NCBI GenBank assembly: GCA_014762505.1
Contig: JABURS010000035.1
Location: 1 to 64,000, forward strand
DNA from: Chromatiales bacterium
GTDB taxonomy: Bacteria > Pseudomonadota > Gammaproteobacteria > SpSt-1174
Reading direction: 5' to 3'
DNA: 64,000 nucleotides
In this document: positions 1-64,000 of the stretch, in pieces
How positions within the stretch are numbered: position 1 is the first letter of the stretch
How the letters are laid out: the number at the start of each line of letters is the position of its first letter
Program-made: the position numbers and the translations under genes
The notes under the pieces: model-generated
Databases searched by the model: none
Told to the model about the DNA's origin: nothing
Seen by the model: the letters and a program-made list of their open reading frames with translations, nothing else

Positions 1-95
1 TCACCATCCTCGCCCGCAAGCTCGCCCGTATCGCCTTCGCCATCCTCAAAAACGGAGCCGACTATGTGCCGCGAAAACCTTGTCTTGCGACATAG
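1..95 (+). CDS. IS110-family transposase, C-terminal fragment (cut by window edge)
   Basis: An open frame enters from the left edge and ends at TAG (93-95), giving 30 residues. They include the stretch ARKLARIAFAILKNG followed by DYVPR, which resembles the C-terminal tail of IS110-family (DEDD/serine) transposases. Only the tail is visible, so no catalytic residue can be checked. Four bases after the stop, CTCCTACAG (99-107) matches the right end of the REP-like elements found elsewhere in this window. The element therefore seems to end almost at its stop codon and to sit inside a REP, as IS110 relatives such as IS621 do. Assignment rests on tail similarity and context. Confidence 0.55.
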   Translation, partial: TILARKLARIAFAILKNGADYVPRKPCLAT

Positions 96-98
96 AAT

Positions 99-186
99 CT
101 CCTACAGCCAATACCAAGTTTCGTAGGAGCGCCGCGAGGCGCGATCAGGGGCGGCACTCCGCCCAAACATGGCCATCGCAGCTCGC
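99..186. repeat. REP-like element, type A, with disrupted half next to the IS110 tail
   Basis: CTCCTACAG at 99-107 is a lone right half. A full left half, starting GTAGGAGCGCCGCGAGGCG, runs from 123 and is followed by an inverted partner containing GGCCATCGCAGCTCGCGC at about 170-187. The same left and right halves recur at 19327, 19461 and 19595, and the left half recurs in reverse at 37411-37432. The two halves can pair through GTAGGAG and CTCCTAC. Confidence 0.75.
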
Positions 187-201
187 GCAGCAGCGTTAGG
201 C

Positions 202-272
202 GTAGGAGCCGAGCCCCCTCGGCGATTATCTAGCGCGCCAGAACCCCATCGGCCAGAGGGCTGGCCTCCTAC
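202..272. repeat. REP-like element, type B (copy 1)
   Basis: A 71-bp imperfect inverted repeat. It starts GTAGGAGCCGAGCC, has a central CGGCGATTA, and ends GGCCAGAGGGCTGGCCTCCTAC. It lies 1 bp before the stop of the dehydratase gene (274), so it is in the 3' untranslated region of the polysaccharide operon. Five similar copies lie at 2837, 2981, 13809, 13885 and 13971. Confidence 0.8.
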
Positions 273-273
273 A

Positions 274-2157
274 TCAATGAACCACCCCGGGCACCACCTC
301 TGCCGATACTGCCTGCGGGGGTTCCTGGTATTCCGGCACCAGCGTCCGCAGCCGTGCCTTGAGGGTGTCCACGTCACGCTCCTGGCAGGCGCCGAGCAGC
401 TCGGCCAGCTCCTCGCGCAGCACCGTCCACTCGGTCTTGCGGGCCTCGGCGAGCAGAATCTTGGGATGGCTGGTGCCGATGAGGTTCTCCGAGCCGTGGA
501 ACAGCTCCTCGTAGAGCTTCTCACCGGGCCGCAGGCCGATGTACTCGATGGCGATGTCCACCTCCGGCTCACGGCCGGCCAGGCGGATCATCTGCCGGGC
601 CAGGTCCACGATCTTCACCGGCTCACCCATGTCCAGCACGAAGATCTCGCCACCCTTGCCCATGGCCGCCGCCTGCAGGATCAGGCTCACGGCCTCGGGG
701 ATGGTCATGAAATAGCGGGTGATCTCCGGATGCGTGACGGTGATCGGCCCGCCCGCCTCGATCTGCTTGCGGAAGAGCGGCACCACCGAGCCCGCCGAGC
801 CCAGCACGTTGCCAAACCGCGTGGTGATGAAGGCCGTACTCGCACGCTCGTTCAGCGTCTGACAATAGATCTCGGCCGTACGCTTGCTGGCACCCATCAC
901 GTTGGTGGGGTTCACCGCCTTGTCGGTGGACACCAGCAGGAACTTGCGCACCCCGTATTCCACCGCCAGGTCCGCCACCACGCGGGTGCCGAAGACATTC
1001 GTCTTCAGCCCCTCGGCCGGATTCTCCTCCACCAGCGGCACATGCTTGTAGGCCGCCGCATGCAGCACTACGTCCGGACGGAAGGTCTCGAAGATCCAGC
1101 GCATGCGCGCCTCGTCACGCACGTCGCCCAGCAGGGCCGTGACCTGCCGATCACCCTTGTACTGATTAATCTCCTGGTCGATCTGGTACAGATTGAACTC
1201 ACCGTGATCCACCATGATCAGCTGCGCGATCTCGTAGCCACACACCTGCCGACACAGCTCCGAACCGATCGAGCCACCGGCACCCGTCACCAGCACGCGC
1301 ATACCATCCAGAAAACCATGGATACTGGAATCATCCAGCTGAATGGCCTGGCGCCCCAGCAGGTCGTCGATACGGATCTCGCGCAGACGCGTGACATCGA
1401 TATCGCCATGGGCCAGCTCGGCCAGTGAGGGCAAGGTCACACAGCGCAACTCGAGGCTGGCACAGGTCGCCACCACGGGGCGGATCAGGGCCGAACTGGC
1501 AGATGGCATGGCGATCAGCACCACATCCACACCCTCACGCCGGGCCACTGCCTCCAGATCACGCAATGCACCCAGAACGCGCACTCCCTGCAATTCCTTG
1601 CCTTTCTTGCCCGGATCGTCGTCTAGAAACCCTACCGGATGGTATCCATCTCGACGCAACAGGTCGCGGACCAGCATCTCTCCAGCAGAACCCGCTCCAA
1701 GTATCAGCGCACGATTCGTCGCCTCGCGCGTCAACTTCAGCTGATGATCCTTGAACCAGCGATAGAGCAGGCGCGGCCCCGTCAGCCCCATCAAGAGAAA
1801 CACCGGATAGAGCAGAATCACTGAACGCGGTACGCCTTGCAGATGCAACAGCAGAAAATGCACAGCAAAGGTTGCGCCTGCACCCACCGCCACCGCCTTC
1901 AATATGCGCACCAGGTCCGGGATGGAGGCGAAGCGCCAGATGCCGCGATAAAGACCGAACAGCCAGAAACAGGCAAGCTGCACAGGCAAGGCAATCGACA
2001 TGATCAACAAGACACCAGCAACCTGGCCCTGTGGCATCACCTCAAAATTGAAACGAACCAGGTAGGCCAGCAATAACGCCAGCGGAACCCAGGCCGCATC
2101 ATGGAGCAAGGCCAAGAATCGCTTCAGAGTAGCCCAGCGTTGCTTTTGTTTGCGCAT
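274..2157 (-). CDS. Membrane-bound nucleotide-sugar 4,6-dehydratase (CapD/WbpM/PglF type)
   Basis: A 627-residue protein with four predicted transmembrane segments in residues 15-125. A first Rossmann motif (GAGSAGEM, about 154-161) starts a CoA-binding-like domain. A second, complete SDR domain starts at VTGAGGSIGSE (290-300). The catalytic region reads STDKAVNPTNVMGASK (410-425), so Tyr of the usual YxxxK is Met421. This substitution is typical of the long UDP-GlcNAc 4,6-dehydratases WbpM and PglF. The likely product is a UDP-4-keto-6-deoxy sugar for the first residue of the repeat unit. It is last in the minus-strand operon, 45 bp after the initiating transferase gene. ATG has AGGAA immediately upstream. 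Length matches the family. Confidence 0.93.
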   Translation of the reverse strand: MRKQKQRWATLKRFLALLHDAAWVPLALLLAYLVRFNFEVMPQGQVAGVLLIMSIALPVQLACFWLFGLYRGIWRFASIPDLVRILKAVAVGAGATFAVHFLLLHLQGVPRSVILLYPVFLLMGLTGPRLLYRWFKDHQLKLTREATNRALILGAGSAGEMLVRDLLRRDGYHPVGFLDDDPGKKGKELQGVRVLGALRDLEAVARREGVDVVLIAMPSASSALIRPVVATCASLELRCVTLPSLAELAHGDIDVTRLREIRIDDLLGRQAIQLDDSSIHGFLDGMRVLVTGAGGSIGSELCRQVCGYEIAQLIMVDHGEFNLYQIDQEINQYKGDRQVTALLGDVRDEARMRWIFETFRPDVVLHAAAYKHVPLVEENPAEGLKTNVFGTRVVADLAVEYGVRKFLLVSTDKAVNPTNVMGASKRTAEIYCQTLNERASTAFITTRFGNVLGSAGSVVPLFRKQIEAGGPITVTHPEITRYFMTIPEAVSLILQAAAMGKGGEIFVLDMGEPVKIVDLARQMIRLAGREPEVDIAIEYIGLRPGEKLYEELFHGSENLIGTSHPKILLAEARKTEWTVLREELAELLGACQERDVDTLKARLRTLVPEYQEPPQAVSAEVVPGVVH

Positions 2158-2202
2158 TTCCTGTTATCCATGATCGCCTTGCCCTGAAAAGGAAGATTAT
2201 AG

Positions 2203-2754
2203 TTACCGTACGATACGGTCACCAGAACCCTTTCCAATCACAGTCATGATGATGTAGCCGAAATAGGACTTGAGTGTGAGATTCGCCAGCATCGCCTGGT
2301 CAGTTTCAGCCAACAACACCGGGGTGGACATATCGATGCCCTTCACCTGCGCCAGCCCGGTAATCCCTGGCCGCGCACCAAAGACACCCCGACGCGCACG
2401 CTCCTCGATCAATTCGTCCTGGCTGAAGAGACAGGGTCTGGGGCCTACCAGGCTCATCTCGCCCTTCAGCACGTTCCACAGCTGGGGCAGCTCGTCCAGC
2501 TTGGTACGACGCAAAAACCGCCCGAACCGGGTAACAGCACCCGCATCCGCCAGATGCGTCGCCACCGATGCCGTATCCGGGCGCATGGTGCGAAACTTCA
2601 CCAGCACAAAGGGCTTCTGATGCCGCCCCACACGCTCCTGACGAAACAACGGCGAGCCGGTATCAAGCAACCCGATAAGCCACAGCAGCGCCAACACCGG
2701 CAGACCTACGACCAGCCCCAGCAGCGCGAAGAGCACATCGAAGAAACGAATCAA
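2203..2754 (-). CDS. Small initiating sugar-phosphate transferase (PglC-like phosphoglycosyl transferase)
   Basis: A 183-residue monotopic phosphoglycosyl transferase (bacterial sugar transferase family). An N-terminal hydrophobic re-entrant segment (2-31) is followed by KFRTM (53-57), the catalytic Asp-Glu dyad in TKLDELPQ (D87/E88) and GEMSLVGPRP (98-107). It transfers a sugar phosphate from a UDP-sugar to undecaprenyl phosphate at the inner face of the membrane. The frame stays open upstream to 3108, but that part translates REP repeats. The start is taken as TTG at 2754 because GGAGG (2760-2764 on the complement) lies 5 nt upstream and the protein then begins like its family. The neighbouring dehydratase and SDR probably make its substrate. 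Confidence 0.88.
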   Translation of the reverse strand: MIRFFDVLFALLGLVVGLPVLALLWLIGLLDTGSPLFRQERVGRHQKPFVLVKFRTMRPDTASVATHLADAGAVTRFGRFLRRTKLDELPQLWNVLKGEMSLVGPRPCLFSQDELIEERARRGVFGARPGITGLAQVKGIDMSTPVLLAETDQAMLANLTLKSYFGYIIMTVIGKGSGDRIVR

Positions 2755-2836
2755 GGAAACCTCCAAACACACCCCATAGACGCCAGGGCCGAGAGGCGCC
2801 AGGCAGCACCGCGGGCACCGAGCCCCCGCGGCGAAT

Positions 2837-2909
2837 GTAGGAGCCGAGCCCTCTCGGCGATTAATACCCCGGTGCCAAAACCCTATCGGCCAGGGGGCTG
2901 GCCTCCTAC
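2837..2909. repeat. REP-like element, type B (copy 2)
   Basis: An inverted repeat from GTAGGAGCCGAGCCCTCTC to GGGGGCTGGCCTCCTAC in the gap between the SDR and sugar-transferase genes. A more decayed relative may lie just before it (about 2785-2835, rich in CCGCGGGC-like palindromes). Confidence 0.8.
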
Positions 2910-2980
2910 AAGGGCAACACATAGGGCGGCCCACGGCCGCCGTCAGGGTAAGAAGATCCAATGCACCAAACACCGACACT

Positions 2981-3050
2981 GTAGGAGCCGAGCCCTCTCG
3001 GCGATTAGCCCCGGCGCCAAACCCTATCAAACAGAGGGCTGGCCTCCTAC
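2981..3050. repeat. REP-like element, type B (copy 3), overlapping the SDR gene end
   Basis: A 70-bp element with the same ends as the other type B copies. Its right half supplies the last eight sense codons or so and the stop (3027-3029) of the minus-strand SDR gene, giving the C-terminal residues GVGGQPSV. Confidence 0.8.
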
Positions 3051-4004
3051 GCCAAACGGCGCCACCGCCCGTCTCAGACCCTCGTCCACGCTCACCGGCG
3101 GCTCCCAACCCAGCAGATCCCGCGTCTTGGAGATATCCACCTGCAACGACCCCAGCAGCCGTCTTGCCACATCCCGTTTACCCAACAGGATAGCACCGGC
3201 CTGCAAGGCCCATACCGGCACAGGCAACAATCGCGTCGGCTTGCCCATTGCCCTGCCAATCCGCTCAAGCAACTCAGTCGTAGACAAATCCTCGCCATCA
3301 GAAGCCAGAAACACCTGATTGGCAGCCGCCGGATGGTCAAGACAAGTCACAATGAGATCCATGAGGTTGTCCAACCCCACCAGGCTGCGCCGATTCTGCC
3401 GCACTGCCCCCAGGGGCAAGGGCACACCCTTGGCCACCCAGCGTAGCAGCGTAGCGAAATTTCCCTTCACGCCCGGACCGTACACCAGCGGCGGGCGGAT
3501 GATCACCACCTCCATGCCGGTTTCCCTTGCCAGCTCGAGCAATCCCTGCTCCGCCTCCCATTTCGAGAGTCCATAGGCATCTTCTGGAGTCGGCGGGTCA
3601 TCCGCATGAAACGGGCGCCCGCTTTCTGTTTGCTCGCCATTCACCTTAATCGAACTGATAAAGACAAAACGACGAACTCCAGCTTCTGCAGCCTGTCGCG
3701 CCAGATTGAGGGTTCCGTGAACATTCGTGAAGCGGAACTGTCCCAACGGGTCTGGAGCCTCCTCCTTCATTATATGCACGCGAGCCGCCGCATGAACCAC
3801 TACAGAAACACCAGAAAGCGCCCCGCGCCAATCAGAGTCCGGCGTGAGCCCCGGGACCAACACCGTTGCAATATCACGGGTAACCCCCATGCTACCGATG
3901 CGGGTCGCGACGCGTGGGTTCCACTTCCCATCTAATAGAATCCGCGAAGACAAGGCACGCCCGACGAACCCAGTGCCACCTGTAATCAAGACATTGTGAT
4001 GCAA
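3027..4004 (-). CDS. NAD-dependent epimerase/reductase (extended SDR, WbpV-like)
   Basis: A 325-residue extended SDR. The N-terminal nucleotide-binding motif is TGGTGFVG (8-15), FISSIK lies at 115-120, and the catalytic YGLSK is Y144/K148. The family includes WbpV and other UDP-4-keto-sugar reductases or 4-epimerases. Beside a WbpM-type dehydratase and an initiating transferase it probably finishes a UDP-6-deoxy-N-acetyl sugar such as FucNAc or QuiNAc. The exact sugar cannot be read from sequence. The start appears to be TTG with a GGAG about 11 nt upstream, so it is less certain. The last residues come from a REP-like element, which suggests the original stop was replaced. Confidence 0.87.
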   Translation of the reverse strand: MHHNVLITGGTGFVGRALSSRILLDGKWNPRVATRIGSMGVTRDIATVLVPGLTPDSDWRGALSGVSVVVHAAARVHIMKEEAPDPLGQFRFTNVHGTLNLARQAAEAGVRRFVFISSIKVNGEQTESGRPFHADDPPTPEDAYGLSKWEAEQGLLELARETGMEVVIIRPPLVYGPGVKGNFATLLRWVAKGVPLPLGAVRQNRRSLVGLDNLMDLIVTCLDHPAAANQVFLASDGEDLSTTELLERIGRAMGKPTRLLPVPVWALQAGAILLGKRDVARRLLGSLQVDISKTRDLLGWEPPVSVDEGLRRAVAPFGVGGQPSV

Positions 4005-4109
4005 CAGTAATCAATCTCCGCAAGTTCACATGAAACATCCAAGCGCACTCACAACCATATCGAAACAGATATGATTTTAAATCTTCAATCACACCAACAA
4101 TCGATGTGA

Positions 4110-4949
4110 TCAAAACCATCTGAAGCCATGCCGCCGAAAGAATATCCATGCCGAACGCAAGAACATTCTAATATGCCGCCAACCCTTACGTGCCGCGCGT
4201 CCGCCAGAATGCACGATCTCCACTTCCGGACAATAGGCGATCTCGCCGATCTCGCGAATCCTGATCGACAGGTCAAAGTCTTCGAAATACATAAAGAACC
4301 GTTCCGAAAACCCACCAATACCAACGAGCGGCTCACGTCGAGCCAACATGAAACACCCGCTCGCGATAGGAATGCCGATTTCCACCTCATCACGACAGAC
4401 GTCTCTCATTTCATAGTTTGAGAGACGTTCACGGAAAACCTTTCGCAGCCATTCAGGAGCGAACCCTCGCAGGAAAAGATCGAAGATAGAAGGATAACGC
4501 TTACACAGGTATTGCTGATTACCACCTGGCCAGAATGCTTTTGGAGAGACCAGAACCACATCCCTGTTTCTAGCCAGGCACTCCAGCCCCTTGCCAATCG
4601 ATTCCGAATGCAATGACACATCTGGATTCAGAATCAAATGAACTTCTGCATCACTCGCGGCTATAGCGAGATTATGCCCAGCACCGAACCCGATATTACC
4701 ATGTCCAGTTATAACATCGCGACGCTCGAATGCAGAGACCACCTCCGGCGAGTCGACCAGCCCAACAAGCAGTTCATAGTCGCTCTGCGTTGGCCCATTA
4801 TCGACCAGTGTCAACCTGGACGCAGAAAGCGCCCCCGTTTCTTTGGCTTTTGAAACAGCCACAGACAGACTTCGCAAGGTATTCGCCAACTCTCTCTTCG
4901 ATGGCGCATATGCGACGATTGACACCGAAAGACTGGATGGCCATATCAT
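4110..4949 (-). CDS. Glycosyltransferase family 2 (WbbL-like, probable rhamnosyltransferase)
   Basis: A 279-residue GT-A enzyme. It has an N-terminal SVSIVAY strand, then LVDNGPT, NIGFGAGHN and the metal-binding-type LILNPDVSL. The acceptor-side motif FFMYFEDFDLSIRIRE is followed by IVHSGG. These are typical of dTDP-rhamnosyl transferases of the WbbL/RfbF group and fit the rml genes of this locus; donor choice is inferred. Its ATG overlaps the polymerase stop by four bases (ATGA, 4946-4949), so translation is probably coupled. Base composition is richer in AT than the flanking housekeeping genes. Confidence 0.85.
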   Translation of the reverse strand: MIWPSSLSVSIVAYAPSKRELANTLRSLSVAVSKAKETGALSASRLTLVDNGPTQSDYELLVGLVDSPEVVSAFERRDVITGHGNIGFGAGHNLAIAASDAEVHLILNPDVSLHSESIGKGLECLARNRDVVLVSPKAFWPGGNQQYLCKRYPSIFDLFLRGFAPEWLRKVFRERLSNYEMRDVCRDEVEIGIPIASGCFMLARREPLVGIGGFSERFFMYFEDFDLSIRIREIGEIAYCPEVEIVHSGGRAARKGWRHIRMFLRSAWIFFRRHGFRWF

Positions 4950-6220
4950 CTGTTAACACCAGACTCTAATAACCCATCATACGACACGATACCTATCCAA
5001 TGGATAACAAGAACAGAAAGAATCCCCATTCCCACGAAATTGAACAGCATCGGATTCGTCATTGACGCCGGCAAGAACGCACTTAATGCAGGGAGGAGAG
5101 CCGACACTTCATTCGGCGTATTATTCAGCAAGCGATATGAAGTGACGAATATTGACAGAAAGAAAATCACCCAACTCAGGGTGCCTATAACACCCAATTT
5201 CATCAGCAGTGCAAATGGCACCATTTCATATGAATAAGGCACCGACGGATCACGTATATCTGCGATGCTCGCCCCATAGCCCCAGCCAAACCATGGACGA
5301 GCTACCCAAGCCTCCAGAAGCTGGCGGACCTGCTGAATACGAACATTCATGCTAATATCATTTTCTGATCCCAAGGCCGCTGCACGTTGCGCGGCACTAC
5401 CGCCTTGCAAGCTATCGACAGCCAAAAACCCAGCAATAACAATCATGAGCCATATCACGAAGGCATCGGGCTTAATTTCGAGCGAACGCTGCTTTAGTAC
5501 AAGAGCCAAAAGGGCAAACACACCAATAATCAGCCCAATCCAGATTCCACGTGAGTACGAAACATAAACACCACCCACAAGACCAATGAGGCAAACAAGC
5601 CGCAAAGCATTATTACGCGCAACGAGGGGAAGATAAAATATCGCAGGCAACAACCAGATCGATGAAATCCAGAAGACCCGAAAGAAGCCATCGCCCATGG
5701 TTCCTACGTAAATTGATTTTGCTTGAAACAGATCGTTTAGAGCATCACCAATGAGCGCACGAATATCCGGAAATATATTACCGACAAACCAGATCGCCAA
5801 TTGAAACCATCCAAGCAGTGTCGCCAGAGTGACAATCATTGATATAAGATAGACATGAGGCTTATCACTATCGCTACTTGCCAACACGAACACAATGGGC
5901 ACAACCATAAAAACAAGGGATTTCGCATCAGACCAGGCCGTCATTACTGACCCACCTGCAAACATCGGTATCAGCAACACCCAGACAGCGTTACATATCA
6001 AAAAGACGGAAACCAGAAGCAATGGAAGGCGAATTGAATCACCCCAAATGCGTCGATTCCTGAGCGCAAAATACCCCAACACCACTAGTGTTGCGAAGAA
6101 CAGCAAATATCGAACATGATTATCTGGGGCTACTCCCCTAGGCCCCATGAGAATTAAATCGATGACCAGCATTATCGGCACCAGCCAAAGGATTTGCTGT
6201 GGCTTAACCATCAGAAGCAT
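4946..6220 (-). CDS. O-antigen polymerase / ligase-like membrane protein (Wzy-like)
   Basis: A 424-residue, very hydrophobic protein with about ten to eleven predicted transmembrane segments. A large loop after the middle (around FGWGYGASIADIRDPSVPYSY) matches the O-antigen ligase/polymerase family layout (Wzy_C/WaaL). With Wzx and an initiating transferase in the same locus it most likely polymerises the repeat unit in the periplasm. The frame is open to 6316. ATG 6220 is preferred because an AGGGGG ribosome site lies 8 nt upstream and the next residues start the first membrane helix. Wzy and WaaL are hard to tell apart by sequence. Confidence 0.8.
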   Translation of the reverse strand: MLLMVKPQQILWLVPIMLVIDLILMGPRGVAPDNHVRYLLFFATLVVLGYFALRNRRIWGDSIRLPLLLVSVFLICNAVWVLLIPMFAGGSVMTAWSDAKSLVFMVVPIVFVLASSDSDKPHVYLISMIVTLATLLGWFQLAIWFVGNIFPDIRALIGDALNDLFQAKSIYVGTMGDGFFRVFWISSIWLLPAIFYLPLVARNNALRLVCLIGLVGGVYVSYSRGIWIGLIIGVFALLALVLKQRSLEIKPDAFVIWLMIVIAGFLAVDSLQGGSAAQRAAALGSENDISMNVRIQQVRQLLEAWVARPWFGWGYGASIADIRDPSVPYSYEMVPFALLMKLGVIGTLSWVIFFLSIFVTSYRLLNNTPNEVSALLPALSAFLPASMTNPMLFNFVGMGILSVLVIHWIGIVSYDGLLESGVNR

Positions 6221-6430
6221 CAAGCGACCCCCTCTCTCGACTGCTCTCTGCTTTAGAAAACCACACCTCAACACAAGGCTTGAAGATAGATGACGATCTC
6301 TATTCAAACAGTACATATATTTTCTACTGGGATTTGAAACACCGCTTTAGTATTCTGGATGACTAAACGCAGCCAAACACCCATTCAAAGCCAAAAGCGA
6401 TATGATCCACACCCAATCATAGGTCGACCA

Positions 6431-7432
6431 ATGAAAAAGAAACTCTTCATACTTCTCGGCACGTATAACGGATCAAAATACGTTCGAGAACAAATCAAGA
6501 GCATTCAATATCAGACGCACGAAGATTGGGTCTTATTGGTACGTGATGACGGCTCATCCGACGAGACGGTCGAGCTTGTCGACGCTCTCGCCCAGGACGA
6601 TCCACGGATAACCATCCTGGACGACGAGCACGGTAACGTCGGCGCATCACGTAACTTTTCCCTGTTGGCACAGGAAGCACTTCGCCAAGACGCTGACTAT
6701 GTCATGTTTTGCGATCAAGATGACATCTGGATGCATGATAAAGTTTTCGTGTCTCTCAATAAGATCAAGCAAGCTGAATCCGCGGCAAAACCCAACACAC
6801 CCGTGCTGGTTCATAGCGACCTGACCGTAACTGATGAAAAACTCTGCCTCATTCATAGCTCGTTTCTCAAGATGCAACACATCAGACATGAAGCGCGCCA
6901 TCCCCTCGAAACATTACTTGTACAGAATTTTGTCACAGGCTGCACCTGCATCGCCAACAAGCATCTTGTAAAGATAGCCGAGCCGGTGCCTACCGAAGCC
7001 CTTATGCATGATTGGTGGTATGCCCTTGTGGCCGCACACACAGGAATTATCGATTATATACCCGTGCCGACACTGCTATATCGGCAGCACGGGCACAACA
7101 CAATCGGGGCCAGCAATTACTGGTCAAGGATAAACCCCTTCACCACTCGACTAGCTCAAAAGCTCTCCAAAAACGAAAGAAACTATATTCAATCGATAGG
7201 ACAAGCTTGCGCACTCGCCAATCGATTTACATACACAGACACACGGGAACAAGAAATAGCCCGCAACTACTGCACAGTCCTAAAGTTTTCTCCCTGGTGG
7301 AGACGAATTCTATTCCTCGTAAAATACCGCATCCGGCGCCAGAACCCGCTCTTGAATTTTGTTTTATATTTGAGGGCTGCACGAACGAAACCAAGAAACG
7401 ACTCTTGCGACCTCAGCAATACGAATAATTAG
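6431..7432 (+). CDS. Glycosyltransferase family 2, opposite strand to the rest of the locus
   Basis: A 333-residue GT-A enzyme with LLGTYNGSKYVREQI at the N terminus, VRDDGSSDET (38-47) and the metal-binding MFCDQDDIWMHDK (DQDD 95-98). CDQDDxW is common in rhamnosyl- and related glycosyltransferases of O-antigen loci. The frame extends 24 codons upstream to ATG 6359. ATG 6431 is preferred because homologues begin with this MKK...TYNG strand and AGGT lies about 9 nt upstream. It is the only plus-strand gene of the polysaccharide cluster, AT-rich, and divergent from wzy, with convergent transcription toward the methyltransferase. It was probably acquired separately from its neighbours. Confidence 0.85.
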   Translation: MKKKLFILLGTYNGSKYVREQIKSIQYQTHEDWVLLVRDDGSSDETVELVDALAQDDPRITILDDEHGNVGASRNFSLLAQEALRQDADYVMFCDQDDIWMHDKVFVSLNKIKQAESAAKPNTPVLVHSDLTVTDEKLCLIHSSFLKMQHIRHEARHPLETLLVQNFVTGCTCIANKHLVKIAEPVPTEALMHDWWYALVAAHTGIIDYIPVPTLLYRQHGHNTIGASNYWSRINPFTTRLAQKLSKNERNYIQSIGQACALANRFTYTDTREQEIARNYCTVLKFSPWWRRILFLVKYRIRRQNPLLNFVLYLRAARTKPRNDSCDLSNTNN

Positions 7433-7503
7433 CATGAATAACCAATGCCTATTAATAACCCACTCCTCAGTAAGCACCGAGCAGGCGATACTGCGTTACG
7501 ATA

Positions 7504-8583
7504 TTATTTTATGGCCGCCACGGTAAGGAATTCGCGCTTCATTGGATCTTTCGCTGCAGCCTCACGATAAGTCTTCCATTGATGCTGAAGCAACGACGCC
7601 CATTTTCCAGCTTGCGTCCACGGATCCTCGCCAGCCTCAATAGCCTCGCTAGCACCGAACACGGTTGGGATCACTGGATTGTGGGGCATGATTTCGATCC
7701 TCTGGAAGCCAGCCTTATTCAACAGCAATGTCAGACTCTGTTGATTAAACAACATGAGATGCCGGGGCGGCTCTAGGCCACGCCAATTAACCCCATACTT
7801 CTCATGCCCCTGAGCATTGATATTAGGGGTTTCCAGCCATAGACGACCATCGGGCTTTAGCGCCCGGTAGCAAAGCGATAGAAGACGTTCGGGTTGATGC
7901 ACATGCTCGATGACATGGGACAAGGTGATTTGGTCAAACATGCCATCGAATTGCGCGAGCTCATCGACCCCGCCCTGGATTACATCGAGCCCTTTATGCT
8001 TCGCCGCTTTGACCGCCTCCAGATCGAAGTCGATACCCCGAACTTCCCAGCCCGCGTTTTTTATCACTTCAAGAAACTCACCATTCCCGCAACCGAAGTC
8101 CAATAAGCGTGCACCAGAATTTGGCTTGGGCATATGCCGCATTGAGGCATCAATGGCACGCCTTTTCTCTGGCATTAGCAACGCGAGGAGAAATCCCAGC
8201 GGAAACGAAGGACGTGTCGATGTCCCGTAACGCCAGTTTCGGTAACTATTACCGACCAATCTTCTAAGTCGCGCGACCAATCCTTTCGGCATGACGTCGA
8301 CATCGTTACCCTGTTGATGCGTAAAGTAGACGGAGTACGCCAATCCGATTGCCGCCTGATTTGGCCTCGGGTCTAGATAGACTGTGCCGCACTCGCCACA
8401 CGCATACATACTCCACTTTCCCGGCGCGCAAAAAAAGATGCGATCGGTGAGGTCCTCGTACAACAACCGTCGCCGTTGCCCCCCGCACACAGGGCAGGCG
8501 GACACCTCCTCGATCCCATCTTCTGGCCAGGCTCTTTCGCCACAGCTTGCGAGACTATTCTCTTCAAAATGACTATCTTTCAC
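7504..8583 (-). CDS. Class I SAM-dependent methyltransferase with N-terminal zinc-ribbon-like motif
   Basis: A 359-residue protein. The N terminus has paired cysteines (CPVCGG ... CAPG ... CGECG) like a zinc ribbon. A class I methyltransferase fold follows, with motif I LLDFGCGNGEFLE and an acidic ribose-binding GIDFD. It continues ITLSHVIEHVHQP and LWLETPNINAQG. Such proteins methylate sugars or lipid-linked glycans in surface polysaccharide loci; here it probably caps or decorates the glycan. It lies 22 bp downstream of the flippase gene. The substrate is not identifiable from sequence. Confidence 0.82.
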   Translation of the reverse strand: MKDSHFEENSLASCGERAWPEDGIEEVSACPVCGGQRRRLLYEDLTDRIFFCAPGKWSMYACGECGTVYLDPRPNQAAIGLAYSVYFTHQQGNDVDVMPKGLVARLRRLVGNSYRNWRYGTSTRPSFPLGFLLALLMPEKRRAIDASMRHMPKPNSGARLLDFGCGNGEFLEVIKNAGWEVRGIDFDLEAVKAAKHKGLDVIQGGVDELAQFDGMFDQITLSHVIEHVHQPERLLSLCYRALKPDGRLWLETPNINAQGHEKYGVNWRGLEPPRHLMLFNQQSLTLLLNKAGFQRIEIMPHNPVIPTVFGASEAIEAGEDPWTQAGKWASLLQHQWKTYREAAAKDPMKREFLTVAAIK

Positions 8584-8604
8584 CTGACCACCCTATACAT
8601 CTCT

Positions 8605-10098
8605 TTACCATGTGTTCGCACGATTCCGCTCAACTGCAAAGTAGTCCCGCGCCAGTCTTATCGCAGGGACTACCGCAATAGCAATAGCGACGAATAATCC
8701 AAAAGCCCGTAGTATAATACTCTCCAGCCACCACGCCATCGCCGCGCTGGAAAGCGTTGCCACCAACAGCAACAATATGCGGCGAAACGTGTTTCTTAGA
8801 TCAGGGAATTGTAGGGCCGCCAGCAGGGTCAACAGCAGCGTATCGAACATCACTCGCAGCGCCCACGCAGCGGCAGTTCCGGCGATTCCGAATTGATCGG
8901 TCATGAACCAAAGCAGGATGATATAGGGGACCAACTCCGCAAGGTGGGCTTTCGCTACAAGATCGGGACGACCCCCGCTTTGTAACAGCGTAAATGGCCC
9001 CTGCGCAAGGACGTTAACCAACCACCCCAGAGCCAGCCATTTCACCACCACGGTCGACTGCTCACGAAACTCCGGACCGATCCATATCTCCAATCCTTCC
9101 GGAGCAAAAAAGAAGAAGAGCGCGGTAATCGGCAGCATGAGGATAAACAATGCCGACACCCCCGTGTGGAACAGCCGACCGAGGCGTTCGCGATCCGAGA
9201 CTATAGCCGCCGCCATCGCGGGGAAAAGGACCCCCATCACGGCAACCGATACTAGCTGCACCCGAGAAAGCACTTCATACGGCGTCACATAAAAGGTAAC
9301 TGCCGTCATGGACAAGAGGGCCCCGATCAGGAAGCGATCGAAGTACACCATCAACGGGCCAATGACATTCGTGACTGTTAGCCAACCACCGAAGTTGAAT
9401 AAAGCTTTTATCAAGTGCCTTTGTGGCCCTTTCAGGCTTAGAAGCTCAGGCCGGGAACCGGCCGCCATCCAAAAGTAGAACCCGCTCGCGATAACGCGCG
9501 CACCGAGAATGGCACTGGTCGCCCAGACCAAACTCGGCGAGAACTGAAGCGTTATCAGCGGCAGCACGAACGTCAGCACGCCCATCGGGATCCGAACAAC
9601 CATGATTCGACCGAAGCGCTGATGCGCCTCCAGAATACCAACCAACGCCGAGGTCACGACAACGAGGGGCAAGCCGAGCGAGAGCACACGGAACGCGAGA
9701 ACCGCCTCATCTTCCAGCGATGCCGGAACATTGAATATCTCACGGATGAGGGGACCAGCCCCCCATAATAGGAGCGCGGCGCCTAGAGAGCCGAAAGCCA
9801 GAATCAGAAAAAGGGCGCTCCAGAGCAGCGACCCCATGTCGCCCTGCTTGCCGCTACCCAGTCGCTCGGATACGAGCTTCGTCAAGGCTCGCCCCATCCC
9901 CATGTCGAAAAGACTGAAGTAACCGACACCCATCCAGATAATCGCCAGGAGCCCAAAGCGCTCCTTCCCCATCCCATCGATTAGAAGCGGGATAGAAATC
10001 AGACCAACCAACAACGGGGCCAGTAAACCGGTGAAATTCCAAACCATGCTCCTGACGAGTTGCCCACCGGAAGCATGTGTTCTAGCAGTTTTTACCAT
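8605..10098 (-). CDS. Polysaccharide repeat-unit flippase (Wzx-like, MOP superfamily)
   Basis: A 497-residue membrane protein with about twelve to fourteen predicted helices. The N-terminal half (LVRSMVWNFTGLLAPLLVGLISIPLLI ... GMGRALTKLVSERLG, abbreviated) matches the polysaccharide transport/MVF group of the MOP superfamily. It would move undecaprenyl-linked repeat units to the periplasmic face for the Wzy polymerase. It lies 9 bp downstream of rmlD on the same strand, so it is probably co-transcribed with rmlBACD. ATG 10098 is the only reasonable start. Length is usual for Wzx-type flippases. Confidence 0.87.
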   Translation of the reverse strand: MVKTARTHASGGQLVRSMVWNFTGLLAPLLVGLISIPLLIDGMGKERFGLLAIIWMGVGYFSLFDMGMGRALTKLVSERLGSGKQGDMGSLLWSALFLILAFGSLGAALLLWGAGPLIREIFNVPASLEDEAVLAFRVLSLGLPLVVVTSALVGILEAHQRFGRIMVVRIPMGVLTFVLPLITLQFSPSLVWATSAILGARVIASGFYFWMAAGSRPELLSLKGPQRHLIKALFNFGGWLTVTNVIGPLMVYFDRFLIGALLSMTAVTFYVTPYEVLSRVQLVSVAVMGVLFPAMAAAIVSDRERLGRLFHTGVSALFILMLPITALFFFFAPEGLEIWIGPEFREQSTVVVKWLALGWLVNVLAQGPFTLLQSGGRPDLVAKAHLAELVPYIILLWFMTDQFGIAGTAAAWALRVMFDTLLLTLLAALQFPDLRNTFRRILLLLVATLSSAAMAWWLESIILRAFGLFVAIAIAVVPAIRLARDYFAVERNRANTW

Positions 10099-10107
10099 CA
10101 GGAAGGG

Positions 10108-11013
10108 TTAAGACAAATCAATCACGCGAGTCACCGCTTGCCTCAATGCCTTTTTCCAATGAACACCATCGTCACCGATCGCATTCCGCATCGTTTGCTT
10201 GTCAAGCAGCGAAGAGACAGGGCGGCGCGCAGGAGTCGGATAACTGGATGTCGGTATTGGTGTCACACGACATGCACCGAATGTAAAGCCTGCAATCTCG
10301 GCCAATTCCCCGATCGCGCAGGCAAAGTCATACCAGCTAGCAGCCCCCGCATCGGTCCAGTGTTGCGTACCAGTCACATTGCGGGCCATCGCCGCCACGA
10401 TGGCGTTCGCCAGTGAGTGTGCGCTCGTGGGAGTTCCCACTTGGTCCTCCACGATTCGCAGCTCGTCTCGCTCCCTCATGAGCCGTAGCATCGTGAGCAG
10501 GAAGTTGTGACCATGGGGGGCATAGACCCATGCGGTACGCAGGATCAGTGCCCGATCACCTAACGCCTCTCGCGTGACGACCTCGCCAGCAAGCTTGCTC
10601 TCGCCGTATACGTTAATCGGATTTACCGGATCACCTGGAGCATAGGGGCGTGCTTGCTCACCATCGAACACATAGTCCGTCGAAATCTGAACCATTCGGG
10701 CATTGATATCAGCCGCCGCCTGGGCCAAGTGTTTCGCGCCATCACGATTGATGGCAAAGGCCAATTCCGGCTCGGACTCGGCCTTATCCACAGCCGTATA
10801 AGCCGCCGCGTTGATCACCCAATCGGGTCTGATGCGATTAACCGCCTCGGCGACGGCCTTTCGATCCGTGATGTCCAGCGCATTACGATCCAGCGCCAGC
10901 AGCTTCACACCCTCGGGCATGACCTGTTGCAGGGCGACACCCACCTGGCCGCCCGCCCCGGCCAGCAGGATACGGTGCCCTGCCAACGCCTCCTGCAGGT
11001 TGATGGCATTCAT
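10108..11013 (-). CDS. rfbD: dTDP-4-dehydrorhamnose reductase
   Basis: A 301-residue SDR with the nucleotide-binding motif GAGGQVGVAL near residue 17 and the catalytic YGESK in VNPINVYGESKLAGE. AAYTAVDKAE is a signature of RmlD. It reduces dTDP-4-keto-L-rhamnose with NAD(P)H, the last step to dTDP-L-rhamnose. The start overlaps the rmlC stop (ATGA at 11010-11013). Gene order rmlB-A-C-D on the minus strand is the common arrangement. Confidence 0.96.
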   Translation of the reverse strand: MNAINLQEALAGHRILLAGAGGQVGVALQQVMPEGVKLLALDRNALDITDRKAVAEAVNRIRPDWVINAAAYTAVDKAESEPELAFAINRDGAKHLAQAAADINARMVQISTDYVFDGEQARPYAPGDPVNPINVYGESKLAGEVVTREALGDRALILRTAWVYAPHGHNFLLTMLRLMRERDELRIVEDQVGTPTSAHSLANAIVAAMARNVTGTQHWTDAGAASWYDFACAIGELAEIAGFTFGACRVTPIPTSSYPTPARRPVSSLLDKQTMRNAIGDDGVHWKKALRQAVTRVIDLS

Positions 11014-11576
11014 GCGACTGCTCCCGTGTACACGGGCAGCTGTTCAGGCGGTATCTCGGCCAGCAGCCGGGCCTTACCGTCCTTGCTGGACAACGAGGGT
11101 GAGCCAACCGGCCAGTCGATGCCGATGGCGGCATCGTTCCAGAGCAGGGAATGCTCGCAGTCGGGCGCGTAATATCCGGTGCACTTGTAGGCGAACAGTG
11201 CTGTGTCGCTTGTGACGCAGAAGCCGTGCGCAAAGCCCTCGGGAACCCACAGCTGGCGCTTGTTCTCGGCCGAAAGCATGTAGCCCACCCACTGCCCGAA
11301 AGTCGGCGAACCGACGCGGATATCCACAGCCACGTCAAACACTTCCCCTTGCAGCACGTAAACGAGTTTGCCCTGCGCGTTGGGCTGTTGAAAATGTAGA
11401 CCACGCAGCACCCCGCGTTGCGAGAAGGACAGATTGTCCTGCACGAAGGGCCCGGGGATACCGGCCTCGGCGTAGCGCTCGGCCTGGTAGGTTTCCATGA
11501 AGAAGCCGCGGTCGTCGCCGAACACTGCTGGCTCGACGAGCAGGACGCCGGGCAGTTTTGTCTCCTTGACCTGCAT
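11010..11576 (-). CDS. rfbC: dTDP-4-dehydrorhamnose 3,5-epimerase
   Basis: A 188-residue cupin-type epimerase. Family motifs are FFMETYQAERYAEAG, RGVLRGLHFQQP (catalytic His), DVAVDIRVGSPTFG and VPEGFAHGFCV. It converts dTDP-4-keto-6-deoxyglucose to dTDP-4-keto-rhamnose. The ATG shares one base with the rmlA stop (TGATG at 11574-11578), so the two genes are translationally coupled. Length is the family norm. Confidence 0.96.
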   Translation of the reverse strand: MQVKETKLPGVLLVEPAVFGDDRGFFMETYQAERYAEAGIPGPFVQDNLSFSQRGVLRGLHFQQPNAQGKLVYVLQGEVFDVAVDIRVGSPTFGQWVGYMLSAENKRQLWVPEGFAHGFCVTSDTALFAYKCTGYYAPDCEHSLLWNDAAIGIDWPVGSPSLSSKDGKARLLAEIPPEQLPVYTGAVA

Positions 11577-12454
11577 CAGAACACCTGCTCGGTAAGCAGG
11601 CGCAGCAGATACTGCCCGTACCCGTTCTTTTGGAGCGGCAAGGCCAGCTGCTCAAGATGGTCGGCGGTAATATATCCCATGCGATACGCGATCTCTTCCG
11701 GGCACGCGACCTTGAGGCCCTGGCGCTTCTCGATAGTCTCAATGAACGTGGCAGCCTCAAGAAGAGAGTCATGAGTCCCCGTATCGAGCCAGGCCATGCC
11801 TCGACCCATGATTTCGACGGTGAGCTGTTCCTGTTGCAGGTACTGCTTGTTTACGTCTGTGATTTCCAGTTCACCACGAGGAGATGGCTTTAGCGACGCA
11901 GCAATGTCGATGACCTGGTTATCATAAAAATAAAGTCCTGTGACGGCGTAACGCGACTTGGGTTGCACAGGCTTTTCCTCCAGACTGACCACCCGACCGT
12001 TCGAGTCGAACTCCACTACGCCATAACGTTCCGGGTCGGTTACCGGATAGGCAAAGACCGTTCCGCCAGCATCCTTTTGGGCCGCCCGCTGCAACTGCGG
12101 CGCAAGATCATGTCCATAGAAGATGTTGTCACCCAGTACCAGTGCGCAGTTATCAGAACCGATGAAATCCTTGCCGATAATGAACGCCTGAGCCAGTCCA
12201 TCCGGTGAGGGCTGCACGGCATATTGGATATTCATCCCCCATTGACTACCATCACCCAGCAACTGCTCGAAACGCGGCGTGTCTTGTGGCGTGGAGATCA
12301 GGAGCACATCCCGGATACCTGCCAGCATCAACGTACTCAGCGGATAGTAAACCATCGGCTTGTCATAGATTGGCAGCAATTGCTTCGAGATCGAATGCGT
12401 GATCGGATACAACCGAGTGCCAGAGCCACCAGCGAGAATGATTCCTTTAGTCAT
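11576..12454 (-). CDS. rfbA: Glucose-1-phosphate thymidylyltransferase
   Basis: A 292-residue nucleotidyltransferase. The signature [20 protein letters not shown] at the N terminus is followed by [20 protein letters not shown] and [11 protein letters not shown]. It forms dTDP-glucose from dTTP and glucose-1-phosphate, the first step of rhamnose supply, and is usually feedback-inhibited by dTDP-rhamnose. It lies 20 bp downstream of rmlB. Length equals the typical RmlA. Confidence 0.97.
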
Positions 12455-12474
12455 TATTCATCTGTCTTCTTATA

Positions 12475-13554
12475 TCAATGAGTTTTCAGCAGGCCCATAC
12501 CCAGCCGCTCGCCCTGATAAGTCCCGTCCTGGACATGACGACACCATTCTGCGTTGTCCAGATACCAGCTGATGGTTTTCTTTAACCCGGTGTCGAAGGT
12601 TTCTTCCGGCACCCACCCAAGCTCCTGCTCGATTTTTGTGGCATCGATGGCATATCGTTGGTCATGACCCGGGCGGTCGGCGACAAAGGTCATGAGATCT
12701 TCGTAACACGACACGTTCAGGTCTGTAGACTGGATCGGGACCAATTCTTGAAGAATGGAACAGATGGCTTTGACCACTTCGAGATTGGTCTTCTCGTTGT
12801 GACCACCGATGTTATAGGTCTCACCAAGGCGGCCTTGTTCCAATACCAACCATAGGGCTCGGGCATGATCCTCTACGTGTAGCCAGTCACGCACATTGTC
12901 GCCCCTGCCATAGATGGGCAACGGCTTTCCATCCAGGGCATTGAGAATCATCCGTGGGATGAGCTTTTCCGGGAACTGATACGGGCCGTAGTTATTGGAG
13001 CAATTGGTCGTGACGACCGGAAAACCATAGGTATGATGCCAGGCACGCACGAGGTGATCGCTGGAGGCCTTGCTGGCCGAGTAGGGTGAATTGGGCTGAT
13101 AGGCCGTCTCTTCCGTGAAGTAGCCGGTCTCACCCAGGCTGCCATACACTTCGTCGGTAGAGACATGGTGAAAGCGGAACGCTTTCTTTCTTTCACCTAC
13201 GAGCCCGTTCCAGTAGTCGCGGGCAGCCTCCAGTAACGTGTAGGTACCAACGATGTTGGTCTCGATGAACGCAGCAGGGCCGTCGATGGAGCGGTCCACA
13301 TGCGATTCGGCAGCCAGATGCATAACAGCGTCCGGCTGATGCTCGCCAAAGACGCGATCCAGCGACTTACGGTCGCAGATATCCACCTGTTCAAAACGAT
13401 AGCGCGGGTGCTCAGAAATGCTCGCAAGCGATTCGAGATTACCCGCATAGGTGAGCTTGTCTAGGTTGACGATCTCGGCATCCATATGTTCGATCGCATG
13501 CCGAATCACGGCGGAGCCGATGAAACCAGCCCCGCCGGTAACAATAACCTTCAT
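12475..13554 (-). CDS. rfbB: dTDP-glucose 4,6-dehydratase
   Basis: A 359-residue extended SDR with [12 protein letters not shown] at the N terminus, [12 protein letters not shown], the catalytic STDEVYG and YSASK motifs, and [14 protein letters not shown]. It converts dTDP-glucose to the 4-keto-6-deoxy form. ATG 13554 is chosen over an in-frame codon at 13584 because GGAG lies 9 nt upstream and the protein then starts MKVIVTGG like its relatives. It is the first gene of the minus-strand rml operon; a promoter should lie in 13555-13800 but no convincing -35/-10 pair with good spacing was found. Confidence 0.95.
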
Positions 13555-13808
13555 TGATAAAGACTCCATTTGGCATTTAGCCAATCGTACGAGGGCTCGT
13601 CGACGGGACTTGCAGCCTTATCTATCTATTTCGTAGAACAGTTACGGCTTCGGTTTGCCACACGCATTGCCCTGCCCGAAACGACCTCGCCTAGCCAGCA
13701 CATACCCCCATTGAAAGGGTGACTGCATGTTACCGAATTACAACGTCGTTTTTGAGCCTTTTTGTCAGTAAATTGTTGCAGATGGTCGCAGATTTCGTGG
13801 CCATCGGC

Positions 13809-14041
13809 GTAGGAGCCGAGCCCTCTCGGCGATTATCCCTCGTGCCAGAACATTAGGCTGGCCTCCTACACCAGGCAGCGCACGGTGGGAGCCGGGCCCT
13901 TTCGGCGATTATCCCTCGCATCAGAACCCCATCGGCCAGGGGGCTGGCCTCCTACACCAGGTGGCGCACCGTGGGAACCGGGCCCTCTCGGCGATTATCC
14001 CTCGCATCAGAACCCCATCGGCCAGGGGGCTGGCCTCCTAC
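13809..14041. repeat. Array of three type B REP-like elements
   Basis: Three copies at 13809-13869, 13885-13955 and 13971-14041, with period 76 and then 86 bp. Copies 2 and 3 start GTGGGAGCC or GTGGGAACC instead of GTAGGAG and share the spacer CACCAGG(T/C)(G/A)GCGCAC(G/C)GTGG, so they look like a recent local duplication. The array fills the gap between alr and rfbB, next to the alr stop. The rest of the 505-bp gap (13555-13808) holds no gene that I can support. Confidence 0.85.
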
Positions 14042-14059
14042 GGGGTGGGGAATGAGGCG

Positions 14060-15136
14060 TCAGACGAACGGGCCTGTCGAGCAGGTGAGTTCGTAGCTGA
14101 TGGTGCCGGCGTGGGTGGCGACTTCGTCCATGGGGATGGTGGGGCCCCAGAGTTCGACGGGGTCGCCGACGCGGGCGTCGATGCCGCGCAGGTCGATGGT
14201 GACCACGTCCATGGAGACGCGGCCGGCGAGGGCGGTGCGCCGGCCGGCCACGGCGACGGGGGTGCCGGAGGGGGCGTGGCGGGGGTAGCCATCGCCGTAG
14301 CCGATGGCGACGCAGCCGATGGGCATGTCTTCGGGGCAGGTCCAGTCGCCGCCGTAGCCGATGGCATCGCCCCGCCGGGCCTGGCGGATGGCGATGAGCG
14401 GGGCGGTGAGGGTCATCACCGGGCGCAGGCCGAGGTCGGCGGCGGGGGTCTCGGCGAAGGGCGAGCCGCCGTAGAGCATGATGCCCGGGCGTACCCAGTC
14501 GCGATGGCTGTCGGGACGGCTGAGGATGGCGGCCGAATTGGCGAGGCTTTGCGGGCCGGCCAGGCCGCCGGTGGCCCGGTCGAAGGCGGCGATCTGTTCG
14601 TCGGTGACGGGGGAGCCCGGCTCGTCGGCGCGGGCGAAGTGGGTCATGAGGCCGGGCGGGCCGGCGACATTGGCGTGGGCACTGAGCGCCTGGTAGAGCC
14701 CGGCCACCTCCTCCATCGCCACTCCCATGCGGTGCATGCCGGTATCGATCTTGAGCCAGACGGCCAACGGCTGCGGCAGGCGGACGGCATCCAGCAGGGC
14801 GCATTGCCAGGCCTGGTGCAGGCACAGGCTGATGCCCCTGTCGGCGGCCGCGCGCAGTTCGTCCGCGTCCCGCGGGCCCTGCAGGGCGAGCACGGGCAGC
14901 CGGATGCCGGCCTCGCGCAGGGCCAGGGCCTCGTCCACGCAGGCCACGGCCAGGCCGTCGGCGGCCTCCCCTGCCCCCCCTGCCGCCAGGGCCTCGGCCA
15001 CGCGCAGCATGCCATGACCGTAGGCGTCGGCCTTCACCGCGGCCATCACCCGCGCGCCGGGGGCGGCGGCGCGCACGCGACCGAGGTTGTGGCGCAGGGC
15101 GGCGAGATCGAACTGCGCGCGGGCGTGGCGGCGCAT
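14060..15136 (-). CDS. alr: Alanine racemase
   Basis: A 358-residue PLP enzyme. The cofactor lysine is K35 in VMAAVKADAYGHG, and VAIGYGDGYPRHAP contains the catalytic-tyrosine region of the C-terminal domain. It interconverts L- and D-alanine for peptidoglycan. The ATG overlaps the dnaB stop by one base (TGATG), a dnaB-alr coupling also known in other gammaproteobacteria. The stop is followed by REP-like repeats. Length is typical. Confidence 0.96.
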   Translation of the reverse strand: MRRHARAQFDLAALRHNLGRVRAAAPGARVMAAVKADAYGHGMLRVAEALAAGGAGEAADGLAVACVDEALALREAGIRLPVLALQGPRDADELRAAADRGISLCLHQAWQCALLDAVRLPQPLAVWLKIDTGMHRMGVAMEEVAGLYQALSAHANVAGPPGLMTHFARADEPGSPVTDEQIAAFDRATGGLAGPQSLANSAAILSRPDSHRDWVRPGIMLYGGSPFAETPAADLGLRPVMTLTAPLIAIRQARRGDAIGYGGDWTCPEDMPIGCVAIGYGDGYPRHAPSGTPVAVAGRRTALAGRVSMDVVTIDLRGIDARVGDPVELWGPTIPMDEVATHAGTISYELTCSTGPFV

Positions 15137-16536
15137 CAGAAGCCCTCGTTGGAATAGATCTCGGGGGTGAAGTTCTCGAACTTGGTGTACTGGCCGAGGA
15201 AGGTGAGGCGCACGGTGCCGATGGGGCCGTTACGCTGCTTGCCGATGATGATCTCGGCCGTGCCCTTGTCGGGGCTCTCGGGGTTGTAGACCTCGTCGCG
15301 GTAGATGAAGACGATGACGTCCGCATCCTGCTCGATGGCGCCGGATTCGCGCAGGTCCGACATGACCGGGCGCTTGTTGGGGCGCTGCTCCAGCGAGCGG
15401 TTGAGCTGGGAGAGTGCGATCACCGGCACGCTGAGTTCCTTGGCCAGGGCCTTGAGGCCGCGGGAGATCTCGGATATCTCGGTGGCGCGGTTCTCGCCGG
15501 CGCGGCTGCCGGCCTGCATCAGCTGCAGGTAGTCGATGACGATGAGGCCGAGCTCGCCGTGCTCGCGCATCAGGCGCCGGGCGCGGGCGCGGATCTCGGT
15601 GGGGCTCAGGGCGGGGCTGTCGTCGATGAACAGCGGCACCTCGGTGAACATGGACACGGCGCTGGTGAGCCGCGGCCAGTCCTCCTCCTCCAGCCGGCCG
15701 GTGCGCAGGCGCTGCTGGTTGATGCGCCCCATGGAGGAGAGCATGCGCATGGCGAGCTGCTCGCCCGGCATTTCCATGCTGAAGATAGCCACCGGCGTCT
15801 TGCGCTTGATGGCCGCGTATTCGGCGATGTTCATGGCGAAGGTGGTCTTCCCCATGGACGGGCGGCCGGCCACGATGACCAGGTCACCCGCCTGCAGGCC
15901 TGAGGTCATCTCGTCGAAGTCGTTGTAACCGGTGGGCAGGCCGGTGATGGGGTCGTCGCGCTCGAACAGGCTGTCGATGTGCTCGACGGTGTTCTTCAGC
16001 AGCGACTTGATGCTGCGAAAGCCCTGCTGGGCACGGGCCCCGCGCTCGGCGATCTCGAAGACGCGGCGCTCGGCGTCGTCCAGCAGCTCCTTGCTGTCGC
16101 GCCCGTCGGCGTTGTAGCCGTTGTCCGCGATGGCGGTGCCCACCTCGATCATGCGCCGCAGGATGGCGCGCTCGCGCACGATGTCGGCATAGGCGCGGAT
16201 GTTGGCCGCGCTGGGGGTGTCCTTGGCCAGGGTGCCGAGGTAGGCCAGCCCGCCCACCGTCTCCAGCTCGCCGCGGCTCTGGAACCACTCGGAGAGGGTG
16301 ACGACGTCGAAGGGGCTGCTGCGCTCGGCCAGGTCGGCGATGGCGCGGAAGATCAGGCGGTGGTCGTGGCGGTAGAAGTCCTCCTCGCCCACGCGGTCGG
16401 CGATCTGGTCCCAGGCGCTGTTTTCCAGCATGAGGCCGCCGAGCACGGCCTGCTCGGCCTCGATGGAATGCGGCGGGACCTTGAGGTCCTCGACGGAACG
16501 CTGATGGCGGTTGCTTCTGCTGGCGACTTCGATCAT
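15136..16536 (-). CDS. dnaB: Replicative DNA helicase DnaB
   Basis: A 466-residue hexameric helicase. The N-terminal primase-binding domain (PPHSIEAEQAVLGGLML, about 22-38) is joined by a linker to a RecA-like motor with Walker A GRPSMGKTTF, the arginine-rich GENRATEISEISRGLK and Walker B LIVIDYLQLM. Length is the family norm, with no intein. It lies downstream of rplI with a 217-bp gap and is coupled to alr. The gap 16537-16753 holds no other gene I can support. Confidence 0.97.
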   Translation of the reverse strand: MIEVASRSNRHQRSVEDLKVPPHSIEAEQAVLGGLMLENSAWDQIADRVGEEDFYRHDHRLIFRAIADLAERSSPFDVVTLSEWFQSRGELETVGGLAYLGTLAKDTPSAANIRAYADIVRERAILRRMIEVGTAIADNGYNADGRDSKELLDDAERRVFEIAERGARAQQGFRSIKSLLKNTVEHIDSLFERDDPITGLPTGYNDFDEMTSGLQAGDLVIVAGRPSMGKTTFAMNIAEYAAIKRKTPVAIFSMEMPGEQLAMRMLSSMGRINQQRLRTGRLEEEDWPRLTSAVSMFTEVPLFIDDSPALSPTEIRARARRLMREHGELGLIVIDYLQLMQAGSRAGENRATEISEISRGLKALAKELSVPVIALSQLNRSLEQRPNKRPVMSDLRESGAIEQDADVIVFIYRDEVYNPESPDKGTAEIIIGKQRNGPIGTVRLTFLGQYTKFENFTPEIYSNEGF

Positions 16537-16753
16537 GCGAACACCTCAACGCGGTCGACGTCCCCGGCAGGACGCCGGGCGGATGTGGCAAAAAGGCTAG
16601 TGTACCCCGTCAGGCCCGGTGGCGGAGAGGGACAAGTCACGGGACAGGGAGGTGAAAAGCTGTGGATAGCATGTGCGCAACGGCGGACGCCGCTGACACG
16701 GACCGTGACCGCCGGCCCCGGGGGGCCGGCGGAACGTGCGATGGGGTGCGGCC

Positions 16754-17221
16754 TCAGGCCTGTTCTTCGCCGACGACGATGACCTTGACCAGGGCGTCGA
16801 CGTCGCTGTGCAGGTGCACTTCGAACTCGTACTCGCCGGCCGCGCGGACCGGGCCTTCGGGCATGCGCACTTCGCGCTTTTCGACTTCCACACCGGCCGC
16901 GGCGGAGATCGCCTCGGCGATGTCCTGGGTGCCGACGGAGCCGAACAGCTTGCCTTCGCCGCCGGCCGCGGCGGTGATGGTGACTTCCAGGCCGTCGATC
17001 TTGGCCTTGCGGGCCTCGGCGGCGGCCAGGGCCTCGGCGGCGGCCTTCTCGAGCTCGGCGCGGCGCGCCTCGAACTCGGCCACGTTCTCCGCGGTGGCAT
17101 ACTTGGCCTTGGCCTGCGGGATCAGGAAGTTGCGCGCATAACCGGCACGCACCTTGACCTTGTCACCGAGACCACCCAGGTTTTCGATCTTTTCCAGCAG
17201 AATGACTTCCATCGCACTCAC
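16754..17221 (-). CDS. rplI: 50S ribosomal protein L9
   Basis: A 155-residue protein, slightly longer than the usual 148-150. The N-terminal signature [30 protein letters not shown] (abbreviated) is complete; the long connecting helix and a C-terminal rRNA-binding domain ending in an acidic VVGEEQA follow. The family start corresponds to the third codon of this frame (MSAMEV); ATG 17221 is kept because the alternative at 17212 cannot be excluded. It is the last ribosomal gene of rpsF-priB-rpsR-DUF2232-rplI. Confidence 0.96.
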
Positions 17222-17254
17222 CTTTGAAACGTCAATGTCGGCGTAGACGCCGAT

Positions 17255-18169
17255 TTACTCGTTGCCCCGCGCCCCGGCGCCCGCCCGGGCGCGAAAGTCC
17301 GCGAAACAGTCGATGACCCCGAACGCGGTGAGCATCGCCACCGCGTAGGTCGAAAACGGCGGCAGCAGCAACAGCACGTACAGCGCCACCATCCAGCCCA
17401 TATGCCACTTGTACAGCCGGGCCAGGCCGTGCGCCAGGGCCAGGCCCTGGAGCAGAAACATCGCCGCCGTCACCAGCGCCAGCTGACCCAGCAGCCGGCT
17501 GTCGAGCAGCAGCATGCCGAGCACCAGGCCGATGACCAGGCCCGCCGGCCAGAGCCCGAGCCGCAACGCGCGAAACTCCTCGCCAAAGCCGCCCGGGTTG
17601 TAGAGCGCGGCCTGCCAGTAGCGGCCGATCACCAGCATGAAGGCCGTGCCCAGCATCAGCGCCACGGCCAGCACGGCGCTCATGAGCCCGGCCAGGCGAT
17701 CCAGCACCTCGTCGACCTGCGCCGGCGGCATGCCACCCTCGGCGAGCAGGGGCGCCATGCCCTCTGCCAGCGCCTCACGCCAGGTGGCCGTCATCTCCGG
17801 CCACAGCAGCTGCGCCAGGAGCAGCAGCCCCAGGGTGAGCAGCAGCAGGGCCTGCAGCGTCAGCCGCCAGGAGACGGTGCGGCGCAGCAGCTCGGCGAAG
17901 AGCAGCGGCGCGAGCCACTGCCCCAGCGCGAACAGCAGGCCGAGCTGCGGCACACCGGCCATCACCCAGCCCAGGATCGTGAGGGCCAGGCCGCTCAGCA
18001 GCGCCACGCTGGCGCCGGCCGCCAGGCCGAGTCGCAGCGTGACCAGGACCACCGCGGCACCGCTGAGCAGCGCCACCGGCGGCAGAAACAGGGCCAGGAC
18101 CGCGAACCCGACGGCCGCGGTCACGGCCTGGATGCGGCCCGCCATGATGAAATCCGCGAGCCCACGCAT
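17255..18169 (-). CDS. DUF2232/YybS-like integral membrane protein
   Basis: A 304-residue hydrophobic protein with about eight predicted transmembrane segments (for example AVLALFLPPVALLSGAAVV and LGLWPAGLVIGLVLGMLLL). It matches the DUF2232 family, often placed between rpsR and rplI in gammaproteobacteria. No catalytic motif is visible. The C-terminal tail is short and polar (ADFRARAGAGARGNE). Function is unknown; its constant position suggests co-expression with the ribosomal proteins rather than a shared role. Confidence 0.8.
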   Translation of the reverse strand: MRGLADFIMAGRIQAVTAAVGFAVLALFLPPVALLSGAAVVLVTLRLGLAAGASVALLSGLALTILGWVMAGVPQLGLLFALGQWLAPLLFAELLRRTVSWRLTLQALLLLTLGLLLLAQLLWPEMTATWREALAEGMAPLLAEGGMPPAQVDEVLDRLAGLMSAVLAVALMLGTAFMLVIGRYWQAALYNPGGFGEEFRALRLGLWPAGLVIGLVLGMLLLDSRLLGQLALVTAAMFLLQGLALAHGLARLYKWHMGWMVALYVLLLLPPFSTYAVAMLTAFGVIDCFADFRARAGAGARGNE

Positions 18170-18213
18170 ATCCGTTCACCGGCGGCCCGGGTCTCCCCGG
18201 ACCGTCAGATCCG

Positions 18214-18444
18214 TTACGGTTCGTGACGATCCGTGTACGGCAGCAGGGCCAGGAAACGCGCACGCTTGACGGCGGTGGCGAGCTGGCGCTGGTAGCGTGC
18301 CTTGGTGCCGGTGATGCGGCTGGGCACGATCTTGCCGGTTTCGGTGATGTAGTTCTTCAGCGTGGCGAGATCCTTGTAATCGATCTCTTCGACGCCTTCG
18401 GCCGTGAAACGGCAATACTTCCTGCGACGGAAATAACGAGCCAT
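18214..18444 (-). CDS. rpsR: 30S ribosomal protein S18
   Basis: A 76-residue protein. [19 protein letters not shown] and the C-terminal [19 protein letters not shown] are the S18 signature. In the 30S subunit it pairs with S6, encoded two genes upstream. It lies 10 bp downstream of priB. Full length. Confidence 0.97.
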
Positions 18445-18454
18445 TGCTCTTACC

Positions 18455-18769
18455 TCATCTCAACAATTCGATTGTCTGCGCATGCAGCACAATCCGGTAA
18501 CTTTCATCGCGGTAACTGCTGCGGGATACAAAACCCTCGACAACAACGCGATCCCCTTCCTGCAGCGAGCCGGCCACCGGGGCCAGGGTCTCGCCGCTGG
18601 CGACGACGGCGATCTGACAACGCGCTTCGCGCGGCATCCCGGCCTCCACCTGGCTGGACTCATGGGCCAGCGTGAAGCGGTGGATGGGAATGCCCGCCGG
18701 GGTGATCCGGGACTCGACCTGGCCATGGAGCTGGCCGTCGCGCCGCAACCGGTTGACCCCCGCGGTCAT
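18455..18769 (-). CDS. priB: Primosomal replication protein N (PriB)
   Basis: A 104-residue single OB-fold protein, equal in length to E. coli PriB. It begins [14 protein letters not shown] and contains [13 protein letters not shown] and [18 protein letters not shown]. It binds ssDNA and PriA during replication restart. Start 18769 is used because it lies 4 bp after the rpsF stop; the upstream extension would lie inside rpsF. Position between rpsF and rpsR is diagnostic. Confidence 0.92.
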
Positions 18770-18773
18770 CGAC

Positions 18774-19154
18774 TTACTCGTCGTCGCTGTCCTCGTTGTC
18801 GTCCTGACGCGAACGCGGACGCTCATCGCTGTCGTCGGAACCCTTGGCCAGCGGAGAGGCCTCGGTATGCGCCTTGTTCATGCGCATCACCAGGTTGCGG
18901 ATCACGGCGTCGTTGAAACGGAACGCGCTCTCCAGCTCCTCGATGGGCTCCTGGCCGCATTCCACGTTCATCATGACGTAGTGGGCCTTGTGGATCTTGT
19001 TGATGGGGTAGGCGAGCTGACGGCGGCCCCAGTCTTCCAGGCGATGCACCTTGCCCTCGGCGGCCTCGATAATGCCGCGATAGCGCTCGATCATCGCCGG
19101 GACCTGCTCGCTCTGGTCCGGATGGACCAGGAAGACGATCTCGTAGTGACGCAT
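18774..19154 (-). CDS. rpsF: 30S ribosomal protein S6
   Basis: A 126-residue protein starting [20 protein letters not shown] 19154 is supported by AAGGAG 6 nt upstream. The ferredoxin-like core ends near residue 96, and a polar tail ends in DDNEDSDDE, an acidic end where E. coli S6 is known to receive glutamates from RimK. It is the first gene of the operon; the leader runs into the heptamer repeats that start at 19251. Confidence 0.96.
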
Positions 19155-19250
19155 GTTGTACTCCTTGCGGATCATAGCCTCCCGCCATGCGAGCGGTGAG
19201 GCAAGGAAAAAGAACCGTTTCCGGTCCATGAAAGGCGCGTGATTCTACAG

Positions 19251-19306
19251 TTGCAAGCCGCGAGTTACAAGTCGCAAGTGGCAAGTCGGGAGTCACAAGT
19301 TACAAG
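19251..19306 (+). repeat. Heptamer tandem repeat, eight units (orientation TYRCAAG)
   Basis: Eight exact 7-bp steps. Units read TTGCAAG, CCGCGAG, TTACAAG, TCGCAAG, TGGCAAG, TCGGGAG, TCACAAG and TTACAAG. The last three bases (AAG or GAG) are kept in every unit while the first positions vary. It lies about 100 bp upstream of rpsF. Similar arrays in the reverse orientation lie at 19739-19780, and a matching pair surrounds 37323-37451. Confidence 0.85.
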
Positions 19307-19326
19307 CCCCCCCCCGATCGGGCCCC

Positions 19327-19690
19327 GTAGGAGCGCCGCGAGGCGCGATTGCGGGGGTGGCGGCTTCGTTCCGGCATGGCCATCGCAGCTGGCGCAGCTC
19401 CTACAGCGGTAGCCGGCACCTGCCGTGAGGTGGGGGGTCAGGAGCAGGCATCCCCCCACCGTAGGAGCGCCGCGAGGCGCGATTGGGGGGGTGGCGGCTT
19501 CGTTCCGGCATGGCCATCGCAGCTGGCGCAGCTCCTACAGCGGTAGCCGGCACCTGCCGTGAGGTGGGGGGTCAGGAGCAGGCATCCCCCCACCGTAGGA
19601 GCGCCGCGAGGCGCGATTGGGGGTGGTGGCCTCCTTCCGGCATGGCCATCGCAGCTGGCGCAGCTCCTGCAGCGGTAGCCGGCACCCTGC
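19327..19690 (+). repeat. 134-bp tandem repeat, about 2.7 copies, built around a type A REP-like element
   Basis: Copies start at 19327, 19461 and 19595, exactly 134 bp apart. Each carries the GTAGGAGCGCCGCGAGGCG left half, then GGCATGGCCATCGCAGCTGG and a right half ending AGCTCCTAC, followed by a spacer with CGGTAGCCGGCACC. Copies 1 and 2 are nearly identical; copy 3 has diverged and its spacer is truncated near 19690. With the flanking heptamers it fills the 602-bp gap between rpsF and rlmB, in which no gene is supported. Confidence 0.9.
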
Positions 19691-19711
19691 TGCCCCCGGG
19701 AGGGCGGATGC

Positions 19712-19728
19712 GGCGGGCGTGGCCCGCC
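19712..19728. repeat. GC palindrome shared with the queG-pgi gap
   Basis: Stem GGCGGGC, loop GTG, stem GCCCGCC, followed by CTATG. The same palindrome and CTATG occur at 37359-37380. No T-run follows on either strand, so it is not an ordinary intrinsic terminator. Confidence 0.75.
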
Positions 19729-19738
19729 CTATGGCTGG

Positions 19739-19780
19739 CTTGCCACTTGCGACTTGTCACTTGGAATTCGCAACTTGCCG
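19739..19780 (-). repeat. Heptamer tandem repeat, six units, reverse orientation; contains the rlmB stop
   Basis: Six 7-bp steps reading CTTGCCA, CTTGCGA, CTTGTCA, CTTGGAA, TTCGCAA and CTTGCCG on the plus strand, the reverse of the 19251 array. The rlmB stop (19757-19759) and its last residues (QVANSK) lie inside it. Confidence 0.85.
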
Positions 19781-20509
19781 CTGCCGCAGGGCCTCGTACA
19801 GGCAGACGCCGGTGGCGACGGAGACGTTGAGGCTTTCGACCTGGCCGCGCATGGGGATGCGGACGAGGTGGTCGCAGTGTTCGCGGGTGAGGCGGCGCAG
19901 GCCGCTGCCTTCGGCGCCCATGGCCAGGACGCAGCCGCCGGTGAGGTCGACGTCGTAGAGCTCGGCGGCGCCCTCACCGGCCGCGCCGACCACCCACAGG
20001 CCCTGCTGTTTCAGGGTTTCGAGGGTGCGGGCGAGGTTGGTGACCTGGATGAAGGGCACGGACTCGGCGGCCCCGCAGGCGACCTTGCGCACGGTGGGCG
20101 TGAGGCCCACGGCCTTGTCGCGCGGCACGATGACGGCCGCCACGCCGGCGGCATCGGCGGTGCGCAGGCAGGCGCCGAGGTTGTGCGGGTCTGTGACACC
20201 GTCGAGCACCAGCAGCAGCGGCTGCGGGTTGGCGGCGAGGATGTCGTCCAGCGCCTCCTCGCCCAGGGCCTCGGGGGCCTGGTAGTGGGCAACCACGCCC
20301 TGGTGGCGGTCGCCGCCGGCCTCGCGCTCGAGCTGGCGGGCATCGGCCTGTTCGACGCGGATGCCCCGCTCGCGGGCCAGGTCCAGCACCTCCTTGAGGC
20401 GCCGGTCGTGCCGGCCGCGGTCGACCAGCAGCCGGGTGATGTTCTCGGGGTCGTTGCGCAGGGCAGCGGTGACGGCGTGCAGGCCGAAGATGCGGCTGTC
20501 TCGACTCAT
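19757..20509 (-). CDS. rlmB: 23S rRNA 2'-O-ribose G2251 methyltransferase
   Basis: A 250-residue SpoU/TrmH-family (SPOUT) enzyme. An N-terminal L30e-like substrate domain (IFGLHAVTAAL at 7-17) is followed by the knot domain with DGVTDPHNLGACLRTADAAG, IVPRDKAVGLT and LAMGAEGSGLR. It methylates G2251 of the 23S P loop. It lies 7 bp after rnr, as in E. coli. The C-terminal QVANSK is written by a heptamer repeat, so the native end may have been replaced. Confidence 0.95.
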   Translation of the reverse strand: MSRDSRIFGLHAVTAALRNDPENITRLLVDRGRHDRRLKEVLDLARERGIRVEQADARQLEREAGGDRHQGVVAHYQAPEALGEEALDDILAANPQPLLLVLDGVTDPHNLGACLRTADAAGVAAVIVPRDKAVGLTPTVRKVACGAAESVPFIQVTNLARTLETLKQQGLWVVGAAGEGAAELYDVDLTGGCVLAMGAEGSGLRRLTREHCDHLVRIPMRGQVESLNVSVATGVCLYEALRQRQVANSK

Positions 20510-20516
20510 GGCTTAC

Positions 20517-22922
20517 TCAGGCGTTACCGCCGTCCGCCTTCTTGCCGGCCGGCTTGCGGCGACGCTTCTTCTTGCTCTTGGCCCGCGGCCGGTCCCCGTC
20601 GGGCGAGGCGTCCTCGCCCTGCTTGCCGCCCTCCTTCTTGCCGGAGCGCTTGCCGTCGGCCTTCTTCCCCGACTTCTTCTGGCCGGTCTTCTTCCGGCCC
20701 GGTTTCTTCCCCTCGCCCTCGGCGCGACCGCCGTCGCCCATCTCCTCGGCGGCCGGCATGAAGTCGATCTTGCGCTCGTCGAGATCCACCCGCGCGACCT
20801 GCACGCGGATCGGGTCGCCGATGCGGTAGACACGGCCGCTGCGCTCGCCGGTCATGCGGTGGCCGATGGGGTCGAAGTTGTAGTAGTCGTTGGCCAGGGA
20901 GGTGACGTGCACCAGGCCCTCGACGTAGATGTCCCTGAGCTCGACGAACAGACCAAAGCCGGTGACGGAGGTGACGTAGCCGTCGAACTCCTCGCCCACC
21001 TTGTCGAGCATGTACTCGCACTTGAGCCAGTCGACCGCGTCACGGGTGGCCTCGTCGGCGCGCCGCTCGGTCATGGAGCAGTGTTCGCCCATGGTGACCA
21101 TGTCCTGGTGGTCGTAGCGGAATTGCTCGGGCCGGCCGCCCTTGATGAGGTGGCGGATGGCGCGATGCACCAGCAGGTCCGGGTAGCGGCGGATGGGCGA
21201 GGTGAAGTGGGTGTAGTAGTCGTGCGCCAGCCCGAAGTGTCCGGTGGGATCGGGGCTGTATACGGCCTGGCGCAGCGAGCGCAGCAGCACGGTCTGGATG
21301 AGGTGCGCATCCGGGCGCTTGCGGATCTGCTCCAGCAGCGCCGTGTAGTGGCCGGGCTCCGGCTCGTCGCCGCCGCCCAGACTCAGGCCCACCTCGCCCA
21401 GGAACTCGCGCAGGGCCTCGAGCTTGTCGGCGTTGGGGCCCTCGTGTACGCGGTGCAGGGCGGGGATCTTGTGGTCGCTGAGGAACCTGGCGGCGCAGAC
21501 GTTGGCCGCGATCATGCACTCCTCGATGACCTTGTGCGCGTCGTTGCGCTCGTAGGGCACGATGCGCTCGATCTTGCGCCCCTCGCCGAAGACGATCTTC
21601 GTCTCGGTGGTCTCGAAGTCGATGGCGCCGCGTTCGTCACGCGCCTTGCGCAGGGCATGATAGAGCGTGTACAGGTGATCGAGGTGCGGCACCACGTGGG
21701 CATGGCGCTCGCGCGTGGCGGCGTCCTTGTCGACCACGATCTGCGCCACCTCGTCGTAGATGAGGCGCGCGTGCGAGCGCATCACCGCATCGAAGAAGCG
21801 GTGCGAGGCGATGGTGCCGTCGCGATTGATCTGCATTTCGCAGACCATGCACAGGCGATCGACCTGCGGGTTGATGGAGCACAGCCCGTTGGACAGCACC
21901 TCGGGCAGCATGGGGATCACGCGCTCGGGGAAGTACACCGAGGTGCCGCGCTTGAAGGCCTCGGTATCCAGGGCGCTGCCCGGCAGCACGTAATGGGAGA
22001 CGTCGGCGATGGCCACCAGCAGGCGCCAGCCGTCGGCGGTGGGTTCGCAGAACACGGCATCGTCGAAGTCGCGCGCGTCCTCGCCGTCGATGGTGACCAG
22101 CGGTGTGTCGCGCAGGTCGGTGCGGCCCTGCTTGGCCGACTCCGGCACCTCGTCGCCGAAGCCCAGCGCCTCCTTTTCCACGTCGTGCGGCCACTCGTGC
22201 GGCAGGTCGTGGGCGCGGATTGCCACGTCGATCTCCATGCCGGGGGCCATGTGCTCGCCCAGCACCTCGATGACGCGCCCGATGGGCTGGTTGCGGCGCG
22301 AGGGCTGCTCGGTGATGGCGGCGATGACGATCTGGCCGTCCTTCGCCTCGCCCTGCTCGCCGGCCGGGATCAGCACATCCTGACTGATGCGCTTGTTGTC
22401 CGGCACGACGAAGCCGATGCCGCGCTCGTGAAAGTAGCGCCCGACGATCTCCTCGTGGCTGCGTTCCAGCACCTCGACCAGCGCGCCTTCGCGGCGGCCG
22501 CGGCGATCGAGCCCGACCACCCGCACCACCACGCGGTCGCCGTGCAGGATGGAGCGCATCTCGCGCGCGGAGAGGAAGACGTCGTCGCCGCCCTCGTCCG
22601 GCACCAGGAAGCCGAAGCCGTCCGGATGGCCGATGACGCGGCCGGCCACCATCTGCGCACGGGCGGCAGGCAGGTAACAGCGGCGGCGGTTGCGCACCAG
22701 CTGGCCGTCGCGCTCCATGGCGCGCAGGCGGCGGCGCAGGGCCTCGCGACCGTCCTCGTCCTCGATGGTGAGGAGCTCGACCAGGCCTTCGTAGTCGACC
22801 GGGCCGGCGTCCTCGATGACCTCGAGGATCAGCTCGCGGCTGGCGATGGGGCGCTCGTACTTGGTGGCCTCGCGCTCGAAGTTCGGATCGGCGGGGAGAT
22901 TGTTGCTGTTTCGTTTGGTCAT
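20517..22922 (-). CDS. rnr: Ribonuclease R
   Basis: An 801-residue 3'-5' exoribonuclease. Domains in order are a winged-helix/cold-shock N terminus, the RNB catalytic domain (DARDFDDAVF carries metal-binding aspartates; HYTHFTSPIRRYPDLLVHRAI is the family signature, quoted in part), an S1 domain (VTSVTGFGLFVEL) and a lysine-rich tail of about 85 residues. It degrades structured RNA and takes part in rRNA quality control and trans-translation. ATG 22922 is preferred over 23009 because the upstream codons look unlike the family and would run into the tRNA promoter region. Confidence 0.95.
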   Translation of the reverse strand: MTKRNSNNLPADPNFEREATKYERPIASRELILEVIEDAGPVDYEGLVELLTIEDEDGREALRRRLRAMERDGQLVRNRRRCYLPAARAQMVAGRVIGHPDGFGFLVPDEGGDDVFLSAREMRSILHGDRVVVRVVGLDRRGRREGALVEVLERSHEEIVGRYFHERGIGFVVPDNKRISQDVLIPAGEQGEAKDGQIVIAAITEQPSRRNQPIGRVIEVLGEHMAPGMEIDVAIRAHDLPHEWPHDVEKEALGFGDEVPESAKQGRTDLRDTPLVTIDGEDARDFDDAVFCEPTADGWRLLVAIADVSHYVLPGSALDTEAFKRGTSVYFPERVIPMLPEVLSNGLCSINPQVDRLCMVCEMQINRDGTIASHRFFDAVMRSHARLIYDEVAQIVVDKDAATRERHAHVVPHLDHLYTLYHALRKARDERGAIDFETTETKIVFGEGRKIERIVPYERNDAHKVIEECMIAANVCAARFLSDHKIPALHRVHEGPNADKLEALREFLGEVGLSLGGGDEPEPGHYTALLEQIRKRPDAHLIQTVLLRSLRQAVYSPDPTGHFGLAHDYYTHFTSPIRRYPDLLVHRAIRHLIKGGRPEQFRYDHQDMVTMGEHCSMTERRADEATRDAVDWLKCEYMLDKVGEEFDGYVTSVTGFGLFVELRDIYVEGLVHVTSLANDYYNFDPIGHRMTGERSGRVYRIGDPIRVQVARVDLDERKIDFMPAAEEMGDGGRAEGEGKKPGRKKTGQKKSGKKADGKRSGKKEGGKQGEDASPDGDRPRAKSKKKRRRKPAGKKADGGNA

Positions 22923-22999
22923 GCGTTTTCCAGTCTGGCCCTCCGGCACGGATTCGTGCGGGCGGGCGGATTTTTTTGATTGCATTCCGTCCGGGATGA

Positions 23000-23027
23000 T
23001 TGACAACACCGGATGGGGACGTTAAAT
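23000..23027 (+). promoter_or_regulatory. Sigma-70 promoter of the tRNA-Leu gene
   Basis: A perfect -35 TTGACA (23000-23005), a 16-bp spacer and -10 TTAAAT (23022-23027; a 17-bp spacer gives TAAATT). A GC-rich discriminator (GCGCGC) follows, as in stringently controlled stable-RNA promoters. Transcription would start near 23034, about 36 bp before the tRNA. Confidence 0.7.
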
Positions 23028-23069
23028 TGCGCGCTTCCTGAAGTACGGGCCCTGCGGCCCAGACCTCGT

Positions 23070-23156
23070 GCCGAGGTGGCGGAATTGGTAGACGCGCTAG
23101 CTTCAGGTGCTAGTGGGGGTAACCCCGTGGAGGTTCAAGTCCTCTCCTCGGCACCA
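23070..23156 (+). tRNA. tRNA-Leu (anticodon CAG)
   Basis: An 87-nt class II tRNA. The acceptor stem GCCGAGG (23070-23076) pairs with CCTCGGC (23146-23152), followed by discriminator A and an encoded CCA. The D-loop contains GGAATTGGTAGAC. The anticodon loop CTTCAGG reads CAG for CUG codons. The long variable arm is GTGGGGGTAACCCC and the T-loop is GTTCAAGTC. CUG is expected to be the main Leu codon in a GC-rich genome. It is divergent from rnr and convergent with purA. Confidence 0.97.
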
Positions 23157-23296
23157 TCTTTATCCTTCCCTGTTCCTGCAAGACTCCCTGTAGCACAGCC
23201 CGAACGACATGGCAGACGCCATGGCGTCGCATCGTCGTGCGCGCCGTTGCGGTCACCGCTGCGCGCACCCGGGGCCTCCCTGCCCCGCCCGTCACC

Positions 23297-25776
<2,480 letters not shown>

Positions 25777-25868
25777 GAATCCAGGAAATCAATCAGGTCA
25801 GCGACACGGACGCGCCATTATGCCTGAAAGACCAGGCGCTAGGTAGGCCGGATCAGGGGCGGACCGCC

Positions 25869-26060
25869 TCAGGCATGGCGGACGAACCAGAGCAGCAGGG
25901 CACCGATCACCATCGCCGTGAGCCCGGCGATGCGCAGCTGCCGGTCCGGCAGCTGCGCGACCATCTGCATCATGCGGCGCGAGCCCTTCGGATTGAGAAA
26001 CGGCGTCAGCCCCTCGATGACGAGCACCCGGGCCAACGCCGCCAGCAGATCCTGCCACAT
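25869..26060 (-). CDS. DUF2065 small membrane protein (YjeT-like)
   Basis: 63 residues: MWQDLLAALARVLVIEGL, then PFLNPKG, and a second hydrophobic segment (LTAMVIGALLLWFV). It matches DUF2065/YjeT, always found between hflC and purA or hisZ in gammaproteobacteria. It starts 9 bp after the hflC stop. Two membrane segments; function unknown. Confidence 0.85.
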   Translation of the reverse strand: MWQDLLAALARVLVIEGLTPFLNPKGSRRMMQMVAQLPDRQLRIAGLTAMVIGALLLWFVRHA

Positions 26061-26069
26061 GCGACAGAC

Positions 26070-26933
26070 TTACTTGCGCGTCGGCCCGCCGAAGTACTGG
26101 AAGAAGTCCGAATCCGGCTGCAGCACCAGCACGTCCTCCGGTCCCTTGAAGCTCTCGCGGTAGGCGTTGAGGCTGCGGTAGAAGGAGTAGAACTCCGGAT
26201 CGCGCTTGTAGGCACGGGCGTAGATGTCGGCGGCCACGGCGTCGCCCTCACCGCGCAGCTTTTCGGCGTCGCGGTAGGCATTCGCCAGGATGACCGTGGA
26301 CTGGCGGTCGGCCTCGGCGCGGATGCGCTCGGCGGCCTCCTGACCACGGGCACGGAAATCCTGTGCGACGCGGGCACGCTCGGCGCGCATGCGCCGATAC
26401 ACCGACTCGCTGACCTCTTCCTGCAGGTCGATGCGGCTGATACGCACGTCCACGGCCTCGATGCCGAATTCCTGGGCGACCTCGTTGGCCTTCACGCGCG
26501 CGATCTCCATGATCTGGCCGCGCTCGCCGGATACTGCCTCCTGGATGGTGCGCTTGCCGAATTCGTTGTAGATCACCTCGCGCATGATCGAACCCAGACG
26601 GGCGCGGGCCTGGGCCGCATCGCCACGGGTGGCGACGAAGAACTTGGAGACATCGACGATGCGCCACTTCACGAAGAAGTCGACCGTCATGTTCTTCTTT
26701 TCCTCGGTGAGCACCGGCGCCGGCTCGGCATCCAGGGTGAGGATGCGGGTGTCGAACTTCATCACCGTGTTGGCGATCGGGATCTTGACGTGCAGACCCG
26801 GGCCGATATCGGCCTGCTCGATCTTGCCGAAGCGGAACAGGATGGCCTTCTCGCGCTCATCCACGGTGTACAGGGACATCATCGCGATGATGACGGCGGC
26901 AACAAGCAGACCAATAATGAGTTTGGATTTCAT
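26070..26933 (-). CDS. hflC: HflC, FtsH-modulating membrane protein
   Basis: A 287-residue SPFH/band-7 protein with an N-terminal membrane anchor (LIIGLLVAAVIIAMMSLYTV) followed by VDEREKAILFRFGKI and the SPFH domain; shorter than E. coli HflC (334). With HflK it forms the large periplasmic cage around FtsH. A TTG at 26939 is in frame, but ATG 26933 gives MKSKL and lies 2 bp after the hflK stop, so it is chosen. Confidence 0.93.
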   Translation of the reverse strand: MKSKLIIGLLVAAVIIAMMSLYTVDEREKAILFRFGKIEQADIGPGLHVKIPIANTVMKFDTRILTLDAEPAPVLTEEKKNMTVDFFVKWRIVDVSKFFVATRGDAAQARARLGSIMREVIYNEFGKRTIQEAVSGERGQIMEIARVKANEVAQEFGIEAVDVRISRIDLQEEVSESVYRRMRAERARVAQDFRARGQEAAERIRAEADRQSTVILANAYRDAEKLRGEGDAVAADIYARAYKRDPEFYSFYRSLNAYRESFKGPEDVLVLQPDSDFFQYFGGPTRK

Positions 26934-26935
26934 GA

Positions 26936-28093
26936 TCAACGCACCTCCCGGCTGCGCAGGCCGCTGCGGGGGTCATCGGTTTGACTGGAAGAGGAACCGC
27001 TGCTGGGCATGCTCACGGGCGCCGGATTCACCGGTGCACCCTGGCCGCTGCGGCCCTGCATGATCTTGTCCAGCGGGAGGTACAGCAGGTTGTTGCCGCC
27101 CTCGACGTCCACCATCACCTTGCTGGAACGGGACATCACCTCCTGGATGGTATCGAGGTAGAGACGCTCGCGGGTGACGTCCGGGGCCTTGCGGTACTCG
27201 GCCAGCAGCTTCTCGAAGCGCTCGGCCTCACCCTCGGACCGGGCGATGACCTGGTCGCGATAACCGGCGGCCTCCTCGACCAGGCGCGCCGCCTGACCGC
27301 GCGCCTCGGGGATCACGGTATTGGCATAGGCCTCGGCCTCGTTGCGGAAGCGGGCCTCGTCCTCGCGGGCGCGCACGGCGTCGGCAAAGGCGCCCTGCAC
27401 GGCCTGCGGGGCCTGGGCACGCTGCAGGTTGACCTTCACCACGTCCAGACCAGCCCCATAGCTGTCGACGGTTTCCTGCATCAGGGTCTGGGTATCGGCG
27501 GCAATCGCCTCGCGCCCCTCGAGCAGGATGAAGTCCATGTCGTTCCTGCCCACCACCTCGCGCAGGGCGCTCTCCATCACCTGCCCCAGGGTGCCCGTGG
27601 AGGCCGCGAACTCGGGGGCGTCCGGATTGGCCACGTTGAACAGATAGGCCACCGGGTCCTTCACGCGGTACTGCACCATGATCTCGATATCGACGATGTT
27701 CTCGTCCTGGGTGAGCATGCTGCCGGCGTGCTGGGCGTTGCGCACGTTCTGCACGTCCACGATGGTGGTCTTCTCGATGGGGTACGGCAGGTGCCAGCGC
27801 AGCCCCGGCAGGGTCAGCTCGGTATGGGCACCGAAACGCTGCACCACGCCGCGCTCACCTTCCGATACCACGTAGAAGCCGGAGGCGAACCACAGGCCCA
27901 CCAGCACCACCAGGATGAGGACGATGCCGGAGGCCGAGCCGCCGGAACTGCCGCCGCTGCGGCCACCGCCGAAGATGCGGCCGATGCCGCCGGAGAGCTT
28001 TCTGAGCAACTCGTCGAGGTCCGGCGGACCCTGATCGCCGCGATTGCCGCTCCAGGGATCCTTCTTGTTCCCACCCGGTTCGTTCCAGGGCAT
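26936..28093 (-). CDS. hflK: HflK, FtsH-modulating membrane protein
   Basis: A 385-residue SPFH protein. A Pro/Gly-rich cytoplasmic N terminus (MPWNEPGGNKKDPWSGNRG) is the HflK hallmark, then comes one transmembrane helix (IVLILVVLVGLWFASGFYVV) and SEGERGVVQRFGAH. The long helical domain contains alanine/glutamate runs. The C terminus is Ser/Gly/Pro-rich. It works with HflC, two bases downstream. It lies 111 bp after hflX. Confidence 0.94.
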   Translation of the reverse strand: MPWNEPGGNKKDPWSGNRGDQGPPDLDELLRKLSGGIGRIFGGGRSGGSSGGSASGIVLILVVLVGLWFASGFYVVSEGERGVVQRFGAHTELTLPGLRWHLPYPIEKTTIVDVQNVRNAQHAGSMLTQDENIVDIEIMVQYRVKDPVAYLFNVANPDAPEFAASTGTLGQVMESALREVVGRNDMDFILLEGREAIAADTQTLMQETVDSYGAGLDVVKVNLQRAQAPQAVQGAFADAVRAREDEARFRNEAEAYANTVIPEARGQAARLVEEAAGYRDQVIARSEGEAERFEKLLAEYRKAPDVTRERLYLDTIQEVMSRSSKVMVDVEGGNNLLYLPLDKIMQGRSGQGAPVNPAPVSMPSSGSSSSQTDDPRSGLRSREVR

Positions 28094-28204
28094 GCGATTG
28101 CTCCGTTATTTAATATGGTCTTTACCAGGAAATCGGTCGGCCCATTCTAGGGGGCCCCTGCGTGACCCGCAAGGCGCGTCCCGTTCAGGTCCATTCGGGT
28201 CCGT

Positions 28205-29488
28205 TCAGGCCCGGTCCGGCGTCTCCGGCAGTACATGCTGCTTGCGCAGCGAGTCATAGCGTCGGCGCGGCAGGCGGATCTCCAGCCGCCACTGCCCCTG
28301 CGCATCGATCTGTTCCTGTTGCACCGCGCCCTCCTCGAACAGCAGCGCGCGCGTGCGCCCCTGCGCCGGACCGAGCGCGATCCAGCCATGTACCATGTCG
28401 CGTTCGAGATAGCGGCCGAGGTACTCGAGCAGGGCCTCGACACCTGCGCCGGTCTGCGCCGACAGCCACACCCGCGACGGCTCCTCGCCGCGTGGCTCGT
28501 CCACGTGCGCGACGGCCTGCTCCAGCAGATCGATCTTGTTGTAGACCATGATCTGCGGCACCCCGTCGGCGCCGATCTGTGCCAGCACGTCGTTGACCTG
28601 CGCGATGTACTCGTCGCGCTCCTCGTCGGCGGCATCCACCACGTGCAGCAGCACATCGGCCTCGGCCGCCTCCTGCAGCGTGGCATGGAAGGCGGCGACG
28701 AGGTCGTGCGGCAGGTGGCGGATGAAGCCCACGGTGTCGGCCAGCACCATGCCCTGGCCATCGGCCAGCTCGACGCGCCGCAGGGTCGGGTCGAGCGTGG
28801 CGAAGAGCTGATCGGCCGAGTAGACGCCGGCGCCGGTGAGCCGGTTGAACAGGGTCGACTTGCCGGCGTTCGTATAACCGACGAGCGAGACGGCGGGAAG
28901 TTCCGCCTTCTTGCGCGCCTGGCGCCCCTGGTCGCGCTGCTTGCGTACCTTTTCCAGGCGCCGGTTGATCTGCTTGATGCGCTCGGCCAGCAGGCGGCGG
29001 TCGGTTTCGAGCTGGGTCTCGCCGGGCCCGCGCAGGCCGATGCCGCCCTTCTGCCGCTCCAGGTGCGTCCAGCCGCGCACCAGGCGCGTGGACATGTGCC
29101 GCAGCTGGGCGAGCTCGACCTGCAGCTTGCCCTCGTGGGAACGGGCGCGCTGGGCGAAGATGTCGAGGATGAGGCCGGTGCGGTCGAGCACGCGGCACTT
29201 GAACAGGCGCTCGAGGTTGCGTTCCTGGCTGGGGCTCAGGGCATGATCGAAGATGACCAGCTCGGCCTCGCTGGCGACGACCACGTCGCGCACCTCCTCG
29301 GCCTTGCCGGAACCGACGAAATAGCGGGGGTCCGGGGCATGGCGCGAGCCCGTGACCAGGCCCACGTCCTCCGCCCCGGCGGAACGTACCAGCTCGATGA
29401 ATTCGTGGAGGTCTTCCCGGTCACGCTCGGCGTCGAAGTCGATGTGGACCAGTACCGCCCGCTCGCCGGTTTGCGGACGTTCAAACAA
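28205..29488 (-). CDS. hflX: GTPase HflX
   Basis: A 427-residue Obg-HflX GTPase. The N-terminal HflX domain (GSGKAEEVRDVVVAS; FDHALSPSQERNLER) is followed by the glycine-rich RGPGETQLETDRRLL, G1 GYTNAGKSTLFN, DTVGFIRHLPHDLV and NKIDLL. It splits or rescues stalled 70S ribosomes. It is 32 bp after hfq, in the E. coli order. Confidence 0.95.
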   Translation of the reverse strand: MFERPQTGERAVLVHIDFDAERDREDLHEFIELVRSAGAEDVGLVTGSRHAPDPRYFVGSGKAEEVRDVVVASEAELVIFDHALSPSQERNLERLFKCRVLDRTGLILDIFAQRARSHEGKLQVELAQLRHMSTRLVRGWTHLERQKGGIGLRGPGETQLETDRRLLAERIKQINRRLEKVRKQRDQGRQARKKAELPAVSLVGYTNAGKSTLFNRLTGAGVYSADQLFATLDPTLRRVELADGQGMVLADTVGFIRHLPHDLVAAFHATLQEAAEADVLLHVVDAADEERDEYIAQVNDVLAQIGADGVPQIMVYNKIDLLEQAVAHVDEPRGEEPSRVWLSAQTGAGVEALLEYLGRYLERDMVHGWIALGPAQGRTRALLFEEGAVQQEQIDAQGQWRLEIRLPRRRYDSLRKQHVLPETPDRA

Positions 29489-29520
29489 GGGAGTGACTCA
29501 AGCCGGGTATCCGAACGGCG

Positions 29521-29760
29521 TTATTCCTGAGCCGCGTCGTCACCGCCCGACAGCTTCACCGGACGCGCCGGGACCACGGTCGAGATGGCGTGCTTGTAGA
29601 CCATCTGGCTGACGCTGTTGCGCAACAGGACCACGAACTGGTCGAAGGACTCGATCTGGCCCTGCAGCTTGATACCGTTGACCAGATAGATCGACACCGG
29701 GATGCGCTCCTTGCGCAGCGTGTTCAGGAAGGGTTCTTGTAAGGTCTGCCCTTTTGACAT
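29521..29760 (-). CDS. hfq: RNA chaperone Hfq
   Basis: 79 residues with Sm1 ([23 protein letters not shown]-type, here beginning IYLVNG) and Sm2 (VYKHAIST), ending in a short acidic tail DDAAQE. The distal and proximal RNA-binding residues of the Sm core look intact (Q8, Y55-K56-H57 of YKH). It is shorter than E. coli Hfq (102) because the disordered tail is short. Confidence 0.97.
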
Positions 29761-29861
29761 TGCCTGTGGCTCCTGTCTTGGTTTTATAGAATGTGCGGGC
29801 GCTTGGTGGCCATCGGCCGTAGCTTACTGCAATTGCAGGGAAAAACCGATTTATTTTCGGC

Positions 29862-29870
29862 ATTGTAGCA
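29862..29870 (-). promoter_or_regulatory. Possible extended -10 promoter for hfq
   Basis: On the minus strand TGCTACAAT forms an extended -10 (TGn followed by TACAAT, 5 of 6 to consensus), about 100 bp before the hfq start and just after the miaA stop. No good -35 is visible, as expected for an extended -10. E. coli hfq also has promoters in and near miaA. Confidence 0.4.
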
Positions 29871-29876
29871 CAGGGC

Positions 29877-30839
29877 TCAGGCGCCCCCGTCCGCCAGGAA
29901 CCGCGCCACCCTGGCGATCACCGCCGCGGGGTCGAGGGTCTCGATGTGCAGCGGCTCCACGTCCGCCTCCGAGCGCAGCCAAGTGAGCTGGCGCTTGGCG
30001 AGCTGGCGCGTGGCGGCAATGCCCTTGCTGACCATGGTGTCGTAGTCATAGTTCCCGTCCAGGTATTCCCACACCTGGCGATACCCCACCGAGCGCATGG
30101 ACGGCAGACCGGTGTCGAGGTCGCCACGCGCGCGCAGCCGCTGCACCTCCTCGATCAGCCCCGCCGCCAGCATCTGCTGAAAGCGCGCGGCGATGCGCGT
30201 GTGCAGCAGGGCGCGGTCCTGCGGCAGCAGGCCGAGCTTGAGCAGGCGGCAGTCGAAATCCCCCGCCCGGCCGCGGGCATGGAAGGCGGACAGGGGCCGG
30301 CCGGTGAGCTCGAAGACCTCGAGCGCCCGCTGCAGGCGCTGCGGGTCGTTGGGGTGGATGCGCGCGGCCGAGACCGGGTCCACCTCGGCCAGCCGCGCAT
30401 GCAGGGCCGCCCAGCCCTCGCGCGCGGCCCAGGCATCCAGGCGCGCACGCACCGCGGGATCGGCCGGGGGCAGCTCGGAAAGCCCGTACTGCAGGGCACG
30501 GAAGTAGAGCATGGTGCCGCCCACCAGCAGCGGGACACGACCGGCGGCGTGGATCGCGGCGATCTCGCGCAGGGCGTCCGCGCGAAAGCGCGCGGCGGAA
30601 TAGGCCTCGGCGGGATCGAGGAAATCGATCAGCCGGTGCGGCGCGCGCGCCAGGGTGGCGGCGTCGGGCCGGGCGGTGCCGATGGCCATCTCCCGGTAGA
30701 TCAGGGCCGAGTCGACACTGACGATATCCAAAGGCAGTGCCTCGACCAGGGCCACGGCCAGGTCGGTCTTGCCCGAGGCCGTGGGTCCCATGAGGAAGAC
30801 GCACGGCGGCGGGCCCACACCCTGCTCGCTCCCGGCCAT
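29877..30839 (-). CDS. miaA: tRNA dimethylallyltransferase
   Basis: A 320-residue enzyme with P-loop [32 protein letters not shown], and [15 protein letters not shown]. It adds dimethylallyl to A37 of tRNAs reading UNN codons. It lies 3 bp after mutL and before hfq, the canonical order. Length is normal. Confidence 0.96.
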
Positions 30840-30842
30840 CCC

Positions 30843-32630
30843 CTATTGCCCGCGCATGAACAGGCGGTCGAGCTGGTCGATGCCGAGCTGTACCCAGGTG
30901 GGGCGGCCGTGGTTGCACTGGCCGCTGCGCTCGGTGCGCTCCATGTCGCGCAACAGGGCATTCATCTCCGGCAGGGTGAGGCGGCGGTTGGCCCGCACTG
31001 ACCCGTGGCAGGCCATGGTGGACAGCAGTTCGTTGATGGACTCCTGCACCCGTGCACTCTGGCCGTGTTCCATGAGGTCGGCCAGCACGTCGCGCAGCAG
31101 GGCCTCGACGTCGGCGTGACGCAGCAGGGCGGGGACCGCCCGGATCACCAGCGACTCCGGCCCCATGCGCCCGACCTCGAAGCCCAGTTCACGGAAGGTC
31201 TCCGCCTGCGCCTCGGCGGCATCGGCCTCGCGCCGACTCACCGCCACGGTCACGGGCACCAGCAGGGGCTGGGCGGTGACCTGGTGGCCGTCCCAGGCCG
31301 TCTTCAGGTGTTCGTAGGTGATGCGCTCGTGGGCCGCGTGCATGTCCACCAGCACCAGGCCCTGGGCGTTCTCGGCGAGGATGTAGATCCCGTGCAGCTG
31401 GGCCAGGGCGTAGCCGAGCGGCGGCACCCCGGCCTCGTCCTCCGCCGCAATCGGCTGCGGCGGCGCCGCGGCCGCCTGGTGCAGACTGCCGTAGGCGGCC
31501 ATCTGCTCCTTCACCAGCGCGGGGGCGGCCACGGGCATCACCCCCTGGCGCGGCGGCGACCAGTCAGCGGAACCGCTGCCGACGGCGGGGGCATGCGCCT
31601 CCGCTAGCACGGGCGTATCCGCGGCAGCCGGGCGGATATCGGCCAGGGCCTGGTGCAGGGTGCGGTAGAGGAAGTCGTGCACCAGGCGCTGCTCGCGAAA
31701 ACGCACCTCATGCTTGGTGGGATGGGCGTTGACGTCCACCAGCCCCGGGTCCAGCTCGAAGAACAGGACGAAGGCCGGGTGCCGGCCGTGATAGAGCACG
31801 TCCTGGTAGGCCTGGCGCACGGCGTGGGTGATGACCTTGTCGCGCACCATGCGGCCGTTGACGTAGAAGTACTGCAGGTCGGCCTGGCTGCGCGAGAAGG
31901 TGGGCAGCCCCATCCAGCCGCGGATGCGCAGATCGCCCGAGGCATAGTCGACGTGCACCGCGTTCTCGATGAAGGCCGGGCCGCAGACCTCGCCGATGCG
32001 CCGCTCCTGCTGCTCGCGCGTCTCGGCCGGGCGCAGGGCAAAGGCCGAACGGCCGTTGTGGGAGAGCGTGATGCCGATGTCGAAGCGGCTCAGCGCGATG
32101 CGCTTGACCACCTGCTCCAGGTGACCGTATTCGGTGGCCTCCTTGCGCAGGAACTTGCGTCGGGCCGGCACGTTGAAGAAGAGATCGGCCACCTCGATGG
32201 TGGTGCCCCGGGGATGGGCGGCCGGCTCGGGCTCGCCGAAGACCTCGGCCCCGTCGCTGGCCAGACGGTGGCCGCTGTCGTCGTCCGCGGTACGCGAGGT
32301 GAGTGTGAGGCGCGAGACGGAGGCGATGCTCGGCAGGGCCTCGCCGCGGAAGCCGAGGCTGCGCACCCGCTCGAGGTCGTCGAGGCTGCCGATCTTGCTG
32401 GTGGCATGGCGGCTGAGCGCCAGGTGCAGCTCCTCGCGCGGGATGCCCGTGCCGTCGTCGCGGATGCGGATGCGCTTGACCCCGCCCTGCTCCACGTCGA
32501 TGACGATGCGCGTGGCGCCGGCGTCCAGGCTGTTCTCGAGCAGCTCCTTGACCACGGAGGCCGGGCGCTCGACCACCTCGCCGGCGGCGATCTGGTTGAT
32601 GAGTTGCGGGGGGAGCTGTCGGATCGGCAT
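30843..32630 (-). CDS. mutL: DNA mismatch repair protein MutL
   Basis: 595 residues. The GHKL ATPase domain has [31 protein letters not shown] and [13 protein letters not shown]. The C-terminal dimer domain has [12 protein letters not shown], a Gln-to-Met variant of the endonuclease motif DQHA(X)2E(X)4E, together with ACHGSVRA and CNHGRP. Those motifs mark MutL proteins with intrinsic nicking activity, found where MutH is absent. The linker is Ala/Pro-rich (about 335-400). ATG 32630 is preferred to TTG 32636. Confidence 0.95.
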
Positions 32631-32697
32631 GCGCAAAGCATATCGGCTCGCGCCGCCGGCATAAAGCGCCGCGCCCGCCGGGGGCGGCGACAGGGGA

Positions 32698-34059
32698 TCA
32701 GGTATCGCTGACCGGGATCATCAGCACCTGGCCGACCTGCAGGCGGTCGCTGCGCAGGTCATTCACGGTACGCAGCTCGCCCACGCTGATGCGGAAGCGG
32801 TCGGCGATGTGTGACAGGGTATCGCCGTTGCGGATCACGTAGCGGTTGTCACGGGCCTGGGCCAGCCAGGTGCCGGGCGGCGCATGGCCGCGGAAGTAGC
32901 GGATCACGCCGTTGCGCAGGGCCTCGGCCAGCTTCTGCTGATGCGCCGGGGTGCGCAGGCGCTTTTCCTCCGCCGGGTTGCTGATGAAGGCCGTCTCCAC
33001 CAGCACGGAGGGGATGTCCGGCGACTTGAGCACGGCGAAGCCCGCCTGCTCGATACGCTTGCGGCGGATCTGGCCCACGGAGTCGAGCTCGGCGAGCACG
33101 TCGCCGGCCAGGTCCATGCTGGCCTCGGTGCTGCTCGACCTCTCCCAGTCGGCGACCATCGAGGCCAGCAGCTCGTCCTTGTCGTCCAGGCTCACCCCGC
33201 CGACCAGGTCGGCGGCGTTCTCGCGCTCGGCCAGCCAGCGGGCGGCCTCGCTGGTCGCCCCGTTCTGGGACAGGACATAGACGGACGAGCCGTGCACGCG
33301 GGCATCCGGCGAGGCGTCGGCGTGGATGGAGATGAAGAGGTCGGCCTTGGCCTGGCGGGCCTTGCGGATGCGCTCGCGCAGGGCGAGGTACTGGTCGCCA
33401 TTGCGGATCAGCACGGGCTGGATGCCCTTCTGCTGCTTCAGCAGGGCCTCGAGCTTGCGCGCCACGGCCAGCACCACGTCCTTCTCGCGCGTGCCGCGCT
33501 TGCCCACGGCACCCGGGTCGCGGCCGCCATGGCCGGCATCGATGGCCACCACCACGTCGCGCAGGGCCGTGGTCTCGGTGCCGTTGGCCGTGAGCACCGG
33601 CTGCTGCGAGCCGGCGCCGGTCTCGAGGTCGACCACCAGGCGGTAGCCCGCCCCCGACGCGGGGTCCGGCTTGAGCAGGAAGCTGCGCGGCTTGACCGCG
33701 GACTTGAGGTCCAGCACCACGCGCAGGTCACTGGTGTTGCGCTGGGCGTGGCGGATCTGCCGGACCACGGAGTTGGGCAGGGTGAAGAGGTCGAGGGCGT
33801 CGCGAACCTGGGCATTGGGCAGGTCCAGCACCACGCGCTCGGGGCCGTGCAGGGTGAAGATGCTGTGCTCGCTGGCCCCGCTCAGGTCGAAGACCACGCG
33901 CGTCGCGCCGTCGGCGGCGGAGAAACGCACCCCGCTGACGACCACTGGCTGGCCGGCAAACAGGCGGGGGGAGGTGAGCGCGGCGGAGGCCCCGACCGAC
34001 AGCGCGATCAGGCGGCGCAGGAACAGGCGACGCTGTGCGTTATGCGTTGTATTACCCAT
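32698..34059 (-). CDS. amiC: N-acetylmuramoyl-L-alanine amidase (Tat-exported, AMIN + amidase_3 + LysM)
   Basis: 453 residues. The N terminus has a twin-arginine type signal (QRRLFLRRL) and a hydrophobic stretch. An AMIN domain ([21 protein letters not shown]) is followed by the zinc amidase domain ([37 protein letters not shown] with the catalytic Glu) and a C-terminal LysM ([16 protein letters not shown]). It cleaves septal peptidoglycan during division. The symbol is given by domain order; the locus corresponds to E. coli amiB. ATG 34059 has GGAGG 8 nt upstream, so it is preferred over GTG 34065. Confidence 0.92.
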
Positions 34060-34160
34060 GGTCACGGCCTCCCCGGGCGGGTTTCTGGTGCCCTTGACCT
34101 ATTGTGTAGGCAATCCACGCGCAAATGCAAGACCAAAATCCAATGTTTTTAGATAGATAG

Positions 34161-34186
34161 AGAAGCTTCCTAGAAGCTTTCTAGGA
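34161..34186. other. Hairpin spanning the tsaE stop codon
   Basis: On the minus strand AGAAAGCTTC and GAAGCTTCT flank a TAG loop and can pair with one bulged A. The tsaE stop (34181-34183) lies at its left arm. There is no T-run after it, so it is a weak candidate for a terminator or an mRNA-end stem. Confidence 0.35.
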
Positions 34187-34663
34187 TTCGAGGCGATCCA
34201 GCACCGCCTGCCCGTCCGGGGTCAGGGCACGCAGCCGCACTTCGCGCCCGTCCGGGCGGTAGTCGATCGCCACGGCCAGATCGGCCCCGGGGAGGATCCC
34301 GGCCCCGCGCTCGGGCCACTCGATCAGGGCCACCGCATCCCCCACGAGGTAGTCGCGGATGCCCATGTACTCCAGCTCTTCCGGGTCCGAGAGTCGATAC
34401 AGATCAAAGTGATAGAGCGCTCCGGCCGGGAGTTCGTAGGGCTCGACCAGGGTGTAGGTCGGGCTCTTGACCGCCCCTTCGTGTCCCAGCCCGTGCAGCC
34501 AGCCGCGCACCAGCGTGGTCTTGCCGGCACCCAGCTGGCCCTCGAGAAAGACCACCAGCGGCGCCCGGGCGGCGGCGGCCAGCTGCGCGCCCAGCGCCTC
34601 CATGGCCGCGGCGGATTCGATGCGCAGATGCCGTTCGGGGCTCGCTGCCTGTCTGCTGCTCAT
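34181..34663 (-). CDS. tsaE: tRNA t6A biosynthesis ATPase TsaE
   Basis: 160 residues. Walker A is GQLGAGKTTLVRGWLHGLG, then SPTYTLVEPYE, HFDLYRLSDPEELEYMGIRDY and LIEWPERG, all typical of TsaE. It is part of the TsaB-TsaD-TsaE complex that makes t6A37 on tRNAs. The ATG overlaps the nnr stop (ATGA at 34660-34663). Full length. Confidence 0.95.
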   Translation of the reverse strand: MSSRQAASPERHLRIESAAAMEALGAQLAAAARAPLVVFLEGQLGAGKTTLVRGWLHGLGHEGAVKSPTYTLVEPYELPAGALYHFDLYRLSDPEELEYMGIRDYLVGDAVALIEWPERGAGILPGADLAVAIDYRPDGREVRLRALTPDGQAVLDRLES

Positions 34664-36156
34664 GACGGGATGTCCTGGTCGGGATTGACGCCCGCGCGCA
34701 GGCAGGCAAAGAGATCGCTGGCGATGAGGCCCCGCTCGCCCCGGGCGGCGGCCACATCGCCCGCGCGGGCATGCAGGCAGACGCTGGCACGGGCGGCGTC
34801 GGCCGGCGCCAGCCCCTGGGCGAGCAGGGCCCCGATCACGCCCGTGAGCACGTCGCCCATACCGCCGCTGGCCATGCCGGGGTTGCCGTAGGGGCAGACG
34901 GCGACCGGGCGCCCCGGGGCCGCCACCAGCGTGCCGGCCCCCTTGAGCACCACCACCCCGGCATAGCGGCGCTGCAGCTCGCGCACGGCGGCAAAGCGGT
35001 CGGCCTCCACCTCCGCCACCGTGCAGGCGAGCAGGCGCGCGGCCTCGCCCGGGTGGGGTGTGAGCACGGCCTGCGGTAGGGGCCGCGGGTCCTGTGCCAG
35101 GAGGTTGAGCGCATCGGCATCAAGCACCAGCGGACAGGTCGCCAGCAGGGCCTCGGCCAGCAGCTCCCGCCCCCAGGCGGCCTGGCCGAGGCCCGGCCCG
35201 ATGGCGATGACGTCGGCGCGCGCGCACAGCCCGGCCAGCTCGCGACGCCCGGCCACCCCGTGGCACATGAGCTCGGGGCGGGCCGCGGCCTGGGCGGGGG
35301 CGTGTTCGGCCCGCGTGGCGAGCGTGACCAGTCCGGCGCCGCTGCGCAGGGCCGCCTCTCCGGCCAGGCGCGGGGCGCCGGCGTAGCCATGGTCGCCCCC
35401 CACCACCAACAGGCGCCCGGCGGCCCCCTTGTGGGCGCTGCGCGGCCGCGGGGCCAGCGCGGCTCGGGCCGGATGGGCGGGCAGGCGTTCGGCGCCCGGC
35501 TCGACGCCGGCATAGGCCGCCGCCGGCACATCCAGGTCCCGGAAGACGATCTCGCCGCAGCAGTCCGGCCCCTGCCCGGTGTACAGCCCCTGCTTGAGGC
35601 CGATGAAGCTCACCGTGAGGTCGGCACGCAGGGCCACGCCGAGGATACGGCCGGTGTCGGCGGCCAGCCCCGAGGGGATGTCCACGGCCACCCGTCGCGC
35701 ATCCAGGGCATTGGCCTGCGTGATGGCGGCGGCAAGCTCCCCGCTCACGGGGCGCTCGAGGCCGGTGCCGAGCAGGGCGTCCACCACCACCTCGGCCGCC
35801 GGCAGCCGGCCATCGAAGCCCGACTCCACGCCGCCGGCCGCGAGATAGCGTGCCCGGGCACGTGCCGCATCGCCCTGGATGCGCGCCGCGTCCGCCAGCT
35901 GCAGCAAGCTGACCCCGAGGCCCTCTGCCCGGGCCAGGGTCGCGATCACGTAGCCGTCGCCGCCGTTGTTCCCCGCCCCGCACAGCACCAGCCAGCGGCG
36001 CGCCGCCGGCCAGCGCTGCCGGATCTCGGCGTAGGCGGCCTCGCCCGCGCGCGACATGAGTTCGAGGCCGGCGATGCCGCCCGCGATGGCGGCACGATCC
36101 AGCGCCCGCACCTGCGCGGCGGTATAGAGCGGCTGTGGCTGTTCGGATTCGGTCAT
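34660..36156 (-). CDS. nnr: Bifunctional NAD(P)H-hydrate epimerase / ADP-dependent dehydratase
   Basis: 498 residues from ATG 36156. The N-terminal epimerase domain has GAGNNGGDGYVIATLAR; the C-terminal ribokinase-like dehydratase has LTPHPGEAARLL, NPGMASGGMGDVLTGVIGAL and GDHGYAGAPRLA. The enzyme repairs damaged NAD(P)H hydrates. The frame can be extended to GTG 36171, but neither start has a strong ribosome site. It is divergent from queG, as in E. coli (yjeF/yjeS). Confidence 0.94.
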   Translation of the reverse strand: MTESEQPQPLYTAAQVRALDRAAIAGGIAGLELMSRAGEAAYAEIRQRWPAARRWLVLCGAGNNGGDGYVIATLARAEGLGVSLLQLADAARIQGDAARARARYLAAGGVESGFDGRLPAAEVVVDALLGTGLERPVSGELAAAITQANALDARRVAVDIPSGLAADTGRILGVALRADLTVSFIGLKQGLYTGQGPDCCGEIVFRDLDVPAAAYAGVEPGAERLPAHPARAALAPRPRSAHKGAAGRLLVVGGDHGYAGAPRLAGEAALRSGAGLVTLATRAEHAPAQAAARPELMCHGVAGRRELAGLCARADVIAIGPGLGQAAWGRELLAEALLATCPLVLDADALNLLAQDPRPLPQAVLTPHPGEAARLLACTVAEVEADRFAAVRELQRRYAGVVVLKGAGTLVAAPGRPVAVCPYGNPGMASGGMGDVLTGVIGALLAQGLAPADAARASVCLHARAGDVAAARGERGLIASDLFACLRAGVNPDQDIPS

Positions 36157-36261
36157 GCGGTCACCGGGCACGGGATTATGAAGTGTGCATGCAGAAGACG
36201 GTACACTTTACCAAACCTCGAGCCACCGAAGACCGTCCGCACCGTGAGCAAGCCCCCATCC

Positions 36262-37341
36262 ATGCCTGCCCCCCGACCGAGCGCCGCCCTGGCCGCCGAC
36301 ATCCGGCAGTGGGCACGTGACCTGGGATTCGGCGCCGTGGGCATCACCGACACCGAGCTCGGCGAGCACGAGGCGCGCCTGCTCGACTGGCTGGATCGCG
36401 GTCGCCATGGCGAGATGGACTACATGGCGCGGCACGGCACCCGCCGCAGCCGGCCGGCCGAGCTGGTGCCGGGCACGCTGCGCGTGATCTCGGTGCGCAT
36501 GGACTACTTCCCGCCCGACGCGACCCCGGCCGAGGCCGTGCTGGGCGACCCGGAGCGGGCCTATGTATCGCGCTATGCCCTGGGCCGCGATTATCACAAG
36601 CTCATGCGCAACCGGCTGCAGCGCCTGGCCGAGCGAATCGAGGCGGCCGTCGGGCCCTTCGGCTACCGCGCCTTCGTCGACAGCGCCCCGGTGCTGGAGA
36701 AGGCCCTGGCGGAAAAGGCCGGGCTCGGCTGGATCGGCAAGCACACCAACCTGCTGAGCCGCGAGGCCGGCTCCTGGTACTTCCTCGGCGAGCTCTACAC
36801 CGACCTGCCCCTGCCGCTGGACAGCCCGGGCGAGGCGCATTGCGGCACCTGCAGCGCCTGCATCGAGGCCTGCCCCACGCAGGCCATCGTCGGTCCCTAC
36901 GAGCTGGATGCGCGGCGCTGCATCTCCTACCACACCATCGAGCTGCACGGCCCGATCCCCGAGGAGTTCCGCCCGCTGATCGGCAACCGCATCTACGGCT
37001 GCGACGACTGCCAGCTGGTCTGCCCCTGGAACCGCTTCGCCCGCCCCGCGGAACTCGCCGACTTCGCCGCCCGCCACGGCCTGGATGCGCCCGACCTCTG
37101 CGAGCTGTTCGCCTGGAACGAGACGGAATTCCTCTCACGCATGGAAGGCTCGGCCATCCGGCGCATCGGCCACGAGCGTTGGCTGCGCAACATCGCCGTG
37201 GCCCTGGGCAACGCCCCCAGCAGCGAGGCCGTCCTCGGCGCACTCCGATCGCGCGCCGATGACCCCTCGGCACTGGTGCGCGAGCATGTGCAATGGGCGC
37301 TGGCGCAGCACGGGGCAAGCAGTCGTAAGTTCCAAGTCTGA
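36262..37341 (+). CDS. queG: Epoxyqueuosine reductase
   Basis: 359 residues. The N terminus contains ARDLGFGAVGITDTEL, then a cobalamin-binding domain, and two [4Fe-4S] clusters built from CGTCSACIEACPTQAI and CDDCQLVCPWN. A HEAT-like tail ends the protein. It performs the last step of queuosine synthesis in tRNA. GTG 36244 is an alternative start. The C-terminal SSRKFQV is encoded by a heptamer repeat (from 37323), so the natural end may have been altered. Confidence 0.94.
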   Translation: MPAPRPSAALAADIRQWARDLGFGAVGITDTELGEHEARLLDWLDRGRHGEMDYMARHGTRRSRPAELVPGTLRVISVRMDYFPPDATPAEAVLGDPERAYVSRYALGRDYHKLMRNRLQRLAERIEAAVGPFGYRAFVDSAPVLEKALAEKAGLGWIGKHTNLLSREAGSWYFLGELYTDLPLPLDSPGEAHCGTCSACIEACPTQAIVGPYELDARRCISYHTIELHGPIPEEFRPLIGNRIYGCDDCQLVCPWNRFARPAELADFAARHGLDAPDLCELFAWNETEFLSRMEGSAIRRIGHERWLRNIAVALGNAPSSEAVLGALRSRADDPSALVREHVQWALAQHGASSRKFQV

Positions 37342-37357
37342 AGTCCCAAGTCAGGAG
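37323..37357 (+). repeat. Heptamer tandem repeat, five units; contains the queG stop
   Basis: Five 7-bp steps TCGTAAG, TTCCAAG, TCTGAAG, TCCCAAG and TCAGGAG in the same orientation as the 19251 array. The TGA stop of queG is in the third unit. Confidence 0.82.
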
Positions 37358-37358
37358 C

Positions 37359-37432
37359 GGCGGGCGCGGCCCGCCCTATGCGTGAATGCCACAGAGGGCA
37401 CAGACTTCGCATCGCGCCTCGCGGCGCTCCTA
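37359..37432. repeat. GC palindrome plus reversed type A REP-like half
   Basis: GGCGGGC-GCG-GCCCGCC (37359-37375) followed by CTATG is the same palindrome as at 19712. A reversed REP-like half (37411-37432, ATCGCGCCTCGCGGCGCTCCTA) follows after a 31-bp spacer. Both sit between the two opposed heptamer arrays. Confidence 0.8.
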
Positions 37433-37437
37433 TGTGA

Positions 37438-37451
37438 CTTGCGACTTACCT
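37438..37451 (-). repeat. Heptamer repeat, two units, reverse orientation; contains the pgi stop
   Basis: CTTGCGA then CTTACCT on the plus strand. The pgi stop codon (37446-37448) lies in the second unit. It is the short counterpart of the 37323 array. Confidence 0.65.
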
Positions 37452-39098
37452 CCCACACCTCAAGGACTTGTAGTAGTTGATGAGGCCGTTGGTGGAGGCG
37501 TCGTGGCTGTCTACCGGCGTGTCGTCGGCCAGTTCGGCCAGCACCTTCTTCGCCAGCGTCTTGCCGAGTTCCACACCCCACTGGTCGAAGGAGTTCACGT
37601 GCCAGATCACGCCCTGGGTGAAGATCTTGTGTTCGTACAGGGCGATGAGTACGCCAAGGGTGTGTGGCGTGAGGCGGCGGAACAGTAGGCTGTTGCTCGG
37701 CCGGTTGCCCTCGAAGACCATGTGCGGCAGGCGCACGTCCATGTCCTCCGGGGAGAGGCCGAGTTTCTTCACCTCCTTGCGTGCCTGGGCGAGGCTGCGC
37801 CCCTTCATCAGTGCCTCGGTCTGGGCGAAGAAGTTGGAGAGCAGGATGCGGTGGTGATCGCCCACCGGGTTGTGTGACTCGGCCGGAGCCAGGAAGTCGG
37901 CCGGGATCAGCTTGGTGCCCTGGTGGATGAGCTGGTAGAAGGCGTGCTGGCCGTTGGTGCCGGCCTGTCCCCAGATGATGGGACCGGTGGAATAACCGAC
38001 GCGGCGGCCGTCGCGGTCGATGTACTTGCCGTTGCTCTCCATGTCCGCCTGCTGCAGGTAGCGGGGCAGCAGCGAGAGGTACTGGTCGTAGGGCAGGATG
38101 GCGTGGGCCTGTGCGCCGAAGAAGTTGTTGTACCAGACCCCGAGCAGGGCGAGGATCACCGGCAGGTTCTGTTCGAGCTCGGCCTCCTGGAAGTGCCGGT
38201 CCATGGCATGCGCACCGGCCAGCAGCTCCTCGAAACGGTCCATGCCCACGGCCAGCACGATGGGCAGCCCGATGGCCGACCACAGCGAGTAGCGGCCGCC
38301 CACCCAGTCCCAGAACTCGAACATGTTGGCGGGATCGATGCCAAAGGCCTCCACCCCCTCGCGATTGGTGGACACCGCGACGAAGTGGCGGGCGACGGCC
38401 GCCTGGTTGCCGTCGCAGGCCGCGAGCAGCCAGTCGCGCGCGGTATGCGCGTTGGTCAGCGTCTCCTGGGTGGTGAAGGTCTTGGAGGCGATGATGAAGA
38501 GCGTGGTGCGTGGATCGACGCGCTTCAGGGTCTCGCTGATATCGGTGGCATCGACATTGGAGACGAAGTGCAGGCGCAGGCGCTCGTGCCCATAGGGCTT
38601 GAGCGCCTCGCAGACCATGCGCGGGCCGAGGTCGGAGCCACCGATACCGATGTTGACCACGTCGGTGACCACCTCGCCGGTGAAGCCCGTCCACTCCCCG
38701 CTGCGCACGCGCGTCGAGAAATCGCGCATCCGCGCGAGCACGCCACGCACCAGCGGCATGACGTCCTCGCCATCGACATGCACGGGGGTGTTGCCGCGAT
38801 GGCGCAGCGCCGTATGCAGCACGGCACGCTGCTCGGTGTTGTTGATCCGGTCGCCACGCAACATGGCATCGCGCCAGTCCTCGAGCTCCATGCCCCGCGC
38901 GAGCTCGAACAGATACTGCATCGTCTCGTCGACGATGCGGTTCTTGGAGTAATCGAGCAGGAGGTCCTCGAAGCGCGCCGTATAGCGCTCGAAGCGCTGC
39001 GGATCGTCGCGGAACAGGTCGCGCATGTGGCGACTCTTCATCGCGTCGTAATGCGCGGCGAGATGCGCCCAGCCGGATGTGGTCGTCGGGATCGTCAT
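37446..39098 (-). CDS. pgi: Glucose-6-phosphate isomerase
   Basis: 550 residues. [20 protein letters not shown], the SIS motif VSNVDATDI and [13 protein letters not shown] are family marks; a conserved [13 protein letters not shown] region and KKVLAEL lie in the C-terminal part. It interconverts glucose-6-P and fructose-6-P. It lies 60 bp downstream of zwf on the minus strand. The stop codon falls within a heptamer repeat. Length is the family norm. Confidence 0.97.
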
Positions 39099-39158
39099 CG
39101 ATCGTCGTCACCCCGTAACTGGAGCCGGATCAGAGACGGCGGTTGCATGTGCTGGTCG

Positions 39159-40643
39159 TTATTCCCTGTCGACGCTGTTGCGCCAGGCCTGGTCCTCGGC
39201 ATCGAACAGCCGCGCCGATTCGGCCGGCCCCCAGCTGCCCGCGGGATAATAATGGATAAAGCTGTTTTCTTCACCCCAGACCCTGAGCACGGGGTCGACC
39301 ACGCGCCAGGCCCACTCGACCTCATCATAACGAAGAAACAGCGAGCGCTCACCCTGTATCACGTCCAGCAGCAGGGCCTCGTAGGCGTCAATCTTCACGT
39401 CGTCATGTGCGCAGTAGCTGGCATCGAGCTGGGTGGTACGCGCCTTCATCTCCAGTCCGGAGCGCTTCACCTGCATCTCCAGGCGTATGCATTCATCGGG
39501 CTGGATACCGAGCAATAACCAGTTGGGCCGGATGCGCTCCACCGCGGTGTCGCGAAACAGCTGCTGCGGCGGGTACTTGAAGCGGATGCTCACCATGGCG
39601 CTGTCGGCGGCCATGCGCTTGCCGGTACGCAGGTAGAACGGCACGCCGCGCCAGCGCCAGTTGTCGATGTAGAGCTTGAGCGCGGCGTAGGTCTCGGTGA
39701 GGCTGTCGGCGGCCACGCCCGCCTCTTCCCGGTAGGCGCGCACGGCCTCGCCGTTCACCGTGCCGCCTGCATACTGGGCGCGGAAGGCGTGGTCGTGCAC
39801 GTTCGAGGGCGCGATGGGACGGATGGAACGCAGCACCTTCACCTTCTCGTCGCGCAGGGCCTCGCCCTCCAGCGAGGAAGGCGGTTCCATGGCCACCAGG
39901 GTGAGCATCTGCAGCAGATGCGACTGGATCATGTCGCGCAGGGCACCCGCGTCCTCGTAATAGGCCGCACGCCCCTCGATGCCGCGCGACTCGGCATGCA
40001 CGATCTGCACGTGGTCGATGTAGTTGCGGTTCCACAGCGGCCCGAGCAGCAGGTTGGCGAAGCGGAACACGAGGATGTTCTGGATCGTGCCCTTGCCCAG
40101 GTAGTGATCGATGCGAAAGATCTGCTGCTCGGTGAAGTGCCGGTGCAGGCTCTGCTCCAGGGCCTGCGCGCTCTCCAGGTCATAACCGAAGGGCTTCTCC
40201 ACCACCAGGCGGCGCCAGCCCCCCTCCTGTGCGTGCAATCCCTGGGCCGCCAGACGCTGTGCCACCTCGGCATATTCGGCTGGCGGGATGGCCATGTAGA
40301 ACACGGCATTCGGGGGCAGGGCCGCGTCCTCGTCCAGACGCTGGCGCAGGGCGGCGTAATCGGCGTCCTCGCGCAGGTCGCCACGCTGAAAGTGCAGGCG
40401 CGCGGCAAACCGCGCGAAGACTTCGGCATCCAGCCGGCCCTTGCGTGCCCGGGCGGCGAGTTGCGTCTTCACCTCCTCGCGCCACTGCTCGTCGCGCCAG
40501 TCGCGCCGCCCCACCCCGAGCACCCTGAGCCCGTCCGGCAGCTGGCCGTCCTCTTCCAGGTGATAGAGCGCGGGCAGCAGCTTCAGCGCGGCGAGGTTGC
40601 CGGTGGCGCCGAAGATGACGAAGGTGCAGGGCTCGTTGGTCAT
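39159..40643 (-). CDS. zwf: Glucose-6-phosphate 1-dehydrogenase
   Basis: 494 residues. FVIFGATGNLAALKLLPALY binds NADP. The active-site signature is RIDHYLGKGTIQN, where the residue after the catalytic Lys is Gly instead of the usual Glu. First step of the oxidative pentose phosphate and Entner-Doudoroff routes. The frame extends to 40673 but overlaps gnd; ATG 40643, 7 bp after the gnd stop, is preferred. Confidence 0.96.
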   Translation of the reverse strand: MTNEPCTFVIFGATGNLAALKLLPALYHLEEDGQLPDGLRVLGVGRRDWRDEQWREEVKTQLAARARKGRLDAEVFARFAARLHFQRGDLREDADYAALRQRLDEDAALPPNAVFYMAIPPAEYAEVAQRLAAQGLHAQEGGWRRLVVEKPFGYDLESAQALEQSLHRHFTEQQIFRIDHYLGKGTIQNILVFRFANLLLGPLWNRNYIDHVQIVHAESRGIEGRAAYYEDAGALRDMIQSHLLQMLTLVAMEPPSSLEGEALRDEKVKVLRSIRPIAPSNVHDHAFRAQYAGGTVNGEAVRAYREEAGVAADSLTETYAALKLYIDNWRWRGVPFYLRTGKRMAADSAMVSIRFKYPPQQLFRDTAVERIRPNWLLLGIQPDECIRLEMQVKRSGLEMKARTTQLDASYCAHDDVKIDAYEALLLDVIQGERSLFLRYDEVEWAWRVVDPVLRVWGEENSFIHYYPAGSWGPAESARLFDAEDQAWRNSVDRE

Positions 40644-40650
40644 CGTGCGC

Positions 40651-41562
40651 CTATTTGGCCCGGGTGATGGCATGGCCGCCGAAGGCGCGGCGCATGATGG
40701 ACAGCACGCGGTTGCCGTAGGCGGTCTCGTCCTGGCTGTCGAAGCGCGTCCACAGGGAGCCGGCGATCACCGGCGCGGCCACGCCGAGTTCCACCGCCTC
40801 CTGCACCGTCCAGCGGCCCTCGCCGGAATCGGCCACCACGGGGGCGATATCCGCCAGCGCCTGGTCCTGGGTGAAGGCCTCGGCGGTGAGGTCCAGCAGC
40901 CAGCTGCGCACCACCGAGCCATGGCGCCACATCTCGGTGATCTCGGCGAGGTCCAGCGCGAACTCCTCCTTCGCCCGGAGGATGGCCAGGCCCTCGGCCA
41001 TCGCCTGCATCATGCCGTACTCGATGCCGTTGTGAACCATCTTGGTGAAGTGGCCGGCTCCGACCGGGCCCACGTGTGCCCAGCCACGATCCACACCAGG
41101 GGCGAGATCGCGGATGACGGGCTCGATGACGCGAAACACCGCCTCGTCCGCACCAACCATCATGCAGTAGCCGTTGTCCAGCCCCCAGACGCCGCCCGAG
41201 GTGCCGGCATCGGCATAACGGATGCCGTGCTCGGCGAGCATCTGCCCGCGGCGCATGCTGTCACGGTACCAGGCGTTGCCGCCGTCGATGACGATGTCCT
41301 CGGGCTCGAGCAGCGGGATCACCTCCTTGAGCGTCTGCTCGGTGATCTCCCCGGCCGGCAGCATCAGCCACAGGACGCGCGGCGCCTCCAGCCGGCCAAT
41401 GGCCTCCGCCACCGTGGCCGCCGGGATGATGCCGTCCTCGCGTTCCAGCTGTGCCGCCACCGCCGGATCACGGTCCACGCCCACCACCGAGTGGCCCGCG
41501 CGCGACAGGCGCCGCGCCATGTTGCCGCCCATACGGCCCAGACCGATCATTGCCAGCTGCAT
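40651..41562 (-). CDS. gnd: 6-phosphogluconate dehydrogenase, short form
   Basis: 303 residues. GLGRMGGNMARRL binds the dinucleotide; IDGGNAWYRDSMRRG and HFTKMVHNGIEYGMMQ (catalytic Lys) are the family marks. The protein lacks the long C-terminal domain of the ~470-residue E. coli Gnd, like the decarboxylating, often NAD-preferring GndA/YqeC group. Cofactor preference is inferred. It oxidises 6-P-gluconate to ribulose-5-P. First gene of gnd-zwf-pgi, divergent from glgA. Confidence 0.93.
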   Translation of the reverse strand: MQLAMIGLGRMGGNMARRLSRAGHSVVGVDRDPAVAAQLEREDGIIPAATVAEAIGRLEAPRVLWLMLPAGEITEQTLKEVIPLLEPEDIVIDGGNAWYRDSMRRGQMLAEHGIRYADAGTSGGVWGLDNGYCMMVGADEAVFRVIEPVIRDLAPGVDRGWAHVGPVGAGHFTKMVHNGIEYGMMQAMAEGLAILRAKEEFALDLAEITEMWRHGSVVRSWLLDLTAEAFTQDQALADIAPVVADSGEGRWTVQEAVELGVAAPVIAGSLWTRFDSQDETAYGNRVLSIMRRAFGGHAITRAK

Positions 41563-41699
41563 GTTACCCTCGCTTGCTCGTTGAGAATTCCGTAAAGTAA
41601 AGCACCTTCGCGAACGGCCCGTCCAGGTGACCGTCGTAACACAGGCGTGTAACGCCTTGGTGAAACCTGCATCGAGCCGCTTCGAACAACCGCCCGCCC

Positions 41700-43157
41700 A
41701 TGAAGATCCTGTTCGCCACCAGCGAGGCCTTTCCGCTCATCAAGACCGGCGGGCTCGGTGACGTCAGCGGCAGCCTGCCGCTCGCGCTCAAGTCGCTGCG
41801 CCAGGATGTGCGTCTGATCCTGCCGGCCTACCCCGAGGCGCGTCGCCGCATCGCCCGCCTGCGCGTGATGGCCGAATTCGAGCTGCCGCCGTTCCCCGGG
41901 ATGGTGCGCATCCTGCGCGGCCGCCTGCCGTCCACGCGCCTGCCGCTGTATCTCGTCGACGCCCCCCTGCTCTTCGATCGCGCAGGCGACCCCTACCGTG
42001 CCCCCAACGGGGGCGACTGGCAGGACAACCACCTGCGCTTCGGCCTGTTCGCCCAGGCCGTGGTACGCGCGGCGCTGGGCCAGGCGAACCTGGACTGGCA
42101 GCCCGACATCGTGCACTGCAACGACTGGCAGACCGGCCTGGTGCCCGCCCTGCTGGCCGCGCAGGCGGAACGCCCGCGCACCCTGTTCACCATCCACAAC
42201 CTCGCCTACCAGGGCCTGTTCCCGCCGCAGACGCTGGCCGAACTCGGCCTGGACTCGCGACTGTGGCACAGCGAGGCGCTGGAGTTCTACGGCCAGCTCT
42301 CCTTCATCAAGGGCGGGCTGGTATTCGCCGACCACCTGACCACGGTCAGCCCGACCTACGCCAAGGAGATCCAGACGCCGCGCCAGGGCTATGGCCTGGC
42401 CGGCCTGCTGACCCATCGGCGCGACCAGCTGACCGGCATCCTCAACGGCATCGATTACCGGGAGTGGGATCCGCACGGCGATCCCTATATCCATACGCCC
42501 TTCGATGCCGAGACCCTGGCCAACAAGGCAAGCAACAAGCATGCCCTGCAGGAGGCCTTCGGCCTGGAGCCGCGGCCGCGCACGCCGCTGCTCGCCTTCA
42601 TCGGCCGGCTGGTGGAGCAGAAGGGCATCGACCTGCTGCTGGACGCCGTGCTGCCGCTGCTCGCCCAGCAGGACCTGCAGTTGGTGCTGCTCGGTACCGG
42701 CGAGGCCGGCCTGGAGCGGCGGGTACGCGACCTCATCGCCACCTTCCCCGACCGCGTGGCCGGGCACATCGGCTACAGCGAGGCCCATGCCCACCTGATC
42801 GAGGCCGGCGCGGACATCTTCGTCATGCCCTCGCGCTTCGAGCCCTGCGGGCTCAACCAGATGTACAGCCTGCGCTACGGCACCCCGCCCGTGGTGCGCC
42901 GCACCGGCGGCCTGGCCGACACGGTCGTCGATGCCACGGCCGCCACACTGAAAAACGGCACGGCCACCGGCTTCCACTTCGAACAGGACGACCCCCTGGC
43001 CCTGCGCGAGGCCCTGCTGCGCGCCATCGCGCTCTACGACCGGCCCACCGCCTGGCGCCGCCTGGCGCAACAGGGCATGACCCGCGACTTCAGCTGGGAA
43101 CGCAGTGCCCGCGACTACATCTCGCTCTACAAGTCACTGATGAAAAAGACGAATTAG
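41700..43157 (+). CDS. glgA: Glycogen synthase (ADP-glucose)
   Basis: 485 residues, GT5 family. KTGGLGDVSGSLPLAL at 15-30 is the ADP-glucose-binding signature; HCNDWQTGLVPALL, FTIHNLAYQGLFPP, FIGRLVEQKGIDLLL and PSRFEPCGLNQMYSLRYG are all in order. It extends alpha-1,4-glucan. It is divergent from gnd across 137 bp and is followed by ppc. No glgB, glgC or glgP is in the window. Confidence 0.96.
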   Translation: MKILFATSEAFPLIKTGGLGDVSGSLPLALKSLRQDVRLILPAYPEARRRIARLRVMAEFELPPFPGMVRILRGRLPSTRLPLYLVDAPLLFDRAGDPYRAPNGGDWQDNHLRFGLFAQAVVRAALGQANLDWQPDIVHCNDWQTGLVPALLAAQAERPRTLFTIHNLAYQGLFPPQTLAELGLDSRLWHSEALEFYGQLSFIKGGLVFADHLTTVSPTYAKEIQTPRQGYGLAGLLTHRRDQLTGILNGIDYREWDPHGDPYIHTPFDAETLANKASNKHALQEAFGLEPRPRTPLLAFIGRLVEQKGIDLLLDAVLPLLAQQDLQLVLLGTGEAGLERRVRDLIATFPDRVAGHIGYSEAHAHLIEAGADIFVMPSRFEPCGLNQMYSLRYGTPPVVRRTGGLADTVVDATAATLKNGTATGFHFEQDDPLALREALLRAIALYDRPTAWRRLAQQGMTRDFSWERSARDYISLYKSLMKKTN

Positions 43158-43224
43158 CCTTTCCGGGGGATACCCGGATCATTCCTCTCCGCGGCCGCAT
43201 TGGCATCGCCATGGCCCGGCAAGC

Positions 43225-43230
43225 TATAAT
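43225..43230 (+). promoter_or_regulatory. Possible -10 box of ppc
   Basis: An exact TATAAT. The best upstream hexamer, TTGGCA (43200-43205), is 19 bp away, which is slightly long. It lies in the 179-bp glgA-ppc gap, about 107 bp before the ppc ATG. Confidence 0.45.
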
Positions 43231-43336
43231 GTGCGGCTGTTTTTGCCCGGGGCACGCATCACCCACGCCCCCGGCGGGGGACTTCATTCCGATCGCGAAC
43301 ACCACCGGCCACAGGCCGCGGGGGACTGTTTTGTCT

Positions 43337-46162
43337 ATGAATGCTGCACTGAGAACGCACACCGGCCCGCAGGACAAGGAGCTGCGCTCACGCGTGAAGC
43401 TGCTGGGGACACTGCTGGGCAACCTGCTGCGCGACCACGCGGGACAGGCGGTCTACGATGCGGTGGAGAAACTGCGCAAGGGCTACATCGGTCTGCGCAA
43501 GAAGGACGACCAGGCCAGACGCCGGCGCCTGATGCAGCTCATCGACGACCTCGACGTGCAGACCCTGGAACAGGTGATTCGCGCCTTCAGCATCTACTTC
43601 ATGCTGGTCAATCTCGCCGAGGAAGCCTGGGCGCATCGCTGGCGCCGTCGCCAGCTGCATGCCGGCGGTCCGCTGTGGCGCGGCTCCTTCGATCACACCC
43701 TGCGCGAATTCCATGAACAGGGCATCGACCCCGATCAGGTACAGACGCTGATCGAGAAACTGCGCTACATGCCGGTGTTCACGGCGCACCCCACCGAGGC
43801 ACGCCGCCGCTCCATCATGGAGGCGCAGCGCCGCATCTTCCTCACCAGCAACAAGCTCGACAACCCGAAGCTGTCGAGGGAAGAGCGTCAGGACATCATC
43901 GACGAGCTGCAGAGCCAGATCCAGATCCTATGGCGCACCAACGAGGTACGCACCAAGAAGCCGCAGGTGCGCGACGAGATCAAGTACGGCCTGTTCTACT
44001 TCCAGGAAAGCCTGTTCGAGGCCGTACCCACCACCTACCGCTTCTTCGAGAAGGCCATCCGCCGCACCTACGGCCTGCGCGAGGACGGCTCGCCGGTGAT
44101 CGAGGTGCCGAGCTTCATCCGCTTCGGCTCCTGGATCGGCGGCGATCGCGACGGCAATCCCAATGTCACCCCCGAGGTCACCGAGCTGGCCGTGCGCCTG
44201 CAGATGCAGGAGGTGCTGGAGGAATACCTGCGCCACATCGATGCCCTGCGCCACATCCTCACCCACTCGATTCTGCTCTGCCAGCCCTCCGCGGCCTTCA
44301 TGCAGAGCCTGGAACAGGACGAGGGCATCAGCAACCTGGTGTTCGGCGGCTATCCCGACCGCTTCCGCACCGAGCCCTACCGCCGCAAGCTCTATTTCAT
44401 CGCCTACCGCCTGCGCGAGACGCTGAAGACCGTGCGCCGTCGCCTGGATGGCGAACGGGCGGTACTGCCCTCCGTGGCCTATGCCTCGCCGGCCGAACTC
44501 CTGGCCGATCTGCACGTGATGCGCGACTCGCTCACCAGCCACGGCGACGGCAATATCGCCAACGGCCGGCTGAAGGACCTGATCCGCCTAGTGGAAAGCT
44601 TCGGCTTCCACCTGCTCAATCTGGACATCCGCCAGGAATCCACCGTGCATACCAGCGCGGTCACCGAGATCCTGGCCCAGATCGCCCCTGACACCGACTA
44701 CCGGCGGCTCGACGAGGCCGGACGCCTGGCGGCACTCAGCCGGCTGATCAGCGAGGACAGCCTGCCGGCGGTCGATACCGAGGCCCTGGGCGAGCAGGCC
44801 CGCGAGACGCTCGCGACCTTCGCCGTAATGGCGGGCATGCGCGAGGAGGCCGGTCCCGAGACCTTCGGCACCTACGTCATCTCCATGACGCACACCGCCA
44901 GCCACGTGCTGGAGGTGATGCTGCTGGCCCGCCTGGCGGGCCTGGCCGGTCGCCGCGATGGCGAGTGGTTCTGCGACATCCTGATCTCGCCGCTGTTCGA
45001 GACCATCGAGGATCTCAAGCACGTCGAGCAGGTGCTCACCGACCTGCTCGGCAACCCGACCTATGCCGCCCTGCTGCGCGCCTCGGGCAACCTGCAGGAG
45101 GTCATGCTCGGCTACTCGGATTCCTGCAAGGACGGCGGCATCATCGCCTCCTCCTGGAACCTGTACCAGGCACAGCAGAACATCATCCGCCTGACCGATG
45201 CGCATGGCGTGGAATGCCGCCTCTTCCATGGCCGCGGCGGCACCGTCGGCCGCGGCGGCGGCCCCACCCACGAGGCCATTCTTTCCCAGCCGGCCGGCAC
45301 GGTGCATGGACAGATCAAGTTCACCGAGCAGGGCGAGGTGCTGTCCTACAAGTACAGCAACCTGGAGACGGCCGCCTACGAACTCACGATGGGTGCCACC
45401 GGCCTGCTCAAGGCCAGCCGCGGCCTGGTGGAAAAGTCCAGCGAGCAGCCGGCCAGCTCCCTGCAGCTGATGGAAAGGATGTCGCAGTACGGCGAGGACA
45501 GTTACCGCGACCTCACCGACCACACGCCGGGCTTCCTCGACTACTTCTACGAGGTCACCCCGGTGATGGAGATCGGCCAGCTCAACATCGGCTCGCGCCC
45601 CTCGCACCGCAAGCAGACCGACCGCTCCAAGGCCTCGATCCGCGCCATCCCCTGGGTGTTCGGCTGGGCGCAGTCGCGCCACACCCTGCCCGCCTGGTAT
45701 GGCATTGGTTCGGCCCTGGAGCGCGTGCGCGCGGACGACCCGCAAAACCTCGAACGCCTGCGCCGGATGTATTGCGACTGGCCCTACTTCCGCGCCCTGC
45801 TGAGCAACGTGCAGATGTCGCTGTTCAAGGCCGACATGGGCACCGCCGCCGAGTATGCACAGCTCAGCAGCAATCCGGAGCAGGCCAGGAGCATCTTCGA
45901 GAAGGTACGGAGCGAGTACGAACGCACGGTGCGCAACGTGCTGGAGGTGGTGGAAGAGGATCACCTGCTGGCGGAGAACGAGGCCTTAGCCCTGTCGCTG
46001 TCGCGGCGCAATCCCTACCTGGACCCGCTGAACCACGTGCAGATCACCCTGATCCGCCGCACGCGGGCCATCGATCTGGACGCGACCATGAACGCGGCCT
46101 GGCTGAGCCCGCTGCTGCGCAGCATCAACGCCATTGCCGCCGGCATGCGCAACACCGGCTAG
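43337..46162 (+). CDS. ppc: Phosphoenolpyruvate carboxylase
   Basis: 941 residues. VFTAHPTEARRRSI carries the catalytic His; FGSWIGGDRDGNPNVTP, LGYSDSCKDGGIIASSW, FHGRGGTVGRGGGPTHEAI and the C-terminal AAGMRNTG are complete. It makes oxaloacetate from PEP and bicarbonate. The frame is open far upstream (to 42263) inside glgA; ATG 43337 is chosen because the family N terminus (LRSRVKLLGTLLGNLL) follows within 18 residues. A minus-strand terminator lies just after the stop. Confidence 0.96.
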   Translation: MNAALRTHTGPQDKELRSRVKLLGTLLGNLLRDHAGQAVYDAVEKLRKGYIGLRKKDDQARRRRLMQLIDDLDVQTLEQVIRAFSIYFMLVNLAEEAWAHRWRRRQLHAGGPLWRGSFDHTLREFHEQGIDPDQVQTLIEKLRYMPVFTAHPTEARRRSIMEAQRRIFLTSNKLDNPKLSREERQDIIDELQSQIQILWRTNEVRTKKPQVRDEIKYGLFYFQESLFEAVPTTYRFFEKAIRRTYGLREDGSPVIEVPSFIRFGSWIGGDRDGNPNVTPEVTELAVRLQMQEVLEEYLRHIDALRHILTHSILLCQPSAAFMQSLEQDEGISNLVFGGYPDRFRTEPYRRKLYFIAYRLRETLKTVRRRLDGERAVLPSVAYASPAELLADLHVMRDSLTSHGDGNIANGRLKDLIRLVESFGFHLLNLDIRQESTVHTSAVTEILAQIAPDTDYRRLDEAGRLAALSRLISEDSLPAVDTEALGEQARETLATFAVMAGMREEAGPETFGTYVISMTHTASHVLEVMLLARLAGLAGRRDGEWFCDILISPLFETIEDLKHVEQVLTDLLGNPTYAALLRASGNLQEVMLGYSDSCKDGGIIASSWNLYQAQQNIIRLTDAHGVECRLFHGRGGTVGRGGGPTHEAILSQPAGTVHGQIKFTEQGEVLSYKYSNLETAAYELTMGATGLLKASRGLVEKSSEQPASSLQLMERMSQYGEDSYRDLTDHTPGFLDYFYEVTPVMEIGQLNIGSRPSHRKQTDRSKASIRAIPWVFGWAQSRHTLPAWYGIGSALERVRADDPQNLERLRRMYCDWPYFRALLSNVQMSLFKADMGTAAEYAQLSSNPEQARSIFEKVRSEYERTVRNVLEVVEEDHLLAENEALALSLSRRNPYLDPLNHVQITLIRRTRAIDLDATMNAAWLSPLLRSINAIAAGMRNTG

Positions 46163-46189
46163 AACGCCCCGCGGACAGGAATCGCGGGC

Positions 46190-46217
46190 AAAAAAATGCC
46201 CCCTCTGGCGAGGGGGC
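46190..46217 (-). terminator. Rho-independent terminator for the Sel1-repeat gene
   Basis: On the minus strand the stem GCCCCCTC and GAGGGGGC with a short loop is followed by A and seven T. It lies about 50 bp after the stop of the 46269-46673 gene. It would also separate the convergent ppc transcript on the other side. Confidence 0.85.
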
Positions 46218-46268
46218 TAATGCCGGACAATGCAAAGCAAACAAGCTAAATCCCATTAAACACGACCC

Positions 46269-46673
46269 TCAGGTCCGTTTGCCGAGGGCGGCGACGACAC
46301 GCTCGGCGTCGCGTCGCTCCCGGTGGTCCATCTCCTCCCTGAGCTCCACCAGCCGTTCCTCGGCCGGCGGATAGGCTTGCTGGGCGGCGCGTGCGTACCA
46401 GCGGAAGGCCTCCAGCCGGTCGCTCGCCACCCCGATACCGCGGTGATAGATCTCGCCCAGCTTGAACTGGGCGATGGCCCATCCCTCCTCGGCGAGCTGT
46501 GTGAGGCAGCGCACGGCCTCCTGCGGATTCGGCTCTGCCCCGTTGCTGCCGTGGAGCTGATCCAGCCCGCGCTCGTAGAGCGCGACCGAATCGCTGGCGA
46601 CGGCCTGCTGGGTCATGCCCAGCATCAGCACGCCGCACATCATCATGGCAAGAGCAATCATGACTTTCGTCAT
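46269..46673 (-). CDS. Small exported Sel1-repeat protein
   Basis: 134 residues. A signal peptide (MIALAMMMCGVLMLGM, cleavage probably after AVA at about 26) is followed by Sel1-like repeats, for example AVRCLTQLAEEGWAIAQFKLGEIYHRGIGVASD, abbreviated to its features: paired helices ending G-I-G. A basic/acidic C-terminal helix (ELREEMDHRERRDAERVV) follows. Such proteins act as periplasmic interaction scaffolds; the partner is unknown. It stands alone, with its own terminator. Confidence 0.75.
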   Translation of the reverse strand: MTKVMIALAMMMCGVLMLGMTQQAVASDSVALYERGLDQLHGSNGAEPNPQEAVRCLTQLAEEGWAIAQFKLGEIYHRGIGVASDRLEAFRWYARAAQQAYPPAEERLVELREEMDHRERRDAERVVAALGKRT

Positions 46674-46879
46674 TCGCGTTCCCCTTTTGCTCTCATGCGT
46701 TCTCCCCCCTGATCGTCATGGTAATGACGGGCGCCTGCCGGGCAACGGCAGGACGGGCGGAACTTGAATGGGTTCACAGGGGAGAAGTGCAAAAGGTGAT
46801 GACGATCACAGGTCGCCCGAGGGCGGGACGGCCGGTGCCGGGGGTACGCATGGCGGGCGACGGGGCGCCCGCCGGGGGA

Positions 46880-47260
46880 TCAGGCGGCCTGCACCGGGAT
46901 CGCGTGGCTGGTGCGGGCGATCTGGTTGCGCTCGTTGACGTAGACGAGGTTGGGCTTGAAGTCGGCGACCTCGGCCTGGTCGAGCTGGGCATAGGCGCAG
47001 ATGATCACGCGGTCGCCAGGGGCGGCGAGATGCGCGGCGGCGCCGTTCACGGAGATCACGCCACTGCCTTCCTCGGCACGGATGGCGTAGGTGGTGAAGC
47101 GCTCGCCGTTGTTCATGTTGTAGATGTGGATCTGCTCGTACTCGTGGATACCCGCGGTGTCGAGCAGGCGGCCATCGATCGCGCAGGAGCCCTCGTACTC
47201 CAGCTCCGCGTGGGTCACGCGCGCCTGGTGCAGCTTGGCCTTGAGCAGAGTCAGATGCAT
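46880..47260 (-). CDS. panD: Aspartate 1-decarboxylase
   Basis: 126 residues. [20 protein letters not shown] starts the family; self-cleavage occurs at Gly24-Ser25 in YEGSCAIDG, giving the pyruvoyl cofactor. [11 protein letters not shown] and [10 protein letters not shown] follow. It makes beta-alanine for pantothenate. ATG 47260 fits homologues and has GAGG about 10 nt upstream; longer in-frame codons to 47362 are ignored. It lies 128 bp downstream of panC. Confidence 0.96.
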
Positions 47261-47388
47261 GCCTGTGAAACCTCGGTATCGCTGTTGAACGTCAGACCCG
47301 GACCGATCGGCCGGGCTGGCAATTATGCGGGATTCGCCCGCCTGCGGCAAACCCCGCCACACCGCCCGGGAGCGGCCATCGGGATCGC

Positions 47389-48237
47389 CTAGGGCCGCGT
47401 GAACGGGAGGTTGTCGATCAGGCGCGCGCGCCCGAGCCAGGCGGCGGCGAGCACGATGAGTTCGCGGTCCCCGGGTCCGGGCAGGGCCAGGTCGGCCGCG
47501 CGGCGCACGCTGATGTAATCGGGGCGGAAGCCGGCCTTTTCAAGGGCCCGGGCGGCATGCGCCTCGGCCCCGGCAAGGTCCGGCTCACCGGCCTTTAGGG
47601 CCTCGACCAGCTCGCGCAGGATGGCATGGAGCCGCGGCGCACGGGCCCGCTCCTCGGGGCTGAGATAGCCGTTGCGCGAACTGAGGGCCAGGCCGTCGGG
47701 CTCGCGCACCGTGGGCAGGCCCTCGATGGCCACCGGGAAGTCGAGATCGGCGACCAGACGCCGGATCACCAGGAGCTGCTGCCAGTCCTTCTCGCCGAAC
47801 ACGGCCACGTCCGGCTGCACCATGTTGAAGAGCTTGGCGACCACCGTCGCCACCCCGGTGAAGTGCCCGGGCCGGGAGGCCCCCTCCAGGACCTCCGTCA
47901 CCCCAGCCACCTCCACGCGCGTGAGGCTGCCACCGGCCGGGTAGACCTCGGCCTCCGGCGGGGCGAACAACAGGTCGGCGCCGGCCGCGGCGAGCGCGGC
48001 GGCATCCGCCTCCAGGGTGCGCGGGTAGGCGGCCAGGTCGTCGGCGCGGTCGAACTGCAGGGGGTTGACGAAGATCGAGACCACCACGCGCTCGGCAAGT
48101 GCGCGGGCCCGCTCGACCAGGGCCAGGTGCCCGGCATGCAGGTTGCCCATGGTGGGCACCAGGGCGATGCGCGCCCCCTGGCCACGCCAGTCGGCGACGG
48201 CCGCGCGCAGGCCGGCGATGGTCACCTCGCGCTGCAT
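47389..48237 (-). CDS. panC: Pantothenate synthetase
   Basis: 282 residues. [18 protein letters not shown] contains the HxGH nucleotide motif; [22 protein letters not shown] and [16 protein letters not shown] are typical. It condenses pantoate and beta-alanine. Its ATG overlaps the panB stop (TGATG), so panB-panC are coupled. Confidence 0.96.
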
Positions 48238-49046
48238 CAGAAGGCGTGTTCGGCCGTGGGGAAGCGGCCGGTCTTCACCTGGTCGACGTAGTCACGGATG
48301 GCAGCCTCGATGCCCTCGGCACCGGCGAGGAAGTCCTTCGCAAAGCGCGGCATGTTGCCGGTGAGGCCCAACACGTCGTGCAGCACCAGGATCTGCCCGT
48401 CGCAGCCCGCCCCCGCGCCGATGCCGATCACCGGGATGGCCACGGCGTCGCGGATACGGTCGGCCAGGGCCGCCGGCACGCATTCCAGCAGCAGCAGGTC
48501 GGCCCCCGCCTCGGCCAGCGAGAGCGCATCGCGCACCATGGCATCGGCGGCGGCGGCCTCCCGGCCCTGCACGCGATAGGCCCCCAGCTTGTGTATGGAC
48601 TGTGGCTTGAGGCCCAGGTGGGCACAGACCGGGATGCCGTTTTGTGCCAGCAGCCGCACGGTCTGTTCCTGGGCGGCACCGCCCTCGAGCTTGACCATCT
48701 GCGCCCCGCCCTCCTTGAGGAAGCGGGCGGCGTTGTCCAGGGCCCGCTCGGGCGTGGGATAGCTCATGAACGGCATGTCGGCCATGAGCAGTGCCCGCTC
48801 GCAGCCACGCGCCACGCAACGGGTGTGATAGAGCATCTCCTCCATCGTCACCGGCAGGGTGGTCTCGTGCCCCTGCACCACCATGCCCAGCGAATCGCCG
48901 ACCAGGATCACGTCCATGCCGGCGGCATCGAGCACGCGGGCAAAGCCTGCCTCGTAGGCCGTCAGGCAGGCGATCTTCTCCCCCTCGGCCTTGAGCTTGC
49001 GCAGGCGGGTGACGGTCGTGCGGCGGATGTCCTGGTGTCGACTCAT
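48237..49046 (-). CDS. panB: 3-methyl-2-oxobutanoate hydroxymethyltransferase
   Basis: 269 residues. ITCLTAYE-like (here [16 protein letters not shown]), [23 protein letters not shown] in part, [17 protein letters not shown] and [21 protein letters not shown] mark PanB. It forms ketopantoate, first step of the pantoate branch. It lies 40 bp downstream of the deoxynucleoside kinase. Confidence 0.96.
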
Positions 49047-49086
49047 GGGCAGTCTCTGGCAGTGCGATTGGCCCGCTGCCTGGCGC

Positions 49087-49737
49087 TTACATCGCGAAGG
49101 GCAGCGGGTTGAAATAGTGGCGGCCGCTGCGCTGGGTGCGGATCTGCTCCAGCAGGGCCTGGTAGTCCGGCTCGCGGTTCACCAGATCGATCTCGCTGGC
49201 GTTCACGATCAGCAGGGGCGCGTCATTATAGTGGTAGAAGAATTCCGTGTATGCATCGCACAGCCGCTGCAGGTAGGCGCTGTCGATGGTCTGCTCGTAG
49301 CGCCGGCCACGCCCCGCGATGCGTCGCAGGAGCACGTCCACCGGGGCCTGCAGGTAGACGACGAGGTCCGGCACCGGGGCGTCGATGGTCATCTGCTGGT
49401 AGACCTGCTCGTAGAGCGCGAGCTCGTCGGCGTCCAGGGTGAGCCCTGCAAACAGGCGGTCCTTCTCGATGAGGAAGTCGGCGATGCGCACCGGGCGGAA
49501 CATGTCCGCCTGGCGCAGCGCCTGCATCTGGCGCACCCGTTGCATGAGGAAGAAGAGCTGGGTGGGCAGGGCCCCGGCACGCGGGTCCTGATAGAAGCGC
49601 TCGAGAAAGGGGTTCTCCTCCGGCCCCTCCAGCAGCAGTTCGGTGCCGAAATCCTCCGAGAGTCGCCGCGCCAGGCTGGTCTTGCCGACGCCGATCGGCC
49701 CCTCGATGACGATATAGCCGGGCAGGTCGCGGCTCAT
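49087..49737 (-). CDS. Deoxynucleoside kinase (dAK/dGK family)
   Basis: 216 residues. P-loop VIEGPIGVGKTSLARRL, then ENPFLERFYQDP, ADFLIEKDRLFAGLTL and the lid RIAGRGRRYEQ. It phosphorylates deoxyadenosine, deoxyguanosine or deoxycytidine; the exact substrate is not readable. The gene is commonly fused in operons with folK and panBC. ATG 49737 overlaps the folK stop (ATGA). Confidence 0.9.
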   Translation of the reverse strand: MSRDLPGYIVIEGPIGVGKTSLARRLSEDFGTELLLEGPEENPFLERFYQDPRAGALPTQLFFLMQRVRQMQALRQADMFRPVRIADFLIEKDRLFAGLTLDADELALYEQVYQQMTIDAPVPDLVVYLQAPVDVLLRRIAGRGRRYEQTIDSAYLQRLCDAYTEFFYHYNDAPLLIVNASEIDLVNREPDYQALLEQIRTQRSGRHYFNPLPFAM

Positions 49738-50246
49738 GCCTCCGACTCCCTGGCGTCCGTCTCCAGCACCCGCAGGCCGTCCCGCGGGCAGCGCGCGCAC
49801 AGCGCGTCCAGGGCGCCGAGACGCGGAATGACGAGATCCGGCGCGATCTCCTGCAGGGGATAGAGCACGAAGGCGCGCTCGGCCAGGCCGGGATGCGGCA
49901 CGGTGAGCCGCTTGCTCTCGATCACGGCATCGCCGTAGAGGAGCAGGTCCAGGTCCAGGGTGCGCGGCCCCCAGTGTTGACCCCCGCGCACGCGACCATG
50001 CGCCTGCTCGATGGCGAGCAGCGCCTCCAGCAGGCCCTCGGCCGGCAGCCGCGTCTGCAGACAGGCCACGGCATTGACGTAATCGGGCTGATCCTGTGGG
50101 CCCATGGGCGGATTGTGGTAGAGCCGGGAGGCCGCGGTGAGCGTCACCCCCTCGATCCCGCCGAGCTCCTCCAGCGCCCGGGCCACCTGGGCGGCCGGGT
50201 CGTCGAGGTTGCTGCCCAGGCCGATGTAGGCGGTCGTGCCCTGCAT
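49734..50246 (-). CDS. folK: 2-amino-4-hydroxy-6-hydroxymethyldihydropteridine pyrophosphokinase
   Basis: 170 residues. TAYIGLGSNLDDP opens the protein; LYHNPPMGPQDQPDYVNAV and the HPPK signature WGPRTLDLDLLLYG are clear. Folate pathway enzyme. ATG 50246 is 4 bp after the pcnB stop, with GAGGTG immediately before it; the frame is open upstream into pcnB but unlike the family. Confidence 0.94.
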   Translation of the reverse strand: MQGTTAYIGLGSNLDDPAAQVARALEELGGIEGVTLTAASRLYHNPPMGPQDQPDYVNAVACLQTRLPAEGLLEALLAIEQAHGRVRGGQHWGPRTLDLDLLLYGDAVIESKRLTVPHPGLAERAFVLYPLQEIAPDLVIPRLGALDALCARCPRDGLRVLETDARESEA

Positions 50247-50250
50247 CACC

Positions 50251-51684
50251 TCAGTCACCCCCTCCGCCCTTCTTCGGCGGGCGACGACGCCGCCGGCGCC
50301 TGGGCTTGCCGCTGCCCTTGCCCTCGTTGCCGGCACCGGCCAGCAGCTTCTGCTGGCCGGCGGCGTCGGTCTCCTGGAACTCGGTCCACCACTGGCAGTC
50401 CCCCGGCGGCAGCTCGCCCGAGCGGCTGCGCAGGCAGAGGAAGTCGTAGGCGGCACGAAAGCGCGGGTGGGCGGCCAGGCGCAGGGCCCGTCCGCGGGAC
50501 TTGTGGCGGAAGCGCGGCTGCAGGGTCCAGATCTCGCGCATGGGAATGCCGAAGCGCTTGGGGATGGAGGTGGCCCGCTGCTGCAGGCTCATGATGTTGT
50601 GCGCCGCCTGCTGCAGGGCCGGGATCTCCGGCACGCCGTCCTCGGCCATGATGGCCGCCGCCTCGTGGCGCAGGGGCTCCCACAGCAGGGCGGCGAAGAG
50701 GAAGGCCGGCGTCACCGGCCTGTCCTCGTTGATGCGGGCGTCGGTGTTGGCCAGGGCATTCAGCACGAAGGTGACGGGGAAGCCCTCCTCTTCGTGGGCC
50801 AGGGCCTCTTCCGTGAGCGGGAAGAGGTGCTCGAACAGGCCGTAGTGGCGCAGCATCTCGAAGGTCTGCACGGCACTGCCGCCATGGAACAGCTTGAGCA
50901 CCTCGTCGAACAGCCGCGCGGGGCTGATCTCGGCCAGCAGGTCGGCGAACTCGTGCATGCCGGCCTCGACCGCCGGGTCGATGCGGAAACCGAGCTTGGC
51001 GGCGAAACGCACGGCGCGCAGCATGCGCACCGGGTCCTCGCGAAAACGGGTGTCGGGATCGCCGATCAGGCGCAAGCGACCCGCCTCGAGGTCCTTCATG
51101 CCGCCGACGAAGTCGACCACCGAGAAGTCGGCGATGTTGTAGTAAAGGGCGTTGATGGTGAAGTCACGGCGCCAGGCATCCTGGTCCAGGGTGCCGTAGA
51201 CGTTGTCGCGCAGGATGCGTCCGTCGTCGCTGGTGACGGCGGCGGCCTCGCTCGCCTCGTCGTCGTCCTCGTGCGGGGCACGGAAGGTCGCCACCTCGAT
51301 GATCTCGCGACCGAAGTGCACATGGGCCAGGCGGAAGCGCCGGCCGATCAGGCGGCAGTTGCGAAACAGCTCGCGCACCTGTTCGGGACGCGCGTCGGTG
51401 GCGATGTCGAAGTCCTTGGGTTCGCGTCCCAGCAGCAGGTCGCGCACGCCACCGCCGACGAGAAAGGCCTGGTAGCCCGCCTCGTGCAGGCGGTACAGGA
51501 CCTTGAGCGCATTCTGGCTGATGTTGGCCCGGGAGATGGGGTGCTCGGACCGGGCGTAGACGCGTGGTTCGGCGGCGTTCTGGTTGTTGTTGTACACGGC
51601 CCCGGCCAATCTGAAAGGGTAACGAAGCAGGTATCGTATCAAGTCTTTCAACGACTTGCAGTTGGTTCCCGGTGTGGTACTCAC
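50251..51684 (-). CDS. pcnB: Poly(A) polymerase I
   Basis: 477 residues from GTG 51684. FLVGGGVRDLLLGREPKDFDIATDA carries the nucleotidyltransferase carboxylates; RDFTINALYYNIAD and DTRFREDPVRMLRAVRFAAKLG follow. The C-terminal tail is basic (PRRRRRRRPPKKGG). It polyadenylates mRNA to speed decay. ATG 51717 would overlap the upstream gene and lacks a ribosome site, so GTG with GAGG 11 nt upstream is preferred; non-AUG starts are known for pcnB. Confidence 0.92.
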   Translation of the reverse strand: MSTTPGTNCKSLKDLIRYLLRYPFRLAGAVYNNNQNAAEPRVYARSEHPISRANISQNALKVLYRLHEAGYQAFLVGGGVRDLLLGREPKDFDIATDARPEQVRELFRNCRLIGRRFRLAHVHFGREIIEVATFRAPHEDDDEASEAAAVTSDDGRILRDNVYGTLDQDAWRRDFTINALYYNIADFSVVDFVGGMKDLEAGRLRLIGDPDTRFREDPVRMLRAVRFAAKLGFRIDPAVEAGMHEFADLLAEISPARLFDEVLKLFHGGSAVQTFEMLRHYGLFEHLFPLTEEALAHEEEGFPVTFVLNALANTDARINEDRPVTPAFLFAALLWEPLRHEAAAIMAEDGVPEIPALQQAAHNIMSLQQRATSIPKRFGIPMREIWTLQPRFRHKSRGRALRLAAHPRFRAAYDFLCLRSRSGELPPGDCQWWTEFQETDAAGQQKLLAGAGNEGKGSGKPRRRRRRRPPKKGGGGD

Positions 51685-51691
51685 GTCGTGA

Positions 51692-52096
51692 TTATCCTCG
51701 TTGCTTGCCCAGCGCATCGCGCAGGCGGCGGCGGTCGCGCTTGCTCGGCCGACCGCCGGTCTCGACCCGCGCGAGGCGGTCCAGCCGGCGGGTCTCCGCC
51801 AGGGCCTCCCGCTTCGCCAGGCTCTCGGGCGTCTCCTCGTAGAGGCCGGCGGCCTCGGCGGCGGGACGCCGCTGATCGTTCAGGGCCTCCACCACGACCT
51901 CGTAGCGCTCCTCGCCCCGCAGGATCTCCAGCCGGTCACCCGGCCGCACGGTGCGGGCCGGCTTCACACGCTGGCCGTTGACATGCACCTTGCCGCCCCC
52001 GATGGCCGCGGTGGCGGCCGCGCGGGTCTTGAAGAAGCGCGCCGCCCAGAGCCACTTGTCCAGGCGCAGCTCCGCCAGGGGCTCACGTCCCGCCAT
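51692..52096 (-). CDS. hslR: S4-domain RNA-binding protein (Hsp15/HslR-like)
   Basis: 134 residues. The S4 domain begins LAELRLDKWLWAARFFKTRA and continues GGGKVHVNGQRVKPARTVRPGD; a basic tail (SKRDRRRLRDALG) ends the protein. Hsp15 binds the 50S subunit carrying a stalled nascent chain. The ATG overlaps the FAD-gene stop by one base. Assignment to HslR is by length and tail. Confidence 0.88.
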   Translation of the reverse strand: MAGREPLAELRLDKWLWAARFFKTRAAATAAIGGGKVHVNGQRVKPARTVRPGDRLEILRGEERYEVVVEALNDQRRPAAEAAGLYEETPESLAKREALAETRRLDRLARVETGGRPSKRDRRRLRDALGKQRG

Positions 52097-53121
52097 CAGC
52101 CGCAGCCATCCAGCACGAAGTTGGCCAGCGACCAGCCCGAACGGAAGGCCCCCTCCAGCCGCGGCGAGATGCACCAGTCGCCACACAGGCCGAGGCGCGC
52201 ACCGGCATCGAACAGAAAGGGCGTGTCCTGCCCGCCCAGCGGCATGGCCTCGCGCCAGAAGCGGGCGGCGCGCACGCGCGGCTTGGGCAGGCGCTGACCG
52301 GTGGCCTCGGCGAAGGCCTTGAGCAGCGCCTGGATGACGTCCTCCGGCGCCATCTCCTGACGCGTCTCCGTCCACTCGGGCGTGGCATGCAGCACCCAGG
52401 CCTCGCGCTCGGCGCGGCGCGGCTTGCTGCTGTTGCGGGCGACCCAGTTGAGCGGCGAGCGCGCGACATAGGCCGCATCGTACGGCAGATCCAGCGGCTC
52501 GTCGAAGCCCAGCAGCACGGTCCAGCCGGGCGTCATCTGCACGCCGGCGAGCCGGCCCGCCAGATCCGGGCTCAGCGGCTCGACCAGACGCAGGGCCGCT
52601 GCCGGCGGCAGGGCCAGCACGACCAGGTCGTAACGGCCCAGGTCCTCCCCCAGGCGGTCGATCAGGCGCAGGCCCTCGCCTTCGGGCACCAGGCGCATCA
52701 CCTCGGTACCCACCCGCACCTCGCAGAGTTCGCCCAGGTGGCGCGCCAGGGCCCCCATGTTGGGCGTGCCCACGTAGCGGGGCATGGCGTCGCGGCTCAT
52801 GAAGTTGCCGCGATCCACCTCGACCACCCAGCCCTGCCAGGGCTGCACCACGCCCTCCAGCAGCCAGCCTTCCAGGGCCTCGCAGAACTGCTCGTCGTGG
52901 GCGGTGAAGTACTGGGTGCCGGCGTCGAATTCGTAACCCCGGGCACGGTAGCTGGCCATGCGCCCGCCGGCATGCAGGCCGCGCTCGAAGACACGCACCT
53001 CGGGGATGTCGAGGACCAGCGAGGTGGCGCAGGCCAGCCCTGCCATGCCGGCACCGACGATGGCCACCGATTCGGGCGCCGTGGCCAGCGGGGCGAAGGG
53101 GGACCCGTCCGGCCGGTTCAT
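52096..53121 (-). CDS. FAD-dependent amine-oxidase-like protein (renalase-like)
   Basis: 341 residues. SVAIVGAGMAGLACATSL is the dinucleotide motif, then VFERGLHAGGRMASYRA and GYEFDAGTQYFTAHD; the C-terminal FAD motif is LGLCGDWCISPRLEGAFRSG. Similar to bacterial NAD/FAD proteins often called renalase or amine oxidase; its substrate is unknown. Its stop overlaps the hslR start. It follows a YcgN gene by 31 bp. Confidence 0.85.
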   Translation of the reverse strand: MNRPDGSPFAPLATAPESVAIVGAGMAGLACATSLVLDIPEVRVFERGLHAGGRMASYRARGYEFDAGTQYFTAHDEQFCEALEGWLLEGVVQPWQGWVVEVDRGNFMSRDAMPRYVGTPNMGALARHLGELCEVRVGTEVMRLVPEGEGLRLIDRLGEDLGRYDLVVLALPPAAALRLVEPLSPDLAGRLAGVQMTPGWTVLLGFDEPLDLPYDAAYVARSPLNWVARNSSKPRRAEREAWVLHATPEWTETRQEMAPEDVIQALLKAFAEATGQRLPKPRVRAARFWREAMPLGGQDTPFLFDAGARLGLCGDWCISPRLEGAFRSGWSLANFVLDGCG

Positions 53122-53152
53122 GCGCTGCCCCGGGTCGTGTTCATGCTCTGGG

Positions 53153-53599
53153 TCATTCGGCCCAGGCCACGATGTGATCCTCGTAGTCCTCGTCCACCAC
53201 CGCGCTCTCGCAGACGACGCGCCCGCGCACCGACTGACCGGCGGCATGCACGGAGGCGGGGTCGCCGGTGAGCAGCGGGTGCCAGACCGGCAGGTCGCCA
53301 CCCTCGGCCAGTCGCCGGTAGGCGCAGGTCGAGGGCAGCCAGTGGAACTGCGCGAAGTCCTCCTGCGACAGGTCGATGCAGTCGTCCACGCGCTCCAGGC
53401 GGTGCTCGTAGTCGCTACAGCGACAGCTGTTGGTATCCAGCAGGCGACAGGCGATGTCGGTGTAGTAGACATGGGCATCATCAGAGCCGCTGTCCTGCAG
53501 CTTGTGCAGGCAGCAGCGCGCGCAGCCGTCGCAGAGCGACTCCCATTCCGCCCGCGTCATCTCTGCCAGCGTCCTGGCCTGCCAGAAGGGCTGTGTCAT
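53153..53599 (-). CDS. YcgN-family cysteine-cluster protein (UPF0260)
   Basis: 148 residues. CDGCARCCLHKL, then TDIACRLLDTNSCRCSDYEHR, CAYRRL and GRVVCES give the conserved cysteine pattern of the CxxCxxCC (YkgJ-like) family, which may bind metal. Function unknown. The start overlaps the lipoprotein gene stop (ATGA at 53596-53599). Confidence 0.9.
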   Translation of the reverse strand: MTQPFWQARTLAEMTRAEWESLCDGCARCCLHKLQDSGSDDAHVYYTDIACRLLDTNSCRCSDYEHRLERVDDCIDLSQEDFAQFHWLPSTCAYRRLAEGGDLPVWHPLLTGDPASVHAAGQSVRGRVVCESAVVDEDYEDHIVAWAE

Positions 53600-54255
53600 G
53601 CGGCCGTATCCCCTGCGACCGTCTGCTGCAGGCGCTCGCGCAGTGCGGGGAAGTCGCGTGGCGGGACGTATTCCAGCACCTCGCGCTCCTCCTCGCCCAG
53701 CAGCAGCGCCAGCCCCTTGTCGGGATAGAGCCAGTAGGTCTGCGTGTTATTCAGGCGCAGGGTCTCGGCCGGCGGGCCGAAGCGCTGTTCCACGATGGCG
53801 GCATCGTACTGCGCCGTCGGGATATAGGTGAGCGCCCCCACCGGCAGGTCGTACACCGAACGGATGTCGGCCTCGGTGAGACCGAGCTTGCGCGCCCCGC
53901 TGGGCATGGGCTCGCTGTTCGGCGCGCGGTCGGCCATGGCCGCGAGTTGCGCCTCGTCGGCCGCCAGCCGCGCGATCACGCGGGCCTCCAGCACGCCCAG
54001 CGTGATGCGGCCGAAATAGGCCTCGAGATACAGCCCGCCGTCGGCCTCGCGGAACAGGGCGATCTCCGGCAGGGCGCGAAAGGTCTGGGCCACCGTGCGC
54101 AGGTCCGACTCGCCCAGGGTCACGCCGAACACGCGCGACCCCCCGTCCGCCAGGGACTCCACCACCCAGGGCAGGTCCTGCGTCGCCAGCTGGCGCGGGT
54201 CGTCACAGGCTGCAAGCAGCAGCATCAACCCGAGCGCCATCAGCGTGCCTTTCAT
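53596..54255 (-). CDS. Predicted lipoprotein of unknown function
   Basis: 219 residues. The signal LMALGLMLLLAAC ends in a lipobox with Cys17, and the Asp residues after it (DD) would favour inner-membrane retention by the Lol +2 rule. The body has no recognisable domain; it contains a central YFGRITLGVLEARVIARL and a tail YWLYPDKGLALLLGEEEREV. ATG 54255 has GGAG about 8-10 nt upstream. It shares its upstream region with the divergent gene at 54378. Confidence 0.78.
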   Translation of the reverse strand: MKGTLMALGLMLLLAACDDPRQLATQDLPWVVESLADGGSRVFGVTLGESDLRTVAQTFRALPEIALFREADGGLYLEAYFGRITLGVLEARVIARLAADEAQLAAMADRAPNSEPMPSGARKLGLTEADIRSVYDLPVGALTYIPTAQYDAAIVEQRFGPPAETLRLNNTQTYWLYPDKGLALLLGEEEREVLEYVPPRDFPALRERLQQTVAGDTAA

Positions 54256-54319
54256 CTCGTTCACTCCACAGCATCCATTTACAGGTAGCCAGATCATACC
54301 ATCCCGTCCGGCATCAGGT

Positions 54320-54347
54320 TTGGCTCCCCGTCCACGCCGGGTATAAT
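54320..54347 (+). promoter_or_regulatory. Sigma-70 promoter for the Kdo-transferase-like gene
   Basis: -35 TTGGCT (54320-54325, 4 of 6), 16-bp spacer, -10 TATAAT (54342-54347, exact). Transcription would start near 54354; a GAGGAG ribosome site and ATG 54378 follow. Confidence 0.65.
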
Positions 54348-54377
54348 CCGCCCGCGCAACGAGGAGACCCCAGACGC

Positions 54378-55451
54378 ATGGCATTGACCGACTTCCTGAC
54401 CGCCGGACGCATCCCGCGCGAGCTGGTCGGCGCGACACTCGTGATCGCCGACACCGACACCCTGCACCGTGCCGACGGCTTCCTGACCGACCTGGCAGAC
54501 CGCCTCGGCAACGTCGGCGTGGGCAACCTGGGGCCGGGTGCGTACCGTGGCCGCTTCGCCGCCGTCGACCTGCCGGAGGACCACGGGGCCGATCGCAAGC
54601 GTCTGAAGAAGCTGCGCCCGGCCCGTCTGATCGTGCTCGGCGAGGCCCGGGGACGCTTCGATCTGGTGCGCGCGGCCGGCGGCGACAAGCTCTGGCTCAA
54701 TGCCCGGGACGCCCAGGCGGCCGCTACCGGCTGCCGCGTGGTCACCGCAGCTAGCGCGGCCGAGGCCGCCGCCATTCCCGGCGCCATGGCCACCGGCGAC
54801 CCCCTGCCCGGCCTCGAGGCCCTGCCGCAGCCCGACTTCGACCCGGCGCTGTGTGAGCGCTTCCGCGAATACCGCGAGCGCCAGCACCCCGTGTTCTACG
54901 TGGCCCTGGCCGACGCCGTCGAGGTGACCAGTGCCTACGGCATGCTGTTCGAGATCCTGCGCAAGAAGACCGCCATCATGCTGTTCTCGCTGGCCGATCC
55001 CGACCAGCACGAGCGGGTCTATCACGATGCCATCAAGTACAGCATGCCCACCATCCGCCACTCGCGGCTCTACACCTCCTTCGTGCCGCGCAAGAACCGG
55101 GTGTACTTTATCGAGAGCGCCGAGGTGCGCCAGCCCCTGTACGTCTGCCCGGACCTGCTGGTGGCCGGCGGCACCCTCTCGCCGGAGGCCACGGCCGCCC
55201 CGGACCTGGCCGTCGCCCTGCAAGCCGGCCGCCCGGTACTGGTCGGCCCCAACCGACGCGACCCGCTGACGGCGGCGGCGCTGGCCGCCGGCGTGGTGGC
55301 CGGCGGCGAGGACGTGGACGGCCTCGCGGCGCAGGCCATGGCCCTGTTCGACGACCCGGAGGCCGCCACCGCCCTGGGGGCACGGGGCCGGGAATGGCTG
55401 CGGGAGCAGACGGGGGCCCGTGGACGGGTCCTCGCCCTGCTGGCACCCTGA
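54378..55451 (+). CDS. Kdo-transferase (KdtA)-like GT-B protein, divergent
   Basis: 357 residues. The C-terminal half resembles KdtA/WaaA and related GT-B enzymes: PVLVGPNRRDPLTAAALAAGVV, then DGLAAQAMALFDDPEAATALGARGREWL. The N terminus lacks a signal anchor and the usual KdtA PxTLWIHAVS-like block. The central SYxF-like region (PTIRHSRLYTSFVPRKNRVYFIESAEVRQPLYVCPDLLV, abbreviated) is unlike standard WaaA. I infer a relative with changed substrate; the function is not known. It has its own promoter and is followed by two small genes. Confidence 0.55.
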   Translation: MALTDFLTAGRIPRELVGATLVIADTDTLHRADGFLTDLADRLGNVGVGNLGPGAYRGRFAAVDLPEDHGADRKRLKKLRPARLIVLGEARGRFDLVRAAGGDKLWLNARDAQAAATGCRVVTAASAAEAAAIPGAMATGDPLPGLEALPQPDFDPALCERFREYRERQHPVFYVALADAVEVTSAYGMLFEILRKKTAIMLFSLADPDQHERVYHDAIKYSMPTIRHSRLYTSFVPRKNRVYFIESAEVRQPLYVCPDLLVAGGTLSPEATAAPDLAVALQAGRPVLVGPNRRDPLTAAALAAGVVAGGEDVDGLAAQAMALFDDPEAATALGARGREWLREQTGARGRVLALLAP

Positions 55452-55514
55452 CCCTGCAAACACCGGCCTGATCGGCTAGAATCGAAGCATTATTGTGTGT
55501 ACGGAGGTTCCACC

Positions 55515-55763
55515 ATGGCCACGATCTCACCGGTCGCCGGTAACGCCCTGCTGGGTATCCAGCGCGGCATGAACGGGCTGCGCGAGAACGCCGCCGAGAT
55601 CGCCAGTGCCGAGCGCCTGAACGGCACGCCGCCGGCCGGCACCCGCGACGTGGCCGCCCCGCTGGTGGAAAGCCGTGCAAACGCCCGACAGGTCGAGGCC
55701 TCGGTCAAGGTGCTGGCCGCCGAGGACCGACTGCTCGGCAGCCTGCTGGACGTCAAGGCCTGA
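55515..55763 (+). CDS. Small flagellar-rod-like protein
   Basis: 82 residues. The N terminus (ISPVAGNALLGIQRGMNGLRENAAEIAS) and the C terminus (LVESRANARQVEASVKVLAAEDRLLGSLLDV) resemble the paired end helices of flagellar rod/hook proteins such as FlgC, with almost no middle domain. No flagellar genes are nearby. ATG 55515 has GGAGG 7 nt upstream. It precedes the putative metalloprotease gene by 25 bp, so the two are probably co-transcribed. Confidence 0.7.
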   Translation: MATISPVAGNALLGIQRGMNGLRENAAEIASAERLNGTPPAGTRDVAAPLVESRANARQVEASVKVLAAEDRLLGSLLDVKA

Positions 55764-55788
55764 CCCGTCGCCCGCCGGAGGTCTCCTG

Positions 55789-56430
55789 ATGCTCGACGGC
55801 CCCAGCTTCCCCCCCTCGCTGCAGACCACGCCCGCGAAGCGCTACGCCGGCCCGCGGGTGGGCGGTGGCGGTGTGGCCGCCCCCGTGGCCAGTGCGCGAC
55901 CGGTGGAGGATACCGAGCAGAATGCCGCCGCCCGCCAGGGCGAGGCCCGCGACAACAGCCGGGAGCAGCAACAGCTGCAATATCTGCGCGCCCGTGACCA
56001 GGAGGTGCGCAATCACGAGCGGGCCCATCTGGCAGCCGCCGGCCCCCCCGCCCGCGGCGGGGCGCGCTACGACTACCAGCGCGGGCCGGCCGGGCGCATG
56101 TACGCGGTGGGTGGCGAGGTCTCCATCGACACCTCGCCGGTACCGGGCGACCCGCGGGCATCCCTGGAAAAGGCGGAGACCGTGCAGCGCGCGGCCCTCG
56201 CCCCGGCACAGCCCTCTTCGCAGGACCTGAGCGTCGCGGCCCAGGCCCGGCAAATGGCCGCCCAGGCCCGGGTGGAGATCGCCCGGCAGCAGGCCGAGGA
56301 ACGGGCCGACGGGGACAGGACCGGGGACCTGCCCTCCCGTGGTGACCTCGCCCAGCGCATCGGTGCGATGGGCGGCGGGCTGAGCAGCCTGGCCGCCAGA
56401 CCCGACCCCCTGCTCGACGCCGTCGTCTGA
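55789..56430 (+). CDS. Putative zinc metalloprotease (SprA-related / CJM1_0395 family)
   Basis: 213 residues. The core LRARDQEVRNHERAHLAAAG contains HERAH, an HExxH zinc motif. YDYQRGPAGRMYAVGGEVSIDTSPVPGDP is the family's downstream block. The N terminus is Pro/Gly/Ala-rich and the rest is helical and charged. No signal peptide is seen. GGAGG 7 nt before ATG 55789. Activity of the family is not established. Confidence 0.8.
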   Translation: MLDGPSFPPSLQTTPAKRYAGPRVGGGGVAAPVASARPVEDTEQNAAARQGEARDNSREQQQLQYLRARDQEVRNHERAHLAAAGPPARGGARYDYQRGPAGRMYAVGGEVSIDTSPVPGDPRASLEKAETVQRAALAPAQPSSQDLSVAAQARQMAAQARVEIARQQAEERADGDRTGDLPSRGDLAQRIGAMGGGLSSLAARPDPLLDAVV

Positions 56431-56446
56431 TCCTGCCCGAAGCGGC

Positions 56447-57088
56447 TCAGGACTGGCGCGAGCGGAACGCCTTCAGCCAGGCCTGCGAGTACTCCCCGGC
56501 ACGCAGCCGCTCCTCGGGCTGCAGCTCCTTCGCCACCCGTTCGCGATAGCGCACCGCATTCACCAGCCCCAGTTCGGCGGCGATGTTGTACCACTTGTAG
56601 GCCTCGATGTCGCTGCGCTCCACGCCGTTGCCCAGGGCGAAACAGCGCGCCAGGTTGTTGGCCGCCTCGGCGTGTCCGGCCTCGGCGGCGCGATGATACC
56701 AGCGGGCCGCCTGCTCGTAGTCCTGCGGCAGCCCCTCCCCCGTGTCGTACATGAGGCCGAGCTTGAAGGCGGCCTGCGGGTTGCCCTGCTCGGCCGCCGT
56801 CCAGAACCAGTGTGCGGCCTCGTTCGGGTCGGCCTCGCCGGCCTCGCCGCCCTCCAGCATCACGGCCAGGTTGAAGGCCGCATCGGGAAAGCCCTGCCCC
56901 GCCGCCAGGCGGTAGTAATGCAGGGCCAGCGCCGGATCGCGGGCCACGCCGTCGCCGGTGTCGAGGATCACGCCCAGGTTGTACTGCGAGCGGGCATCGC
57001 CGGCATCGGCCAGGGTCTGCCAGAGGCGAATGGCGCGCTCGCGCTCACCCGCGAGCCAGGCATCCAGGGCGGTATTGAAATCGGTCAT
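56447..57088 (-). CDS. Cytoplasmic Sel1-repeat protein
   Basis: 213 residues with four to five Sel1-like repeats, for example AHWFWTAAEQGNPQAAFKLGLMYDTGEGLPQD, given here only by its landmarks: G-x-P-Q-A-A and GEGLPQDYEQA. No signal peptide, unlike the Sel1 protein at 46269. A basic C-terminal tail ends the protein. A protein-interaction scaffold; partner unknown. Convergent with the metalloprotease gene. Confidence 0.8.
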   Translation of the reverse strand: MTDFNTALDAWLAGERERAIRLWQTLADAGDARSQYNLGVILDTGDGVARDPALALHYYRLAAGQGFPDAAFNLAVMLEGGEAGEADPNEAAHWFWTAAEQGNPQAAFKLGLMYDTGEGLPQDYEQAARWYHRAAEAGHAEAANNLARCFALGNGVERSDIEAYKWYNIAAELGLVNAVRYRERVAKELQPEERLRAGEYSQAWLKAFRSRQS

Positions 57089-57172
57089 CTTGGCTATTCG
57101 CGAAAGGTGAATGGGGTCTTCGGGCAGGCGCGATTCTGCAAGCCCCCGCCCGGCAAGTCAAAACACGCCGGC

Positions 57173-57652
57173 TCAGCGCCGATGCGCCTGCTCGTGATCG
57201 AGCAGCCGCTGCTTCACGGCGAGGCGCTCGCCCCGCGTCTGCCCGCTGAAACCGCCCAGGCCCTGCGCGGCGACTACCCGGTGGCAGGGCACGACCAGCG
57301 GCACGGGGTTGCGCCGGCAGGCCCCGCCGACGGCCCGGGGGGCGCTCCCCAGCACCCGGGCGAGCTCGCCATAGCTGCGCACCTCACCGGGGGGGATGGC
57401 CTGCAGGGCCTCGCGCACCCTGGCCTGGAAGGCCGTGGCGGCCGGCGCGAGCGGCAGGTCGAAGCGATGGCCCGGGTCGGTGAAGTAGGCCCGAAGCTGG
57501 GCCACCGCCTCGGCCGCCAGGGGGTGGGTCGGGGCCTGGCAGGGGGTGCGGGCATCCAGCCAGTCGATGTCGCTGAGCTGCTCGTCACGCAGGCGTATGC
57601 CCAGACGCCCGATGGGCGTGTCGATGACGGCCTGGTAGCCGGTGTCTGCCAT
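57173..57652 (-). CDS. ogt: Methylated-DNA-[protein]-cysteine S-methyltransferase
   Basis: 159 residues. FQARVREALQAIPPGEVRSYGELA, then GGACRRNPVPLVVPCHRVV with the acceptor Cys in PCHR. It removes methyl groups from O6-methylguanine. ATG 57652 has AAGGAG 8 nt upstream. It starts 5 bp after the stop of the TPR-like gene. Confidence 0.95.
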   Translation of the reverse strand: MADTGYQAVIDTPIGRLGIRLRDEQLSDIDWLDARTPCQAPTHPLAAEAVAQLRAYFTDPGHRFDLPLAPAATAFQARVREALQAIPPGEVRSYGELARVLGSAPRAVGGACRRNPVPLVVPCHRVVAAQGLGGFSGQTRGERLAVKQRLLDHEQAHRR

Positions 57653-57657
57653 GATCG

Positions 57658-59427
57658 CTACTCCTTCAGGCGCAGGGCCTGGAGTTTCTGGCGCAGCACC
57701 ACCTGGCGCTCCGGTTCCCCGGTGGCCTGCAGCAACTGCTGGTAGATGCGCCGGGCATCGTCGACATGCCCGGCCTCGGCCAGGGCCTCGGCGGCATAGA
57801 AGCGACTGGTCTGTGCCCAGGGGTCGAAGGCATGCGGGTCGTGCAGCACGGCGGAACGCAGATACAGCCAGGCAGCCCGTTCGTAGTCCCCCAGGGCCTT
57901 GTGCGAATCGGCCTGCCAGAACAGGACCTCGCGCTGCTGCTGGGGGTCGTCGATACGGGGCGCAAGGCCCGTGAACAGGCTGATCGCCGCCTCGTGGCGC
58001 TGCGCCGTCTGCAGGTCGAACAGCAGCTGCATGAAACGGTCCGCCTGATCCTTGTCCAGGCTGGCGTGCTGCGCCAGCACCGTGAAGAGTGCGTCGATGC
58101 CCTGCTCTTCGTGACCGCCGAGGATGTGTATGCGCGCCCGGCGCAGCTGCCACTGGAAAGGATCGGCATCGGCCGGGGCCCGTACCTCACCGCCCATCAG
58201 CGAGGAGGCGAGACGCACGTCGCCACGGGCCAGGGCGTAGTCCGAGAGCACCTGGCGGGCATCGCCCGGCAAGCGGCGGCGGTCATCGTAGCGCGCCGAC
58301 TGCAGGTAGAGGGCCGCCACCGCCTCCTCCCCGCCCTCCTCGGCCAGCAGGGAGCGGATCAGTGCGGCATGGGCCTGATCGCGGCTGCGCTCCGCGGCCC
58401 CCTGCTGCACCACCACGGCGAAGAGGGCGCGACGTTCCAGCACGGCCTTGTCACCCAGCGCGGCGGCCGCGGCGAGCCAGGCCGCGTCGTCACCGATCAG
58501 CAGCTGTCGCTGGTTGCCCAGTGCGCGGCCGATGCGCAGGTAACCGTCCCAGAGGGCATCCCCGTCGTAGGCGAAGACCGCATCGCGCTCGCCCAGCTGA
58601 CGATCATGCGCCAGGGCGCGCTCCAGGTACCAGACGCGCCGGAGTTCGTCCTGCTGGCGCTCCGCCGCGCGGGCCGCCACCTGCCAGTAGCGCGCCCGAT
58701 CGGCGGGTTGCAACGCCTGTCCACCGGCCGCCGCCTGTGCCTGGCGGCGCAGGGCGTCGACGTCCGCCCCGCTGTCGCCAAGCCTTGCCAGCAGTGCCAG
58801 CGCCAGGGCCTCCGGGCGCTCGTCGTCCGCAAGCACCTGCTGCGCCTGGAGCGGCTCGCCGGCACGCAGCAGCACCCTGGCCCAGAGGATGCGCTCCTCC
58901 TCGTTCGGCTCGCCGTAGTCCTGGGCATAGCGCCGTAGGGCGACATGGGCGTCGCGCAGCCGCCCCTCGACCACATAGGACTCGATGACGAGCCGGCGCC
59001 AGTAGCGGATCGCCGCAGACTCCGGGCGGGGCGCGATCTGCCAGAGCAGGTCGCGCAGCACGGCCCTTGCCGCCGCTCCCTGCTGCAGGCGGAGCCCGGC
59101 CACTGCCTGCCGGGTGCGGGCCCAGGCGAGGAAGTCCGGCGGCAGGTCGGCCGGATAGTCCGTCACCCGCTCCACCACCTCGGCCCAGCGCTCGCTGGCC
59201 TCGAGCAGATCCAGCCGGGTGCGCTCCCAGGACAGCCAGGCGGCCTGCTGGCGCAGACGGTCGGGCTGCAGGCGATCGATCATCGACAGGGCCAGCCCCG
59301 GGGCCCCGGCCCGTGCCAGGTCCAGCATCTCCTGGGGCGCGCGCTGCGCATGGGCAGTGAGGGCGAGACAGAGCAGCAAGGCTGCGATGGCGAGGCGGAC
59401 GGCGTGTAAACGGGCGGGAGAGATCAT
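57658..59427 (-). CDS. Large exported TPR-like repeat protein
   Basis: 589 residues. A signal peptide (AVRLAIAALLLCLALTAHA, cleavage before QRAP) precedes a long Ala/Leu/Arg-rich helical array with TPR-like spacing, for example the final ADSHKALGDYERAAWLYLRSA and AGHVDDARRIYQQLLQ. No catalytic domain is visible. Likely periplasmic scaffold; role unknown. ATG 59427 gives a good signal peptide; longer frames do not. It is probably co-transcribed with ogt. Confidence 0.8.
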   Translation of the reverse strand: MISPARLHAVRLAIAALLLCLALTAHAQRAPQEMLDLARAGAPGLALSMIDRLQPDRLRQQAAWLSWERTRLDLLEASERWAEVVERVTDYPADLPPDFLAWARTRQAVAGLRLQQGAAARAVLRDLLWQIAPRPESAAIRYWRRLVIESYVVEGRLRDAHVALRRYAQDYGEPNEEERILWARVLLRAGEPLQAQQVLADDERPEALALALLARLGDSGADVDALRRQAQAAAGGQALQPADRARYWQVAARAAERQQDELRRVWYLERALAHDRQLGERDAVFAYDGDALWDGYLRIGRALGNQRQLLIGDDAAWLAAAAALGDKAVLERRALFAVVVQQGAAERSRDQAHAALIRSLLAEEGGEEAVAALYLQSARYDDRRRLPGDARQVLSDYALARGDVRLASSLMGGEVRAPADADPFQWQLRRARIHILGGHEEQGIDALFTVLAQHASLDKDQADRFMQLLFDLQTAQRHEAAISLFTGLAPRIDDPQQQREVLFWQADSHKALGDYERAAWLYLRSAVLHDPHAFDPWAQTSRFYAAEALAEAGHVDDARRIYQQLLQATGEPERQVVLRQKLQALRLKE

Positions 59428-59501
59428 GGCGGCATTGTAGCCGGGCAGGAAGCGGCAAGACCAGCAGGGTACGGGGGGAGCTTGACGGCCGTCCCAAACG
59501 A

Positions 59502-59565
59502 CCGCGGGCGCGCCGGTCTCCCGGCGCGCCCGCGGTACAGGACCACCCCGGGGACAGGTCCCCGG
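59502..59565 (-). terminator. Two tandem hairpins after rplS
   Basis: The nearer hairpin (59548-59565) is CCGGGGAC/GTCCCCGG with a very small loop. The second (59502-59535) is a perfect 15-bp stem of CCGCGGGCGCGCCGG with loop GAGA on the minus strand. Only a weak T-run (TCGTTT) follows, so termination strength is uncertain, but the position after the rpsP operon fits. Confidence 0.65.
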
Positions 59566-59575
59566 AGAGTCCGGC

Positions 59576-59920
59576 CTAGATCTTTTCCTTGATGCGGGCG
59601 GACTTGCCGCTGCGCTCGCGCAGGTAGTAGAGCTTGGCGCGACGCACGGCACCGCGGCGCTTGACGGTGATGTCACCGACCACCGGGCTGTCGGTCTGGA
59701 ACACGCGCTCCACGCCCTCGCCGTTGGAGATCTTGCGCACGGTGAACGCGGAGTTCAGGCCGCGGTTGCGCTTGGCAATCACGACGCCCTCGAAGGCCTG
59801 CATGCGCTCGCGATCGCCTTCCTTCACCTTCACCTGCACGACCACGGTGTCACCCGGGCCGAAGGCCGGGATTTCCCGGGTCATCTGTTCCTGCTCAAGC
59901 TGCTCGATGATGTTGCTCAT
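59576..59920 (-). CDS. rplS: 50S ribosomal protein L19
   Basis: 114 residues. [30 protein letters not shown] is shown in part; the C-terminal [22 protein letters not shown]-like block and [16 protein letters not shown] complete the family. Sits at the subunit interface. Last gene of rpsP-rimM-trmD-rplS, 30 bp after trmD. Confidence 0.97.
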
Positions 59921-59950
59921 GGCACCAACCCCTAAAGATTCCTGATTCTG

Positions 59951-60700
59951 TCACTCTGAACTGTCAGCGTGTTCGTGTATGTACTCGTCCAGCAGTCGCC
60001 GATCCGCGTCACCGAGTTCCATCGACTCCAGCAACTCGGGACGACGCAGCCAGGTACGACCCAGCGCCTGCTTGCGCCGCCAGCGCTCGATTTCGGCATG
60101 ATTGCCACCCAGCAGTACTGCCGGTACCCGTCGCCCGTCGATAGCTTCGGGGCGCGTGTAGTGCGGGTGATCGAGCAGACCCGCCATGAATGAATCCTGC
60201 TGGGCCGACTCCTCGTCGCCCAGCGCGCCGGGCAGCAACCGCGCCACGGCATCGATCAGTACCATCGCCGGCAGCTCACCGCCGCTCAGCACATAGTCGC
60301 CGATCGACCATTCCTCGTCGATTTCGGCCTCGACCAGACGCTCGTCGATGCCCTCGTACCGCCCGGCGATCAGCACCAGGTGTCCGGCCCCGGCCATCGC
60401 ACGCACCGCGTCCTGGTCCAGGCGCCGGCCCTGCGGGCTCAGGTAGATCACCCGGACGGGGCCTTCCGTCGCCGCCCGTGCATCGCGTATCGCAGCGCGT
60501 AGCGGCTCCACCTTCATCACCATCCCGGGGCCACCGCCGTAGGGGCGGTCATCCACGGTGCGGTGGCGATCCTGCGTGTATTCACGCGGGTCCCAGGTGG
60601 CCAGTTCCAGCAGGCCGCGCTCCACGGCGCGTCCGGTCACGCCCACCTGGCCGACGACCTCGACCAGTTCCGGGAAGATCGTCACCACGTCGATGCGCAT
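59951..60700 (-). CDS. trmD: tRNA (guanine37-N1)-methyltransferase
   Basis: 249 residues. [15 protein letters not shown] starts the SPOUT domain; [31 protein letters not shown] and [19 protein letters not shown] are the knot motifs. It makes m1G37, which prevents +1 frameshifts. The start is 2 bp after the rimM stop; the frame is open upstream into rimM but unlike the family. Confidence 0.97.
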
Positions 60701-60702
60701 GG

Positions 60703-61221
60703 CTAGAACTCCGGGTCCCAGTCGACGCGGATCTCGCCGGCTTCCAGATCGATCGCGTCGATCACCTGCTCGCGGATGTAGGGGATGAGGCGTTCCCTCT
60801 CCCCGGTCACGACCAGCACATCGTTGGCTCCGGTCTCGATCAGTCGCTCGACCCGGCCTAACTCCACCCCGTCGAGGGTGGTCACCCTCAGGCCGATCAG
60901 ATCGGCCCAGTAGTACTCGCCGTCCTCGAGCGTCTCGAGTTCGTCGCGGTCGATGGCAATCGGCACGTCGCGCAGCGCCAGCGCCGCATCCCGGTCGTTC
61001 ACGCCGCGCAGCTTGGCGACCACCAGCTGGCCCTGCAGGCGCCCGTCTTCCACCTCGACCGCCTGCCACTGCCCATTCAGCTGCAGATACCAGCGCGGGT
61101 AGTGGACGATATTGTCTCGCGGATCGGTGTCGGAATAGACCTTCACCCACCCCTGGACGCCGAAGACGCCCGAGATGCGCCCGACGAGCAGCTTCCGCGA
61201 GTCAGCGCCACCCATCGTCAT
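60703..61221 (-). CDS. rimM: Ribosome maturation factor RimM
   Basis: 172 residues. [23 protein letters not shown] begins the N-terminal RimM domain; the PRC-barrel part contains [11 protein letters not shown] and [15 protein letters not shown]. It helps assemble the 30S head with S19. It lies 12 bp after rpsP, as in E. coli. Confidence 0.96.
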
Positions 61222-61233
61222 GCGGGCGGTCGC

Positions 61234-61488
61234 TTAGTTCGCAGCGGCCTTCTTCGCCTGCTTGATCAGTGCCGCCACGCGATCGCTGGGCTGGGCACCC
61301 TGGCCGAGCCAGTAGTTGATGCGATCGTCTTCGACGTGCAGGCGCACCTCCTGACCGCGGGCCACCGGGTTGTAGTAACCCAGGGTCTCGATGGAGCCGC
61401 TGTCCCGACGCTTGCGGGAATCGGTCACCACGATGTGGTAGAAGGGGCGCTTCTTGGCACCGCCACGAGAGAGTCGAATGCTGATCAT
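61234..61488 (-). CDS. rpsP: 30S ribosomal protein S16
   Basis: 84 residues. [28 protein letters not shown] is the S16 start (quoted in part as family evidence); the rest is standard length and ends in KKAAAN. First gene of the operon; a sigma-70-like promoter lies about 90-115 bp upstream. Confidence 0.97.
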
Positions 61489-61579
61489 TTAGCTAAGACC
61501 TTGTCAGTACAGCAATTTTTCGGAAAATCCGCATACCCGCCGGGTCGCTACCGACAACACGGCGAAAATAGACGGCGAA

Positions 61580-61607
61580 TTGTACAGCTTTTTGCAAAAA
61601 AGTGAAG
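61580..61607 (-). promoter_or_regulatory. Sigma-70 promoter of rpsP-rimM-trmD-rplS
   Basis: On the minus strand -35 TTCACT (61602-61607), 16-bp spacer, -10 TACAAT (61580-61585, 5 of 6). It lies in the 158-bp gap after ffh, about 92 bp before the rpsP start. Confidence 0.55.
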
Positions 61608-61646
61608 GGGAATCAGGCAACAGGCGCCGTCACCCCTTCCCACGCC

Positions 61647-63005
<1,359 letters not shown>

Positions 63006-63071
63006 GCTGTTCCACAATGGCGACGACGGCCCGCCGCCACGCGGCCGGCCATCGGGAAATCGGGGCGGGCA

Positions 63072-63839
63072 TTATAACTGGAAAACGTCGCCGCTGCGCA
63101 GGCGGTGCAGCTCCCGGTCGGGAACGGCGGACGTAACCTGGGTCATGATGCGGTCCTCGTCACCGGACTTGAGATGGGTGATACAGGTCTGCGGATGGTG
63201 CCGCAGCTTGGCGAGGTCCGCGGCCAGGGTCTCGGGGCAATAGTGGCCGGCGATGTCGCTGAGTGCGCGTTCCTCGTTGGCGAAGGCGCATTCGACGATG
63301 AGCATGTCCAGCTGGGATTTGCGGTTCAGCGCGTCCCAGAGGCTGTCGTTGGTGGTGGTATCCCCGCTGAAGGCCAACACCGAGTCGCCGCCCTTCACGC
63401 AATAGCCCACGGCCGGGACGGCGTGATTCACCGGGATCATCTCCAGGGTCCGGCCGTCGATCACCACCGGCTCCCCCGGCGACATGGGGGCAAAGCGCAC
63501 CACCGGGTGCTCGCGATCCGGCAACTCGAAGAAGTCCGGCCAGATCTTCCAGTTGAAGATGTGCGCGCGCAGCACCTCGATGCTCTCGGGCTGGGCGTGC
63601 ACGGTCAACGGCCGCCCCTGCAGCTGGCCGAACAGGGTATCGATGAGCAGGGGCAGGGTCGCGATGTGATCGAGATGGGTATGCGTGATGAAGACGTGAC
63701 GCAGGCGCGCCATGGCCTCCAGGCTGAGCCGCCCCACCCCGGTTCCACAATCGATGAGGATATCGTCGTCGATCAGCAGCGAGGTCGTTCCCGACCCATC
63801 CCCGATTCCGCCGCTGCAGCCCAGTACCGTCAGCCGCAT
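63072..63839 (-). CDS. MBL-fold protein similar to class II 3',5'-cyclic-nucleotide phosphodiesterase
   Basis: 255 residues. The metal site is FITHTHLDHIATLPLLID, an HxHLDH signature of the class II PDE/CpdS-like group, followed by LAFSGDTTTNDSLWDAL and the late His in TCITHLKSGDEDRI. It probably hydrolyses a cyclic nucleotide or related phosphodiester; the substrate is not certain. ATG 63839. It lies 66 bp upstream of ffh on the same strand. The remaining 161 bp of the window (63840-64000) show no gene I can support. Confidence 0.82.
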   Translation of the reverse strand: MRLTVLGCSGGIGDGSGTTSLLIDDDILIDCGTGVGRLSLEAMARLRHVFITHTHLDHIATLPLLIDTLFGQLQGRPLTVHAQPESIEVLRAHIFNWKIWPDFFELPDREHPVVRFAPMSPGEPVVIDGRTLEMIPVNHAVPAVGYCVKGGDSVLAFSGDTTTNDSLWDALNRKSQLDMLIVECAFANEERALSDIAGHYCPETLAADLAKLRHHPQTCITHLKSGDEDRIMTQVTSAVPDRELHRLRSGDVFQL

Positions 63840-64000
63840 GATGCTGTATTCATTAAGGAATCCTCTGAATGAGGCAAATGCTACACGATGTCATGGAGGG
63901 TGACTATACAAAGGCGTCACAAACTCGGCAGCCGGAATGCCACGAGGTTCACGCCACGGGCCTAATATGCAATCATCGCGTACTTGCCAGGGATAACCAC

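What the first reader, a model, noticed from the sequence alone, without database searches (positions are those of the whole stretch)
1..186. IS110-family element ending inside a REP-like palindrome
The transposase stop (95) is followed after three bases by CTCCTACAG (99-107), the outer end of a type A REP right half with no left half beside it. This is what insertion into a REP would leave. IS110 relatives such as IS621 target REP sequences through a bridge RNA, with a CT core; the CT at 99-100 could be that core. The short 3' end fits the IS110 group, in which the bridge RNA is upstream of the transposase, outside this window.
Basis: partly seen in the sequence, partly recalled or inferred. 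Interest (0 to 1): 0.6.

Follow-up and report, generated by a model that had tools for sequence, protein, structure and literature searches.

The report
REP-targeting IS110 element, cut by contig end
The window begins with the last tenth of a jumping gene of the IS110 kind that has spliced itself into a repeated hairpin sequence, very probably steered there by its own guide RNA; this is a clear natural example of a recently discovered mechanism rather than a new one.

Summary
Positions 3-95 are the last 30 codons of an IS110-family transposase. AAT (96-98) is the element's whole non-coding right end, and CTCCTAC (99-105) is the outer tip of a palindromic REP unit. The window is the start of contig C35, so the left part is missing, but the same genome supplies it. 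Seven contig ends carry this right end next to CTCCTAC. Six others carry one shared 69-nt left end (CTTGTATG...), each next to a REP unit lacking exactly that CTCCTAC. Rejoining left and right flanks at CT rebuilds intact REP units; four left/right combinations match uninterrupted copies in the same arrays at 92-97%. The window's own left partner is unresolved. Full-length relatives (1159-1183 bp) encode PF01548+PF02371 recombinases homologous to IS621/ISCro4 and a ~190-nt left-end RNA with IS621-like architecture. Its right target guide equals the reverse complement of the right flank in all ten elements tested, over three target variants. Its left guide matches its own target better than shuffled targets (p about 1e-5). 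Within this genome the occupied REP arms fit the guide better than 174 unoccupied arms (p = 0.0025). Verdict: a new member of a known kind (bridge-RNA-guided, REP-targeting IS110, like IS621 and ISPpu9/10).

The parts
3..95 (+). C-terminal 30 codons (TILARKLARIAFAILKNGADYVPRKPCLAT) and stop of an IS110-family transposase; 5' part lies beyond the contig end
   Evidence: Open frame; aligns with the C-terminus of full relatives carrying PF01548+PF02371, e.g. VILARKLARIAFALLKNQSTYQP; too short for a Pfam hit alone
96..98 (+). AAT, the entire non-coding right end after the stop; ACATAGAAT (90-98) is the left-donor half in the circular form
   Evidence: Shared by 7 right ends in this genome and by relatives
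99..100 (+). CT core dinucleotide at the right boundary
   Evidence: CT also at the left boundary (REP-CT-TGTATG) of six left ends; one CT remains when flanks are rejoined
99..105 (+). CTCCTAC, outer tip of the interrupted REP (right target, including the core)
   Evidence: Same 7 bp next to all 7 right ends; missing from the REP pairs at all 6 left ends
123..186 (+). Next, degenerate REP pair (GTAGGAGCGCC...CATCGCAGCTCGCGCAG without a terminal CTCCTAC), spaced as in a REP array
   Evidence: Sequence; similar units elsewhere in the genome
202..272 (.). Intact REP pair (arms 202-226 and 248-272); on the minus strand its left arm reads GGCTCGG|CTCCTAC, the same target as at left ends C4s, C16e and C22e
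19327..19404 (+). Intact REP pair ending GGCGCAG|CTCCTAC, the unoccupied form of the target interrupted at left ends C16s and C22s
19461..19538 (+). Second intact REP pair of the same type, in tandem

Best explanation
Positions 1-98 are the 3' end of one of at least seven copies of an IS110-group insertion sequence (IS621/IS492 type). It inserts, in one orientation, at the CT of ...GCT/CCTAC at the edge of the genome's REP pairs. Inferred mechanism: the excised circle (junction ACATAGAAT-CT-TGTATG) expresses a left-end bridge RNA. [quoted passage not shown] Its donor loop pairs with the junction, and the recombinase joins target and donor at CT. Shown here: boundaries, duplicated CT core, REP target, reconstructed empty sites, and guide-target covariation in relatives. 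Inferred: transcription, RNA binding and catalysis in this organism.
For: Seven right ends and six left ends in the same genome, with REP remnants on both sides. Rejoined flanks C16e|C9s, C22e|C17s, C4s|C24s and C43e|C14e match uninterrupted copies at 97, 94, 94 and 92% across the junction. Full relatives of 1159-1183 bp have a ~190-nt left end, an RE of a few bases and PF01548+PF02371; PDB hits are ISCro4 (E = 4e-19) and IS621 (E = 5e-16), with the catalytic E, D, D and S columns aligned. Left-end RNA: TBL/DBL-like structure with 92% of cells paired against 33-44% when slid, and 13 pairs with two-sided changes. Right guide equals the reverse complement of the right target 7/7 in all 10 elements, three variants: GTAGGAG/CTCCTAC, GTGGGAG/CTCCCAC, AGCCGAG/CTCGGCT. 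Left guide versus own target p = 1e-5, collapsed set p = 2.8e-6, flexible register p = 5e-6. Same-genus LE holds GTAGGAG at the right-guide position. Occupied arms in this genome beat 174 free arms (p = 0.0025). Own 5' hairpin z = -3.3. Pairing rules from PMC11208158 and PMC11208160.
Against: The transposase body and the right half of this element's own guide RNA are not readable (no PF02371/PF01548 hit in this genome; eight short contigs are masked). The window's own left partner is not identified. Left-guide matches are imperfect: own guide AGCTTGG differs from GGCTCGG at position 1 with a wobble at 5, and from GGCGCAG at positions 1 and 4. Thio142, Thio176 and G274 fit only with a one-base register shift. 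No Rfam family matches. No expression or transposition data.
Confidence: 0.93

Rival explanations
1. The IS110 element targets the REP through protein recognition of the palindrome (hairpin or sequence); the guide resemblance is incidental.
For: All targets are palindromic, and for ISPpu9/10 the whole REP is conserved around the insertion site (PMC1525189).
Against: The right guide tracks the right target through three variants and the left guide tracks its own target better than shuffled ones. G274's element enters a different position of a different REP and its guide changes accordingly. Homologous IS621 is RNA-guided (PMC11208160).
Confidence: 0.05
2. CTCCTAC belongs to the IS right end itself and is not target DNA.
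For: It is invariant next to all right ends found in this genome.
Against: 174 CTCCTAC arms exist without the IS in 1.1 Mb of this genome. In relatives the bases after CT change with the host REP: CTCCCAC, CTCGGCTC. The left flanks lack exactly this tip, and rejoining restores it.
Confidence: 0.02
3. The repeated contig ends are an assembly artefact that brings an IS tail next to REP sequence.
For: All copies sit at contig ends, and the collapsed interior is not readable.
Against: The same junction occurs inside contigs of other assemblies with complete elements (L120, L122, L142, L174, L191), at different loci and in different genera.
Confidence: 0.01

Closest known systems
IS621 (E. coli; IS110 group, bridge RNA)
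   Same: CT core, donor right side beginning TGTAT by my recollection of the IS621 junction, long left end with 5' hairpin and two guide loops, very short right end, REP target, homologous recombinase with DEDD + Ser.
   Different: Different REP and target: IS621 uses ATCAGGC-CT-AC (PMC11208160), here GGCTCGG-CT-CCTAC or GGCGCAG-CT-CCTAC. Relatives' recombinases are only remote homologues of IS621 (E = 8e-19 and 5e-16). Right guide pairs over 7 nt.
ISPpu9 / ISPpu10 (Pseudomonas putida KT2440)
   Same: IS110-family elements, 7 copies each, all inside REP sequences at one position with a 2-bp (AG/CT) repeat (PMC1525189, PMC8450116).
   Different: Sequences not compared here; ISPpu9 has an antisense RNA and a 3' sRNA (Asr9, Ssr9) not examined in this element.
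ISPa11 / ISEc21 seekRNA systems (IS1111 and IS110 types)
   Same: RNA from the non-coding region carries matches to both target strands; ISPa11 also targets REPs (PMC11187229).
   Different: ISPa11 is an IS1111 element with the RNA downstream of the transposase; here the RNA is upstream.
ISCro4 (PDB 9t56)
   Same: Closest solved recombinase by sequence to the full relatives.
   Different: Target and guide RNA not compared here.

Membership tests
IS110 family, IS110 group | DEDD (PF01548) plus PF02371 recombinase with catalytic Ser | tested here: inconclusive
   Met in full relatives; only 30 C-terminal residues of the window's own protein are readable
IS110 family, IS110 group | Long non-coding left end, very short right end | tested here: met
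   RE is 3 bp; relatives' LE ~190-200 nt before the start codon; own LE at least 69 nt without coding signal
IS110 family, IS110 group | Scarless insertion at a short core, core present at both ends | tested here: met
   CT at both boundaries, one CT in rejoined sites
IS110 family, IS110 group | Circular intermediate | not testable with these tools
   Needs PCR or reads across the RE-LE junction
Bridge-RNA system | 5' stem-loop plus target- and donor-binding loops in the LE | tested here: met
   Consensus fold and pair counts in 9 relatives; own LE shows the 5' hairpin, z = -3.3
Bridge-RNA system | Left target guide matches the left target (bottom-strand pairing) | tested here: met
   Permutation p about 1e-5 over 12 elements; own guide fits occupied arms better than free arms; three elements need a 1-nt shift
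Bridge-RNA system | Right target guide complementary to the right target top strand | tested here: met
   7/7 in 10 of 10 elements, three variants; same-genus G001 has GTAGGAG; own RNA not readable that far
Bridge-RNA system | Donor guides match the element's own ends | tested here: inconclusive
   GGAATC ... GGCAAG in the LE against AGAATC|CTTG ends; L199 has GGGATC with end AGGATC; read by eye only
Bridge-RNA system | Promoter re-created at the RE-LE junction | tested here: inconclusive
   TTGTCT-17-TATGTT, 8 of 12 consensus bases, in own junction; TTGACC-17-TATGTT in L119/L122/L199; absent in L191
[quoted passage not shown]
   7/7 right ends and 6/6 left ends
REP / REPIN | Abundant extragenic palindromes, often in pairs, with a Y1 (RAYT-type) transposase in the genome | tested here: met
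   181 CTCCTAC arms in 1.1 Mb, 174 of them without the IS; six pairs in the window; Y1_Tnp at C16:6549-6881 next to REP units; mobilisation not shown

The most novel reading that the evidence does not exclude
One guide RNA exploits two REP classes of its host through G-U wobble. All six occupied arms pair with the guide AGCUUGG at positions 2, 3, 5, 6 and 7 (32 of 174 free arms do), and half of the occupied arms belong to the rare GCGCAG class. In this family the left guide would then tolerate mismatches at positions 1 and 4, and element lineages would re-tune both guides to each new host's REP.
Probability: 0.35. Interest if true: 0.45.

Novelty: new member of a known kind. Interest (0 to 1): 0.33.

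Why it matters
It extends RNA-guided, REP-targeting IS110 elements to a Thioalkalivibrio-like lineage and links one right-end signature (ACATAGAAT-CT) across Pseudomonas, Thioalkalivibrio, Guyparkeria and Sedimenticola. The set gives natural guide-target pairs, including three right-target variants and an in-genome test of which REP arms are chosen. These are useful for learning specificity rules of bridge recombinases (7-nt right guide, wobble tolerance).

Tried and rejected
PF02371 and PF01548 searches of the own genome found nothing, because the element interior is not in readable contigs. Synteny of the window's right flank in the two nearest relatives gave no match, so the window's left partner stays open; C16s|C35s and C22s|C35s resemble array units at only 80-81%. 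Plasmid and viral collections gave no close full relatives. Rfam gave only chance-level hits. Of 67 genome hits to the 17-mer right end, I judge 12 (Bacteroidales, Bacilli, cyanobacteria, unrelated contexts) to be chance, since about 30 are expected at random in 257 Gb; the other 55 lie in gammaproteobacterial contigs, most with the same IS context. The pattern N[GA]CN[TC][GA][GA] (p = 4e-5) was set after seeing the data; the simple whole-guide score, fixed before the census, gives p = 0.0025.

Full report
What the sequence shows. The window is the beginning of contig C35 of a 2.77-Mb, 43-contig genome. Frame 3-95 is open from the contig edge to TAG 93-95 and encodes TILARKLARIAFAILKNGADYVPRKPCLAT. 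AAT follows, then CTCCTACAG (99-107). CTCCTAC is the edge of a palindromic repeat: whole pairs GTAGGAG-N40-70-CTCCTAC occur six times in the window and in none of 100 shuffles.

Why the window starts there. A search of the own genome with the first 180 bases found seven contig ends with the same 105 bp. I fetched the ends of all contigs. Seven ends begin with the same 55 bases and run ...ACATAGAAT|CTCCTAC before diverging. Six other ends share a 69-nt sequence that, turned round, reads CTTGTATGTTGTGCCCCGACAGGCCAGAAAGGGCTTGTCGGGGTGGAGGGACGAGCTTGGCATCTGGCC and is preceded in every case by a REP pair that stops just before CTCCTAC. This is the left end of the same element. The assembly broke at every copy. 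The interior should be about 1.11 kb by my arithmetic from the relatives' length; a masked contig of 1114 bp (C39) has that length, but its content cannot be read.

Empty sites. The genome's REP pairs often lie in tandem arrays, so uninterrupted neighbours serve as empty sites. I joined every left flank to every right flank at CT and compared the result with the own genome. C16e|C9s matches at 97% over 139 bp, C22e|C17s at 94% over 124, C4s|C24s at 94% over 125 and C43e|C14e at 92% over 120, each across the junction. One CT is present in the empty site and one at each boundary of the element. The window's right end (C35s) pairs about equally poorly with C16s and C22s (80-81%), so its own left half is not assigned. 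Intact targets are also in the window: GGCGCAG|CTCCTAC ends REP pairs at 19327-19404 and 19461-19538, and GGCTCGG|CTCCTAC is on the minus strand of the pair at 202-272.

Complete relatives. The 17-mer GACATAGAATCTCCTAC was searched in the species genomes. I judge 55 of 67 hits, in Pseudomonas, Thioalkalivibrio, Guyparkeria, Sedimenticola and related gammaproteobacteria, to be real. Complete elements of 1159-1183 bp came from L119, L120, L122, L142, L174, L176 and L191; two more diverged complete elements came from a protein search (L196, L199). Their proteins carry PF01548 and PF02371 (tested on two) and match ISCro4 (9t56) and IS621 (8wt6) with the catalytic Glu, Asp, Asp and Ser columns aligned. 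The IS621 numbering and the essential residues are from PMC11208158.

The guide RNA. In IS621 the left target guide pairs with the bottom strand at target positions 1-9 and the right target guide with the top strand from position 8 (PMC11208158). In the relatives, the left end after the 5' hairpin reads GGAGGGAC-[left guide]-TCTGG...CAGAC-[right guide]-CGTCCC, then a second loop with GATAAGGAATC and GGCAAGCC. A consensus fold of nine sequences places both guides on opposite sides of one internal loop. With the structure as I edited it, 92% of cells pair, against 33-44% for slid versions, and 13 of 32 pairs have changes on both sides. With nine partly related sequences this is good but not overwhelming support.

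Guide against target. The right guide is the reverse complement of the right flank over 7/7 bases in all ten elements in which both can be read, and it changes with the target: GTAGGAG with CTCCTAC, GTGGGAG with CTCCCAC, AGCCGAG with CTCGGCT. The left guide fits its own target better than targets of other elements (12 elements, p = 1e-5; nine collapsed lineages, exact p = 2.8e-6), also when a one-base shift is allowed (p = 5e-6). Three elements fit only with that shift, which I cannot explain. In L199 the end AGGATC is mirrored by GGGATC in the second loop, as expected of a donor guide, but this is a reading by eye.

This genome's own element. Only the 5' hairpin (z = -3.3) and the left guide AGCTTGG are readable. 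Occupied arms are GGCTCGG (three), GGCGCAG (two) and TGCGCAG (one). Their mean score against the guide is 4.75 compared with 3.26 for 174 unoccupied CTCCTAC arms in 1.1 Mb (p = 0.0025). The commonest arm, GGCTGGC, and the common TGCAGCG/TGCGGCG arms are not used at any of the six left ends. The same-genus genome G001 carries the left end through the right guide, GTAGGAG. In the circle the ends give TTGTCT-17-TATGTT, 8 of 12 consensus promoter bases, as IS621 does (PMC11208158), but one relative (L191) lacks it.

Comparison with the known. IS621 in E. coli inserts in REPs by a bridge RNA (PMC11208160). ISPpu9, ISPpu10, ISPa11 and ISRm19 are IS110-family elements inside REPs, with a 2-bp repeat for ISPpu9/10 (PMC1525189, PMC8450116), and natural re-targeting has been described (PMC11187229). 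The element here is a new member of this kind. It differs in host, target and guide sequence, not in principle.

Limits. Nothing here shows transcription, binding or transposition. The transposase body and most of the guide RNA of this particular element are inferred from relatives (G001 for the left end; other genera for the rest).

Noticed in passing
G000:C16:6549-6881 (L204): Y1_Tnp (PF01797, E = 3e-15) 168-aa frame with REP units close by at 6955-7080: candidate RAYT for these REP pairs.
   Followed up: partly
L199 (G274) 1261-2500: A distant relative inserted at a different place of a Pseudomonas-type REP (GCATGGG-CT-CGGCTCTAC) with a matching right guide GAGCCGAG: natural re-targeting.
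   Followed up: yes
L118 (G262), minus strand from 1700: Decayed second copy: left end and guide kept (AGCTTCG against target AGCTGCG), transposase frame broken.
   Followed up: partly
L142, L176, L199: Left guide fits the target only with a one-base register shift although the right guide fixes the CT; unexplained.
   Followed up: partly
Contig ends C23s/C29e/C41s/C41e and C8e/C23e/C26e/C32e of G000: Two further shared ends...GGGTTTTTCAAC[AG]GCCTGCTAG then unique DNA: probably the two ends of another multi-copy IS.
   Followed up: no
Contig ends C5e/C11e/C33s/C37s/C43s of G000: Shared end TCAAGCAGGCAAGTG...GGGGAAGCTTACG followed by different DNA: a third multi-copy element.
   Followed up: no
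G000 contigs C1, C2, C3, C7, C12, C20, C25, C39 and start of C27: Read as N in the fetched sequence; C39 (1114 bp) has the length predicted for the collapsed interior of this IS.
   Followed up: no
window 2203-3108, minus strand: The listed 301-aa sugar-transferase-like frame begins inside REP pairs (2837-3050); its true start is probably further downstream.
   Followed up: no
window 274-2157, minus strand: Next to the IS: a 627-aa nucleotide-sugar epimerase/dehydratase of the polysaccharide-biosynthesis type (by sequence reading only); its region has no DNA match in the two nearest relatives.
   Followed up: no
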